Source: Prevotella sp. (lineage in GTDB: Bacteria; Bacteroidota; Bacteroidia; Bacteroidales; Bacteroidaceae). Taken from it: DNA of 53,831 nucleotides. This document shows, piece by piece, positions 1 through 53,831 of the stretch. The notes beneath the pieces are model-generated. The model saw only the letters and a list, made by a program, of their open reading frames with translations. It had not been told where the DNA came from and made no database searches. Position numbers and translations under genes: made by a program. Each line of letters begins with the position of its first letter. The stretch's first letter is position 1. The stretch lies in the NCBI GenBank assembly GCA_017467535.1, contig JAFUST010000071.1, positions 1 through 53,831 on the forward strand. Reading direction: 5' to 3'.

Positions 1-531
1 CTGCACGTAGGTGAAACCATTGATACGTGAAATGATCATAGCGGCGTCCTTGCCCAGACCGTTCAGAATGACGCGGAGGGGCTTCTTGCGCACCTTGTTG
101 GCCTTCTCGGCAATCTTGATGGCACCTTCGGCGGCAGCGAAACTCTCGTGGCCGGCCAGGAAGGCGAAGCACTCGGTCTCCTCGCGGAGCAGACGAGCAG
201 CCAGGTTGCCGTGGCCCAGACCAACCTTGCGGTCGTCGGCCACGCTGCCGGGGATACAGAACGACTGCAGACCGATACCGATGGCCTCGGCAGCCTCGGC
301 AGCGCTCTTTACGCCCTTCTTGATGGCGATGGCAGCACCGCAAACGTATGCCCACTTGGCGTTCTCGAAGCAGATACGCTGCGTCTCCTCACACATCTGG
401 TAGGGGTCGACACCTGCCTTCTCGCAGATCTCGTTGGCCTCTTCGATGCTATTGATCCCGTTCTCTTTCAGAGCAGCCAGCACCTGGTTGATGCGACGCT
501 CGTAACTCTCGAATGATACTTTTCTAATCAT
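1..531 (-). CDS. GGGtGRT protein (N-terminal 177 residues, cut by window edge)
   Basis: Open from an ATG at 531 to the window edge, so the C-terminal part, including the glycine-rich segment that names the family, is not visible. The visible part begins MIRKVSFESYERRINQ and contains CIPGSVADDRKVGLGHGN and a FLAGHESFAAAEGA stretch, which I recognise as the N-terminal half of the GGGtGRT family. The biochemical role is not established to my knowledge. In Bacteroidota and Clostridia the gene commonly sits beside an IscU/NifU-like scaffold, as here: the partner lies 17 nt upstream in the same direction, so the two are probably co-transcribed. A link to Fe-S or redox chemistry is inferred from that pairing only. 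Confidence 0.85.
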   Translation of the reverse strand, partial: MIRKVSFESYERRINQVLAALKENGINSIEEANEICEKAGVDPYQMCEETQRICFENAKWAYVCGAAIAIKKGVKSAAEAAEAIGIGLQSFCIPGSVADDRKVGLGHGNLAARLLREETECFAFLAGHESFAAAEGAIKIAEKANKVRKKPLRVILNGLGKDAAMIISRINGFTYVQ

Positions 532-548
532 AGTTCGGGTCCTCCTTC

Positions 549-1250
549 TTATTCTTTACGTGGGTCAATAACTTTCACAATTCCCTGCTCGGCGGTGGTG
601 CGGCCATAAGAGCCAGTGAACTTCTTCACGGCCTCGTTAGCATCCATGCCGTCCTTGATGGCTTCCATCATCTTGCCCAGGTGTACATACTCGTAGCCAC
701 AAACCTGGTTGTCCTTGTCCAGGAACTGCTTGGTGATGTAGCCTTCGGTCAGTTCGAGGTAGCGTGTGCCCTTGGCCACGGTGCCATAGAGGGTACCCGT
801 CTGCGAGCGCAGGCCCTTGCCCAGGTCTTCCAGGCCAGCACCAATCACGAGACCGCCCTCACTGAAGGCACTCTGTGTGCGTCCGTAGACAATCTGGAGG
901 AACAACTCGCGCATAGCAGTATTGATAGCATCGCAAACGAGGTCGGTATTCAGGGCCTCAAGGATGGTCTTGCCCGGCAGAATCTCGCTGGCCATAGCGG
1001 CAGAGTGAGTCATGCCCGTGCAACCGATGGTCTCTACCAGGGCCTCCTGGATGATGCCATCCTTTACGTTCAGGCTCAGTTTGCAGGCACCCTGCTGAGG
1101 AGCGCACCAGCCGATACCGTGGGTATAGCCCGAAATGTCCTTGATCTCCTTGGCCTGGATCCACTTGCCCTCCTCGGGGATGGGTGCAGGACCGTGGTTG
1201 GGGCCTTTGGCCACAACGCACATGTTTTCAACTTCCTTAGAATAAATCAT
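549..1250 (-). CDS. Divergent IscU/NifU-like Fe-S scaffold protein
   Basis: 233 residues. The central part aligns by eye with the IscU fold: CKLSLNVKDGIIQEA (Cys56) corresponds to the first Cys strand of IscU, ETIGCTGMTHSAAMASE (Cys77) to the GCGSAIASSS loop, and LVCDAI (Cys106) to the third ligand region. Cys11 and Cys49 are extra. About 110 residues follow the IscU-like core, longer than the 130-residue classical scaffold, and end in a basic, charged tail. The gene precedes the GGGtGRT gene and has its own TAACTTTG box at 1290-1297. An Fe-S assembly or storage role is inferred from the fold. An internal start at Met10 is possible, but Met1 keeps the leader short. Confidence 0.82.
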   Translation of the reverse strand: MIYSKEVENMCVVAKGPNHGPAPIPEEGKWIQAKEIKDISGYTHGIGWCAPQQGACKLSLNVKDGIIQEALVETIGCTGMTHSAAMASEILPGKTILEALNTDLVCDAINTAMRELFLQIVYGRTQSAFSEGGLVIGAGLEDLGKGLRSQTGTLYGTVAKGTRYLELTEGYITKQFLDKDNQVCGYEYVHLGKMMEAIKDGMDANEAVKKFTGSYGRTTAEQGIVKVIDPRKE

Positions 1251-1289
1251 TGTAGAACTATTTATAAACAGATTATTTGTTCAAGGCTG

Positions 1290-1297
1290 CAAAGTTA
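1290..1297 (-). promoter_or_regulatory. Promoter -7 box of scaffold/GGGtGRT operon
   Basis: The minus strand reads TAACTTTG, a full match to the Bacteroidota TAnnTTTG -7 element, 40 nt upstream of the ATG. No convincing TTTG is seen 19-21 nt further upstream. Confidence 0.6.
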
Positions 1298-1360
1298 GTA
1301 AATTTCTTCGACAATACCTAAAAATGGTGAGACTTTTTTCCGTTCTGCCGTTTTTTTTCA

Positions 1361-2587
1361 TCATTCCGTCAAACACTTGTCCAGTGCTTCGGCGATGGCT
1401 GCCTTGTCCAGATGCTGACCGATGAAGACCAGTTTCTGCATACGGTCGCCATATTTCTCATCCCAGTCGCGGCGCAGGGCAGGGTCACGCTCCATCATCT
1501 GCTGCAGTTCTGCTTTCGGCATCGTGGCAAACCACTGGCCGGCCTGACGGATACTGACCTGCTTGCCTGCCTGCTCGAACAGGTAGCACATCTCTTGCTC
1601 GTCCTGGAAATAGCAGATGCCCTTGGCTCGGATGACGCTCTTGGGCCACTGGCGGGCCACAAACTCGTCGAACAGTCCCAGATTGAACGGGCGGCGACGG
1701 TAGTACACATAGGTGCCGATGCCATATTCCTCAGCCTCACCTTCATCGTGGTGATGATGATGGTGGTGGCCGTGCTCGTGTTCTTCATGCTCGTCGTGGT
1801 CGTGGTGGTGATGCTCATGTTCGTCATCATCATCTTCTTCATGATGACGCTCCACCTCTTGAATCCAGGTAGCCGAGGTGGCCACGCGGTCGAAGTCGAA
1901 CATACCGGTGTTGAGTATCTTGTCGAAACTGACGTCGCCATAGTTGCACTCTATGATCTCCGCCTTGGGCTGCAGCGTGTGCACAATCTGGCGCAGACGG
2001 CCCAGTTCGTCGGGTGTCACCTCGGCAGCCTTGTTCAGCAGCACGATGTTGCAGAACTCTATCTGCTGGATCACCAGGTTCTCTATGTCTTCCTCGTCGA
2101 TGTCGGGGCGCTGCAGGCGCAGGCCGCCCTCAAACTCATCGCGCATCCTCAGGGCGTCCACCACTGTGACGATGCAGTCGAGGCGGGGCACACCGCCCTC
2201 AGTCACCTCTGGTGCCATTTGCGGGATAGAGCAGATGGTCTGTGCGATGGGGCCGGGCTCGCAGATACCGCTGGCCTCGATGACGATGTAGTCGAAGCGC
2301 TGCTGGGTGATGATGTCCTGCAGTTGCTGCACCAGATCCATCTTCAGCGTGCAGCAGATGCAGCCGTTCTGCAGGGCCACCAGCGAGTCATCCTGCTGGT
2401 TGACGATGCCCCCCTTCTGTATGAGGTCGGCGTCGATGTTCACCTCGCCAATGTCGTTGACGATGACGGCAAACTTGATGCCTTTCTGGTTGTTCAGTAT
2501 TCTATTCAGTAGTGTGGTCTTGCCGCTGCCCAGGTATCCTGTCAGCAGCAGCACAGGTGTTTCATTCCTATTCATAGCGTTATCCAA
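1361..2587 (-). CDS. CobW/COG0523-family metal-chaperone GTPase with His-rich loop
   Basis: 408 residues. The P-loop is GYLGSGKTT (residues 17-25), followed by NDIGE (44-48), the CxCC metal motif GCICCTL (Cys76, 78, 79) and an NKAA guanine-recognition motif. A long stretch rich in His, Asp and Glu lies between the G domain and the CobW C-terminal domain; such loops bind Zn or Ni in this family. The family hydrolyses GTP to deliver metal to client proteins. It follows pyrI by 15 nt, whose product carries a structural zinc site, so a zinc-transfer role is plausible but inferred. Met5 is an alternative start. Confidence 0.88.
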   Translation of the reverse strand: MDNAMNRNETPVLLLTGYLGSGKTTLLNRILNNQKGIKFAVIVNDIGEVNIDADLIQKGGIVNQQDDSLVALQNGCICCTLKMDLVQQLQDIITQQRFDYIVIEASGICEPGPIAQTICSIPQMAPEVTEGGVPRLDCIVTVVDALRMRDEFEGGLRLQRPDIDEEDIENLVIQQIEFCNIVLLNKAAEVTPDELGRLRQIVHTLQPKAEIIECNYGDVSFDKILNTGMFDFDRVATSATWIQEVERHHEEDDDDEHEHHHHDHDEHEEHEHGHHHHHHHDEGEAEEYGIGTYVYYRRRPFNLGLFDEFVARQWPKSVIRAKGICYFQDEQEMCYLFEQAGKQVSIRQAGQWFATMPKAELQQMMERDPALRRDWDEKYGDRMQKLVFIGQHLDKAAIAEALDKCLTE

Positions 2588-2602
2588 TTATTCACTTTTC
2601 CT

Positions 2603-3058
2603 TTAACAGAGTTCTACTTTGTTGATGTCCTGTTCCTTCTCGCAGTAGTGGCAGGTCAGCATGTTGCCCGTCACGTGGAAGTAGGTCTGCATGGGCTCGT
2701 TGTTGGTGATGCACTTCGGGTTGTTGCATTTCACGATGCCATGCATCTCCTGTGGCGTCTCCACAGTCTTCTTCTCCACCACCTCATAGTCGCGGATGAT
2801 GTTTAGGATCACATTGGGCGCCACTACCGACAGGCGCGATATCTCGTCGTCAGTGAAGAACTTGTCGCTCACCTTGATGATGCCCTTATTGCCCACCTTC
2901 AGAGAGGGGTAGTTGATGCCGATGGTGACGGGCGTCTTCAGGTCGAAGAGCCCCAATAGTTGCGCCACTTGATAAGTCTTACCGGCCGGTATATGGTCAA
3001 TCACGGTGCCGTGCTCGATGGCGGCCACCAGGCGTTCTTTCTTGTTGGATGATCTCAT
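2603..3058 (-). CDS. pyrI: Aspartate carbamoyltransferase regulatory subunit
   Basis: 151 residues, the usual PyrI length. The N-terminal allosteric domain begins with the typical [15 protein letters not shown] segment, where nucleotides bind, and the C-terminal zinc domain has the four ligands as CNNPKC and CHYC. It assembles with PyrB trimers into the class B holoenzyme and mediates nucleotide feedback on pyrimidine synthesis. Its ATG overlaps the pyrB stop by 4 nt, indicating translational coupling, and cobW follows closely. Confidence 0.97.
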
Positions 3059-4002
3059 AGGATAATGGTTTTGTCGTTTTTCACTTCGTCGAGCCCAATG
3101 CCCAGCACATCGCAGAAGATGGCCTCGCGGGCAAAGAGGCCGTTGCCGGCCTGCTGTATGTAGTAGGCGTGCGGATTGTCATCCACCTCGTAGGCTATCT
3201 CGTTCACGCGGGGCAGCGGGTGCAGTATCTTCATGTTGGGCTTGGCCAGCCGCAGCAGGTCGTTGTTCAGTATGTAGACATTCTTCACCCGCTCATATTC
3301 CATCAGGTCCGAGAAACGCTCCTTCTGCACACGGGTCATGTAGAGGATGTCGGCATCCTGAATCACCTTCTCGTTGAAGGCTGTGTGCTCCTGGTATTTG
3401 ATGCCGTGCTCGTCGCAGTAGAGTTTATACTCCTTGGGCATCGCCAATTCCTTCGGCGCCACAAAGTGGAACGTGGGGTTGAAGTGGCGCATGGCCATCA
3501 GCAGCGAGTGCACCGTGCGGCCATATTTCAGGTCGCCCACCATATATATATTAAGGTTATCCAGCGTGCCCTGCGTCTTGTAAATAGAGTAGAGGTCGAG
3601 CATGCACTGCGAGGGGTGCTGGTGGGCACCGTCGCCGGCATTGACGATGGGCACAGGGCTCACCTCCGAGGCATACTGCGCTGCACCCTCTATGTAGTGG
3701 CGCATCACGATCACGTCGGCATAGTTGGCCACCATCAGTATGGTGTCCTTCAGCGTCTCGCCCTTCGTGCCGCTGGTCACCTTCGGGTCGGCAAAGCCGA
3801 TCACGCGGGCTCCAAGGCGGTTGGCGGCAGTCTCAAACGAGAGACGAGTTCTGGTACTGGGCTCAAAGAACAGGGTGGCTACCACCTTGCCCTTCAGCAA
3901 TTCACGGTTGGGGTGTTTTTCAAACTCCTGTGCCATCTCAATCATATAGAGAATTTTTTCTCTCGTGAGGTCGGCAATGGTGACGAAATTATGTTTGTCC
4001 AT
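3055..4002 (-). CDS. pyrB: Aspartate carbamoyltransferase catalytic subunit
   Basis: 315 residues, full length. It condenses carbamoyl phosphate with aspartate, the committed step of pyrimidine synthesis. The carbamoyl-phosphate motif FEPSTRTR is at residues 46-53, followed by [15 protein letters not shown] and HPLPR, so the active site is complete. It is first in a pyrB-pyrI-cobW unit with a strong promoter (4028-4059) giving a leader of about 20 nt, too short for a classical attenuator. One codon run, at 3541-3556, is unusually AT-rich for the gene. Confidence 0.97.
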
Positions 4003-4027
4003 AATGGGTCTTGAATGTATTCGGGTG

Positions 4028-4059
4028 CAAAGTTACTAAAAAGTCGAGAGCAAAACAAA
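4028..4059 (-). promoter_or_regulatory. pyrB promoter
   Basis: The minus strand carries TTTG (plus 4056-4059), a 20-nt spacer and TAACTTTG (plus 4028-4035), an exact match to the Bacteroidota primary-sigma promoter, 26 nt upstream of the pyrB ATG. Confidence 0.8.
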
Positions 4060-4188
4060 AGAATTCATTCTTTTTTTGCATCTTCAAGTTTCATTTCGGC
4101 CGCAGGTCACTTTACTCCGTCACATTGGCGGGCCAGTGGCGTATTATAGTATGGCTTCATTTTGATGCTTGATTCAGGTTGAATGGAC

Positions 4189-4241
4189 GCTCCAAACGGG
4201 GCGTTTGGAGGCTTCAAACGGATGGTTTGGAGGCTTCAAAC
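4189..4241. repeat. 22-nt tandem repeat, copy A
   Basis: Between pyrB and the divergent glutamate synthase gene. The 17-nt core GTTTGGAGGCTTCAAAC occurs at 4203-4219 and 4225-4241, spaced 22 nt apart, preceded by a half unit GCTCCAAACGGGGC at 4189-4202. The core is a quasi-palindrome. The same array with about two mismatches recurs at 53660-53720. The 473-nt gap 4003-4475 otherwise holds the pyrB promoter, a small ORF remnant (4214-4363) and the promoter of the next gene; I saw nothing recognisable in 4060-4188. Confidence 0.8.
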
Positions 4242-4363
4242 TCCAGGTCGGCGATGTCTATCTTGCGGGCTTTCTGCTCGGGGTGGAGCAGCGGGCGCAG
4301 GACCTTAAGGGTATGGGGGAACAGTTCGTACATCTCATGGTGTTGGGTACCATCCTCGAACAC
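4214..4363 (-). pseudogene. Possible small ORF or 3' gene remnant
   Basis: A 49-codon frame opens with GTG at 4363 just after an in-frame TAA and stops at 4216-4214. The peptide begins VFEDGTQHHEMYELFP and contains LRPLLHPEQKARKID, a composition typical of a real globular protein and not of random antisense. An internal ATG at 4333 would give 39 residues. The last eight or so codons run into the 22-nt repeat (EFEASKPSV). No promoter is evident. It may be the tail of a gene lost to rearrangement. I do not recognise the family. Confidence 0.35.
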
Positions 4364-4412
4364 GTGTTAACTAATTATAATCTTGAGAAAAGTAGGAATA
4401 ATTCCTCAGATA

Positions 4413-4444
4413 ATTGCAGGTTTCAACAAAAATGACTAACTTTG
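4413..4444 (+). promoter_or_regulatory. Promoter of glutamate-synthase-type gene
   Basis: ATTG (4413-4416), a 20-nt spacer and TAACTTTG (4437-4444) sit 31 nt before the ATG at 4476. A GGAGGAAG run at 4467-4474 ends one base before the start; it is Shine-Dalgarno-like but unusually close. Confidence 0.7.
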
Positions 4445-4475
4445 CACCCGAAAATCTTAAAAGTATGGAGGAAGC

Positions 4476-5798
4476 ATGGAGCAAGAGAACAAGAATTTTC
4501 AGGTAGTACACGAAGGATTTACGGCCAAGGAGGCCATTGACGAGGCAAAGCGTTGCCTGCACTGTAAGATTCCACAATGTCGGAAGGGTTGCCCAATAGA
4601 GAACAACATTCCCGATTTTGTGGCGGCTTTGTCTATGGGTAACTTTGGCGAGGCTATGAAGGTGATCAACGAGCGCAGCAATCTGCCTGCCATCTGTGGT
4701 CGCGTGTGTCCGCACGAGAAGCAGTGTCAGGGCAGTTGTGTGCTGGGCAAGAAGGGCGAGCCCATCCAGATAGGTAAATTGGAGCAATTTGTGGCCGACT
4801 TTGATACCGACATGGAACTGATTCGCGAGCGTTTGGCGCAGAAGAACCGCGGTATCGTGGCTGTGATTGGCTCTGGGCCTGCAGGACTGACTGTGGCCGG
4901 CGATCTGGCGCGTCAGGGCTTCAAGGTGACCATCTTCGAGAGTGAGGGCGAGCCGGGCGGTGTGCTGATGTACGGCATTCCGGAGTATCGTCTGCCTAAA
5001 GCCATCGTGCGTAAGGAAATCAGAAAGATAGCCGAACTGGGCGTGGACTTCCAGTTGAATACCACGGTAGGCCGCAACGGCGTGACCATTGACTCACTGT
5101 TTGCACAGGGCTACGACGCTATCTTTATAGGTACGGGAACATCTATTCCACAGAACATGAATTCGACACCGGGATTCGCGCTGCGCGGCGTGAATCAGGC
5201 TACGTATCTGCTGCATCAGGTGAACGTGTTCAACGAGGGGCTGACCACCCGCGACATGGTGCCCGTGGATCCGGGCGACCGTGTGGCCGTGATTGGCGGT
5301 GGCAACGTGGCTATGGATGCTGCGCGTACGGCCATCCGCCTGGGAGCCGACGTGACGGTGCTTTATCGTCGCACGCAGGAGGAGATGCCGGCCATACCCA
5401 GCGAGTATGAGGAGGCCGTGGCTGAGGGCGTGAAGTTCTGGTGGAACACGTCGTGCACAGAGTTCCTGGCTGGCGACAACGGCCGTTTGGGGCAGTTGCG
5501 CATCGTCGATCCCGATGGCGAGCGTCTGGAACCGTTCAACCGTGTGTTCATGGCCATCGGTTCTCGTCCGGCCAACCGTATCGTGTCGACCACCGAGGGT
5601 ATCGAGGTCGACGAGAAAGGCTACGTGAAGGTGGTAGATCGCCCCATGGGCATGACCACCCGTCGCGGTGTGTTTGCCGGTGGCGACGTGGTGCACCGTC
5701 CGCAGACAGTGGTGCTGGCCATGAAGGCCGCCAAGGAGGTGGCACAGGGCATCGCTCAGTACATCGATGCCGTAAAACTGCTGGAGGGTATGAAATAG
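4476..5798 (+). CDS. gltA: NADPH-dependent glutamate synthase small-chain-type oxidoreductase
   Basis: 440 residues. The N-terminal Fe-S domain has two Cys groups (27, 30, 35, 39 and 74, 78, 84, 88), then an FAD dinucleotide motif VIGSGPAGL near residue 130 and an NAD(P)H motif VIGGGNVAMDAA near 272, with a GVFAGGD FAD-closing motif. This is the GltD-like, homotetrameric GltA layout. No large glutamate synthase subunit is nearby, so it may act as a stand-alone glutamate synthase or feed electrons to another partner. NfnB-type transhydrogenase subunits share the fold. Monocistronic: own promoter, and a terminator right after the stop. Confidence 0.85.
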   Translation: MEQENKNFQVVHEGFTAKEAIDEAKRCLHCKIPQCRKGCPIENNIPDFVAALSMGNFGEAMKVINERSNLPAICGRVCPHEKQCQGSCVLGKKGEPIQIGKLEQFVADFDTDMELIRERLAQKNRGIVAVIGSGPAGLTVAGDLARQGFKVTIFESEGEPGGVLMYGIPEYRLPKAIVRKEIRKIAELGVDFQLNTTVGRNGVTIDSLFAQGYDAIFIGTGTSIPQNMNSTPGFALRGVNQATYLLHQVNVFNEGLTTRDMVPVDPGDRVAVIGGGNVAMDAARTAIRLGADVTVLYRRTQEEMPAIPSEYEEAVAEGVKFWWNTSCTEFLAGDNGRLGQLRIVDPDGERLEPFNRVFMAIGSRPANRIVSTTEGIEVDEKGYVKVVDRPMGMTTRRGVFAGGDVVHRPQTVVLAMKAAKEVAQGIAQYIDAVKLLEGMK

Positions 5799-5806
5799 GA
5801 AAATAG

Positions 5807-5833
5807 AAAGCCAGCCTTATTTAGGCTGGCTTT
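5807..5833. terminator. Bidirectional terminator
   Basis: A perfect 10-bp stem (AAAGCCAGCC with GGCTGGCTTT, loop TTATTTA) lies between the convergent genes ending at 5798 and 5832. The right arm reaches into the TAA stop codon of the minus-strand gene (5834-5832). Confidence 0.8.
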
Positions 5834-6266
5834 ACCCCTTTTGGGCCTGCTCCCAGGAGAGGAGGGCCTTGATGAAAGTTTCGCACGGATTGTTGCGGAA
5901 CTTTCTTTCTCTGATGGCTTTGATAAGTGTGTAGACCACGTAGATAAGCAGGCAGAGCAGGAAGGCCGACGCGTAGGCGTAGAAGGCCATGTTGTCTATC
6001 TTGACGAACAGACTGAACAGAGCCACGGGAATGGCAAAGGCCAGACCGAAAATGAGCAGGCGGTATTTGCACCACGACTCCTTGAAATCCTCGAATTTCT
6101 GTTTCTGCTCCAGGTACTGCTCGAATGCCTCTTCGCTGGCTATGTTGTAGTGTTCAAGACGGGGCAGGGTGGGGTCGTCCTTATAGTCGGTACGGATATC
6201 CCAAATGTGACCCTGGAGCGTCTCCAGGGTCACATGGTCAATGTATGAACGGTCTATCTGAAACAT
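5832..6266 (-). CDS. Small membrane protein of unknown function, last in gal operon
   Basis: 144 residues. An acidic N-terminal part of about 68 residues (two short predicted helices, WDIRTDYKDD) is followed by two hydrophobic segments, about 69-87 and 92-114 (LIFGLAFAIPVALFSLFV and MAFYAYASAFLLCLLIYV), and a basic C-terminal tail. Topology would place both ends on the same side of the inner membrane. It starts 3 nt after the galK stop, so it is very likely co-transcribed with the galactose genes, but nothing in the sequence indicates a galactose function. I do not recognise the family. Confidence 0.75.
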   Translation of the reverse strand: MFQIDRSYIDHVTLETLQGHIWDIRTDYKDDPTLPRLEHYNIASEEAFEQYLEQKQKFEDFKESWCKYRLLIFGLAFAIPVALFSLFVKIDNMAFYAYASAFLLCLLIYVVYTLIKAIRERKFRNNPCETFIKALLSWEQAQKG

Positions 6267-6269
6267 ACG

Positions 6270-7433
6270 TTAGCAGAGTTTGCGCGAGCCGTCGCCGATG
6301 ACAACGTCGATGACCTCAGGCTCGTGGCCGTACTTGGCGGCAAACTTCTTCTTGGCGTCGGCAATGAACTTGTTGTACAGGTCGGCACGCACCAGGTTGA
6401 TGGTGCAGCCACCGAAGCCACCGCCCATGATGCGGCTGCCAGTCACTTCGTTCTCCTTGGCGATGTCGTTCAGGTAATCCAGTTCCTCGCAGGATACCTC
6501 GTACTCCTTCGACAGGCCGTAGTGGGTCTCGTACATCTTCTGGCCTACAGTCTCGTAGTCACCGGCCAGCAGGGCGTCGCAGACAGCCAGCACGCGGTCC
6601 TTCTCACCCAGCACGAAGTGAGCGCGGGTATAGTCCTCCTCGCCAACCTCGGCACGGACTTCCTCCAGTTGCTCCCATGTGCAGTCGCGCAGGGTCTCAA
6701 ACTTGCCCTCGGGATGCTTCTTTTGAATGGCCTTCACCACGTTCTCGCAGGAGTTGCGGCGGTCGTTGTAGGGCGAACCGGCCAGTTCGTGCTTCACCTT
6801 ACTGTTGAGCAGCACCAGACGATAGCCGTCGGGCTTGAAGGGGAAGTACTCGAACTCGCGGCTGCGGCAGTCGAGACGCATCAGACAGCCGGCCTTGCCG
6901 AAGACAGAGGCAAACTGGTCCATGATGCCGCAGTTCACGCCGCAGTAGTTGTGCTCGGTAGCCTGTCCGGCCAGCACCATATCCCACTGGCTGACCTTGT
7001 TCTCGCCGAAGATGTCGTTCAGACCGCAGGCGAAGCAACTCTCCATGGCAGCACTCGACGACATGCCTGCGCCGAGGGGCACATCGCCGGCGAAGGCGAT
7101 GTTGAAGCCCTTCACGGGAACGCCCAACTTCTGGAACTCCTTGGCGATACCATAGATATAGCGTGCCCACGAGGCGCGAGGGCCTGCGGGGTCGCTCAGT
7201 TTGAAGTCCACGCGGTCCTTCAGATCGATGGCGTAGGCCATCACGGTGTCTTCGGTACCGTTGGCACGCATCTCGGCCATGATGCCTTTGTCCACTGCGC
7301 CGGGGAATACGAATCCGCCGTTATAGTCGGTGTGCTCACCAATCAGGTTAATACGACCGGGCGATGCGTACACATTGCCTGTTTTACCATCAAAATGCTT
7401 GATGAAGCGACTTCTTACAAATTCAATGTCCAT
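6270..7433 (-). CDS. galK: Galactokinase
   Basis: 387 residues. It phosphorylates alpha-D-galactose to galactose 1-phosphate, the first committed Leloir step. All three GHMP-kinase motifs are intact: GRINLIGEHTDY (26-37), which is also the galactokinase signature, PLGAGMSSSAA for the phosphate loop, and GSRIMGGGFGGC near the C-terminus. In the order galM, gluP, galK, small membrane protein. No galT or galE is in the window. Confidence 0.97.
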   Translation of the reverse strand: MDIEFVRSRFIKHFDGKTGNVYASPGRINLIGEHTDYNGGFVFPGAVDKGIMAEMRANGTEDTVMAYAIDLKDRVDFKLSDPAGPRASWARYIYGIAKEFQKLGVPVKGFNIAFAGDVPLGAGMSSSAAMESCFACGLNDIFGENKVSQWDMVLAGQATEHNYCGVNCGIMDQFASVFGKAGCLMRLDCRSREFEYFPFKPDGYRLVLLNSKVKHELAGSPYNDRRNSCENVVKAIQKKHPEGKFETLRDCTWEQLEEVRAEVGEEDYTRAHFVLGEKDRVLAVCDALLAGDYETVGQKMYETHYGLSKEYEVSCEELDYLNDIAKENEVTGSRIMGGGFGGCTINLVRADLYNKFIADAKKKFAAKYGHEPEVIDVVIGDGSRKLC

Positions 7434-7480
7434 AGTTACTTAGAGATTTTTTGTTTACAGATTTATAGTTTTAAGGATAA

Positions 7481-8788
7481 TTACTTCTCATTCAGTCCAA
7501 TCTTACTGCCCTTCCAGCAGAACCAAAGCAGGTAGATGTAGTAGATGAACATCAGACTGATGGCGATGGCGACACCAGTGGAGGTGGGAGTTACAACCTC
7601 TTTCAAGGTTTTGGGGTCGATGATGGTCTGACCTCCAGTAGAAAGGCTGATATTGTCGACAACGGCTCCCATGATAGGCATCAGAATAGCCGCACCAATC
7701 ACACCTGTGTTGATAATGCCAGAGGCAGCCTTGGTGTGACGGCCCAATTTCTGAAGACCAAGGTTGAAAACCAAAGGCCACATGACAGAGTGGAACAATC
7801 CGGCAGCCAGCATGCACCATACGCTTATCATTCCGGGCAGGACGAGAGAAGCGGCAATGCAGACGGCACCTAACGTGATGCACCAAGACAAAAGAACGCG
7901 TGGCTCGAACTTAGTGAGAATGCCGGCACCGACGAATCGACCGACCATCATGCCACCCCAGTAGAATGCGAGGAAGGCAGTGGCACCGTCCATGCCCATC
8001 ACCTTGAATTTGTAGGGGAGCATCGAAGGAACGCCAATCTCAACACCCATATACATGAAGATGCCTAATGCACCGAGCCATACATGAGGATACTTGAAGA
8101 CGGAATTCTTCTCTACGATTTTTTCTCCTGCCTCTGCGCTCTGCTTGCCTTCGTCAATCTTGGGCAACTTGAGGAATACCAAGATTCCACAGATGATAAG
8201 AGTGAAAATGCCGAGTCCCAAGAACGGGCCAGGGATGTCTGCTCCTGTTGCAATGACATTTCCTTCCTCATCTTTGTTCGTGAAGATCATGTAGGTGATG
8301 AACAGAGGGGCAACGGTTGTGGCAACAGAGTTCAGAGCCTGTGACAGCGTCATGCGGAAAGCACCCTTCTCGGGTGAACCTAACACCATAACATATGGAT
8401 TGGCCACATTCTGCAGCATGACAACGCCCATAGCCACCACACACATGCTGGCAAGGAACACTGTATAGATTGTGCTGACATCTTGATCGAGCACGCCGTT
8501 GATGCCTAACGAATTGATGATAAAACCAATGCCTGCAATTGCGAGTCCGAGAATCAGTGTGCCCTTGTAGCCGATTTTACTCATCAGGAGAGAGAAGGGA
8601 ATGGCTAAGATGTAGGCGCCGTAGAAGGCTGTGTTCACATATTGGCCCTGCTGGGCTGTCAAGTTGAATGCTTTTGAGCATAACTCAATCATCGAGTTGT
8701 TCATCGTAGTGATGAATCCGATGAGGAAGCACACGATGAAGACAATGATCAACGGGAACAGATAGTTCGGTGTTTGCTTTTGTGACAT
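7481..8788 (-). CDS. gluP: Glucose/galactose MFS transporter (FucP/GluP family)
   Basis: 435 residues from the preferred start MSQKQTPNYLF; the frame continues 9 codons further up, but that extension is atypical. It has about 12 hydrophobic segments with the FucP-family hallmarks FLIGFITTMNNSMI near the N-terminus and GAYILAIPFSLLMSKIGYKG in TM2-3. It is expected to import galactose and/or glucose by H+ or Na+ symport across the inner membrane. The position between galM and galK fits galactose uptake. A hydrophilic loop of about 30 residues with an IDEGKQSAEAGEK segment separates the two six-helix halves. Confidence 0.92.
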   Translation of the reverse strand: MSQKQTPNYLFPLIIVFIVCFLIGFITTMNNSMIELCSKAFNLTAQQGQYVNTAFYGAYILAIPFSLLMSKIGYKGTLILGLAIAGIGFIINSLGINGVLDQDVSTIYTVFLASMCVVAMGVVMLQNVANPYVMVLGSPEKGAFRMTLSQALNSVATTVAPLFITYMIFTNKDEEGNVIATGADIPGPFLGLGIFTLIICGILVFLKLPKIDEGKQSAEAGEKIVEKNSVFKYPHVWLGALGIFMYMGVEIGVPSMLPYKFKVMGMDGATAFLAFYWGGMMVGRFVGAGILTKFEPRVLLSWCITLGAVCIAASLVLPGMISVWCMLAAGLFHSVMWPLVFNLGLQKLGRHTKAASGIINTGVIGAAILMPIMGAVVDNISLSTGGQTIIDPKTLKEVVTPTSTGVAIAISLMFIYYIYLLWFCWKGSKIGLNEK

Positions 8789-8822
8789 ACTTATTAAGTG
8801 TTTGATTGTTAGCAAAATGAGT

Positions 8823-9917
8823 TTACTCGGCTACACCAAACTTGTAGACCGTCTTCTGCTTGTAGCGCTGACCAGGATTCAGAACTACAGAGGGGAAGTA
8901 GGGACGGTTGGGCGTGTCGGGGAAGTGCTGGCACTCCAGGCAGACAGCCGAACGGCGGGGGAAGGTGGCACCATTGGCTCCCTTGTAGTCGCCAGTCAGG
9001 TAGTTGCCAGTATAGAGTTGTACGCCGGGCTCGGTGGTGTAGCACTCAATCGTGCGGCCACTCTTAGGTTCTGTGATGCGGGCAGCAAAACTCAGTTCGC
9101 CCTCTTCTTTCTTGTTCAGCACGTAGTTGTGGTCGAAACCGTTGCCGAACTTAATCTGCTCATGGTCGGCATCGATGTCCTTGCCGATGGCCTTCGGGGT
9201 GCGGAAGTCGAACGGCGTGCCTTCTACCTTCAGGATCTCGCCAGTAGGAATGGCGGTCTCGTCGGTGGGAATGTAGAAGTCGGCGTTGATCTCGAGCAAC
9301 TGGTCGTCGATGGTCGGAGTGGGATCGGCCGTTCCTGCCAATGAGAAGAAGGCATGGTGGGTCAGGTTGACGATGGTCTTTTTGTTAGTAGTTGCCAAAT
9401 ACTCCAGCACAAGTTCATTCTGGTCAGTGAATGTGAATTCAACCGTCACGTCCAATTCGCCTGTGAAGCCTTCCTCGCCATAAGAGGAAATGCGGTGCAG
9501 GGCCAGCGAGCGGGGACCCATCTGGCGGGCATCCCAAACCTTTGTATGGAAACCTGTAGGACCGCCGTGCAGGTGATTCTGTCCGTTGTTGATGGCCAGT
9601 TGATACTCCTTGCCGTTCAGTGTGAACAGCCCCTTGCAAATACGGTTGCCGAAGCGGCCGATGAGCGTCGAGAGGAAAGGCTCTGGCGAGTTGATGACTG
9701 ACTGGATATTGTCGTGACCCTGGATCACGTTGGCGACCTTTCCGTCCTTGTCTGGCACCATGATGGCACAGATGGCACCGCCATAGTTGGTGATGGCAAC
9801 TTCGTAGCCCTTACGGTTACGCAGGATGTACAGATCGGTCTTCTTTCCGTTGATCGTGGCCTGGAAGGCTTCGCGCTTCAGACCACACAGATTCGCATTT
9901 TCGGATGTGTTTGTCAT
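8823..9917 (-). CDS. galM: Aldose 1-epimerase (mutarotase)
   Basis: 364 residues from MTNTSENAN. The frame extends to 9953, but that would run into the -7 box, so 9917 is preferred. It converts beta- to alpha-galactose ahead of galactokinase. Motifs: NHLHGGPTGFHTKVWD with the catalytic His, NLTHHAFFSLAG with the second His, and ECYTTEPGVQLYTGN with the catalytic Glu region. No lipoprotein or secretion signal, so cytoplasmic. First gene of the gal operon. Confidence 0.95.
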   Translation of the reverse strand: MTNTSENANLCGLKREAFQATINGKKTDLYILRNRKGYEVAITNYGGAICAIMVPDKDGKVANVIQGHDNIQSVINSPEPFLSTLIGRFGNRICKGLFTLNGKEYQLAINNGQNHLHGGPTGFHTKVWDARQMGPRSLALHRISSYGEEGFTGELDVTVEFTFTDQNELVLEYLATTNKKTIVNLTHHAFFSLAGTADPTPTIDDQLLEINADFYIPTDETAIPTGEILKVEGTPFDFRTPKAIGKDIDADHEQIKFGNGFDHNYVLNKKEEGELSFAARITEPKSGRTIECYTTEPGVQLYTGNYLTGDYKGANGATFPRRSAVCLECQHFPDTPNRPYFPSVVLNPGQRYKQKTVYKFGVAE

Positions 9918-9932
9918 ATCAAAATGTTTTTT

Positions 9933-9945
9933 AGTTACTGTAACT
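9933..9945. promoter_or_regulatory. Candidate operator at gal transcription start
   Basis: AGTTACTGTAACT is a perfect 13-nt inverted repeat (AGTTAC, centre T, GTAACT) just downstream of the gal -7 box, where transcription should start. The position suits repressor binding. The regulator is unknown. Confidence 0.4.
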
Positions 9946-9950
9946 GTTTG

Positions 9951-9982
9951 CAAAGTAACAAAAAAATACCGACTTGTGCAAA
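9951..9982 (-). promoter_or_regulatory. gal operon promoter
   Basis: Minus strand: TTTG (plus 9979-9982), 20-nt spacer, TTACTTTG (plus 9951-9958), one mismatch to TAnnTTTG. The -33 box lies inside the loop of the folC terminator hairpin. Confidence 0.65.
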
Positions 9983-9991
9983 CAAATCGGT
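9961..9991 (-). terminator. folC operon terminator
   Basis: Read on the minus strand: ACCGATTTGT, loop TTGC, ACAAGTCGGT, then A and a T run. Nine of ten stem positions pair, with one G-T. It starts 22 nt past the folC stop and shares bases with the gal promoter. Confidence 0.75.
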
Positions 9992-10013
9992 AAAAACTTG
10001 GTGTTAAAGATAA

Positions 10014-11333
10014 CTAAATGCGGGTTTTCAGAAAATCGGAGACTACATAAGCACTGCCTCCGACGAAGATGACATCATCGCTGGAAGCCCCTTGCAACGC
10101 AGCCTGATAGGCTTCTTCGACCGTTGGGAAGGACTGGCTGTTCAGTCCAAACTGCTCGCCGAACACCTTGAGCGACATTTCCGAAAGTGCCCGGTGGTTA
10201 GTGCTCTTCGTGAAGAAATAGGTGGCATTCTTGGGGAGTTTCTCCAGAATGGCATATACATCCTTGTCTTCCGCAATGCCGAACACAATGCGCAGTTCGT
10301 GGCATTCGATGTTCTCCAGTTGATGGCTCAGGTAGTCCCAGGCTCCTGGATTGTGCCCCATGTCGCAGATGACGGTGGGGTTCTCCCTGACTTTCTGCCA
10401 GCGTGCCAGCAGGCCTGTTATCTTCTTGACGTTCTGGAAGGCATTGTCCATCTCCTGTCCTGCCTTCTCGTTGCCATCCCTGCCGACATTGCTTAGATAG
10501 CCTGCTTCGGCCAACTGGCTGAAGGCGCAGAGGGTGGTGTTCATGTTCTTTGGCTGGAACTCCCCAGTCAGTTCGCAACGGAACTCAATACGGTTCTTCA
10601 GCCTGTAGTGTATCATGCCGTCTTTCTGCGTATTCGCTTCAACGATTTTCTGGTTCTCTTCATCGTCGGCAAAGACAATCTTGGCATGATGCTCCATAGC
10701 GATGGCCTCGAAGAGGGGACGCGTCTCAGGCATTGACTCGCCAATGACCACAGATACGCCCTCCTTGATGATGCCTGCCTTCTCAACGGCTATTTGCTCG
10801 ATGCTGGAACCCAGCAGACGGGTATGGTCGAGCGAGATGTTGGTGATGACGGAGAGTATGGGCGTAATAATATTGGTGCTATCCAGACGTCCGCCCAGTC
10901 CTACTTCGACAACGGCAATATCAACATCCATATCCTCGAAATACTTGAAGGCCATCGCCGTCGTGATTTCGAAGAATGAAGGCTTGAGCGGTTCGAAGAA
11001 AGCACGATGCTGTTCCACGAACTCAGTGACATAGTCCTCAGGGATGGGAATGCCGTTCACCCTGATGCGCTCGCTGAAGTCGATGATGTGTGGAGAGGTG
11101 TAGAGACCCACTTTGTAGCCGCATATCTGCAGTGTGGCAGCAATGAGATGGCACACGGAGCCTTTGCCGTTGGTGCCAGCCACATGGATGGAACGGAAGT
11201 GTTGGTGCGGGTGACCGAGATGCTCGTCGAGAGCCAGCATCGTGTCAAGCCCTTCCTTATAGCCGGCAGCACCCTGCTGCTCGAAATTGGCTGTTTGGTT
11301 AAACAGGTAGTGAGTAGTCTCTTCGTAGGTCAT
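10014..11333 (-). CDS. folC: Bifunctional folylpolyglutamate/dihydrofolate synthase
   Basis: 439 residues. A Mur-ligase-type ATP enzyme that adds glutamate to dihydropteroate and folates. The P-loop [12 protein letters not shown] is near residue 50, followed by the ligase signature region with [14 protein letters not shown] and SLDHTRLLG, and a C-terminal domain containing CDMGHNPGA. The start overlaps the dnaJ stop by 4 nt (ATGA), so it is translationally coupled to the grpE-dnaJ chaperone genes. I see no functional reason for that arrangement. Confidence 0.95.
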
Positions 11334-12499
11334 TGGAAGTAGTTCTTAAAGCGTTGGAAAATGGAATCCTTCGTCTGTTTGTCGCCCTTAAAGTTGTCGC
11401 TGTCCTTGAAGGTCTCGATGGCCTTCTTCTCATCGCGTGACAACGTCTTGGGCACATAGACGCTGATGTTTACCACCAAATCGCCCCGACCAGTTCCGTA
11501 TCCTTGAACTGCTGGCAGGCCCTTGCCTCTGAGGCGCATAGTCTTTCCCGGCTGTGTGCCGTTCTCAATCTTCACCTTCAGCGATTTTCCTTCGATGGTC
11601 GGTACGTCAATCTCACCACCCAGTGCAGCGGTGGGGAAGTCAAGCAGCAGATTGTAAATCAGATCGTTGCCGTCGCGTACGAAGACATCGTGGGCTTCTT
11701 CCTCGATGAGCACCTGAATATCCCCAGGGATGCCTCCCCTGTAGCCTGCGTTGCCCTTGCCAGGCACGTTGACCACCATACCCTCAGCAACGCCTGCAGG
11801 GATTTTAATCTCGACCACTTCCTCGCCTTTCACGACGCCAGTGCCTCCGCATTCGTGACATTTGTTCTTAATGATCTGGCCTTCGCCCTGACAGGTGGGA
11901 CAGATGCCCTGAGTCTGCATCATGCCCAGAATGCTTTGTGTCGTGTGGGTGATGACGCCCGTACCATGACAGGTGGGACATGTCTCACGCTCGCCTCCAC
12001 CTTCCGCACCAGTGCCGTGACAGTGTGGACAAGCGGTATCCTTGCGTACCTTGAACTTTTTGGTTACGCCTTGGTTGATTTCTTCCAGTGTCAGTTTGAC
12101 CTTCAGACGGAGGTCGCTGCCGCGATGCTTTTGTGGCCGTCCGCCTCGTGAGCCGAAACCTCCGAAGCCTCCGAAACCGGCTCTGCCTCCGAAGATATCG
12201 CCGAACATTGAGAAGATGTCGTCCATATTCATCGTAGCACTGTCGAATCCGCCGAATCCGCCTCCATTGCCCATTGGGCCATTGAAGCCGAACTGGTCGT
12301 ACTGCTGACGCTTCTGCGGGTCATGCAGCACATTGTAGGCCTCGGCGGCCTCCTTGAATTTCTCCTCGGCCTGCTTGTCGCCGGGGTTGCGGTCAGGGTG
12401 ATACTGGATGGCTATCTTGCGGTAGGCCTTCTTGATCTCGTCTTCTGAAGCGGTCTTGTCGACGCCCAGCACCTCGTAGTAGTCTCTTTTCTGCGCCAT
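11330..12499 (-). CDS. dnaJ: Chaperone DnaJ (Hsp40)
   Basis: 389 residues, all type I domains present. The J domain has HPD at 34-36; a Gly/Phe-rich linker follows ([10 protein letters not shown]-like segments, about 80-115); then four CxxCxGxG zinc repeats ([32 protein letters not shown]) and the C-terminal substrate-binding domain. It stimulates DnaK ATP hydrolysis. dnaK is not in the window. 6 nt separate it from grpE upstream. No CIRCE element is visible. Confidence 0.97.
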
Positions 12500-12505
12500 T
12501 GGATA

Positions 12506-13075
12506 TTATTGTCCTACTGCTACCTTTGCGTAGCGGATTACTTTGTCGTTCAGTTTATAGCCGGTGGCCATGCAGTCAATAACCTTGCCTTTCTTGTCAT
12601 CGCCCATGCCTGGCACCAGTGCAACGGCCTCGTGTAGTGAGGTGTCGAAGTCGGCATCCTGGGTCTCTATCTTGGAGACGCCCTGGGACTCGAGCACCTT
12701 CATCAGTTTCTGGTAGATGAGGGTCATTCCCTCGCGCAGCACCTGCGGGTCATCAGTCTTCTCGCCGCTGGCAATGGCTCGTTCCATATCGTCGATGACA
12801 GGCAGCAGGGCTGTGATGGTCTTCTCGCCACCGTTCAGTATCAGTTCGGCGCGCTCCTTCAGCGTGCGCTTGCGGTAGTTGTCGAATTCGGCCACCTGAC
12901 GCAGGTACTTGTCCTTCAGGTCGGCAATCTGTGCCTGAGCCTCGGTCAGCGGATCCTGTTCCTCTGCCACTTCGTCTGACTGTTGTTCTTCGGCTTCTGC
13001 CTCTTTGTCAGTTTCGTTAACGGTCTGCTCTTCCTGCAGTTCCTCGTCTTCTATATGAATTTCCTTTTCTTCCAT
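12506..13075 (-). CDS. grpE: Nucleotide exchange factor GrpE
   Basis: 189 residues. The N-terminal 45 residues are strongly acidic and low in complexity, followed by a long coiled coil (about 46-95, DLKDKYLRQVAEFDNYRKRT) and the C-terminal beta domain ending in DKVIRYAKVAVGQ, close to the GrpE signature. It exchanges ADP for ATP on DnaK. The gap to the ABC-F gene upstream is 63 nt without a clear TAnnTTTG box, so read-through from the ABC-F promoter is possible. Confidence 0.95.
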   Translation of the reverse strand: MEEKEIHIEDEELQEEQTVNETDKEAEAEEQQSDEVAEEQDPLTEAQAQIADLKDKYLRQVAEFDNYRKRTLKERAELILNGGEKTITALLPVIDDMERAIASGEKTDDPQVLREGMTLIYQKLMKVLESQGVSKIETQDADFDTSLHEAVALVPGMGDDKKGKVIDCMATGYKLNDKVIRYAKVAVGQ

Positions 13076-13138
13076 GATTTACTGTGGTTTATTAATGTTC
13101 TACACTATGGGCAGAGCAAATTCCGTGCCGCTTTTCCT

Positions 13139-14785
<1,647 letters not shown>

Positions 14786-14856
14786 CGAATTTTTTATCAA
14801 TTATCTGTCCATCCGGCAGAATTTATTTCTTTTGGCGGTGCTTTGTTCTGTTTGCT

Positions 14857-17565
14857 TCATTGGTTGCAGAGCAGATGGTAGGGGCAGTTGCGGCAACGAT
14901 CCCTGTCTTCGGTCGGGGTATAGGGAACGGCGGGATTAAACATCTGGTCGATGGTTTCGTTGAGCAATTCCATGAAGCGGGTGCTGTCTGATGCAACGTC
15001 TGCGATGGGCTCCTTGCCGAAGCAAAGCGTGGGGTCGTAGTCGTCGGCCCCTGCATGTTGGATGAAGAGCAGGGCTGGGGAGACTTGTGTCTGTGGATGG
15101 TCGGCTTTGACCAGTGTGGCATAAAGAATGGTTTGCAGGTAATAGTCGCTATGATTTTTCAGGTTCTCCTGTTGGAATACAGCATCGACGTTGGCCAGCG
15201 GTTTGGGCTGGTGGCTACCCGTCTTGTAGTCGACGACGCGGATGCGCTCCTGTCCGTCCTTGACGATGCAATCCAGGCGGTCGATGATGCCACCGATAGT
15301 GGTGGTGATGTGAGGTGTCTGAATGGTGCCCTTTACGTTGCATTCCAATCCGATGATGCTGAATGGAGCCAGCCGCCGGTCAATCTCAAGCAGTTGTCGC
15401 AGGTAGTGGATGATGACCTCGCGGTTGATGATCTGCAGGCCTGTGAGTTCGCCATTGCTGTGCAGTTCCTCATACATAGCCTCGTCGACGGCCCTCTCGA
15501 TGTCTACGCGTGTTTTCAGCAGTTGTTCGATGTCGCTGGCCAGAATTTGGCGGCTCTTCTGCATCAGCCGTTCATAGATGGTTTGCGAAGCCTTGTGGAA
15601 GATATTGCCGAAGACGCGGTTGTCGATGGTGTCATCCTCGTCTTCTTCCGGTTCGAGGAGTCCGCATTCGTACTTGTAGTAATAGCGCAGGGGACAGCGC
15701 AGATAGGCATTGATGGCCGTCGGCGAGAGAAAATCAGTGGTGCGCTTCTTGTCCAAACGGATGACGGGCGGCTCTGCGTGGGGCAGGGCGGCAGGCACCT
15801 GGAGTGTTTCGAAGCGGATGTCGTGACGTAGGTCTTCCACCATCATCTGGAGCATGAAGCGCGACATCTCGCCCGTCTGTCCATCGGTGGTGCTGTTGTT
15901 GTAGAGGATGGCCACGTCGGAGGCACGCTGCAGCAGGCGGTGGAAGTAGTAACTGTAGATGGCCACCTTGTGGTCGATGGTGGTCAATCCGTAGGCCTTG
16001 CGAATAGAATAAGGAATGAAGGAGGTGTCGCTGACGCCGCGAGGCATATTGCCCTCGTTGCATGAGAGCAGCACGACGTGGTCGAAGTCGAGGTTGCGCG
16101 TCTCGAGCACCCCCATCACCTGTAGTCCTTCGGCAGGTTCGCCGTGGAAGGGCACAGAGGTGGATTGCATCAGTTGGTTGATGAGGCGCTGCATGGTGAT
16201 GACGTCCACCAGCAGGTCGCCGCTGTCGGTGAGTCCCTTTAACCTATTTATTAAGGTATAGGCGCGAAAGACGCTTTCCTGGTAGAGCGGATCGTTGCCG
16301 CTGTCTGTAAGGGCGATGCGCTGTAGGATGCGGCAGAGCCAGGGGAGTAGCATATCGTCACTTCTGATGAGCCCTTCGGCTTCGTCGGCAGGCAGTTGGG
16401 CGATGTAGGGATGGCGCATCACGGTCGTCAGGTAGCGATGGCGGAAGCGTTGGCGTTGCTGATCATAACCCATCGTGCGCAGGTTGACCAGCGCATTGAC
16501 CAGTGAGGCAACGGGCGACTGCGTGAGGGGATAGCCAGTGGTGATGTTGACCTTTTCTACCTCGTTAGGCAGGCAGTGGATGATGGTGGGCAGCAGGGCT
16601 TCGTTGCACATCACGACAGCCGTGCGCCGTCCAGCCTCGATGCGACCGTCTTGACGCAGCCATTGTCCCACGTAGTGAGCCTGAGCATTCTCTGTGGTTG
16701 ATGAAACGAAACAGATGTCCTTCTGCTGGGCATACTGGCCGTAGATGGCCTCGTCGGAGGTGTCGAACTCGTTGGGGAAGTCAGCCAGATACTGACCGAT
16801 GTAGTGGCCGGCCTCGTTGTCCTTCATATACGACAGGTCAAAGTCCCAATAGAAGCGGGCCTTGCCCTCTTTCTTCAGGATGGAGAAGAGCCGCTGCTCG
16901 ACTGGCTGCACGAGGTTGAAGCCGATGAAGAGGTAGGTGTCGTGGTTGGTGGCGATGGTATCGCCGCTAACAGAACTGGCCACCTCGCGATAGAGTGCAC
17001 CCTCATAGGCGATACCCTGTTCGGAAAGGCGCTGGTTGAAGTCGTGATAGATGTCGCCCATCTTGGACCAGAGTTTCAGGAAACGCTCTTTTAGCAGCGT
17101 ATTGTGGTCATCGCTGAAATTGCTGAAGAAGCGGCTGATTACCTCCTTCTGCTCGTCAGTCAGATAACTGACGTCGTCCAGTTCGTGGATGTCGCGTAGG
17201 TTGCGGAACACGCTGTCGGCATCGGCCATATTCTTGTCCAGATCGTCGAAGTCGGCCAGCAGCAGTTGGCCCCATCCGTAGAAGTGGTCGAGGGTCTCAT
17301 CGATGCCTGTCTGTGCCGTGAACGACTTGTGCAGGTCGCACACTAGTTTGATGGGGTCGGCCACCGTTCGGCGGGAGTGGCGGCGGAAAAGGTCACTGAT
17401 GGTGATGTAAGCAGGACTCCAGATGGGCTTGTCAGACAGCCGGGCCAGGTGCTCGTTCAGGAAGAGTGAGGCACGCTTGTTGGGGAAGACCACCGCCACG
17501 CGTGAGAGGTCGGTGCCGTATTTGTTGAGGATGTCCTCAGCGACGTATTCTAAGAAAGTCTTCAT
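14857..17565 (-). CDS. addB: AddB-like helicase/nuclease subunit with Fe-S nuclease domain
   Basis: 902 residues, partner of AddA in end resection for RecBCD-type recombination. The N-terminal part has VVFPNKRASLFLNEHLARL, a degenerate helicase region without a classical P-loop. The C-terminal PD-(D/E)xK nuclease shows DRLDCIVKDG and RVVDYKTGSH. The Fe-S staple that clamps the nuclease is formed by a Cys in LRCPLRYYY and three at the C-terminus (CRNCPYHLLC). It overlaps addA by 4 nt. A short SVSGDTIATN peptide near residue 201 is encoded by an inverted repeat resembling two in valS. The codon run at 16231-16262 is unusually AT-rich. Confidence 0.9.
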   Translation of the reverse strand: MKTFLEYVAEDILNKYGTDLSRVAVVFPNKRASLFLNEHLARLSDKPIWSPAYITISDLFRRHSRRTVADPIKLVCDLHKSFTAQTGIDETLDHFYGWGQLLLADFDDLDKNMADADSVFRNLRDIHELDDVSYLTDEQKEVISRFFSNFSDDHNTLLKERFLKLWSKMGDIYHDFNQRLSEQGIAYEGALYREVASSVSGDTIATNHDTYLFIGFNLVQPVEQRLFSILKKEGKARFYWDFDLSYMKDNEAGHYIGQYLADFPNEFDTSDEAIYGQYAQQKDICFVSSTTENAQAHYVGQWLRQDGRIEAGRRTAVVMCNEALLPTIIHCLPNEVEKVNITTGYPLTQSPVASLVNALVNLRTMGYDQQRQRFRHRYLTTVMRHPYIAQLPADEAEGLIRSDDMLLPWLCRILQRIALTDSGNDPLYQESVFRAYTLINRLKGLTDSGDLLVDVITMQRLINQLMQSTSVPFHGEPAEGLQVMGVLETRNLDFDHVVLLSCNEGNMPRGVSDTSFIPYSIRKAYGLTTIDHKVAIYSYYFHRLLQRASDVAILYNNSTTDGQTGEMSRFMLQMMVEDLRHDIRFETLQVPAALPHAEPPVIRLDKKRTTDFLSPTAINAYLRCPLRYYYKYECGLLEPEEDEDDTIDNRVFGNIFHKASQTIYERLMQKSRQILASDIEQLLKTRVDIERAVDEAMYEELHSNGELTGLQIINREVIIHYLRQLLEIDRRLAPFSIIGLECNVKGTIQTPHITTTIGGIIDRLDCIVKDGQERIRVVDYKTGSHQPKPLANVDAVFQQENLKNHSDYYLQTILYATLVKADHPQTQVSPALLFIQHAGADDYDPTLCFGKEPIADVASDSTRFMELLNETIDQMFNPAVPYTPTEDRDRCRNCPYHLLCNQ

Positions 17566-20500
17566 TTCACTTCGACGATTTGATTGCTATATACAAACCA
17601 GAGATAGCCTTTCACGTCGTGATGGCCCATCTCGCGGAGTAATTCCATGTATTCGTTCACTTGGTCGTGGTACTCCTGACGTTCGTGGCCGAACTTGAAG
17701 TCGATGACGATGGTTTGGCGACCATCGGTGATGACGCGGTCAGGGCGACGTTCCACACCGCTTGGCAGCAGGATGGTGCACTCGTTGTAGAGTCGCCAGT
17801 GAGGTGAAAACCATTCGGCCACGCGGGGCGAGGCAATGCGCTTGCGAATCATCTCCTCCAGACGCTGACGTGTCAGACGGTCGTCGTAGAGGATGCCCTC
17901 CTGCTCCAGTTGGCTGAGTGCCAGATTGATGTCATCGATCGTGCGGATGCCAGCAAAGACGCTGTGCAGCACGTTGCCCAGTTGCACATAGTGGTTCTGT
18001 TGTGCCTGTTCGTCATCGTTGATGGTGGCAAATTCGCGGCTCTTGTTGCTCTGCTTGAAGGTGAACTTCGGCTCGAAGGTCTCGATGCTGACGGGGATGA
18101 TGGTGCTGGGACGCAGGAAGGGGTTATCCGAGGAAACCGGGTTTTCCGGAGGTTCTTGATTATCAGAGTTTTCCGGGATAGGTATGGAGGCGCCGAAAGC
18201 GAAAACCAGCGGTTGGTCGGCCTCTTGTTCGCCGCTGAGTGTGGCTCCTTCCAGTTCGATGGCGGGCAGCACTTGCTCGATGAGGGCCGAGCGCGACGAC
18301 TTGGCGGCTCGTTTGCCGATGACGAAGAGATTGCGGGCAGCACGCGTGAAAGCCACGTAGAGCAGGTTGAGGTTGTCCACCACGTTCTGCTGGTGTTCCT
18401 CGTCGTAGTCCTTTTCGTAGATGGTGCCCTTCATGCCCTTCTGACTGTAGTCGACAGGGACGAGTGGTAGTCGGCTGAAAGGCTCCTCCTGAGGACTGCA
18501 CCAGAGTATATCGGAGAACTCCAACCGCCAGTCGCAGAAGGGGATGATTACGTTGTCGAACTCCAGACCCTTCGACTTGTGGATGCTAATGATGCGTACG
18601 CCGTCTACATCGGGGCACTGGATGGTCTTGCTGCAGAGCGAGGCATCCCACTCTTTCAGGAAGTCGAAGGCATCAGCCGTATGTTCGCTGGCGTAATTGG
18701 CCACCTGGTCGTAGAAGGCGCACAGATATCCGCTCTGGTCTTCCATACGGTTGAGGGCGAAGAGGGCATAAAGCCGTTCGGTAAGTTCGTAAAGTGGCTG
18801 TCTCAGTAGTTCTTCGCGATGCTCAGCATATTCAGCGGGCAGCGTGCCCTTGATGTCGCCGGAGTAGGCCTTGGCCAGATAGGCGCGGGAAATCATGTCG
18901 TCGGGATGAACCAGGAAGCGCAAGGCCTGGATGATGATCTGTACGGCAGGCGAGGCATCCAGCCGGAAGGCCTCATCGCTGATGACGCTCAGCGTCGGGC
19001 GTTGCTGCATCAGGTAGTTGGCAATAAGGGGGATGTTGGCATTGCTGCGCACCAGTATGGCTATGCTGCGGGCCGTCATGCCCTGATCCAGCAGATGGTC
19101 TATGTGGCTGACCATCAGGTCGAGTGTGGCCTGCTGATAGTCGGCTGAAGGGAGCAGACGGATGTCCACCGTTCCTTCTGGCTGACGTTTGGCGGGCCAC
19201 CGCTGGCACACGTCGTCGTAGGCGCTGACTTCCTCCACTCTGGCCGCCTCGGTGAAGAAGGCATTGTTGAAGCGGATGATGTTCTGTTGCGAACGGTAGT
19301 TGGTGTCTAGGGGCTTAACTTCAATGCGTTGGTCGGCATGACTGAACTGCCCGCTGATGTTGGCCAGCAGACGCCAGTCGCCGCTTCGCCAGCGGTAGAT
19401 GCTCTGCTTCACGTCGCCCACGATGAGGTTCGATGTGTTCTCGTGGCTCATGGCCTCCATGAGTAGCACCTTGAAGTTCTGCCACTGCACGGTGGACGTG
19501 TCCTGAAACTCGTCTATCATGATGTGCTCCAGCCGGGTGCCTATCTTCTCGAAGATGAAGGGTGAGTCGCTGCCGTCTATCAGGTCTGACAGCAGTTGCT
19601 GTGTGTCGGAGAGCAGGAAGCGGTTGCCCTCTTCGTTCAGTTGGCGCACTTTGGTTTCGATGCTGTCTAGCAGCCGCAGTTGGCTCAGGTGTCGCAGGGT
19701 GAGCGTGGCCGACTGGTAGAGGCGCCACTGGCGTGGCTGCTCGTTGACGGCATAGCGCAGCAGGCTGTCCAGTTCGCTCTCTGCCAGCGCGTGTATCATC
19801 TCTGCCCTGGGGCTCGACTTGGCATACCACTTCGAGGGATTGCCTACGGCATCGAGCACGGTCTTTGTCAGGACGCTCTCGTCGAATTGTCCGCGCTGCA
19901 TCTTGATGAAGATGGAGCACACGCCGCGGCTCTTGTTGGCGAAGTCGTCGACGCTGAGCCCTTCGGCACTGATGGCATCGAAGAACGACTCAGCTATCTG
20001 CATCATGCGCTGGCGGGCCTGTTCGCGCTTTTCGCATAGCAAGGCCGTGTAGTTGTTGAAGAAGTCCTTCTCGTGGGCGATGACTTTTAGTCGGCGGCTC
20101 TCTCGCTTGTAGAAGTCGCGGAAGATGGTCAGCCCGAAGCGCTTGATCTGTCCGATGACGTTCCACGAACGGTCGTCGCTGATGGTGTCCATGATATACT
20201 TCAGCAGCCATTGTAGCAGCAGGTCGGTGGCCGAGAGGCTGTCAATGAGTTGATCTACGGCTTGCTCTTCCACCTGCTGGTCGTTCAGTCCGATGCGCAG
20301 ATTGGCCGTCAGTTCCAGTTCGCGCGCCAGGTTTCGCAGCACGCTCTGGAAGAACGAGTCGATGGTCTCCACGCGGAAATAACTGTAGTTGTGCAGCAGC
20401 AGATGGAGGGCGATACCAGCCTGATGTGATGCCTGTTCAGGCGTGATGTCCAGGTCTTGGCATACCTTTTCCATATACGACTTTGAGCCATTCAGTCCTC

Positions 20501-20690
20501 GCCAGATGCCGTAGAGTTGGCTCAGTATGCGCTGCTTCATTTCGGCCGTGGCCTTATTGGTGAAAGTGACGGCCAGGGTCTGGCGGAAAGCCAGGGGATC
20601 CTGTACCAGTAACTTGATGTATTCGACGGCCAAGGTGAATGTCTTGCCACTGCCGGCACTGGCCTTGTAGACAATGAGTGGTTTTACCAT
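17562..20690 (-). CDS. addA: AddA-like UvrD-type helicase/nuclease
   Basis: 1042 residues. The superfamily 1 helicase P-loop is ASAGSGKT (10-17), motif II is MIDEFQDTS, further motifs include VGDVKQSIYRWRSGD and IHKSKGLEFDNVI, and a RecB-type nuclease at the C-terminus has RRPDRVITDG and IVIDFKFGHERQEY. With AddB it unwinds and degrades double-strand ends to load recombinase. Between helicase and nuclease lies a linker (about 835-870) with repeated PEN and SDN motifs and AT-richer codons. The start overlaps the DUF5686 gene by 7 nt. Confidence 0.92.
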   Translation of the reverse strand: MVKPLIVYKASAGSGKTFTLAVEYIKLLVQDPLAFRQTLAVTFTNKATAEMKQRILSQLYGIWRGLNGSKSYMEKVCQDLDITPEQASHQAGIALHLLLHNYSYFRVETIDSFFQSVLRNLARELELTANLRIGLNDQQVEEQAVDQLIDSLSATDLLLQWLLKYIMDTISDDRSWNVIGQIKRFGLTIFRDFYKRESRRLKVIAHEKDFFNNYTALLCEKREQARQRMMQIAESFFDAISAEGLSVDDFANKSRGVCSIFIKMQRGQFDESVLTKTVLDAVGNPSKWYAKSSPRAEMIHALAESELDSLLRYAVNEQPRQWRLYQSATLTLRHLSQLRLLDSIETKVRQLNEEGNRFLLSDTQQLLSDLIDGSDSPFIFEKIGTRLEHIMIDEFQDTSTVQWQNFKVLLMEAMSHENTSNLIVGDVKQSIYRWRSGDWRLLANISGQFSHADQRIEVKPLDTNYRSQQNIIRFNNAFFTEAARVEEVSAYDDVCQRWPAKRQPEGTVDIRLLPSADYQQATLDLMVSHIDHLLDQGMTARSIAILVRSNANIPLIANYLMQQRPTLSVISDEAFRLDASPAVQIIIQALRFLVHPDDMISRAYLAKAYSGDIKGTLPAEYAEHREELLRQPLYELTERLYALFALNRMEDQSGYLCAFYDQVANYASEHTADAFDFLKEWDASLCSKTIQCPDVDGVRIISIHKSKGLEFDNVIIPFCDWRLEFSDILWCSPQEEPFSRLPLVPVDYSQKGMKGTIYEKDYDEEHQQNVVDNLNLLYVAFTRAARNLFVIGKRAAKSSRSALIEQVLPAIELEGATLSGEQEADQPLVFAFGASIPIPENSDNQEPPENPVSSDNPFLRPSTIIPVSIETFEPKFTFKQSNKSREFATINDDEQAQQNHYVQLGNVLHSVFAGIRTIDDINLALSQLEQEGILYDDRLTRQRLEEMIRKRIASPRVAEWFSPHWRLYNECTILLPSGVERRPDRVITDGRQTIVIDFKFGHERQEYHDQVNEYMELLREMGHHDVKGYLWFVYSNQIVEVK

Positions 20691-22768
20691 CTTCTGAATA
20701 ATTCAAAAGTGAACTTACATCCCATGCGTTGGTATTCCAGGTTGAGGAAACTGGCAAATAGGCCCATCGAGAAGTAGCGGCAGGTGAAGCCGTAGCCCAC
20801 CTCGGAGTAGATGCGGCTATGGGCTATCGAGAGGCCGTTCCAGTAGGCCCGTTCGCGCTCCACGTAGCGGCCCACGAGGGGAATCATCGACACGCCCAGT
20901 AGGGGCGACTCGTAGGATATGTTGCTGCGCAGGTAGTAGTCGGAGGCGTTATACATGCTGGATCCCAGCAATTGAAAATTGCCCGACCAGTCGTCGTCCC
21001 AGCCCTCGGGCAGGTTGTTGTCGCGGAAGTTGGCAAAGTCCATGAAGTAGTTGCGCTCCTTCTTTGTGTAGAAGCCGCAGCCGAAGCGCAGGTTCAGTTG
21101 TTGCAAGTGGGTCATGTAGTGCTTGTAAGACATATCGGCCTCCCATCGCTCGTAAGCCAGGTCGCTGAACTTGGTCTTCAGGCCCCGCTCGTAGTCGACG
21201 GAGAAGATGGGGGCCGTCTTCCACGGTCGCACCTTGACGCCCACGAGGGGTGCCAGCGAGTTGTAGAGGGTTGGCTTACCGAAGAGCCTCATGTACTCAG
21301 CGTTGACAGCCTTGCGGTGGTGGTAGATGAAGCCTGCCTCGAGGGTTAGCCAGGGTTTGAGGGCTACGGTGTTGCGGATGGAAAAGTGGGTGTCGCTGAA
21401 GAGGTCGAGGTCTTTCTCCTCCAGCCCTGCCGCGTCGCCCTGCTCCTGCCTGATCTCGTTGAGCACGACATTGTTGCCTATGCGGTTGTCCTTCTGCAGT
21501 TTAGCGTAGACGCGTCCGTTGTTCTGGCGGCCATAAGTGTACTGCAGGGGCAGGGTGTAGTAAAATTCGCGCAACTTGAAGTTGTAGCCCAGTTGCGGCT
21601 CGAACGACAGGTAGCGGTCGGGGGTGAACCTATAGCGTGCGCCCATCTTCATGCGGTAGGCAAATCCCTTCCTGGCGCTGTAACTGATGTAGTGGGGATT
21701 CAGCAGGGGGAAGAGTTTCAGTTCGGCCTTGTCGCTGCGGGTGCTGATGCTGCGTATGAGGTTCTGTCCGATGAGGTCCCAGCCGATCTCCTCCCAGTAG
21801 TTGTGCTTCTTCTTTTTCTTCTTCTCCGGCTCTGCGGCCACGCTTTCTTTCTCAGCCCGTCCCTCTGCTGTCAGCAGGCTGTCGGCAGTGGCCTCTGCCT
21901 GGGTCATGCTGGGCGCTGGATGGCGGCGGTCGTACTCGTCGTAGATGGCCTGTTCGGCAGCCGACAAGGCGATGGGGCGCACGGAGTCTATCATTTGTCG
22001 GTCGCCCTTTACCCGGAGCGTGTCGGGCAGCGTGATAGGGCAGTCGTAGAGGGCTTCGAAGTGCGAGGATATGTCGTTGCCCATGAACTTGAACTGTATG
22101 TCCGTCTGCACGAATCGCGGCAGCAGGGCGCGGGCTCCGTAGCGGCCTTGCATGGTGAGCGTCTTGAAGCGGATCATGTCAAACTCGCCGTTCAGTTCGG
22201 CCTGCTCGATGCGGCCCGTGCGGTATTCCACCAATGCCTGGCCGGTCACCAACTGCGTGTTTGGCCAGAAGCGCGGACGGAAATTGATGCGCACGAAGCG
22301 GTTGTCCAGGCGGTAGATGTTGTAGTGGTAGTAGTGTCTGTTCTCGCGGTTGAAGGGTGACAGCACGTGGTCGTTGTAGAGCGTCACGTTGTAGAGGTCG
22401 GGCGTGAGAAACTCAAACAGCGTGGGCATCGTGCGGCGGTTGTGGGGGATGGTGGTGTAGTACACCTGTCGGTTGTTCTCGTAGTCGTCCACATCGCGGA
22501 AGGTTACGCGGCTGTACTGCTCGCTTACGAAGTTGCGCTCGCCGTTGGCGATGGCATGGCCGTAGGGGATGGCCCATAGCGCCACGTTGCGCTGATTGGT
22601 CTGGTAGAGGAATTTCACGTAGAGGTTGGTGGAGAAGCCGTTCACGTTGTGGGTGAAGTTGCGCTGGTATGTAAACACGCGACTGAGCACCAGCGAGTCG
22701 AGATTCTCACCGTTGACTGGTAGGACGAAGGCCAGCAGAATGGTCAGGATTAGTAGCACGTGTTTCAT
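20684..22768 (-). CDS. DUF5686-family outer-membrane beta-barrel protein
   Basis: 694 residues. A signal peptide (MKHVLLILTILLAFVLPVNG) is followed by an N-terminal globular region, a low-complexity stretch with a KKKKKKHNYW run near residue 325, and a C-terminal half of amphipathic beta strands rich in Tyr and Arg. It ends KFTFELFRRW, a typical outer-membrane barrel terminus. This matches the Bacteroidota DUF5686 family, whose members often carry a carboxypeptidase-like domain; that domain is absent or reduced here. Function unknown. First gene of the addA-addB unit. Nothing points to a shared role with recombination. Confidence 0.85.
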   Translation of the reverse strand: MKHVLLILTILLAFVLPVNGENLDSLVLSRVFTYQRNFTHNVNGFSTNLYVKFLYQTNQRNVALWAIPYGHAIANGERNFVSEQYSRVTFRDVDDYENNRQVYYTTIPHNRRTMPTLFEFLTPDLYNVTLYNDHVLSPFNRENRHYYHYNIYRLDNRFVRINFRPRFWPNTQLVTGQALVEYRTGRIEQAELNGEFDMIRFKTLTMQGRYGARALLPRFVQTDIQFKFMGNDISSHFEALYDCPITLPDTLRVKGDRQMIDSVRPIALSAAEQAIYDEYDRRHPAPSMTQAEATADSLLTAEGRAEKESVAAEPEKKKKKKHNYWEEIGWDLIGQNLIRSISTRSDKAELKLFPLLNPHYISYSARKGFAYRMKMGARYRFTPDRYLSFEPQLGYNFKLREFYYTLPLQYTYGRQNNGRVYAKLQKDNRIGNNVVLNEIRQEQGDAAGLEEKDLDLFSDTHFSIRNTVALKPWLTLEAGFIYHHRKAVNAEYMRLFGKPTLYNSLAPLVGVKVRPWKTAPIFSVDYERGLKTKFSDLAYERWEADMSYKHYMTHLQQLNLRFGCGFYTKKERNYFMDFANFRDNNLPEGWDDDWSGNFQLLGSSMYNASDYYLRSNISYESPLLGVSMIPLVGRYVERERAYWNGLSIAHSRIYSEVGYGFTCRYFSMGLFASFLNLEYQRMGCKFTFELFRRW

Positions 22769-22776
22769 TGTAGGTA

Positions 22777-22784
22777 CAAAGGTA
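22777..22784 (-). promoter_or_regulatory. Promoter -7 box of DUF5686-addA-addB
   Basis: Minus strand TACCTTTG, an exact TAnnTTTG match, 9 nt upstream of the ATG; the leader would be nearly absent, so the mRNA may be leaderless or the true start slightly downstream. Confidence 0.55.
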
Positions 22785-22802
22785 CGGATAATTTTTCAAT
22801 CC

Positions 22803-22860
22803 ACCTAATAAAAAACAAAAAAATCGGCAAAAAAGCCCGAGTGGTTCTTTTGTCGATTTT
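22803..22860 (-). terminator. rpoD terminator
   Basis: Read on the minus strand: AAAATCGACAAAAG, a loop of about 11 nt, CTTTTTTGCCGATTTT and a T-rich tail. The stem has one A-C mismatch and a bulge. It begins 24 nt past the sigma factor stop. Confidence 0.7.
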
Positions 22861-22883
22861 ACCTTGTGCGGTTGCTGCCGCCC

Positions 22884-23756
22884 TTATCCCAGATATTTCA
22901 TCAGGATGCGAGCATTGCCCGAATCGCGCAGTTTTGCGATGCTCTTCTCGCGAATCTGACGGACGCGCTCACGCGTCAGCCCCAGTTCGTCGCCTATCTC
23001 CTCCAGACCTTTCTCGTGGCAGCCAATGCCGAAACACTCGCGGATGATGATAATCTCGCGGTCCTTCAGAACCTTCGACAGCACTGAGTTCAACTCCTGG
23101 GCCATCGACTCGTGGTCAACGTACCGGTCGGTGCGCGAGTCGTCGCCAGAGGCCATCACGTCTAGCATGCAGTTGTCCTCGCCGTCCTGGAACGGAGCGT
23201 CTATCGACACGTGGTGGCTGTCGGCCTGCATCGACTGGCCTATCTTCTCTTCATCCAGGTCGGTCATCTCGGCCAACTCGGCCACCGATGGATGGCGCTG
23301 GTTCTCTTGCTCGAAGCGGTTGATCTCATGGTTAATTTTATTCAGCGAGCCCACCTGGTTCAGTGGCAGGCGCACTATGCGGCTCTGCTCGGCAATGGCC
23401 TGCAAAATGCTCTGGCGAATCCACCATACAGCGTAGGATATGAATTTGAAGCCGCGGGTCTCGTCGAACTTCTGTGCGGCCTTGATCAGGCCGATATTAC
23501 CTTCGTCGATCAGGTCGGTCAGCGTCAGGCCCTGGTGCTGATACTGCTTGGCTACCGACACCACAAAGCGCAGGTTAGCCGTCACCAGTTTGTCCTTGGC
23601 GCGCTCGCCCTCAAGTCCGCCCTTGCGAATCTTCTGTGCCAACTCTATCTCCTCGTCAATGCTGATGAGGGGAGCACGACCTATCTCCACCAGATACTTA
23701 TCCAGTGCTTCGCTCGAACGGTTCGTGATACTCTTCTGAATCTTTAATTGTCTCAT
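22884..23756 (-). CDS. rpoD: Primary RNA polymerase sigma factor (RpoD/SigA, Bacteroidota type)
   Basis: 290 residues. It directs RNA polymerase to the TAnnTTTG/TTTG promoters seen throughout this window. Region 1.2 starts about residue 17 (SEALDKYLVEIGRAPLIS). Region 2 has LVTANLRFVVSVAKQY, DLIDEGNIGLIKAAQKFD and the promoter-melting FKFISYAVWWIRQSI. Region 4 has the helix-turn-helix GLTRERVRQIREKSIAKL. Region 1.1 and the long non-conserved region are missing, as is normal for the housekeeping sigma factor of this phylum. Monocistronic, with its own promoter and terminator. Confidence 0.97.
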   Translation of the reverse strand: MRQLKIQKSITNRSSEALDKYLVEIGRAPLISIDEEIELAQKIRKGGLEGERAKDKLVTANLRFVVSVAKQYQHQGLTLTDLIDEGNIGLIKAAQKFDETRGFKFISYAVWWIRQSILQAIAEQSRIVRLPLNQVGSLNKINHEINRFEQENQRHPSVAELAEMTDLDEEKIGQSMQADSHHVSIDAPFQDGEDNCMLDVMASGDDSRTDRYVDHESMAQELNSVLSKVLKDREIIIIRECFGIGCHEKGLEEIGDELGLTRERVRQIREKSIAKLRDSGNARILMKYLG

Positions 23757-23833
23757 CTCCTAATACCCTTAGATTTTCGTTATAACTGCCTGATAATTAG
23801 GCTTCTACGTGTACACTCTTTTGTTTTGCGGTG

Positions 23834-23841
23834 CAAAGTTA
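23834..23841 (-). promoter_or_regulatory. rpoD promoter -7 box
   Basis: Minus strand TAACTTTG followed by GCACCGC, 78 nt upstream of the ATG. The -33 region is poor. The remaining gap 23757-23977 shows no other feature. Confidence 0.6.
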
Positions 23842-23977
23842 CGAAAAATATCGATACGTTGTTCTCGAAATTGAATATTTTTGTGTTAAAAAAACGAAAC
23901 ACCACAGAGGGCAGTTCTTCTATTGCATAGTTTGCCTGTATCCGATTTGTCTTGTGAAAATATCTAAAGAATGATGC

Positions 23978-25300
23978 TCACGCGTCGTGCTGCCACTCTA
24001 TCAGCAGGGTGCGCTTAGTGGTGGGCGTGAGGCAGAATGGCGCGGCCGTGCGGTGGCCCACGAGCCACAGGATGCGGCCGTCGGCATCGCAGAGGACCAG
24101 TGTGCGCCGTTTCTCGAAGATTGTCAGGTGGCGGTCGGTCAGGTAGTCGCTCACCAAGCGGGTGCCTGTCATACCATAGGGCTGGAAACGGTCGCCTTGC
24201 TGCGTGGGGCGCAGGGTCAGGGGAAAGCGCACGGTGGAGGCATCAAGGCTAGCCACGCAGGGGCGCTTGTCCAGATGCTGTCCATCCAGTAGACGTAAGC
24301 GCAGTTTTGCGTCGTCATCATAGATATAGGTGCCCGTCTCAGGCAAGCGTAGGGTGGGGCGGTTTGTCCGCTTTTCTTCCACCACCAGGCATCCTCGGCT
24401 GATGGTCATCTGGTGCGTCTCAGATTGCCATTCGGCACCTGCCTGTGGAGCGGCCAGCATGTCGGCTACCTGCTCAATGACGGCAGGCGGAAAGCCCCTC
24501 GGGCTTAGCCATGCAAAGAGGATGCTCTCGGGCGACGGCTCTTGCATAAGTCGATTTATTTCGATGGAGTCGGCCAAAATGAGACGGTCGAGACTCTGCT
24601 GGATGGCATCGTCGTAAACGCGCGAGGCCTCTTGCAGCCGTCGGACGGTGGTCAGAATGTTGTCTGTAGCGCCGGCGTTGATCTCGTGCAGGAGTGGCAC
24701 GAGGTGCAGCCGAATCTTGTTGCGCACCACATTGTCCTTCAGATTTGAGGAGTCAGTCACGTAATCCTGTCCTATTTCTTTCAGCCAATATAGAATGTTT
24801 CTTCTGTTGACACATAGCAGCGGACGCAGCACATTTCCGTTGCGTGGCTTGATGCCCGTTAGGCCATGGATGCCCGTGCCTCGCAGTAGGTTCATCAGAA
24901 CGGTCTCCACGGTGTCATCCTCATGGTGGGCCACACAGATTCCCTGGGCCCCCGTGTCCTGTCGTAGTTGTTCGAAATAACGATAGCGCAGTTCGCGTGC
25001 AGCCATTTCAATACTTACTTGATGCAGCGATGCGTAAGTGGCTGTGTCAAAGTGAATCAGGTGTAGTTCAATGGAGTGCTGCTTGCAGAGCGCTTTCACG
25101 AAGTCCTCATCTCGATTGCTTTCTTCGCCACGCAGGTGGAAGTTGCAGTGGACGGCCTCCACCTGATAGCCCAACAAGAGCAGTACACGTAGCAGGCAGA
25201 CACTGTCAGCACCCCCGCTGAGTGCCACCAGATAGCGTCCGTCATTCGTCAGCAGTTCATGCTGCTTAATATACTCCTTTATGGTGTCAATAAATCCCAC
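23978..25300 (-). CDS. tilS: tRNA(Ile)-lysidine synthase
   Basis: 440 residues. It modifies C34 of the CAU-anticodon tRNA-Ile to lysidine using ATP and lysine, so that the tRNA reads AUA. The PP-loop SGGADS is at 28-33, followed by HCNFHLRGEES, AHHEDDTVETVLMNLLRGTG and the C-terminal TilS substrate-binding domain (GDRFQPYGMTGTRLVSDYL). Last gene of an exonuclease-rlmI-tilS unit; gap to rlmI 27 nt. Confidence 0.95.
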   Translation of the reverse strand: MGFIDTIKEYIKQHELLTNDGRYLVALSGGADSVCLLRVLLLLGYQVEAVHCNFHLRGEESNRDEDFVKALCKQHSIELHLIHFDTATYASLHQVSIEMAARELRYRYFEQLRQDTGAQGICVAHHEDDTVETVLMNLLRGTGIHGLTGIKPRNGNVLRPLLCVNRRNILYWLKEIGQDYVTDSSNLKDNVVRNKIRLHLVPLLHEINAGATDNILTTVRRLQEASRVYDDAIQQSLDRLILADSIEINRLMQEPSPESILFAWLSPRGFPPAVIEQVADMLAAPQAGAEWQSETHQMTISRGCLVVEEKRTNRPTLRLPETGTYIYDDDAKLRLRLLDGQHLDKRPCVASLDASTVRFPLTLRPTQQGDRFQPYGMTGTRLVSDYLTDRHLTIFEKRRTLVLCDADGRILWLVGHRTAAPFCLTPTTKRTLLIEWQHDA

Positions 25301-25327
25301 CCGTGTAAAAAATTATCAATTATCCAT

Positions 25328-26497
25328 TTACTCAACATAGAGTACCAACCCCTTTAGGTATTCGCCCTCAGGATGGTAGATATTGATGGGGTGGTCGGCG
25401 GGTTGGTGCAACTGGTGTAGGATGCGCACTTTGCGCTTAGCCAAAGCGGCTGCCGTGAAGACGGCGTTGCGGAAGTTGTCCTTCGTGACCACCTGCGAGC
25501 AGGAGAAGGTGAAAAGCACGCCACCGCGTCCAATCTTCTCGAAGGCCTTCTGGTTCAGTCGGGTGTAGCCCTTCAGCGCGTTGTGCAGCGCTCCGCGGTG
25601 CTTAGCAAAGGCCGGTGGGTCGAGTATGATGAGGTCGTAGCCCTCGCCGCGTGTTTCCAGAAATTTGAAAGCGTCATCGCAAAATGCCTCGTGGCGCTGG
25701 TCGTCAGGGAAGTTGAGGGTCACGTTGCGCTTGGTCAGTTCGATGGCCTTGGCCGAACTGTCCACAGAGTGTACCAACTCCGCCCCGCCCCGCATGGCAT
25801 AGAACGAAAAGCCGCCCGTGTAGCAGAACATATTGAGCACGCGGCGGCCCTTGGCGTAGCGTTCCAGCAGGGCGCGGTTTTCGCGCTGGTCGACGAAGAA
25901 GCCCGTCTTCTGGCCTCTGAGCCAGTCGACGTAGAAGCGTAGACCGTTCTCAATGGCCGTGTTGTCGTTGCTGCCGCCCAAAAGAAAACCGTTCTCAGGG
26001 TCCATGAACGAGAGTGTGGTTTCGCTCTTGTAGTAGATATGGGATATGCGGCCCTGCATGACCTTTTCGAGTGCCTTTGCTATCTGGTGACGAGCCAGGT
26101 GCATGCCGATGCTGTGAGCCTGCATGACGGCCGTCTGTCCGTAGACGTCGATGATCAGTCCTGGCAGCAGGTCGCCCTCGCCGTGTACCAGTCGGTAGGC
26201 GGTGGTGTCAGGGCGGTCGGCCAGTCCTATGCTTAGGCGCAGGTCAAGTGCCGACTGGAGGCGTGACTGCCAGTAGGCATCGTCTATTTCCACATCGTTG
26301 AATGTGAGCACGCGCACAGCAATGGAGCCCTGCTGCCAGTGGCCCACAGCGATGAAGTCGCCCCTTTCTGTCAGCACGCGTACCACCTCGCCCTCCTTCA
26401 GTTCGCTGTCAGCACGCAGTATGGCACCAGAGAATATCCAGGGGTGGAAGCGCAGTAGGCTATCCTCCTTACCTCGTTTCAGATAAATCCGTTTCAT
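25328..26497 (-). CDS. rlmI: 23S rRNA (cytosine-C5) methyltransferase RlmI-like
   Basis: 389 residues. An N-terminal PUA domain (1-80; FHPWIFSGAI) is followed by an EEHEA-like middle domain and a Rossmann methyltransferase: FVDQRENR, LNMFCYTGGFSFYAMRGGA for SAM binding, and the catalytic motifs LDPPAF and FSCSQ, where the Cys attacks cytosine C6. By homology it methylates 23S rRNA C1962 (E. coli numbering). Its N-terminal codons overlap the exonuclease gene by 29 nt in a different frame. Confidence 0.93.
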   Translation of the reverse strand: MKRIYLKRGKEDSLLRFHPWIFSGAILRADSELKEGEVVRVLTERGDFIAVGHWQQGSIAVRVLTFNDVEIDDAYWQSRLQSALDLRLSIGLADRPDTTAYRLVHGEGDLLPGLIIDVYGQTAVMQAHSIGMHLARHQIAKALEKVMQGRISHIYYKSETTLSFMDPENGFLLGGSNDNTAIENGLRFYVDWLRGQKTGFFVDQRENRALLERYAKGRRVLNMFCYTGGFSFYAMRGGAELVHSVDSSAKAIELTKRNVTLNFPDDQRHEAFCDDAFKFLETRGEGYDLIILDPPAFAKHRGALHNALKGYTRLNQKAFEKIGRGGVLFTFSCSQVVTKDNFRNAVFTAAALAKRKVRILHQLHQPADHPINIYHPEGEYLKGLVLYVE

Positions 26498-27122
26498 CGT
26501 GGTCGGTTTCTGTTTCTATGAGTTGATAGTCGTTGTTTTCCTTCAGTCGGATGAGTTCCTTGTAGAGTTGGATGCAGGCCCAGGCATCGGTGGCGGCATA
26601 GCGTTTCTGGCGGTCGGAGAGGATGTCGGCCTCCCAGTTGCTCAGTTGTTGGCGCTTACTGATCTTGCGCCCGAAGAGGTTGGCGTAGAGTTTCTGCAAA
26701 CTGAGGTCTTCGATGCCCACCTCACGTACGTGATCTTGTATGTCGACGAAGCGGCCCGTCTCGAAAGCACCCAGCCGATGCAGCGAGTTCAGGTCATCGT
26801 GCCACGAGAGTCCCACCTTCAGCACCTTCTGGTCTTCCAGCAGTTCCTTCAGCGCTGGTGTCAGGCCCGTGTGGTTCAGGCGGAAGAGGAAGCAGGTGTC
26901 CTCTGTTGACACCTGCAGCAGGGCTACCTTGTGCTGCTGTCCCTTCTTGAATGAGGGGCGCGTCTCGGTGTCCAGTCCCAGAATCTTCTGCGACAGCAGG
27001 TAGCGCACGGCCCGCTCTGTCTCGCCGGGGGTCAGGATGACGATGATCCTGCCCTGAAATTCTTCGACAGGTAGGGTGGAGATGAGCGCCTTTTCGTATT
27101 TATTGTAGATGATTTTAGTCAT
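26469..27122 (-). CDS. DEDD-type 3'-5' exonuclease (RNase D-like)
   Basis: 217 residues from MTKIIYNKY. The frame extends 10 codons further, but the -7 box at 27142-27149 overlaps that region, so 27122 is the start. It has a single DEDD exonuclease fold: GLDTETRPSF (Asp51, Glu53), LSWHDDLNSLHRLG and YAATDAWA with the DEDDy Tyr/Asp. There is no HRDC or polymerase domain. It probably trims structured RNA or DNA 3' ends; the substrate cannot be told from sequence. First in the unit with rlmI and tilS, both RNA-modification genes, which favours an RNA substrate. Confidence 0.9.
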   Translation of the reverse strand: MTKIIYNKYEKALISTLPVEEFQGRIIVILTPGETERAVRYLLSQKILGLDTETRPSFKKGQQHKVALLQVSTEDTCFLFRLNHTGLTPALKELLEDQKVLKVGLSWHDDLNSLHRLGAFETGRFVDIQDHVREVGIEDLSLQKLYANLFGRKISKRQQLSNWEADILSDRQKRYAATDAWACIQLYKELIRLKENNDYQLIETETDHDETDLSETR

Positions 27123-27141
27123 ATAATTCGTTTTCGAGGTG

Positions 27142-27149
27142 CAAAAATA
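27142..27149 (-). promoter_or_regulatory. Promoter -7 box of exonuclease-rlmI-tilS
   Basis: Minus strand TATTTTTG, an exact TAnnTTTG match, 19 nt upstream of the chosen ATG; divergent from the ftsK promoter 50 nt away. Confidence 0.6.
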
Positions 27150-27192
27150 CAAAAAAAATGTGATTTTATGCCGATAACTGATTTTTTTCCGC

Positions 27193-27200
27193 TACTTTTG
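27193..27200 (+). promoter_or_regulatory. ftsK promoter -7 box
   Basis: TACTTTTG, an exact TAnnTTTG match, 28 nt before the ATG. The -33 element is weak (TATG at a 22-nt spacing). Confidence 0.6.
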
Positions 27201-27228
27201 CAGAAGAATTAACGAATGGATACATAAA

Positions 27229-29697
27229 ATGGCAAAGAAATCGGACAAAAGATCAGATAAAAAAGGTAAAAACCACAAGAATCAGGGCAACAAGACGTCA
27301 TTCCTCGAGTCATTAGGACTGACACGCGCCATGCAGATGTTCCAGAACGAGCGACTCCACTTCCTGCTGGGGCTTGTTGCGTTTGCGCTGGCCTTCTGTC
27401 TGTCGTGGTCGTTTGTGTCCTACTTCTCGACGGGTGCGGCCGATCAGAGCCTCATCGTCGACGGCGACGTGGCCAACGAAGGGGCCAAGTACCTCAACTC
27501 GTGCGGCAGTCTTGGCGCTCATGCGGCCTACTTCTTCATCAACCGCTGCTTCGGCCTCGCTGCCTTTGGCATCCCTCTGTTTCTGTTTCTTGTCTCGCTG
27601 GCACTGATGCAGGCTTACAGGCCCCGTCTGCTCAAGTGGTTCCTGGCCCTGTCTGTGCTGGTGATATGGTTCTCGATGGCGCTGGCCGAATTTGCATCGC
27701 CTCTCTTCCCTGAAATGCACTTCAATTTGGGCGGCATTCACGGCATGAATGCCTGCGAATATGTGAAGCGCTTCGTGGGCGTGCCCGGCTTGGTGGCCCT
27801 GCTGGCGCTGGTGGCCTTGCTGTTCTTGATGTACGTGAGCAACGAGACCATCATCTGGATTCGCAAGATGCTTAATCCCAAGAAGTTCTTTGATAAGGTG
27901 AAATTCACCATCAGTAATAATACCCAGGAGGGTGAAGACAGCAGTGAATCGTCGTATGAGGGACTCATTCAGACGGATGTTGATCCCGTTGTGTATGATG
28001 ATCCGGAGACACAGACTGTGGATTTTGGACACGTAGAAGATATTTCCGCTGATAAGGTCGAAAGTCCGGAGAAAGTGACTCCCCCCAAGGTTCTTGCAGA
28101 TCCCGATTTGGATGTCGAGGTCGCCAAAGAGGAGGAGAAAGCCGACGGAGAGGTGGTGACAGCCCTGGAGGACATGGAGCCCTACGATCCCAAGCGCGAC
28201 CTGGAGAACTACCACTATCCGACGCTCGACTTGCTGAAGTCGTATGCCGACGATGGCAAGCCCTACATTGATATGGCAGAGCAGAATGCTAACAAGAACC
28301 GCATCGTAGAGGTGCTGCGCACCTTTGGCGTGGAGATCACCAGCATCAAGGCCACCGTCGGACCTACCATCACGCTCTATGAGATTACTCCGGCACAAGG
28401 CGTTCGTATTGCCAGAATACGCAGTCTGGAGGACGACATCGCTCTGAGCCTCGCTGCCGAGGGCATCCGCATCATTGCGCCCATCCCGGGCCGGGGCACC
28501 ATCGGTATCGAGGTGCCTAACGCCAAGAAGAACATCGTGTCGATGCGCAGTGTGCTCGATTCGAAGAAGTTCCAGGAGACCACGATGGACCTGCCTTGTG
28601 CGATGGGTAAGACTATCACCAACGAGGTGTTCATGTTCGATTTGGCCAAGGCGCCCCACCTGTTGGTGGCCGGTGCCACTGGTCAGGGTAAGTCGGTCGG
28701 CCTGAATGCCATTCTCACCTCTTTATTATATAAGAAGCATCCGGCCGAACTGAAGATAGTGCTCGTAGACCCCAAGATGGTGGAGTTCAGCATCTACCGT
28801 ACCATCGACAAGCACTTCCTGGCCAAGGTGCCCGATGACAATGCCGACCCCATCATCACCGACACATCGAAGGTAATCCGCACCCTGCAGAGCCTCTGCG
28901 TAGAGATGGATGCCCGCTACGAACTGCTGATGGCTGCTGGCGAGCGCATTATCAAGGACTACAACCGCAAGTTCATTGCCCGCAAGTTGAATCCCGAAAA
29001 GGGCCATCGCTATATGCCCTACATCGTGGTTGTTATCGATGAGTATGGCGACCTGATCATGACGGCCGGCAAGGAGATCGAACTCCCCATTGCCCGTATT
29101 GCCCAGAAGGCTCGTGCTGTGGGCATCCACATGATTATCGCTACCCAGCGTCCCACAACCAACATCATCACGGGTACCATCAAGGCCAACTTCCCCGCCC
29201 GCATCGCCTTCCGCGTCAGTCAGGGCATCGACTCGAAGACCATTCTCGACCGCATGGGAGCCCAGCAACTCATCGGCCGTGGCGACATGCTCTATCTGCA
29301 GGGCAACGACCCAGTGCGTGTGCAGTGTGCCTTTGTCGACACCCCCGAGGTGGACGACATCAACAAGTTCATCCAGCAGCAGCAAGGCTACTTGGAGACC
29401 TACGAACTGCCTGAGCCTCCTGTGGGCGACGGCAACGAGGGCGGCAGCAGCAACGATGCCGACCTGAGCCACCTCGATCCGATGTTCGATGATGCCGCCC
29501 GTCTCATTGTGCACGAGCAGAGCGGCTCTACCTCGCTCATCCAGCGCAAGTTCTCCATCGGCTACAACCGCGCAGGCCGTCTGATGGACCAACTCGAGAA
29601 GGCCGGCATCGTGGGACAGGCCCACGGCTCGAAGCCCCGCGAGGTACTCATTCAGGACGAGGTGAGTTTGGAGAACCTTCTGAGTTCGCTGCGTTGA
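27229..29697 (+). CDS. ftsK: DNA translocase FtsK/SpoIIIE
   Basis: 822 residues. A very basic N-terminus (Lys/Asp/Ser-rich, 1-25) precedes about four membrane segments (45-210), a variable acidic linker (230-310), the alpha/beta motor domain with Walker A GATGQGKS (482-489), Walker B VVVIDEYGDLI and MIIATQRPTTNIITG, and a C-terminal gamma winged-helix domain (about 755-822). It pumps chromosome DNA at the division septum and activates dif recombination. The AT-rich codon run at 28721-28735 follows the Walker A helix. Confidence 0.96.
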   Translation: MAKKSDKRSDKKGKNHKNQGNKTSFLESLGLTRAMQMFQNERLHFLLGLVAFALAFCLSWSFVSYFSTGAADQSLIVDGDVANEGAKYLNSCGSLGAHAAYFFINRCFGLAAFGIPLFLFLVSLALMQAYRPRLLKWFLALSVLVIWFSMALAEFASPLFPEMHFNLGGIHGMNACEYVKRFVGVPGLVALLALVALLFLMYVSNETIIWIRKMLNPKKFFDKVKFTISNNTQEGEDSSESSYEGLIQTDVDPVVYDDPETQTVDFGHVEDISADKVESPEKVTPPKVLADPDLDVEVAKEEEKADGEVVTALEDMEPYDPKRDLENYHYPTLDLLKSYADDGKPYIDMAEQNANKNRIVEVLRTFGVEITSIKATVGPTITLYEITPAQGVRIARIRSLEDDIALSLAAEGIRIIAPIPGRGTIGIEVPNAKKNIVSMRSVLDSKKFQETTMDLPCAMGKTITNEVFMFDLAKAPHLLVAGATGQGKSVGLNAILTSLLYKKHPAELKIVLVDPKMVEFSIYRTIDKHFLAKVPDDNADPIITDTSKVIRTLQSLCVEMDARYELLMAAGERIIKDYNRKFIARKLNPEKGHRYMPYIVVVIDEYGDLIMTAGKEIELPIARIAQKARAVGIHMIIATQRPTTNIITGTIKANFPARIAFRVSQGIDSKTILDRMGAQQLIGRGDMLYLQGNDPVRVQCAFVDTPEVDDINKFIQQQQGYLETYELPEPPVGDGNEGGSSNDADLSHLDPMFDDAARLIVHEQSGSTSLIQRKFSIGYNRAGRLMDQLEKAGIVGQAHGSKPREVLIQDEVSLENLLSSLR

Positions 29698-29731
29698 TAC
29701 GAATCGTTTAAAACTACTAAGTATAAAAGAT

Positions 29732-30340
29732 ATGAAGAAGATAGCATTAGTTTTGTCACTTGTCATCTGCCAACTGGCCGCTCTCCCCGTAGGGGCACAG
29801 ACAGCCAAGCAGGTGCTCGACCGTTGTGCTGCTGTGGTCAGTGCACGTGACGGCGTACAGGCCGACTTCGCCATGAACAGCGCGCAGTTCGGCGATGCCA
29901 CCGGCCAGATCATGGTGAAGGGTAAGATGTTTATGGCTTCCACCTCGGTGGCCTCGTTGTGGTTCGACGGCAGAACGCTGTGGACCTATATGACGAAGAA
30001 TAACGAGGTGAACGTCACCACGCCGAGTGAGGCCCAGTTGCAGGTGCTCAACCCCTACAACTTCATCAACATGTACAAGAAGAACTTCAAGTACACGATG
30101 ACCCAGACCTCAACGGCCTATAACGTGCACCTGACCTCGACCGACAATACACGCAAGGTGAAGGAGATGTTTATCACGATGGACAAGAAGACCTATCACC
30201 CCACAGAGGTGAAAGTGCTGCAGAACCAGAAGTGGACTACCTTCACCATCTCTAATCTGAAGACCGTGAAACTGGACGATGCCACTTTCCGTTTCAACTC
30301 CAAGGACTTCCCCTCTGCTGAGGTAATCGACCTGCGCTGA
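29732..30340 (+). CDS. lolA: LolA-like outer-membrane lipoprotein carrier
   Basis: 202 residues. A Sec signal peptide (MKKIALVLSLVICQLAALPVGA) precedes a LolA-type half-barrel: QADFAMNSAQFGDATGQIMVKG, LWFDGRTLWTY, EVNVTTPSEAQ. It carries lipoproteins through the periplasm from LolCDE to the outer membrane. It follows ftsK by 34 nt, as often seen in Bacteroidota, and its stop overlaps the next start (TGATG). Confidence 0.9.
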   Translation: MKKIALVLSLVICQLAALPVGAQTAKQVLDRCAAVVSARDGVQADFAMNSAQFGDATGQIMVKGKMFMASTSVASLWFDGRTLWTYMTKNNEVNVTTPSEAQLQVLNPYNFINMYKKNFKYTMTQTSTAYNVHLTSTDNTRKVKEMFITMDKKTYHPTEVKVLQNQKWTTFTISNLKTVKLDDATFRFNSKDFPSAEVIDLR

Positions 30341-31830
30341 TGAATCGCCTTCGCCTCTTCATGCTGCTCAGGCGGCAGAATGGTCTTGCCCTGCGCCGCA
30401 GCCCTGCTTTCGAGCAGAGCATCATGGCCCGTGTCATGCTGGTCTTGGGTGCGGGCTTCATGGTCATCTATCTCATCTTCCTGGGCACCATGCTGGCCAT
30501 GCCTGCCACGGAGGACCGCCTGTACGGCTTGTTGCTTGCCATGACACCGATGCTCTGGATGCCTATCGACTTCGGTGTCCGGTTTGGCGTACAGCAGACG
30601 CCTGCCATGTTTGCCAAACCCTACCTGCTGCAGCCGATGCCCTTTGGCGCAGTGATCGAGAACTTCCTCGTCAACACCCTGCTGACGGGCTACAACTTCA
30701 CGTGGCTCGCCCTCTTCCTGCCCTATGCCTTCATCGTCTTCTGCGGCGGTGCGTCGTGGCTGGAGGCACTGTCCATCGTGTTTAGTGGTATGATGCTCAT
30801 CTTGGCCAACAGTCAGATCTACCTGATGGTGCGGACACTCGTGGCCCGCAACCTGCTGTGGTGGGCTCTTCCCATCGTGCTCTATGGCGGCCTGTGGGTG
30901 ACGCTGATCATCGACGAAGACCTGTTTGAAGACCAGATGGACTGGATCAGTGAGGCCTGCATGGCTTGGTGGTTCCCCCTGTCCTGCCTCTGCCTGTTGG
31001 CGGGGCTATTCTGCCTGAACCGCTGGATGCAGTTACGCTTTGTGCGGGAAGAAATCTCCCGACAGGAGAAGAAGGAGGCCGCGATGAAGCACGTCTCGAA
31101 GTTCACCTTCCTCGAGCGCTTCGGTATGACGGGCGAATATCTGAAACTCGAGGTGAAGTCCATTATGCGCAACAAGGCCATCAAGTCGCGTGTCGTCATG
31201 AGTGTGGCCCTTATCGTGGTTTTCACGCTGCTCGTCTCCTATACCTCTTTATATGATGGGCAGGCAATGCTCAACTTCTGGTGCTTCTATTGCTTCGGCA
31301 TCTATGGCATCACGGCGATGGTCAAGGTGATGGGCCCTGAGGGCAACTACATCGACCTGTTGCTGGTGCACCACGAGAGCATCCTCTCGCTGCTGAAGGC
31401 GAAGTACTATTTCCACACGGTGATGCTGCTGGTGCCTTTCATCCTGATGATACCCGCCGTCATTGCCTGCAAGTTCTCCCTGCTCATGATGTTTGCCTAT
31501 ATGTTCATCTGCTCCGGCCTGCTCTACTTCATGCTCTTCCAGTTGGCCGTCTACAATAAGCAGACGCTTCCGCTGAATGCGAAGATCACAGGCAAGAACT
31601 CTGTGGAGAACGGTATGCAACTGGTTATCGAACTGCTGGCTATGTTCGTGCCGCTGATCGTCGTGGCCGCTCTGGTGCTGCTGTTCGACGAGACCACGGC
31701 CTACTGGACGCTCATCGTCATCGGCCTGCTCTTCACGCTGACCCATCCCCTGTGGCTCCGCAATGTCTATACCCGCATGATGCGCCGCAAGTATGAGAAC
31801 CTGGAGGGCTTCCACGCCTCGCGAACCTAA
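30340..31830 (+). CDS. DUF5687-family multi-pass membrane protein
   Basis: 496 residues with about 12 hydrophobic segments in two groups, split by a charged cytoplasmic region (about 233-265, RFVREEISRQEKKEAAMKH). This layout resembles ABC-2-type permeases and matches DUF5687, a family I associate with Bacteroidota. No ABC ATPase lies next to it, so a transport role is unproven. Translationally coupled to lolA (1-nt overlap). An AT-rich codon run occurs at 31241-31256. The C-terminus is basic (RMMRRKYENLEGFHASRT). Confidence 0.85.
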   Translation: MNRLRLFMLLRRQNGLALRRSPAFEQSIMARVMLVLGAGFMVIYLIFLGTMLAMPATEDRLYGLLLAMTPMLWMPIDFGVRFGVQQTPAMFAKPYLLQPMPFGAVIENFLVNTLLTGYNFTWLALFLPYAFIVFCGGASWLEALSIVFSGMMLILANSQIYLMVRTLVARNLLWWALPIVLYGGLWVTLIIDEDLFEDQMDWISEACMAWWFPLSCLCLLAGLFCLNRWMQLRFVREEISRQEKKEAAMKHVSKFTFLERFGMTGEYLKLEVKSIMRNKAIKSRVVMSVALIVVFTLLVSYTSLYDGQAMLNFWCFYCFGIYGITAMVKVMGPEGNYIDLLLVHHESILSLLKAKYYFHTVMLLVPFILMIPAVIACKFSLLMMFAYMFICSGLLYFMLFQLAVYNKQTLPLNAKITGKNSVENGMQLVIELLAMFVPLIVVAALVLLFDETTAYWTLIVIGLLFTLTHPLWLRNVYTRMMRRKYENLEGFHASRT

Positions 31831-31880
31831 ATGATAAGAAGATAAATATAACTACTTAAACTCATAAAACTATTAACTCA

Positions 31881-32243
31881 ATGAGAAAGGCAAAGTTTTT
31901 GGCAGTCTTTACACTGCTCACTGCGTCTTTGACGGCTTCTGCCGACAATGGGCAGGTGGTGACCGTCAATGGAAAGACTGTGGCCAAAACGGTGACCAAG
32001 ATGACGTTCGATGGCGACAATGTGTTGCTTGTCTATAGCGATAATACCACCGAGACGGTCGATATGGCCAATGTTTCTGTTGTGTTCACGGTGGCCGATG
32101 CCATCAAGGCACTTGAAACGGAGGCACTTGATGCCCCTGTTTCTTACTTCGACCTCAATGGTCGTCAGTTGAAGCAGGCTCCCCAGCAGGGTGCCTATGT
32201 GATGAAGAAAGGTAACTCGGTGGTTAAAATCCTACAAAAGTAG
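31881..32243 (+). CDS. Small secreted protein with sorting-domain-like C-terminus
   Basis: 120 residues. Signal peptide MRKAKFLAVFTLLTASLTASA, then a short beta domain (VTKMTFDGDNVLLVYSDNT, 45-65, and VDMANVSVVF) of a kind found at the N-terminus of many Prevotella secreted proteins, then a tail FDLNGRQLKQAPQQGAYVMK ending VVKILQK, which resembles a sorting domain. It has no catalytic domain. It lies 7 nt upstream of the pectate lyase gene, whose N-terminus has a related motif, so the two are probably co-transcribed. Function unknown. Confidence 0.82.
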   Translation: MRKAKFLAVFTLLTASLTASADNGQVVTVNGKTVAKTVTKMTFDGDNVLLVYSDNTTETVDMANVSVVFTVADAIKALETEALDAPVSYFDLNGRQLKQAPQQGAYVMKKGNSVVKILQK

Positions 32244-32250
32244 CGGCTCT

Positions 32251-34605
32251 ATGAAGAAGACAGTATTTTCTCTTGCGATGGTCCTGATGGCTGCAGTGAC
32301 GGCTTTTGGCCAGACACCCACGCTGAAGGACAACTCCACCTCGGCCAACGCCTCGAAGAACCAGGTAGTCATCACGACGGCCGAATATGGTCCCCGCTAC
32401 TTCAACACCGACGAGGTGACCGGCATCGACATCGATGCGCAGAACAGTGTCACCGTGAAGCAGAGCGCCGGCGACTACACCTACCAGTCGGGTGTCACGG
32501 GCATTAAGTTCCGCAAGGCCAGCAGTGGCCAGAGCGGCACTGTGGAGAATGCCGACGGCAAGGTGAATATCACCGAGGCCAAGGGCTGGTTCGAGTCGGC
32601 CTATGTGAAGTTCGAACCGTTTGAAGGTGCCAAGACCTACAACGTATATATAAAAGGTGGGAAGTACAGCGACTACACCAAGATCGACGAGCAACTGGTG
32701 CGCAACTATGGCACCTACGGTCGTGCCGACGTGCTGGGCCTCGTCTCCGGCAGCGACTATGCCATCAAGGTGGTGCCCGTGGGAGCCGACAAGGCCGAGA
32801 TGACAGCCAATGCCAACGAGGCAACGGCCATCACCGTGGTCAACTACGACCGCTCTGGCTTTGCCCATAAGGGTCGCACCGAGGGCGTCGGTGCCTACAA
32901 CAACGACGGATCGCTCAAGGCCGGTGCCCATGTGGTCTATGTCACTAAGAACAATGCTAAGACTGTCAGCCTCGACATTGCCACCAACAGCAAGGGCAGT
33001 ACGGCCACCTACACAGGTCTCCAGCAGATCATCTATGGCTATCAGAAGGGCGATAACAACGGCAGTTACGAGAAGGCGCCGCTCGACATCCGTATCATCG
33101 GCACCCTCTCTGCGGCCGATGTCGATGCTTTCCTCAGTTCCGCTGAGGGCATCCAGATCAAGGGAGCCAAGGCATACATGCCGATGAACATCACCATCGA
33201 GGGTGTGGGCGATGATGCCACCACCACCGGTTTCGGCTTCCTGATTCGCAGTGCTTCCAGCATCGAACTGCGCAACTTCGCCAATATGCTCTGCATGGAC
33301 GATGCTGTTAGCATCGACACCGATAACTCCAATATCTGGGTGCACAACCTCGACCTCTTCTATGGCAACACTGGCGGCGATGCCGACCAGGCCAAGGGCG
33401 ATGGCACCATCGACATGAAGGGCGACTCGAAGTTCATCACCGTCAGTTACAACCACCTGTGGGACAACGGCAAGGCATCGCTCTGCGGTATGAAGAGCGA
33501 GTCGGGCCCCAACTGGATCACCTATCATCACAACTGGTTCGACCACTCCGACTCCCGCCATCCGCGTATCCGCACCATGAGTGTCCACGTCTACAACAAC
33601 TACTATGACGGCAACTCCAAGTACGGCGTGGGTGCTGCCTATCAGAGCAACGCCTTCGTGGAGAGCAACTACTTCCGCAACTGCAAGTACCCGATGCTCA
33701 TCTCCATGCAGGGCAGCGACATCTATAATGGCGGTGACTACAAGGGCAAGGGCACGTTCTCTGGCGAGGACGGCGGCATGATCAAGTCGTTCGGCAACCG
33801 CATTGTCGGTGCCAACCGCTACGCCACCTATCAGCAGTTCCCCACGGAGTTCGATGCCTACGAGGCCACGACCCGCGACGAGCAGGTGCCTGCCTCGGTG
33901 GTGGCTAAGCAGGGCGGTCGCAAGTACGACAACTTCGACACCGATGCTGCCCTCTTCTATACCTATACACCCGATGAGGCCGACGATGTGCCCGGCATCG
34001 TGACGGGTTGGCTGGGTGCCGGTCGCATGAACCACGGTGACTTCCAGTGGCAGTTTGACAATGCCACCGAGGATGCCAACTACGATGTCATCACCGAGTT
34101 GAAGTCGGCTCTGCAAAATTACAAGAGCACCCTCGTGGGTATCTTCGGCGACGAGAATGCCCAGAGCGGCGAGCAGGGCAACGACGACCCCGGCGGCGGC
34201 GAGGGCGGCAATGAGCAGGGTGGCGAGCAAGGCAACCAAGGCGGTGGTCAGAGTGTCGAGGGCACCGTGCTCTGCACCTTCGACAAGAGCGGCACTCCCT
34301 CCAGCACTCTCTTCACGGTCAGCGGCAATGGCTCCAACAGCAAGGGCACTGCTACCGTCGACGGCCAGACCCTTTCCACCTGCCTGAAGATGGAGGAGAC
34401 CACCAGCGTGAAGTTCACGTTGGCCACGAAGATGACGATGACCCTCTACTTCGGCGACACCGAGACGGTCAGCATCAAGATAGATGGGGCTAAGAAGACT
34501 GCTTCCACAAGCACCTATACTGAGACCCTTGAGGCCGGCACCCACGAGTTGACAAAGGCAGATTCGCGCAATCTTTTTGCCATCAAAATCACCCCTGTGG
34601 AGTAG
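32251..34605 (+). CDS. Modular polysaccharide lyase family 1 pectate lyase
   Basis: 784 residues. Signal peptide (1-20), an N-terminal beta domain with the ITTAEYGPRYFNTDEVTGI motif (about 30-90), a fibronectin-III-like domain (about 100-180), a PL1 parallel beta-helix (about 190-630), a Gly/Glu/Asn/Gln-rich linker (about 638-668) and a C-terminal beta domain (about 670-784), perhaps a carbohydrate-binding module. Active-site features: the calcium-binding acidic run DDAVSIDTD (350-358) and the catalytic-Arg motif RHPRIR (436-441) in WITYHHNWFDHSDSRHPRIR. It cleaves polygalacturonate by beta-elimination outside the cytoplasm. No SusC/SusD pair is nearby. Confidence 0.92.
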   Translation: MKKTVFSLAMVLMAAVTAFGQTPTLKDNSTSANASKNQVVITTAEYGPRYFNTDEVTGIDIDAQNSVTVKQSAGDYTYQSGVTGIKFRKASSGQSGTVENADGKVNITEAKGWFESAYVKFEPFEGAKTYNVYIKGGKYSDYTKIDEQLVRNYGTYGRADVLGLVSGSDYAIKVVPVGADKAEMTANANEATAITVVNYDRSGFAHKGRTEGVGAYNNDGSLKAGAHVVYVTKNNAKTVSLDIATNSKGSTATYTGLQQIIYGYQKGDNNGSYEKAPLDIRIIGTLSAADVDAFLSSAEGIQIKGAKAYMPMNITIEGVGDDATTTGFGFLIRSASSIELRNFANMLCMDDAVSIDTDNSNIWVHNLDLFYGNTGGDADQAKGDGTIDMKGDSKFITVSYNHLWDNGKASLCGMKSESGPNWITYHHNWFDHSDSRHPRIRTMSVHVYNNYYDGNSKYGVGAAYQSNAFVESNYFRNCKYPMLISMQGSDIYNGGDYKGKGTFSGEDGGMIKSFGNRIVGANRYATYQQFPTEFDAYEATTRDEQVPASVVAKQGGRKYDNFDTDAALFYTYTPDEADDVPGIVTGWLGAGRMNHGDFQWQFDNATEDANYDVITELKSALQNYKSTLVGIFGDENAQSGEQGNDDPGGGEGGNEQGGEQGNQGGGQSVEGTVLCTFDKSGTPSSTLFTVSGNGSNSKGTATVDGQTLSTCLKMEETTSVKFTLATKMTMTLYFGDTETVSIKIDGAKKTASTSTYTETLEAGTHELTKADSRNLFAIKITPVE

Positions 34606-34649
34606 CGACGGCAACTACGGGTCGAAGGTGATATCCCTTTGGCCCTAAG

Positions 34650-34730
34650 GTATGGCACTTTGGACAGTAAAGTATGGCACTTTACTATAGTAAAGTCCCA
34701 TCGGAACGAAGCCAAAGTGCCATACTTTAC
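34650..34730. repeat. Palindrome-rich intergenic element
   Basis: In the 315-nt gap between pectate lyase and leuA. TATGGCACTTT occurs twice in direct orientation (34651, 34673) and once inverted (34714-34724). GTAAAGTATGGCACTTT (34667-34683) pairs perfectly with 34714-34730, GTATGGCACTTTGG (34650-34663) pairs perfectly with 34712-34725, and ACTTTACTATAGTAAAGT (34679-34696) is an 18-nt perfect palindrome. Mutually exclusive hairpins are possible. The rest of the gap holds a 10-nt direct repeat GAAGATGACG (34735, 34757), an AT-rich stretch and the leu promoter. Confidence 0.75.
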
Positions 34731-34840
34731 GTTTGAAGATGACGCTCGGGCGAGTCGAAGATGACGTCGTAACGAATTATAACGAAAATATCTTTAAAAT
34801 TATAAAACGTAATCTAAATAACAAAATAACTTACGATTTA

Positions 34841-34872
34841 TTTGTTTGTTACGGTTTTATTGATTACCTTTG
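34841..34872 (+). promoter_or_regulatory. leu operon promoter
   Basis: TTTG (34841-34844), 20-nt spacer, TACCTTTG (34865-34872): a full consensus match. The leader to the ATG at 34921 is about 40 nt, with no room for a leucine leader peptide and attenuator. Confidence 0.85.
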
Positions 34873-34920
34873 CAGTCGCTAAAAGAGAAAGTAACTATTT
34901 TAAGGTATAAAGATTCCAAC

Positions 34921-36426
34921 ATGAACGACAGATTGTACATTTTCGACACGACGCTGCGCGACGGCGAGCAGGTGCCTGGGTGCCAGTTGAACACCATCGA
35001 GAAGATTCAGGTGGCCAAGGCTCTTGAGCAGTTGGGCGTCGATGTCATCGAGGCAGGATTCCCCATCAGCAGCCCAGGCGACTTCAATTCAGTGATAGAA
35101 ATATCGAAGGCCGTCACGTGGCCCACCATCTGTGCGCTGACCCGTGCTGTGGAGAAAGACATCGACGTGGCCGCCGATGCCCTGCGGTATGCCAAGCGCA
35201 AGCGCATCCACACCGGCATCGGCACCAGCGACCCGCACATCAAGTATAAGTTCAACTCCAACCGCGAAGAGATCATCGAGCGTGCTGTGGCAGCCGTGAA
35301 GTATGCCCGGAAGTATGTCGACGATGTGGAGTTCTATGCCGAGGATGCCGGCCGCACGGAGAATGAGTATCTGGCCCGTGTCGTCGAGGCCGTCATCAAG
35401 GCCGGCGCCACGGTGGTCAACATCCCCGACACCACCGGCTACTGCCTGCCCGACGAGTTCGGTCAGAAGATCAAGTACCTGATGGATCATGTCGACGGCA
35501 TCGACCGCGCCATCATCTCCACCCACTGCCACAACGACCTGGGCATGGCAACGGCCAACACGCTGCAGGGCGTGCTCAACGGAGCCCGTCAGGTGGAGGT
35601 GACCATCAACGGCATCGGCGAGCGGGCCGGCAACACGTCGCTCGAAGAGATTGCCATGATCCTGAAGTGCCACAAGGGCATCAACATCGACACCAACATC
35701 AATACCACCAAGATATTCCCCACGTCGCGCCTCGTCTCCAGCCTGATGAACATGCCCGTTCAGCCCAACAAGGCCATCGTGGGGCGCAACGCCTTTGCCC
35801 ATTCCAGCGGCATCCATCAGGACGGCGTGCTGAAGAATGTGCAGACCTACGAGATCATGGACCCCAAGGATGTGGGCATCGACGACAACTCGATCGTGCT
35901 CACCGCCCGCAGCGGTCGTGCCGCCCTGAAGCACCGTCTGCATGTGAACGGTGTCGACGTGAGCGACGAGCAGAAGATAGACAAGATCTACGAGAAGTTC
36001 CTCCAACTGGCCGACCAGAAGAAGGAGGTGACCGATGCCGACGTGCTGATGCTCGCCGGTGCCGACACCGCCGACCAGCATGCCGTGCGCCTCGACTTCC
36101 TGCAGGTGACCACTGGCAAGGGTGTGAAGAGCGTCGCCAGCATCGGCCTCGACATCAGCGGCCAGAAGTTTGAGGCTGCATCGTCGGGCAACGGCCCTGT
36201 GGATGCCGCCATCAAGGCGCTGAAGAAGATCATCATGAAGCAGATGACGCTCAAGGAGTTCACCATCCAGGCCATCTCGAAAGGCTCCGACGACGTGGGC
36301 AAGGTGCACATGCAGGTGGAGTACGACGGCTCGCTCTACTACGGCTTCGGTGCCAACACCGACATCGTGACCGCCTCGGTGGAAGCCTATATTGACTGTA
36401 TCAACAAATTCAAGAGAACCGAATGA
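34921..36426 (+). CDS. leuA: 2-isopropylmalate synthase
   Basis: 501 residues from [17 protein letters not shown]. The frame opens at 34870, but that start lies inside the promoter. It condenses acetyl-CoA with 2-oxoisovalerate, first step of leucine synthesis. Motifs: [15 protein letters not shown] and [19 protein letters not shown] (HxH metal ligands), [14 protein letters not shown], and a C-terminal LeuA allosteric domain (about 370-501) for leucine feedback. First gene of the leucine operon, overlapping leuC by 4 nt. Confidence 0.96.
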
Positions 36427-37817
36427 ATACACTTTTTGATAAAATCTGGGACAAACACGTGGTGCAGATCGTGGAAGACGGCCCCACGCAACTCTACATC
36501 GACCGCCTCTACTGCCACGAGGTCACCTCGCCGCAGGCCTTCGACGGTCTCCGGGCCCGCGGGCTTAAGTGCTTCCGCCCGAAACAAATCTTCTGTATGC
36601 CCGACCACAACACGCCTACCCACGATCAGGACAAGCCCATCGAGGACCCCGTGTCGAAGAACCAGGTGGACACGCTGGCCCGTAATGCCGCCGAGTTCGG
36701 CCTGACCCACTATGGCATGATGTCGAAAGACAACGGCATCATCCACGTGGTAGGTCCCGAGAAGGGCCTCTCGCTGCCGGGCATGACCATTGTCTGCGGC
36801 GACTCCCACACGTCGACCCACGGTGCAATGGGCGCTGTGGCCTTCGGCATCGGCACCAGCGAGGTGGAGATGGTGATGGCCTCGCAGTGCATCCTGCAGC
36901 AGAAGCCCAAGTCGATGCGCATCAGCATCAACGGCACGCTGCAGAAGGGCGTGACCGCCAAGGACGTGGCCCTCTACCTGATGAGCCAACTGACCACCAG
37001 CGGTGCCACGGGCTATTTCGTGGAGTATAGCGGCGATGTTGTCCGCAACCTCTCTATGGAGGGCCGTCTGACCCTCTGCAACCTGTCCATCGAGATGGGA
37101 GCCCGCGGCGGGTTCGTGGCCCCCGACGAGGTGACCTTCGCGTATATAAAAGGTAGGGAGTTCGCTCCCAAGGGCGACGCGTGGGACAAGGCCGTGGCCT
37201 ACTGGCGCACGCTGAAGAGTGACGATGATGCCGTCTTCGACAAGGAACTCACGTTCGACGCTGCCGATATCGAGCCGCGCATCACCTACGGCACCAACCC
37301 CGGCATGGGCATTGGGATTACGGAGGCCATACCGGCCACGGCCGCCGAAGCCAAGTCGCCGGAACAGGGCTTCCAGAAGGCCCTCGACTATATGGGCTTC
37401 AAGGCCGGCGAGCACCTGCTGGGCAAGAAGATCGACTACGTGTTCCTCGGTGCCTGCACCAACGGCCGCATCGAGGACTTCCGTGCCTTCGCCTCCATCG
37501 CCAAGGGTCGCCACAAGGCTGACGACGTGGTGGCATGGCTCGTCCCCGGCTCATGGGCCGTCGACCGCCAGATACGCGAGGAGGGACTGGACCGTGTGCT
37601 CGAAGCCGCCGGCTTCCAGATCCGCCAGCCCGGATGCTCGGCCTGCCTGGCCATGAACGACGACAAGGTGCCCGCCGGCAAGTATGCCGTCTCTACCTCC
37701 AACCGCAACTTCGAGGGCCGTCAGGGTCCCGGTGCCCGCACCATCCTCTGTTCCCCTCTCGTGGCTGCCGCCGCAGCCGTCACTGGCGTAATCACTGATC
37801 CCCGTACACTCCTATGA
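36423..37817 (+). CDS. leuC: 3-isopropylmalate dehydratase large subunit
   Basis: 464 residues. The aconitase-family 4Fe-4S enzyme that isomerises 2- to 3-isopropylmalate with LeuD. Motifs: [31 protein letters not shown] and [13 protein letters not shown], supplying the three cluster cysteines. Overlaps leuA and leuD by 4 nt each. An AT-rich TATATAAAAGGT codon run occurs at 37142-37153. Confidence 0.97.
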
Positions 37818-38413
37818 AACAGAAATTCAACATCATAACATCCACCTGCGTTCCTCTTCCTCTGGAGAACGTAGACACCGACCAGATCATCCCCGCCCGC
37901 TTCCTCAAGGCTACCACCCGCGAGGAGAAGTTCTTCGGCGACAACCTGTTTCGCGACTGGCGCTACAAGGCCGACGGCTCGCTGAACGAGCATTTCGTGC
38001 TCAACGACCCCACCTATGGCGGCTGCATCCTCGTGGCCGGCAAGAACTTCGGTTCCGGCTCCAGCCGTGAGCATGCCGCCTGGGCCATCGCCGGCTACGG
38101 CTTCCGTGTGGTCATCTCGTCGTTCTTCGCCGATATCCACAAGAACAACGAACTGAATAACTTCGTGCTTCCCGTGGTGGTCAGCGAAGACTTCCTCAGC
38201 GAACTCTTCCAGAGCATCAAGGCAGACCCGAAGATGGAGGTCGAGGTCGACCTGCCGCGCCAGACGGTGACCAACAAGGCCACGGGGCGCAGCGAGCACT
38301 TCGACATCAACGGCTACAAGAAGCACTGTCTCATCAACGGCCTCGACGACATCGACTTCCTCGTGCAGAACGAGGCGAAGACCGTCGCCTGGGAGAACTC
38401 GGCGGCACTGTAG
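37814..38413 (+). CDS. leuD: 3-isopropylmalate dehydratase small subunit
   Basis: 199 residues, swivelling domain of the dehydratase. Motifs: [14 protein letters not shown] near the N-terminus and [17 protein letters not shown], the substrate-binding loop. Four-nucleotide overlap with leuC; the next gene starts with GTG two bases after the stop. Confidence 0.97.
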
Positions 38414-38415
38414 GC

Positions 38416-40014
38416 GTGGAAGAGAATAGTTTTGTAAAGAGCACGGTGGAGTCTCCTTTCGTCGAGATCATGGACTCCACGCTGCGTGATGGCGAGCAGA
38501 CCAATGGCGTCTCCTTCCTGCCTCACGAGAAGTTGATGATTGCCCGCAAACTGCTGCGCGATGTCAACGTCGACCGTATCGAGGTAGCCTCGGCTGGTGT
38601 CAGCGAGGGCGAGAAGGAGGCTGTCGCCATGATCTGCCGCTATGCCCGCCAGATAGGCCGTCAGGATAGGGTAGAGGTGCTGGGCTTCGTGGACAAGGGG
38701 CGGTCGGTTGACTGGATTGCCGACTGCGGTGGACAGGTGGTCAACCTGCTGTGCAAGGGCTCGCTGAAGCACTGTACCCACCAACTGCACAAGACCCCCG
38801 AGGAGCACATCGCCGACATCCGTCGCGAGTTGGACTATGCCTGTCAGCGTGGCCTTGCCGTTAACCTCTATCTCGAGGACTGGAGCAACGGCATGAAGGA
38901 CTCCCCCGACTATGTCTACCAGTTGATGGACGCGCTGACCGCCACCTCCGTTCGCCGCTTCATGCTCCCCGACACCCTCGGCGTGATGAACCCCCTGCAG
39001 GTCATCGAGTACTTCCGCAAGATGCGGAAGCGCTACCCGCAGGTGCACTTCGACTTCCATGCCCACAACGACTACGACCTGGCCGTCTCCAACTCGCTGG
39101 CCGCCGTGCTTAGCGGTGCCCGAGGCATCCACGTCACCGTCAACGGACTGGGCGAGCGCTGCGGCAATGCCCCGATGGCCTCCGTGCAGGCCATCCTCAA
39201 GGACCAGTTCCACGCCAAGACCAATATCAACGAGAGCCAACTCAACGACATCAGTCGTCTGGTGGAGAGTTACAGTGGCATTGCCGTCGCCCCCAACCAG
39301 CCCATCGTCGGCGAGAACGTCTTCACTCAGGTGGCCGGCGTGCATGCCGACGGCGACTCGAAGGACAAACTCTACTACAACGAACTGATGCCCGAGCGCT
39401 TCGGCCGCAAGCGGGAGTACGCCCTTGGCAAGAACAGCGGCAAGGCCAACATCCTGAAGAACCTCGAGGAACTGGGCCTCGAACTCACCCCCGAGCAGAC
39501 CCGCCGCGTCACCCAGCGCATCACTGAACTGGGCGACAAGAAGGAGCGGGTCACGCAGGAGGATCTGCCCTACATCGTCAGCGACGTGCTGAAGCACGAT
39601 GCCCCCGAGGACAAGGTGAAACTCATCAGTTACGTTGTCTCCACGGCCTACGGCCTGAACCCCGGTGCCAATGTACGGGTGGAAATCAACGGCCGGCAGT
39701 ACGAGGCGGGAGCCACGGGCGATGGTCAGTACGATGCCTTCGTCAAGGCCCTGCGTTACATCTATAAGAAGTACCTGGGCCGCACTTTCCCCATTCTGGC
39801 CAACTATCAGGTGAGCATCCCCCCCGGCGGCCGCACCGACGCACTGGTGCAGACGGTCATCTCGTGGCACCATCGCAACGGCATCCTCCGCACCCGCGGT
39901 CTCGATGCTGACCAGACGGAGGCCGCCATCAAGGCCACCTTCAAGATGCTCAACATCATAGAGAACGAACAAACAGACAGACAGACAAACAACGAAACCC
40001 AAACGATACAATGA
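38416..40014 (+). CDS. cimA: LeuA/CimA-family acyltransferase, probable citramalate synthase
   Basis: 532 residues with a GTG start two bases after leuD. The TIM barrel has [32 protein letters not shown] (HxH metal site) and [12 protein letters not shown], and a C-terminal LeuA-type regulatory domain (about 385-515) follows. It is clearly distinct from leuA in the same operon. Paralogues of this kind commonly make (R)-citramalate from pyruvate and acetyl-CoA for isoleucine synthesis; LeuC, LeuD and LeuB can carry the product onward. Substrate is inferred, not visible. The last 16 codons are encoded by a low-complexity ACAGACAGACAAAC tract and overlap leuB by 4 nt. Confidence 0.88.
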
Positions 40015-41072
40015 AACTGAAGATTGCCGTCCTTCCGGGCGACGGAATAGGTCCGGAGATTATGAAACAGGGCGTGGCCGTGCTCGATGCCATCGCCGCC
40101 AAGTGTGGACACGAGTTTGCCTACCAGGAGGCACTGGTTGGTGCCTGCGCCATCGATGCCGTGGGCGATCCCTATCCCGAGGCCACCCATCAGGTGTGCA
40201 TGGATGCCGACGCCGTGCTCTTCGCCGCCGTGGGCGACCTGAAGTACGACAACAACCCCACGCTGAAGGTCCGTCCCGAGACCGGCCTGCTCGCCATGCG
40301 CAAGAAGTTGGGACTCTTTGCCAACGTACGCCCCGTGGCCACCTTCGACTGCCTGCTCCACAAGTCGCCCCTCAAGGACGAACTGCTCCGTGGTGCCGAC
40401 TTCGTGGTCATCCGCGAACTCACCGGCGGCATGTATTTCGGTGAGAAGTACCAGGACAACGACAAGGCCTACGACACCGATGTCTACACCCGCCCCGAGA
40501 TTGAGCGCATCCTGAAGGTGGCCTTCGAGATGGCTCAGAAGCGCCGCCGCCACCTCACTGTGGTCGACAAGGCCCACGTGCTTGCCTCCAGCCGCCTCTG
40601 GCGCCAGATAGCCAAGGAGATGGAGCCGCAGTATCCCGATGTGACCACCGATTATATGTTCATTGACAACGCCTCTATGCGTGTGCTCACCGAGCCGAGG
40701 TTCTTCGATGTCATCGTCACCGAGAACACCTTTGGCGACATCCTCACCGACGAGACCTCGTGCATCACCGGCTCCATGGGCCTGCAGCCCTCATCGTCGC
40801 TCGGCCTCCACACGCCGCTCTTCGAGCCCGTCCACGGCTCGTGGCCGCAGGCCGCCGGTCAGAACCTCGCCAACCCGTTGGCGCAGATCCTCTCCGCCGC
40901 CATGCTCCTCGAGCATTTCGGTCTCGAAAAAGAGGGTGCCCTCATCCGCGAGGCCGTCAACGCCTCCCTCGATGCCAATGTCCGCACGCCGGAGATCCAA
41001 GTCGAAGGCGGTGCCAAGTATGGCACCCGCGAGGTAGGCGCCTGGATTGTCGACTACATCCAAAAGGCATAG
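40011..41072 (+). CDS. leuB: 3-isopropylmalate dehydrogenase
   Basis: 353 residues. It oxidises and decarboxylates 3-isopropylmalate with NAD+. Motifs: [12 protein letters not shown] at the N-terminus, [32 protein letters not shown], and the metal/NAD segment [19 protein letters not shown] with FEPVHGS. It closes the biosynthetic part of the leu operon. Confidence 0.96.
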
Positions 41073-41079
41073 CACTTCA

Positions 41080-41757
41080 ATGCGCAAAGCCCTTATCGTC
41101 CTGTTTGTTGCCATACTATGGCAACCCTCCACCCTCACCGCCCAGACCACTGAGCAGTGGCGAGACTCCCTCGCCCTGCTCAGTCGGGCCATTGAGCGGA
41201 GCCCCCATTCCGTGGAACTGCGCTTGCGCAAGGCCGCCGTCAACCTCGAACTCAGCCAGTGGGACTACGCCATCGAGGAGTACGGCCGCGTGCTCGACCT
41301 CGACTCCCGCAACCTCACCGCTCTCTATTTCCGCGCCTATGCCCACATGCAGTCGCGCCACTATGCACTGGCTGTCGCCGACTACGAGCATATCCTCTCC
41401 ATCGTGCCCAAGCACTTCGAGGCACAACTGGGACTGGCGATGGCCACTAAAAAGGCGGCAGGCAGAACCGAGACCGCTGATCGCTTCAACCAGTTGGTGC
41501 AACTTTTCCCCGATTCGGCTCTGGCCTTTGCTGCGCGTGCTGGCTATGAGATGGAATTGCAGCAGTGGGATGCTGCGCTCTACGATTGGGACGAGGCCAT
41601 CCGTCTCTCCCCCAAGGATATTGGCTTCATGGTGTCGAAAGTAGAGGTTCTGCTTTCCCTTGGCAGGAAACGCGAGGCCAAGTCTCTTCTCGAATCCGCC
41701 ATCGCCGCAGGCACCCCTCGTTCAGCCCTCAAAGATTGGCTCGACCGGTGTAGATAA
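41080..41757 (+). CDS. TPR-repeat periplasmic protein
   Basis: 225 residues from MRKALIVLF; the frame opens 11 codons earlier inside leuB, but only the later start gives a clean signal peptide (MRKALIVLFVAILWQPSTLTA). Five or so TPR-like helix pairs follow (AIERSPHSVELRLRKAAV, AIEEYGRVLDLDSRNLTAL, ALAVADYEHILSIVPKHFEA, ALYDWDEAIRLSPKDIGF). TPRs bind partner proteins; the partner is unknown. Only 7 nt after leuB and followed by a terminator, so it is probably the last gene of the leu operon, with no evident link to leucine synthesis. Confidence 0.88.
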   Translation: MRKALIVLFVAILWQPSTLTAQTTEQWRDSLALLSRAIERSPHSVELRLRKAAVNLELSQWDYAIEEYGRVLDLDSRNLTALYFRAYAHMQSRHYALAVADYEHILSIVPKHFEAQLGLAMATKKAAGRTETADRFNQLVQLFPDSALAFAARAGYEMELQQWDAALYDWDEAIRLSPKDIGFMVSKVEVLLSLGRKREAKSLLESAIAAGTPRSALKDWLDRCR

Positions 41758-41761
41758 CTAT

Positions 41762-41803
41762 AAAAAGAAAGTGTGTCGATTATTTCGACACACTTTCTTT
41801 TTT
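41762..41803. terminator. Bidirectional terminator
   Basis: A near-perfect 18-bp stem (AAAAAGAAAGTGTGTCGA pairing with TCGACACACTTTCTTTTT, loop of 5) lies between convergent genes. The minus-strand gene stops at 41780-41782, in the loop, so its last codons (ESVSK) are part of the hairpin arm. Confidence 0.88.
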
Positions 41804-42283
41804 CTGCTGCTTGTTGTGAGTGTTGTTCCTGTGGCCGGGGGCACCGTCGTGCCAGCCGCGAAGCATACGTCGGTGGAAGCGGTCTTCGGCATTGATGACG
41901 TCGTAGACCTTGGTGGCGGGCAGAATCTCGAGGAACTTCTGATGATAGGTCTGCTGGATGCGCTTCATCTCCAGTTCCAGTTCGTCGCGGTCTTGGATGG
42001 CTTTCTTGCAGCCCTTCTCGTCCTGAGGCTTCTGTTGGCCCATGTTGCGCTGACGACCATAGACGCTGCGCTGTTTTCTCTGCATCTCCTTGTAGACAGG
42101 GAAGAACTGCTCGGCCTCGGCGTCAGTGAGGTGGGCCTCCTGCTTGATGAACTCCTGCAGGTCGGCATCGAATTTCTCCGGCGAGAACTTCTGCTGCTGT
42201 GGCTGTTTGCCCTGTGCGCCTTGTGCGCCAGCAGTGAGGGTGACGGCCAGTGCCAGCATGAGTGTCAGATAAATACGTTTCAT
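41780..42283 (-). CDS. Spy/CpxP-like periplasmic protein of the ECF sigma operon
   Basis: 167 residues from MKRIYLTLML, with a signal peptide ending in TAGA. The mature part is helical, charged and Gln/Lys-rich: HLTDAEAEQFFPVYKEMQRKQR and a second helix IQQTYHQKFLEILPATKV, the LTxxQ-like repeat arrangement of Spy/CpxP chaperones. It is third after an ECF sigma factor and a putative anti-sigma gene, so it is probably the effector or sensor of an envelope response. The C-terminus is His/Asn/Lys-rich and might bind metal. Confidence 0.75.
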   Translation of the reverse strand: MKRIYLTLMLALAVTLTAGAQGAQGKQPQQQKFSPEKFDADLQEFIKQEAHLTDAEAEQFFPVYKEMQRKQRSVYGRQRNMGQQKPQDEKGCKKAIQDRDELELEMKRIQQTYHQKFLEILPATKVYDVINAEDRFHRRMLRGWHDGAPGHRNNTHNKQQKKESVSK

Positions 42284-42309
42284 CTTGTCCATAGAATCAT
42301 TTCCTTGTT

Positions 42310-42678
42310 TTAAATGTCAGCCAGCAGGCTGTAGTAGATTTCTTCGTTGTCGAGCATGGCATAGTCGGCAGCCTCGTCGATGTAGGAGTCGTTGTAGTAG
42401 GCGTCCTGCTGCTGGAGGGCTGCGGTGGCAGCCTGCTGTTCGGCATTGTGGTGGTTGAAGTAGATGGCAACGCTGAATACAGCGATGCAGACGCATGCAG
42501 CGGCGTAGAGCAGTGGGCGCAGGCGACGGATGAGCGTCGGCTTCGTCTGTACGGACTCCTCCTGCGGTAGACGGCTCATGACGCGGTCGGTCAGTTGGTC
42601 GAAGTACCCCTCCGGTACGCGGAAGGGATTAGGCCTCTGGCTCATCTTGTTTCTGATGTATTCTTCTTCGTTCATCAT
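42310..42678 (-). CDS. Putative anti-sigma factor, single-pass membrane protein
   Basis: 122 residues. The N-terminal cytoplasmic part has NPFRVPEGYFDQLTDRVMSRL, a motif I know from small proteins encoded next to ECF sigma factors in Bacteroidota. One hydrophobic segment (about 57-73, LLYAAACVCIAVFSVAIYF) is followed by a short acidic periplasmic tail. No ZAS zinc motif is present. The place between sigma factor and Spy-like protein supports an anti-sigma role, which remains inferred. Confidence 0.7.
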   Translation of the reverse strand: MMNEEEYIRNKMSQRPNPFRVPEGYFDQLTDRVMSRLPQEESVQTKPTLIRRLRPLLYAAACVCIAVFSVAIYFNHHNAEQQAATAALQQQDAYYNDSYIDEAADYAMLDNEEIYYSLLADI

Positions 42679-42726
42679 GTTATGGTATCTTTTATATTAT
42701 AGTAGACGCGTGATGTCGGTATAAGT

Positions 42727-43284
42727 TTAATCGTGCCGCTTGAAAAATTCGGTTATTTTTTTCACGGCAATGTGGTAGGAGGCTTTCAAGCCGCCCTCCG
42801 AGGTGCCCAGCAGACGGCTGATGTCGCTGTACTTCATCTCCTCGTAGTAGCGCAGGGTGAAGACGGTCTTCTGCACATCGGGTAGCAGGGCGATGGCTTC
42901 CTGCAACTGGGCCTCTGTCTCGTCGCCGTCGAAATAGTCGTCTGCCATGAGATGATTGGCTATGCCCATGTCGCTGTCGTCGGTGCTCAGGGTAGGCATG
43001 TTTTTCTGTCGGCGCATGAAGTCGAGGGCCTCGTTGATGGCGATGCGCGACAGCCAGGTGTAGATCTTCGAGTCACCGTGGAAGGTGTCTAACGAACTCC
43101 ATGCCTTGAGGAATGCGTTCTGCAGCACGTCGTCAGCATCCTCGTGGATGAGCACGATACGGCGCACCTGCCAGTACAGTTTCTCACTGTACAGGCGTAC
43201 CATCGTCTCGAATCCCCGCCGAGTGGTCTTAGGATCGCGTATGAGGGCGATGATCTGGCTGTCGTCTGTGGTCTCGGTCATCAT
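42727..43284 (-). CDS. ECF-type RNA polymerase sigma factor
   Basis: 185 residues from MMTETTDD; the frame opens 36 codons earlier, but that extension overlaps a terminator hairpin and looks non-coding. Region 2 has HEDADDVLQNAFLKAWSSLDTF and KIYTWLSRIAINEALDFMRR. Region 4 has ALLPDVQKTVFTLRYYEEMKYSDISRLLGTSEGGLKASYHIAVKK. It redirects RNA polymerase to a small regulon, presumably including its own operon with the anti-sigma and Spy-like genes. No TAnnTTTG box lies upstream, consistent with self-driven transcription. Confidence 0.92.
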   Translation of the reverse strand: MMTETTDDSQIIALIRDPKTTRRGFETMVRLYSEKLYWQVRRIVLIHEDADDVLQNAFLKAWSSLDTFHGDSKIYTWLSRIAINEALDFMRRQKNMPTLSTDDSDMGIANHLMADDYFDGDETEAQLQEAIALLPDVQKTVFTLRYYEEMKYSDISRLLGTSEGGLKASYHIAVKKITEFFKRHD

Positions 43285-43352
43285 TATCTTTGACGTGTCA
43301 GGGCAGGAAAGGTTTAATATGCAGGCTGTTTTCCGGGTCGTGCTATGCTGAA

Positions 43353-43390
43353 AAAAGAAGTTGCTCAAGATGTACGTCGACATCTTGAGC
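43353..43390 (-). terminator. Terminator of small secreted protein gene
   Basis: Read on the minus strand: GCTCAAGATGT, six-nt loop, ACATCTTGAGC, then AACTTCTTTTTT. A perfect 11-bp stem, 25 nt past the stop codon. Confidence 0.8.
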
Positions 43391-43414
43391 ATTATCTTCA
43401 GATTGTTGTTATCT

Positions 43415-43729
43415 CTATTTGATGGTAACCTTTCTGACGGTCTTTCCTACTTTCAGAATATAGCATCCTTTGGGCAGGTTAAGTTCGAAACGCTGGTTGG
43501 GGTATTCTATCTTGTAGGATGCGACAGCCTTTCCCGTGAGTGAAACGATCTCGAGCGTCTCGCCGTTGCCACCGCTCACGCTGACGGTACTTCCCTGGAC
43601 GGTGATGGTGGGGGCTACGTCCTCAATCTGCTCGGCCACTCCCATCTCGCTGACCATATTAGTAGCCATTACCGGGGCTGAGAAAGTGAGCATTCCTGCT
43701 ACAACAAATAGAAGTATTTTTTTCTGCAT
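43415..43729 (-). CDS. Small secreted protein that is almost only a sorting-domain-like module
   Basis: 104 residues from MQKKILLF; the frame extends to 43789, but the -7 box at 43759-43766 excludes that start. A second Met two codons up (43735) is possible. After the signal peptide (to VMA) come about 20 linker residues and a C-terminal beta module: TITVQGSTVSVSGGNGETL, IVSLTGKAVASYKI and GCYILKVGKTVRKVTIK, close to type A C-terminal sorting domains of the type IX secretion system. There is no cargo domain. Monocistronic, with a full-consensus promoter and a strong terminator, so it is a real and probably well expressed gene. Function unknown. Confidence 0.8.
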   Translation of the reverse strand: MQKKILLFVVAGMLTFSAPVMATNMVSEMGVAEQIEDVAPTITVQGSTVSVSGGNGETLEIVSLTGKAVASYKIEYPNQRFELNLPKGCYILKVGKTVRKVTIK

Positions 43730-43758
43730 AAGCATTCGTCTTGGTCTATAATTCGTTG

Positions 43759-43790
43759 CAAAGATATTGAAAAGTTCTGAAACTTCCAAA
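43759..43790 (-). promoter_or_regulatory. Promoter of small secreted protein gene
   Basis: Minus strand TTTG (plus 43787-43790), 20-nt spacer, TATCTTTG (plus 43759-43766): exact consensus, 29 nt before the ATG. Confidence 0.82.
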
Positions 43791-43812
43791 TAATTCGCCC
43801 GAAAAATGACTT

Positions 43813-44730
43813 TTAGATGTCAAAATACTTGTTTTCGTCCGTCAGATAGGTGTTTTCGAATATTTGTTTGGCTTCTTCCAGCAGGATGCGCTCGTCGTTG
43901 TAGCGCGCACTGTAGTGCCCCAGTAGCAGTTTGCCCACCTGGGCGTCGCGGGCCACCATAGCGGCCTGTTGGGCGGTGGAGTGGTAGTATTTCTCGGCTC
44001 CGTCGACTTTGTCGTTGGCGTAGGTACTCTCATGGTAGAGCGTGGTGACGCCCTTCACCCTCTCATGCAGTGTGGGCATGTAGCGGGTGTCCGAGCAATA
44101 GGCGTAGGAGCGGGGCGTGTCGGCCGGCGTGACCAGCCGTTCGTGGGGTATCACGGTGCCGTCTTCGAGCGTGTAGCCTTGTCCAGCCTTGATGTTGTTG
44201 ATCTGCGACACGGGAATGCCGTACATCTCTATCATGTCGCGACGGATGTGAGGCAGCAGTGGCTTCTCGCGGAACAGATAGCCGGAGCAGGGCATGCGGT
44301 GCTCCAGGGGGATGCTCTCCACGGTGAGCGAGCGGTCTTCGAAGATGACTTGCTGGCGGGTGGTGTCCACGGGATGGAACTCCACGCGGTAGCCGATGTC
44401 GTAGTTGAAGAACATATCGAGTTGGGCCTTCAGCATGGAACCGTATTCGCCCGGCGCATAGATGTGGAGGGTGGCTGTACGCCCCAGCAGGCCCATCGTG
44501 CTGATCATGCCGATCACGCCGAAGCAGTGGTCGCCGTGCAGGTGGCTGATGAAGATGTGGCCCAGTTTGTCGAACGACAGTGACGAGCGGCGCATCTGCA
44601 CCTGTGCCCCCTCACCGCAGTCTACCATGTAGAGTTTGCCGCGGCATTCCACCACCTGCATCGACGACATGTGGTGCATGGTGGGGAGTGCTGAGCCGCA
44701 GCCAAGGATATGTACGCGAAATGTCTCCAT
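43813..44730 (-). CDS. rnz: Ribonuclease Z
   Basis: 305 residues. A metallo-beta-lactamase-fold endonuclease that trims tRNA 3' trailers. The zinc motif is HLHGDH (63-68), followed by HRMPCSGYLFREK, YCSDTRY and GHYSARY, all typical of bacterial RNase Z. The start overlaps the lipoprotein stop by one base (TAATG). Third gene of a mazG-lipoprotein-rnz unit. Confidence 0.95.
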   Translation of the reverse strand: METFRVHILGCGSALPTMHHMSSMQVVECRGKLYMVDCGEGAQVQMRRSSLSFDKLGHIFISHLHGDHCFGVIGMISTMGLLGRTATLHIYAPGEYGSMLKAQLDMFFNYDIGYRVEFHPVDTTRQQVIFEDRSLTVESIPLEHRMPCSGYLFREKPLLPHIRRDMIEMYGIPVSQINNIKAGQGYTLEDGTVIPHERLVTPADTPRSYAYCSDTRYMPTLHERVKGVTTLYHESTYANDKVDGAEKYYHSTAQQAAMVARDAQVGKLLLGHYSARYNDERILLEEAKQIFENTYLTDENKYFDI

Positions 44731-45386
44731 TAGATTTTGTAGTCTGCTTCGTCACCCCAGTCCAGTTCGATTCCCAGGTCTTCCTCTTCCTCAATGACCT
44801 GGCGCGTGTACTCCTGCAGTTCGTCATCCTCGTCGATGAGCACCAGGGTGTTCTCCGTCAGTTCCTTGATTTTGTAGAGGTATATCTCTTCCACGTCGAT
44901 GCCGTCGTTGCGCGTGGCAATCACCTGCAGCATACCGTTATACAGGCGCCACGACTTGTAGATGATGCTGCTCTGCTCGATGCTCTCGGCCGTACCGCCT
45001 TTCAGCAGGCTGATACCCACCTCGCTGCTGCCGTCGATGGGATTCTGCATCACCCAGTTGCCCAGCAGGGCCGTCTTGTTGATGACCATCTTGGCCTGGG
45101 TGGAGTCGGTCGTCGTGATGACGGCCATCTCGTCACCCAGGGTGTAGTCGCCGAATATCATGTTCTTTTCGCGTGCCGTAGCGATGTTTATGGTCACGGT
45201 GTCGCCACCGTCGGTCACCAACTGTAGCATATCAGAGGCTGAGCGGTTGCTGCAGAGTCCATAGATGGTCGAGTCCTTCAGGATGTAATCCACGTTTACT
45301 TCCTCGAAAGGAACTTTTTTTTCGCCACCGCCGCAACTAGCCAGCAGGGCCACGGCGGTTGTCAATGCAAGAATTGTCTTTTTCAT
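44730..45386 (-). CDS. Lipoprotein of unknown function
   Basis: 218 residues. The signal peptide ends in a lipobox, LLASC, with Cys18 followed by GGG, so it is lipidated and possibly exported by the phylum's Cys-Gly-Gly-type surface signals. The body is beta-rich (TVTINIATAREKNMIFGDYTL, LLGNWVMQNP), reminiscent of a lipocalin-like fold, and the C-terminus is very acidic (EEEEDLGIELDWGDE). Co-transcribed between mazG and rnz. No function can be assigned. Confidence 0.82.
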   Translation of the reverse strand: MKKTILALTTAVALLASCGGGEKKVPFEEVNVDYILKDSTIYGLCSNRSASDMLQLVTDGGDTVTINIATAREKNMIFGDYTLGDEMAVITTTDSTQAKMVINKTALLGNWVMQNPIDGSSEVGISLLKGGTAESIEQSSIIYKSWRLYNGMLQVIATRNDGIDVEEIYLYKIKELTENTLVLIDEDDELQEYTRQVIEEEEDLGIELDWGDEADYKI

Positions 45387-45402
45387 GTTCTGCTATTCTT
45401 TT

Positions 45403-46272
45403 TTAGTGATTGTTTTCTTTTTGTTTCGCCTCGTTCCAGAGGGCATCCATCTCTTCGAGTGTCATCTCCGTCAGCGGGCGTCCGGCCCTGATGCTGTGCG
45501 CCTCAATGTAGTTGAAGCGCGAGATGAACTTCTGGTTGGTGCGCTCCAGGGCATTCTCAGGGTTCAGGTGGTAGAGGCGGGCGGCATTGATGACGGCAAA
45601 GAGGAAGTCGCCCAGTTCAGCCTCAGAGCGCTCCTTGTCCTCGCGGTTCAGTTCGGCCTCCAGTTCGGCCAGTTCCTCGCGCACCTTGTCCCATACATCT
45701 TCCTTCTTCTCCCAGTCGAAGCCCACGTTACGGGCCTTGTCCTGTATGCGGTAGGCCTTGATGAGGGAGGGTAGGGAGGCCGGCACGCCAGAGAGCACCG
45801 TCTTGTTGCCATCCTTTGCTTTCAGTTTGATCTGCTCCCAGTTCTGCAGCACCGGGTCGCTCGTTTCAGCCTTTGCGAACTTGTCGGTGTCGCTCTGGCC
45901 GGAGTCCTCGGGCGTATAGGGCAAGGGGCGTGGATGTTCGGCGCCCACTTGGCTGGGATGGTAGACATGTGGGTGGCGGAAAATGAGTTTGTCGGTCTCG
46001 GTGTTCAGCACATCGGCAATGTCGTAGAGGCCCTGCTCGCGGGCAATCATAGCGTAGAAGCAGGTGTGCATCAGCACGTCGCCCAGTTCCTTCATCATCT
46101 CGTGCTGGTCGTTCTTCATGATGGCGTCGCAGAGTTCGAAGGTCTCCTCGATGGTGTTCGGTCGAAGGCTCTCAGGGGTCTGCTTCTTGTCCCAGGGGCA
46201 CTTCTGGCGCAACTCGTCCAGCACGTCGAGCAGTCGCCCGAAGGCCTGCATTTGTTCTTCTCTTGTATGCAT
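45403..46272 (-). CDS. mazG: Nucleoside triphosphate pyrophosphohydrolase
   Basis: 289 residues from MHTREEQMQAF; an upstream Met (46287) would leave a leader of only about 10 nt. It hydrolyses NTPs to NMP and PPi as a house-cleaning activity. The N-terminal MazG domain has LRQKCPWDKKQTPESLRP and EETFELCDAI with HEMMKELGDVLMH, supplying the metal-binding ExxE and ExxD residues; the second domain has REELAELEAEL and AELGDFLFAVINAAR. First in the unit with a lipoprotein and rnz. Confidence 0.95.
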   Translation of the reverse strand: MHTREEQMQAFGRLLDVLDELRQKCPWDKKQTPESLRPNTIEETFELCDAIMKNDQHEMMKELGDVLMHTCFYAMIAREQGLYDIADVLNTETDKLIFRHPHVYHPSQVGAEHPRPLPYTPEDSGQSDTDKFAKAETSDPVLQNWEQIKLKAKDGNKTVLSGVPASLPSLIKAYRIQDKARNVGFDWEKKEDVWDKVREELAELEAELNREDKERSEAELGDFLFAVINAARLYHLNPENALERTNQKFISRFNYIEAHSIRAGRPLTEMTLEEMDALWNEAKQKENNH

Positions 46273-46303
46273 GCGCTTGTTTGTCAATTTCAGAAATATG
46301 TTG

Positions 46304-46335
46304 CAAAGGTACGAACTTTTTTCGTAATAGCCAAA
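46304..46335 (-). promoter_or_regulatory. mazG operon promoter
   Basis: Minus strand TTTG (plus 46332-46335), 20-nt spacer, TACCTTTG (plus 46304-46311): exact consensus. Confidence 0.82.
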
Positions 46336-46372
46336 TTTTAACTTCGATTAACGTAGAAGATATTGTTTTGTT

Positions 46373-46404
46373 TTTCCCATTCTCGAAAATTCTTTGTACC
46401 TTTG
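46373..46404 (+). promoter_or_regulatory. valS promoter
   Basis: TTTC (46373-46376), 20-nt spacer, TACCTTTG (46397-46404). The -7 box is exact and the -33 box has one mismatch. The 34-nt leader contains no T-box structure. Confidence 0.72.
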
Positions 46405-46438
46405 CACCCCGTAAGAGAAAGCATATTTATAAGTAGGT

Positions 46439-49177
46439 ATGGAAATAGCAAGCAAATACGACCCTAAAGAGGTCGAAGGTAAATGGTATCAGTACTGGCT
46501 TGATAACAAACTTTTCAGTTCGAAGCCAGATGGTCGCGAACCCTATACAATCGTCATTCCGCCCCCCAATGTGACTGGTGTGCTCCACATGGGCCACATG
46601 CTCAACAACACCATTCAGGACATTCTGGTGCGTCGGGCCCGCATGGAGGGCAAGAACGCTTGCTGGGTGCCCGGCACTGACCACGCTTCGATTGCCACCG
46701 AGGCCAAGGTGGTGAAGCGTCTGGCCGAGCAGGGCATCAAGAAGCATGATCTGACGCGTGACGAGTTCCTGAAGCATGCCTGGGATTGGACCGACGAGCA
46801 CGGCGGCATCATCCTGAAGCAACTGCGCCGTCTGGGTGCCTCGTGCGACTGGGACCGCACGGCATTCACCATGGACGAGAAGCGTTCGCAGAGTGTCATC
46901 AAGGTCTTCGTCGACCTCTACCGCAAGGGCTACATCTATCGCGGCCTGCGCATGGTGAACTGGGACCCCAAGGCTCTCACCGCCCTCAGCGACGAGGAGG
47001 TCGTCTACAAGGAGGAGCAGTCGAAACTCTACTATCTGAAATACTACGTCGCCAATGAGGACGGTTCCGTATGTTGCGATAACATCGCAACAAAAGCCGA
47101 CGACGGCAATGTCATCCACAAGGACGACCGCGGCTACTATGCCGTGGTGGCCACCACGCGCCCCGAGACCATCATGGGCGATACCGCCATGTGTGTCAAT
47201 CCCAAGGACCCGAAGAACCAGTGGCTGCACGGCCGCAAGGTGATCGTGCCTCTGGTGAACCGCGTGATTCCCGTCATCGAGGACCGCTACGTGGAGATAG
47301 AGTTCGGCACCGGCTGTCTGAAGGTGACGCCCGCCCACGACAAGAACGACAATATGCTGGGCAAGACCCACAATCTGGAGACCATCGATATCTTCAATCC
47401 CGACGGCACTATCAGCGACCAGTCGACGCTCTACGTGGGCATGGATCGCTTCGCCTGCCGCAAGCAGATTGCCAAGGACCTGGAGGCTGCCGGATTGATG
47501 GAGAAGGTGGAGGACTACACCAACAAGGTGGGCTACTCGGAGCGTAACCCCGACACCGCTATCGAGCCGCGCCTGTCGCTGCAGTGGTTCCTCAAGATGC
47601 AGCACTTTGCCGACATTGCCCTGCCGCCTGTGCTCAACGGCGAGATGCACTTCTATCCGCAGAAGTATGTCAATACCTACAAGAACTGGCTGGAGAACAT
47701 CCAGGACTGGTGCATCAGTCGCCAACTGTGGTGGGGTCACCGCATTCCTGCCTACTACTATGAAGACGAGAAGTTCGTGGTGGCCGAGACTGCCGAGGAG
47801 GCTCTTGCACTGGCTCGCAAGGAGAGCGGCAACGACGGTCTGCAACTCAGCGACCTGCGTCAGGACGAAGATGCCCTCGACACGTGGTTCTCATCGTGGC
47901 TGTGGCCCATCTCGCTGTTCGATGGCATCAACAACCCCGGCAACGACGAAATCAAATACTATTATCCGACCAGCGACCTCGTGACCGGTCCCGACATTAT
48001 CTTCGTCTGGGTGTCCCGCATGATCATGGCTGGCGAGGAGTATATGGGCAAGTTCCCCTTCAAGAATGTCTACTTCACCGGCATCGTGCGCGACAAACTG
48101 GGCCGCAAGATGTCGAAGTCGCTGGGCAACAGCCCCGATCCCATCGGACTCATCGACAAATATGGTGCCGACGGCGTGCGCATGGGCATGATGCTCTCGG
48201 CTCCTGCTGGCAACGACATCCTCTTCGATGAGGCCCTCTGCGAGCAGGGACGCAACTTCAACAACAAGATATGGAACGCCTTCCGCATCGTCAATGGCTG
48301 GCAGGTGAGTCCCGTATGCAGCGATACTATCGCTGCAAACAAGACGGCTGCTGCAAACCAGACGGCCATCCGCTGGATGGAGGCCCGCCTGAAGCAGGCT
48401 AACGAGGAACTGAAGGACCACTTTGCCAAGTACCGCATCAACGATGCCCTGATGACCGTCTACAAACTCTTCTGGGACGAGTTCTCGCAGTGGTATCTCG
48501 AGATGGTGAAGCCAGCCTATGTGAACGGACAGCCGCAGCCCATCGACCGCGAAACCTACGACAAGACGCTGCAGTTCTTCGAGACGCTGCTCAAGATGCT
48601 GCACCCCTTCATGCCCTTCATCACCGAGGAACTCTGGCAGGCCCTCTACGAGCGCAAGCCGGGTGAGAGCATTATGAGCGACAAACTGGAACTGGCCGCT
48701 CCCACAGCCGAGGAACTGCGCCTCATTGCCGACATCGAGCAGGTGAAGCAGGTCGTTTCCGGCGTGCGCACCATTCGCAGTCAGAAGAACATCGCTCCGA
48801 AGGAGAAACTCACGCTGCAGGCCGTCGGCCAGAACCGCTTCGAAACCTACAACGAGGTGATTGCCAAGATGGGCAACCTCTCGCAGATAGCCGTCGTGGA
48901 GCAGAAGGACGCCACATCGTCAGCCTTCATGGTGGGTACCGATGAGTTTGCCGTGCCTCTGGGCGACCTGATCGATGTGGAGGCTGAGATAGAGAAGATG
49001 GAGGCCCAACTGAAGCATCTGGAGGGCTTCCTCACGGGTGTGCAGAAGAAACTGAGCAACGAGCGCTTCGTACAGAACGCCCCCGAGCAGGTGGTGGCCC
49101 TGGAGCGCAAGAAGCAGGCCGATGCCGAGGAGAAGATCGCATCGCTGAAGGAGTCAATCGCTGCATTAAAGAAGTAA
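46439..49177 (+). CDS. valS: Valyl-tRNA synthetase with two palindrome-encoded inserts
   Basis: 912 residues. Class I synthetase that charges tRNA-Val. HIGH motif HMGH (49-52) in [13 protein letters not shown], editing domain with [19 protein letters not shown] in [14 protein letters not shown], anticodon-binding domain, and a C-terminal coiled coil (about 845-912). Two segments look longer than in ValS proteins I recall: [10 protein letters not shown] (210-219), just before the editing domain, and [10 protein letters not shown] (625-634), after the KMSKS domain. Each is encoded by a perfect inverted repeat, and the second is followed by a tandem six-residue duplication ([12 protein letters not shown]). 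Catalytic residues are untouched. Confidence 0.96.
47067..47095 (+). repeat. Palindromic insert 1 in valS
   Basis: GTTGCGAT, loop AAC, ATCGCAAC (47073-47091), flanked by CCGTAT and AAAA. It encodes VCCDNIATK. Same outline as the insert at 48312-48340. Confidence 0.7.
48312..48340 (+). repeat. Palindromic insert 2 in valS
   Basis: GCAGCGAT, loop ACT, ATCGCTGC (48318-48336), flanked by CCGTAT and AAAC. It encodes VCSDTIAAN in the same reading frame as insert 1. The TT/AA pair of insert 1 is CA/TG here, so pairing is kept. An 18-nt direct duplication beginning GCTGCAAACAAGACG lies at 48332-48367. Confidence 0.7.
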
Positions 49178-49183
49178 CGCACT

Positions 49184-50884
49184 ATGGAATGGTTTGTTAA
49201 TCTATTCACTAATACCGAGTCAGTAGCCCACATCGTGCTACTCTATGCCATCGTCATTGCCGTGGGTGTCTACCTGGGCAAGATCAAGGTCTTTGGCATC
49301 TCACTGGGCGTCACCTTCGTGCTCTTTGCGGGCATCGTGGTGGGCCACATCTATCATGCCCTGGGCTATGCCGAGGCCGCGCCGTCGGCCACGCTGACCT
49401 TCATTCAGGACTTCGGCCTCGTGCTCTTTGTCTTCATGATCGGTCTGCAGGTGGGCCCCGGCTTCTTCGAGAGTTTCGGCAAGGCTGGCATCCGTCTGAA
49501 CGGATTGGCCGCCTGTGCCATCCTGCTCAACATCGGCGTGATGTTCGCCTGCTGGGCCATCTTCTTCAACACCGGCGACAACACCACACTGCCCATGATG
49601 GTGGGTACGCTCTATGGTGCCGTGACCAATACGCCCGGTCTTGGTGCTGCCAACGAGGCCCTCGGCTCGCTGGCCAGCCACTTCCAGGGCGGCGCCCCTC
49701 AGATAGCCTCGGCCTATGCCTGTGCCTATCCGCTTGGCGTGCTGGGCATCATCGGCGCCATCATCCTGATTCGCTATATGTGCCGTGTCAAACTGGAGCA
49801 TGAGGAGCAGGCCCTGGAGGCTGAGAGCGAGACCAAGGCCACGCAGAAGCCCCACCATATGCATCTCGAGGTGTCCAATAAGTATCTGGAGGGCAAGACG
49901 CTGCTGCAGGTTCACAACTTCCTGAACCGCGACTTCGTGGTGTCGCGCATCCTGCACGACGGCCACGTGAGCATTCCCAACCGCGACACGGTGTTCCACT
50001 TGGGCGACCAGATGTACATCGTCTGCCCGGAGGCCGACTACGAGGCCATCGTGGCCTTCATCGGCCCGGTCATTGAGGTGGACTGGGCGCAGCAGGACCA
50101 GCCGCTGGTGTCGAAGCGCATCCTCGTCACCAATCCCAGCATCAATGGCAAGTCGTTCGGCCAGATGCACTTCTCCAGCGTCTATGGCGTCAACGTGACC
50201 CGCGTCACGCGTCATGGCATGGACATCTTTGCCTCGCCCTCGCTGCCCCTGCAGGTGGGTGACCGCATCATGGTCGTCGGTCCTCAGGATGCCGTTGACC
50301 GTGTGGCCAACAAGATGGGCAACAGCATCAAGCGCCTCGACGCGCCCAACATCGCCACCATCTTCGTCGGCATCATTGTGGGCATCCTCTTCGGTTCGCT
50401 GCCCTTCATCCCCGGCATGCCGCTCATGAAACTGGGTATCGCCGGCGGCCCGCTGATTATTGCCATCCTCATCGGCCGCTACGGCTACAAGGTGAAACTG
50501 GTGACCTACACCACCACCTCGGCCAACATGATGCTGCGCGAGATTGGCCTGGTGCTCTTCCTCGCGTCGGTGGGCATCAAGGCAGGCGCCAACTTCTGGG
50601 CCACGGTATCCACGACAGCCGGCCCGCTGTATGTGCTCACGGGTTTCCTCATCACCATTATACCTATATTAATTATAGGGCCGATAGCCCGCCGGATGAA
50701 GTTCAACTACTTCACCATCGCAGGCATGATAGCCGGCACCTACACCGATCCCCCCGCACTGGCCTACTCCAACAGCATCTGCTCGAAGGAGGCACCTGCC
50801 GTGGGCTACTCGACGGTCTATCCGCTGTCCATGTTCCTGCGCATCCTGACGGCACAACTCATTGTGATATTCTTCTGTGGATGA
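49184..50884 (+). CDS. AspT/YidE-YbjL-type putative transporter with two TrkA-C domains
   Basis: 566 residues: five N-terminal membrane segments (about 15-205), two regulator-of-K+-conductance C domains in the middle (about 225-300 and 305-385; [19 protein letters not shown] and [14 protein letters not shown]), and about six C-terminal segments (390-566). Paired inner-membrane halves with Gly/Thr-rich [13 protein letters not shown] and [14 protein letters not shown] motifs fit the aspartate:alanine exchanger superfamily. The substrate is not predictable. It follows valS by 6 nt, so it is co-transcribed, and precedes the decarboxylase genes by 53 nt. An AT-rich codon run occurs at 50658-50681. 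Confidence 0.88.
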
Positions 50885-50937
50885 TCACTCTCTCCCCCGA
50901 CAAATAAAACTTATATAATAATACACGCTTTACAGAC

Positions 50938-51966
50938 ATGACTAACTTAAGACTTCTGCTCGGCTCGCTGGCCTTGCTCGGTGCGACGACGGTGATGGCA
51001 CAGGGTGCCCGCAACATCGTCATCAACGAGGTGATGACCAGCAACACGCAGAGCATCGAGGACGAGTTTGGACAGCGGGAGGCATGGATTGAACTGGCGA
51101 ACACATCGTTCAGCACCTACAACGTGCGCGGCATGTATCTCACCACCAATCCGGCGGCTCTTGATCCCAGCCTCTCGGCCCCCGAGCGCATCGCCCTGAT
51201 GAGCGTCATCCCTAATGGCGATGACCGCACCAACATGGGAGCACGCAAGCACCTGCTCCTCTTCTGCAATTCCGACCCCGCCCGGGGGCGGCTTCACCTC
51301 TCGGTTCCCGTCAGCACTGAGGACTCCACGCTGGTGGCCCTCTTTAACGGCAATGGCATCGAACTGATCGACAAGGTGATGGTGCCCCCTCTGCAGGAGA
51401 ACGAGTCCTATGCCCGCATCAACGGCCGATGGCAGGTGGTAGCCCCCGATGGGGTGACGCCCGGCCATAGCAACAAGATCCAGCGGAGCGGCGATGTGAG
51501 CAAGATCGACCAGTTCAAGGAGAACGACCCCCACGGCTTCGCCATGGCCCTGATGGCTATGGGCATCGTCTTTCTGTGTCTGGCCCTGCTTTGGCTGTTC
51601 TTCACGGTCTTCGGCATGATCATGCGTCACATCGACACGGCTAAGAAGGTGGCCAAGAAGCAGCCCATCAAGCCCATCACGATCACGGTGGAGAAAACTG
51701 CCGAGATTGGCCATAAGACCAGTAACATCCTGCAGGAAGGTCTCGACAAGCGTGGCATCGACATGGAGGTCTACATGGCCGTCATCGGCATGGCCCTGCG
51801 CCAGTATGAGGACGATGTGCACGACGTGGAAAGCGGTGTCATCACCATCAAGCCCAAGGACACGGGCTGGGACGATGAGTACACGCTGATGACGCATATC
51901 CACGACCCGTTCGTCCCCTCCGACCACCACGGGCCCCACATCCCCACAACACCCGAATTACATTAA
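50938..51966 (+). CDS. LTD-OadG fusion, small membrane subunit of Na+-pumping decarboxylase
   Basis: 342 residues. Signal peptide (1-21), a periplasmic lamin-tail domain (about 25-180; IVINEVMTSNTQSIEDEFGQ, AWIELANTS), one membrane helix (about 199-228, FAMALMAMGIVFLCLALLW) and a cytoplasmic tail. The helix and following MRHIDTAKKVAKKQ match the OadG/gamma-delta subunit that anchors oxaloacetate or methylmalonyl-CoA decarboxylases. The LTD fusion is a Bacteroidota feature. It is first of three closely spaced genes with the biotin carrier and beta subunit. Confidence 0.85.
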   Translation: MTNLRLLLGSLALLGATTVMAQGARNIVINEVMTSNTQSIEDEFGQREAWIELANTSFSTYNVRGMYLTTNPAALDPSLSAPERIALMSVIPNGDDRTNMGARKHLLLFCNSDPARGRLHLSVPVSTEDSTLVALFNGNGIELIDKVMVPPLQENESYARINGRWQVVAPDGVTPGHSNKIQRSGDVSKIDQFKENDPHGFAMALMAMGIVFLCLALLWLFFTVFGMIMRHIDTAKKVAKKQPIKPITITVEKTAEIGHKTSNILQEGLDKRGIDMEVYMAVIGMALRQYEDDVHDVESGVITIKPKDTGWDDEYTLMTHIHDPFVPSDHHGPHIPTTPELH

Positions 51967-51989
51967 CCCATCCACACATATATAGAGCA

Positions 51990-52448
51990 ATGAACAAGTA
52001 CCAATATAAAGTTAAGGGCGTTGACTACGAGGTAGAAATCGCCGAGGTAGAAGGCAATATCGCCAAAGTGAACGTCAACGGCATTCCTTTCGAGATAGAA
52101 CTGCAGAAGCCCATCAATGCTGCCAAGCATCCCACGATGAAGCCGAAAACGCCGGTGGCTCCCGCTCCACAGGCGGCTCCCACTGCAACTCCGGCAGCAC
52201 CCAAGGTGAACGAAGTTCCTGTAGGCGCCGTCTCCGGCACGCCGCTCAAGGCACCCCTGCCGGGCACCATCTCCGAGGTGAAGGTCCAGGTGGGCCAGCA
52301 GGTCAACGTAGGCGACACTGTGCTGGTGCTCGAAGCCATGAAGATGCAGAACAACATCGAGGCAGAGACCGCCGGTCAGGTCACAGCCATCTTAGTCAAA
52401 CAGGGCGACACGGTGATGGAAGGTTCCGTGCTGCTCACAATCGGATAA
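51990..52448 (+). CDS. mmdC: Biotin carboxyl carrier subunit of decarboxylase
   Basis: 152 residues. An N-terminal strand region (MNKYQYKVKGVDYEVEIAEV), a Pro/Ala-rich flexible linker (about 55-80) and a biotinyl domain with EAMKMQN, where Lys118 is the biotinylated residue. It shuttles CO2 from the carboxyltransferase to the membrane beta subunit. It could belong to a methylmalonyl-CoA or an oxaloacetate decarboxylase; the former is favoured by the propionate metabolism usual in this order. Confidence 0.92.
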   Translation: MNKYQYKVKGVDYEVEIAEVEGNIAKVNVNGIPFEIELQKPINAAKHPTMKPKTPVAPAPQAAPTATPAAPKVNEVPVGAVSGTPLKAPLPGTISEVKVQVGQQVNVGDTVLVLEAMKMQNNIEAETAGQVTAILVKQGDTVMEGSVLLTIG

Positions 52449-52454
52449 GCGGTT

Positions 52455-53606
52455 ATGGGCGAGTTTATCATTCAGAACTTCAACGAGTTCCTCAGTTACA
52501 CGGGCTTTGCCAACGCCAGCGTGGGCAACCTGATCATGATCCTCGTGGGTGCGCTCTTCATCTATCTGGCCATCAAGAAAGACTTCGAGCCCCTGCTGCT
52601 CGTGCCCATCGGTTTGGGCATCATCCTGGGTAACATTCCCTTCCGTGCCGATGCCGGATTGGAGATTGGTCTCTATGAGGACAACTCCGTGCTCAACATC
52701 TTCTATCAGGGCGTACGTCAGGGCTGGTATCCGCCGCTCATCTTCCTGGGCATCGGAGCCATGACCGACTTCTCGGCCCTGCTGGCCAACCCCAAGTTGA
52801 TGCTCATCGGCGCGGCCGCACAGTTAGGCATCTTCGGAGCCTACATGCTGGCCCTGGCGCTCGGCTTCGAGCCTGACCAGGCTGCAGGCATCGCCATCAT
52901 CGGTGGTGCCGATGGTCCCACGGCCATCTTCCTCTCGTCTAAGTTGTCGCCCAACCTGATGGGCGCCATCGCCGTGTGCGCCTATAGTTACATGGCCCTC
53001 GTGCCCCTGATTCAGCCCCCGTTGATGCGTCTGCTCACCACGAAGAAGGAGCGCGTCATCAAGATGAAGCCCTCGCGTGAGGTCAGCCAGACCGAGCGCA
53101 TCCTGTTCCCCATCATCGGACTGCTCATCACCACCTTCATCGTGCCTTCGACACTGCCCCTGCTGGGCATGCTCTTCTTCGGCAACCTGCTCAAGGAGAG
53201 CGGCAAGACCACCCGTCTGGCCAAGACGGCAGGCAACGCGCTCAACGACATCGTTGTGGTGCTCCTCGGCCTCACCGTAGGCTGCTCCACGCAGGCCAGC
53301 GAGTTCCTGACCCTCAACACGGTCTTCATCTTCGCCATCGGAGCCTTCGCCTTCGCCGTGGCCACCGCCTCGGGTGTATGCTTCGTTAAGTTGATGAACC
53401 TCTTCCTGCCGAAGGACAAGAAACTCAATCCCCTCATTGGCAATGCCGGTGTGAGTGCCGTGCCTATGGCCGCCCGCATCTCCAACAACCTGGGTCTGGA
53501 GTACGACCGCCACAACTTCCTGCTGATGCACGCCATGGGCCCCAATGTGGCTGGTGTAATCGGCTCTGCTGTGGCCGCCGGTGCCCTGCTCGGCTTCCTG
53601 TCGTAA
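52455..53606 (+). CDS. mmdB: Na+-translocating decarboxylase beta subunit
   Basis: 383 residues with about nine membrane segments. It decarboxylates carboxybiotin and uses the energy to export Na+. Diagnostic parts: FLGIGAMTDFSALLANPK, the intramembrane motif GIAIIGGADGPTAIFLSSKL with the key Asp, and GNAGVSAVPMAARIS, then LMHAMGPNVAGVIGSAVAAG at the C-terminus. Six nt after the biotin carrier. The carboxyltransferase alpha subunit is not in the window, neither here nor upstream. Confidence 0.95.
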   Translation: MGEFIIQNFNEFLSYTGFANASVGNLIMILVGALFIYLAIKKDFEPLLLVPIGLGIILGNIPFRADAGLEIGLYEDNSVLNIFYQGVRQGWYPPLIFLGIGAMTDFSALLANPKLMLIGAAAQLGIFGAYMLALALGFEPDQAAGIAIIGGADGPTAIFLSSKLSPNLMGAIAVCAYSYMALVPLIQPPLMRLLTTKKERVIKMKPSREVSQTERILFPIIGLLITTFIVPSTLPLLGMLFFGNLLKESGKTTRLAKTAGNALNDIVVVLLGLTVGCSTQASEFLTLNTVFIFAIGAFAFAVATASGVCFVKLMNLFLPKDKKLNPLIGNAGVSAVPMAARISNNLGLEYDRHNFLLMHAMGPNVAGVIGSAVAAGALLGFLS

Positions 53607-53658
53607 CGGCATTTCAGCGAATACCTCGCGAGAAGGTTCCGACCAGCAGAGATGTGAG

Positions 53659-53720
53659 GTGTTTGGAGGCTCCAAACGGTGCGTTTGGAGGCTTCAAACG
53701 GGTGGTTTGGAGGCTTCAAA
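53659..53720. repeat. 22-nt tandem repeat, copy B
   Basis: Downstream of the decarboxylase operon. Three units about 22 nt apart begin at 53660, 53682 and 53704: GTTTGGAGGCTCCAAAC, then two of GTTTGGAGGCTTCAAAC, with spacers CGGTG/GGGTG-like. A decayed fourth unit (CTTGGAG) follows. Copy A at 4189-4241 shares about 53 nt with roughly two mismatches. Confidence 0.8.
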
Positions 53721-53740
53721 CGTGGTGCTTGGAGTGCCTC

Positions 53741-53819
53741 GGTGAAGGTCGCTTCCAGCGGCCTTATACTAACTTCTCTCTCGTAGAGAGAAGTACGTAT
53801 AGGCCCTGAAGCCTTCACC
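53741..53819. repeat. Long inverted repeat / large hairpin
   Basis: The two arms pair over nearly the whole 79 nt: GGTGAAGG with CCTTCACC, CTTC-AG with CT-GAAG, GGCC with GGCC, TATAC with GTATA, and a perfect apex ACTTCTCTCT-CGT-AGAGAGAAGT (53772-53794), with only small bulges. It may be a terminator-like structure for mmdB, a structured RNA or a miniature mobile element. No T tract follows inside the window. Confidence 0.7.
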
Positions 53820-53831
53820 TCGGCAGGTGCC

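Follow-up and report, generated by a model that had tools for sequence, protein, structure and literature searches.

The question raised by this locus is how one valyl-tRNA synthetase gene of a Prevotella species came to carry two related palindromes within its reading frame. The gene, valS (46439..49177 on the plus strand, 912 aa), was recognized from the list of open reading frames and from 80 ValS relatives, and lies in the 53,831-nt stretch of DNA that was analysed here as a whole and is called the window below. Both palindromic outlines reported for valS in a sequence-only reading of the window are present as described: with up to two mismatches allowed TGNNGCGATNNNATCGCNNCA has three matches in the window, the exact ones lying at 47072-47092 and 48317-48337, compared with a mean of 0.30 and a maximum of 2 in the shuffled window. 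The unit had been drawn too short, as the outer arms (a GTYC start and an end near RAC) also belong to the element, giving a conserved length of 37 nt; the stem, put at 8 bp, is in both copies a perfect 9 bp with a 3-nt loop. Element 1 (47064..47100, plus strand, stem TGTTGCGAT-AAC-ATCGCAACA), which according to the sequence-only reading would lie before the editing domain, was placed by alignment and scores 47.3 bits (E=1.3e-8) with the covariance model R1 described below; element 2 (48309..48345, plus strand, stem TGCAGCGAT-ACT-ATCGCTGCA) scores 54.8 bits (E=1.3e-10) and is the top-scoring copy in the R1 search of its own genome, being itself one of the 15 seeds of that model. The compensated stem change between the two copies (TT/AA in one, CA/TG in the other) is real, as is their common reading frame (xVCxDxIAxN). 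The 18-nt imperfect tandem duplication noted behind the second copy (48332..48367, plus strand, units 48332-48349 and 48350-48367) is also genuine, with 16 of 18 positions identical when counted by eye (15 of 18 in a register two bases earlier); the 3' arm of element 2 forms the start of its unit, which suggests that it arose by slippage at the hairpin. Rfam gave no match at E<=1 within the valS region (46400-49600). The two valS palindromes belong to a REP-like family of 37-nt hairpins dispersed in Prevotella, which we think is probably copied by RAYT (TnpA-REP) HUH/Y1 transposases, and the evidence is set out below beginning with the family itself.

In the genome from which the window comes the core GCGATNNNATCGC occurs in 14 places and its reversed control in one. 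R1 was built from 15 copies, namely 12 of these 14 core matches (L002 and L006 were left out) and three others, and the genome-wide structure search proposed in the sequence-only reading returned 24 distinct places at E<0.01, 15 of them the seeds themselves. The 37-nt consensus of the 15 aligned copies is GTYCNGTATG-nnGCGATAnnATCGCnn-CAAACnRRAC, in which the 9-bp stem and 3-nt loop are enclosed by outer arms that are partly paired with regular mismatches. Across 86 copies, which had been collected with the structure model, both sides of a pair are altered in 98 cells compared with 27.2 in shuffles, and none of 500 shuffles reached 98. Among the same 86 copies T2 of the GTYC foot is invariant and G1 and C4 are conserved in at least 90%; neither the canonical 5' GT[AG]G foot nor a terminal CGTC tag is present. 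As the core of R1 is nearly fixed, a second search was made with the inner nine bases left free, and in 25 genomes this tip-blind pattern gave 66 matches whereas the reversed pattern gave none. In 61 of the 66 the two inner triplets pair completely, whereas shuffled sets reach 15.9 on average and never more than 29. The tips include GAT/ATC, GTT/AAC, TGT/ACA, GAC/GTC and CAT/ATG among others; the stem sequence is free to vary provided that pairing persists. One locus of a relative (L344:693-840) holds four copies head to tail, spaced at exactly 37 nt in agreement with the unit length (the weakest has E=0.0014), and another (L235:1281-1379) holds a tandem array of three copies close together. 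Two further matches lie in the window. Element 3 (16940..16976, minus strand, R1 41.6 bits, E=4.5e-7) is in frame in the minus-strand ORF 14857-17565, part of which matches the PD-(D/E)XK nuclease superfamily in Pfam, and a weak variant with a GCCAT..ATGGC stem (41098..41134, plus strand, R1 28.4 bits, E=0.0015) overlaps or immediately precedes the start of a gene called at 41131-41748. At 41762-41802 a perfect inverted repeat of 18 bp, with 5 nt between its arms and an A-run followed by a T-run, separates two convergent ORFs and is probably a two-way terminator.

Across the genus R1 found matches in 64 of 150 genomes, the window's own included, with up to 38 per genome when both strands are counted (the maximum being in genome G116). 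These copy numbers are lower bounds, since 23-150 candidates were scored per genome, and they favour the GAT tip because nearly all R1 seeds carry it; genome completeness is mixed, that of the window's own genome being 79%. At the level of the order a broader model (R2), some of whose seed copies came from three RAYT genes (L227, L224 and L208), matched 2 of 294 other genomes at E<=0.001 under strict filters. Most of the ValS relatives in the set bear the name Prevotella or Prevotellaceae. Viral contigs gave no match to the strict element pattern, and among the papers listed from the open-access literature (subscription journals and preprints lay outside its coverage) we came across no description of a Prevotella family with a GTYC foot.

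REPs have been described as largely extragenic, and the Prevotella copies do not follow this pattern. A set of 96 copies was examined, drawn from 154 matches in 79 loci picked among the listed matches with one strand per place (L063 is not a source, and L054 and L064 overlap other loci), and genes were called with a simple home-made hexamer model whose training set was ValS and the genes around it. In this set 64 copies are intragenic and 32 intergenic, and in the window's own genome 20 of 24 are intragenic. The loci concerned are 93% coding, so genes are not strictly preferred, and intergenic DNA is still over-represented, yet genes are not avoided as reported for REPs. Several of the intergenic copies stand just upstream of a start codon. 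The intragenic copies were expected to share one reading frame, and this did not hold: on the same strand as the gene 39 are in phase 1 (read as xVCCDTIATN), 10 in phase 0 (VPYVAIPSQQT) and one in phase 2, while on the opposite strand 10 are in phase 0 and four in phase 1. Stop codons occur in 18% of element frames compared with 43% after shuffling. The expectation that the host proteins would be unrelated was confirmed by a Pfam scan of eight hosts, which comprised CarB, CarA, an outer-membrane efflux protein, a pyridine-nucleotide oxidoreductase, a GH115 protein and the PD-(D/E)XK protein in the window's own genome, and PurL and LeuS in G116. These positions bear on the idea that there is no element at all and that the peptide C-D-x-I-A is naturally palindromic (TGC GAT nnn ATC GCA), the pattern arising from the codons with which a common loop peptide is written. 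At least one weak match, L058@307, in what we take to be a glycine-dehydrogenase-like protein, does look like native coding and was set aside as probably just that. For the strong copies the idea is already contradicted by the other frames, the opposite strand and the intergenic positions, by the fact that the outer arms and the foot match too, and by the reversed-pattern controls (1 versus 14 and 0 versus 66), and as a general explanation we give it almost no credence.

Presence of the inserts was expected to vary among relatives, and it does. When the 80 related ValS loci, most of them with flanks, were searched, the model matched, besides the window, only within ValS and only in L074, L076, L097, L116 and L126; in L076 both sites are occupied, and in L097 the element at site 1 is reversed (E=3e-4). 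Decay is also seen, the core being gone in L075 and altered in L116, where a 7-bp stem is kept, and L068 is decayed as well. With states assigned by hand, site 1 is occupied in 12 of 122 rows and site 2 in 9 of 121. On a tree of 122 ValS sequences, made by a quick method with the inserts excluded from the alignment and duplicate rows (L192, L197 and L230) dropped, presence changes at least nine times at each site, 35 of the 118 inner branches having support below 80. The suggestion that this ValS is longer than its relatives is roughly correct (by hand count 64 of 80 are shorter, two equal and 14 longer), and both sites are loops that vary in length across the family, with no clean insertion into a fixed length. 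The loops also hold other palindromes (TCTAGATAATCTAGA and others) and are thus generally permissive. A different TCTAGA..TCTAGA palindromic repeat, often in tandem and encoding LDNLENLE-type residues, occupies site 1 in nine loci (L067, L082, L086, L091, L105, L109, L143, L245 and L281), and the LDNEEAL loop that is common in further species could, as a guess, be a decayed form of it. At site 2 the 972-aa ValS of L120, from a Bacteroidaceae genome, has a long insert with C-rich/G-rich palindromes (CCCCCCGTGGGGGG) that represents another repeat family.

Two other hosts were compared in the same manner. Among the 18 CarB loci that could be parsed out of 30 (12 could not), a recognizable element is present only in the window's own genome; the corresponding stretch measures 45 nt in this filled gene and 15 nt in 13 others, and it is longer and dissimilar in four. 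In CarA the element has one orientation in the window's own genome (L052) and the opposite one in two relatives (L196 and L214), whose identity as CarA rests on common residues. No exact empty site was obtained in ValS or CarB, the net changes differing from 37 nt (+30 in CarB, while the ValS loops often keep their length), and no target-site duplication was noticed. As these loops differ by insertions together with deletions, they yielded no insertion footprint. Could the hairpin instead be kept for a function in ValS and the other genes, in mRNA folding, translation pausing or as a protein-binding site, the copies stemming from old insertions? The strong conservation of pairing, the occupation of the same ValS loops in several species and the 32 of 96 intergenic copies, several of them just before a start codon, would all fit such a role. 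The low and changeable occupancy of ValS (12 of 122 and 9 of 121, at least nine changes per site), the reversed copy in L097, the unrelated host genes and the decayed copies in L075, L116 and L068 argue against it, and covariation among the copies is equally expected if the mover recognizes the hairpin. We regard selection for such a function as improbable, and consider the ValS copies more plausibly neutral passengers of a mobile family.

A candidate for the mover is found at the elements themselves. In L227, L224, L208 and L289 the ORF that hosts the element bears PDHLH and YLxDNPRR motifs, and neither the two His residues of the HUH motif nor the Tyr varies across 13 aligned proteins of this kind, including one from the window's own genome. 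In NCBIfam these proteins match nothing but REP_Tyr_transpos, with a score that falls short of the curated threshold (E=1.4e-9 for L227); their Pfam Y1_Tnp matches, where there are any, are likewise sub-threshold, and the PDB search reached no better than E=0.08, to chains named transposase, which we take to be of the IS200 type. This RAYT protein has matches in 79 of the 150 genus genomes. Elements (E up to about 0.01) are carried by 24 of 30 RAYT loci, inside the gene in 22 and flanking it within 147 nt in 16, and in the aligned proteins the internal copies lie between the HUH and Tyr motifs. That the copies are carried by RAYT genes weighs against another possible mover, a DDE insertion sequence for which the hairpin would be a MITE-like element with its two arms as terminal repeats. 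A dispersed inverted repeat with conserved ends is what such an element would look like, but no target-site duplication was noticed, and the matches of CCGTATGNNGCGAT in the window's own genome (0-1 mismatch, among those listed, judged by eye) are full or degenerate hairpins with no lone arm; we consider a DDE origin very unlikely. Pfam Y1_Tnp (PF01797) was also tried as a proxy for the RAYT and was rejected as misleading, as it finds mainly other lineages: its association with elements is weaker (47 of 87 genomes versus 17 of 63, p=0.0014) and none of 47 Y1_Tnp loci searched with R2 has an element at E<=0.1.

The link between RAYT and hairpin extends to the tip of the stem. In each of the 15 RAYT units that hold at least two copies the 5' triplet is uniform, a result that none of 100,000 permutations reached, although the units are related (11 of 15 are TGT), so that the permutation overstates their independence, and three of them supplied copies to R2. 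The two RAYTs of genome G144 differ from each other in tip. Of 40 dispersed copies, 24 share their tip with a RAYT of their own genome, where 14.0 would be expected (p=0.015, RAYTs permuted among 13 genomes), most clearly in G036 (6/6), G059 (3/3) and G144 (3/3), while in the tip-blind set G022, G028, G032 and G040 have no dispersed copy that matches their RAYT tip. Elements occur in 20 of 22 genomes with a close RAYT and in 44 of 128 without one (p=6e-7), copies within the RAYT itself being included in the former; two genomes with a close RAYT (G047 and G117) have no element at E<=0.01 in the R1 genus search. The locus lists, RAYT tips and match lists behind the tip and association tests were transcribed by hand. 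In distant RAYT lineages the GTYC foot recurs and the stem differs. A GTYC-tagged hairpin lies in or within 150 nt of 30 of 52 distinct RAYT ORFs, compared with 3.1% of 1.4-kb control windows, although a handful of the 30 resemble chance matches and four of the 52 loci entered the set on account of their elements. Long RAYTs with two-part matches have other repeats in the loop in which the internal copies lie. Other Prevotella RAYT lineages (L381, L385, L387, L388, L389, L391 and L422) have different palindromes or tandem peptide repeats in that loop, with a GTYC-tagged hairpin present in L381, L387, L388, L391 and L422, and together these lineages possibly form a larger superfamily of RAYT-hairpin pairs.

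The GAT/ATC tip, which dominates in the window's own genome (13 of 23 copies) and in G116 (11 of 11), both sets collected with the GAT-biased R1, is the exception. No GAT-tip copy was found at any of the 52 distinct RAYT ORFs, and in the R1 set GAT tips make up 6 of 8 dispersed copies in G059, 2 of 3 in G067 and the single copy in each of G001, G050 and G051, all of which have TGT-tipped RAYTs. G116 has no match to an element-bearing RAYT or to NF047646, and its one Y1_Tnp gene has no element nearby. The RAYT-like ORF of the window's own genome (L148:10010-11296, contig C108) has no element nearby either; the loop that houses the element in other RAYTs here contains a tandem EVHG peptide repeat. 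As no partner RAYT was found for the GAT/ATC copies of this genome they may be relics, and with the genome 79% complete the partner may have been lost or may lie in its unassembled part.

Comparison with known systems places the family close to the REPtrons. Like them it consists of a short palindrome (37 nt, within the range of 21-65 nt) in many dispersed copies (24 places in the window's own genome); RAYTs are flanked by cognate copies in related genomes (16 of 30 loci) though not in the window's own, and each RAYT has its own stem type (15 of 15 units, 24 of 40 dispersed copies), with the own-genome GAT tip lacking a partner among the RAYTs found. The nearest described relative is RAYT subclass 2.4 (group 4; PMC6006769), which likewise combines a HUH and Tyr enzyme with a specific palindrome per enzyme, counts Bacteroidetes among its taxa and has double-foot REPs inserted in tnpA-REP. 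There the REP is in frame between the HuH and Y motifs, as it is here in the 22 of 30 loci with an internal copy, the position being taken from the alignment. The foot differs, being GTYC with a partly complementary 3' end in Prevotella and GT[AG]G...C[TC]AC in subclass 2.4, and so do the motifs ((P)DHLH and YLxDNP here; NH[IFV]H, WQ and YIxNNP there), as compared letter by letter. Also unlike subclass 2.4, the Prevotella protein is about 350 aa long and the dispersed copies number tens per genome and are mostly intragenic. The Prevotella family resembles subclass 2.4 and probably works in the same way, differing in foot, motif letters and intragenic copies. Subclass 2.6 (group 5) is also found in Bacteroidetes with non-canonical structures beside the gene; its motifs (NH[LIV]H and YIH[QN]NP) differ, and, with its structures compared at the level of description, some overlap is possible (PMC6006769). 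The CGTC REPs, including RPE-4 and RPE-6 of Rickettsia, have similar stems of 8-9 bp, short loops and reports from Bacteroidetes, and the same paper also gives intragenic REPs with tRNA synthetases among the hosts, but they carry a CGTC tag and reportedly do not flank RAYT genes, whereas the Prevotella family has no such tag and does flank RAYTs (PMC3733652). The sequence-only reading had proposed a coding-tolerant palindromic element similar in principle to the Rickettsia palindromic elements. The dispersal and the likeness in principle stand, as both are in-frame palindromic inserts in unrelated genes; the Rickettsia elements, at about 150 bp, are far longer than the 37-nt Prevotella unit and come from other bacteria (PMC10969869), and with a RAYT transposase as the strongest candidate for the mover the element is REP-like rather than RPE-like.

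In the mechanism that we favour a RAYT (TnpA-REP) HUH/Y1 transposase would copy the family as single-stranded hairpins, each RAYT would recognize its own stem type, and insertions that preserve the frame within tolerant loops, such as the two of ValS, would survive as short peptides such as SVCCDTIATN. That the RAYT moves the hairpins is most likely in view of the internal, adjoining and tip-matched copies, and the single-stranded mode is proposed by analogy with studied relatives: the E. coli RAYT is described as cutting single-stranded REPs, with a requirement for an unpaired bulge and a GTAG motif (PMC8266576), and RAYT-REP coevolution has been reported in gammaproteobacteria (PMC2817692). 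Should the foot direct cleavage, as has been proposed for GTAG (PMC8266576), a GTYC foot would lead us to expect cuts at GA/GG in place of CT. A wider proposal, which we offer tentatively and think rather unlikely as a whole, is that a GTYC-foot RAYT lineage of Bacteroidales spreads ssDNA hairpins that are tolerated or preferentially fixed in protein loops, thereby repeatedly providing and exchanging short peptides in one and the same set of loops of housekeeping enzymes (the two ValS loops, LeuS, CarA, CarB and PurL), as well as within the transposase itself, in which the copy would be a tag that couples enzyme and hairpin.

The family is unlike REPs as they have been described in that 64 of 96 copies are intragenic and in having a foot other than GT[AG]G. 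As many diverged RAYT-hairpin pairs occur within one genus, RAYT-REP recognition becomes testable across natural pairs, and for Prevotella itself the family represents a concrete source of length-variable loops in conserved enzymes.
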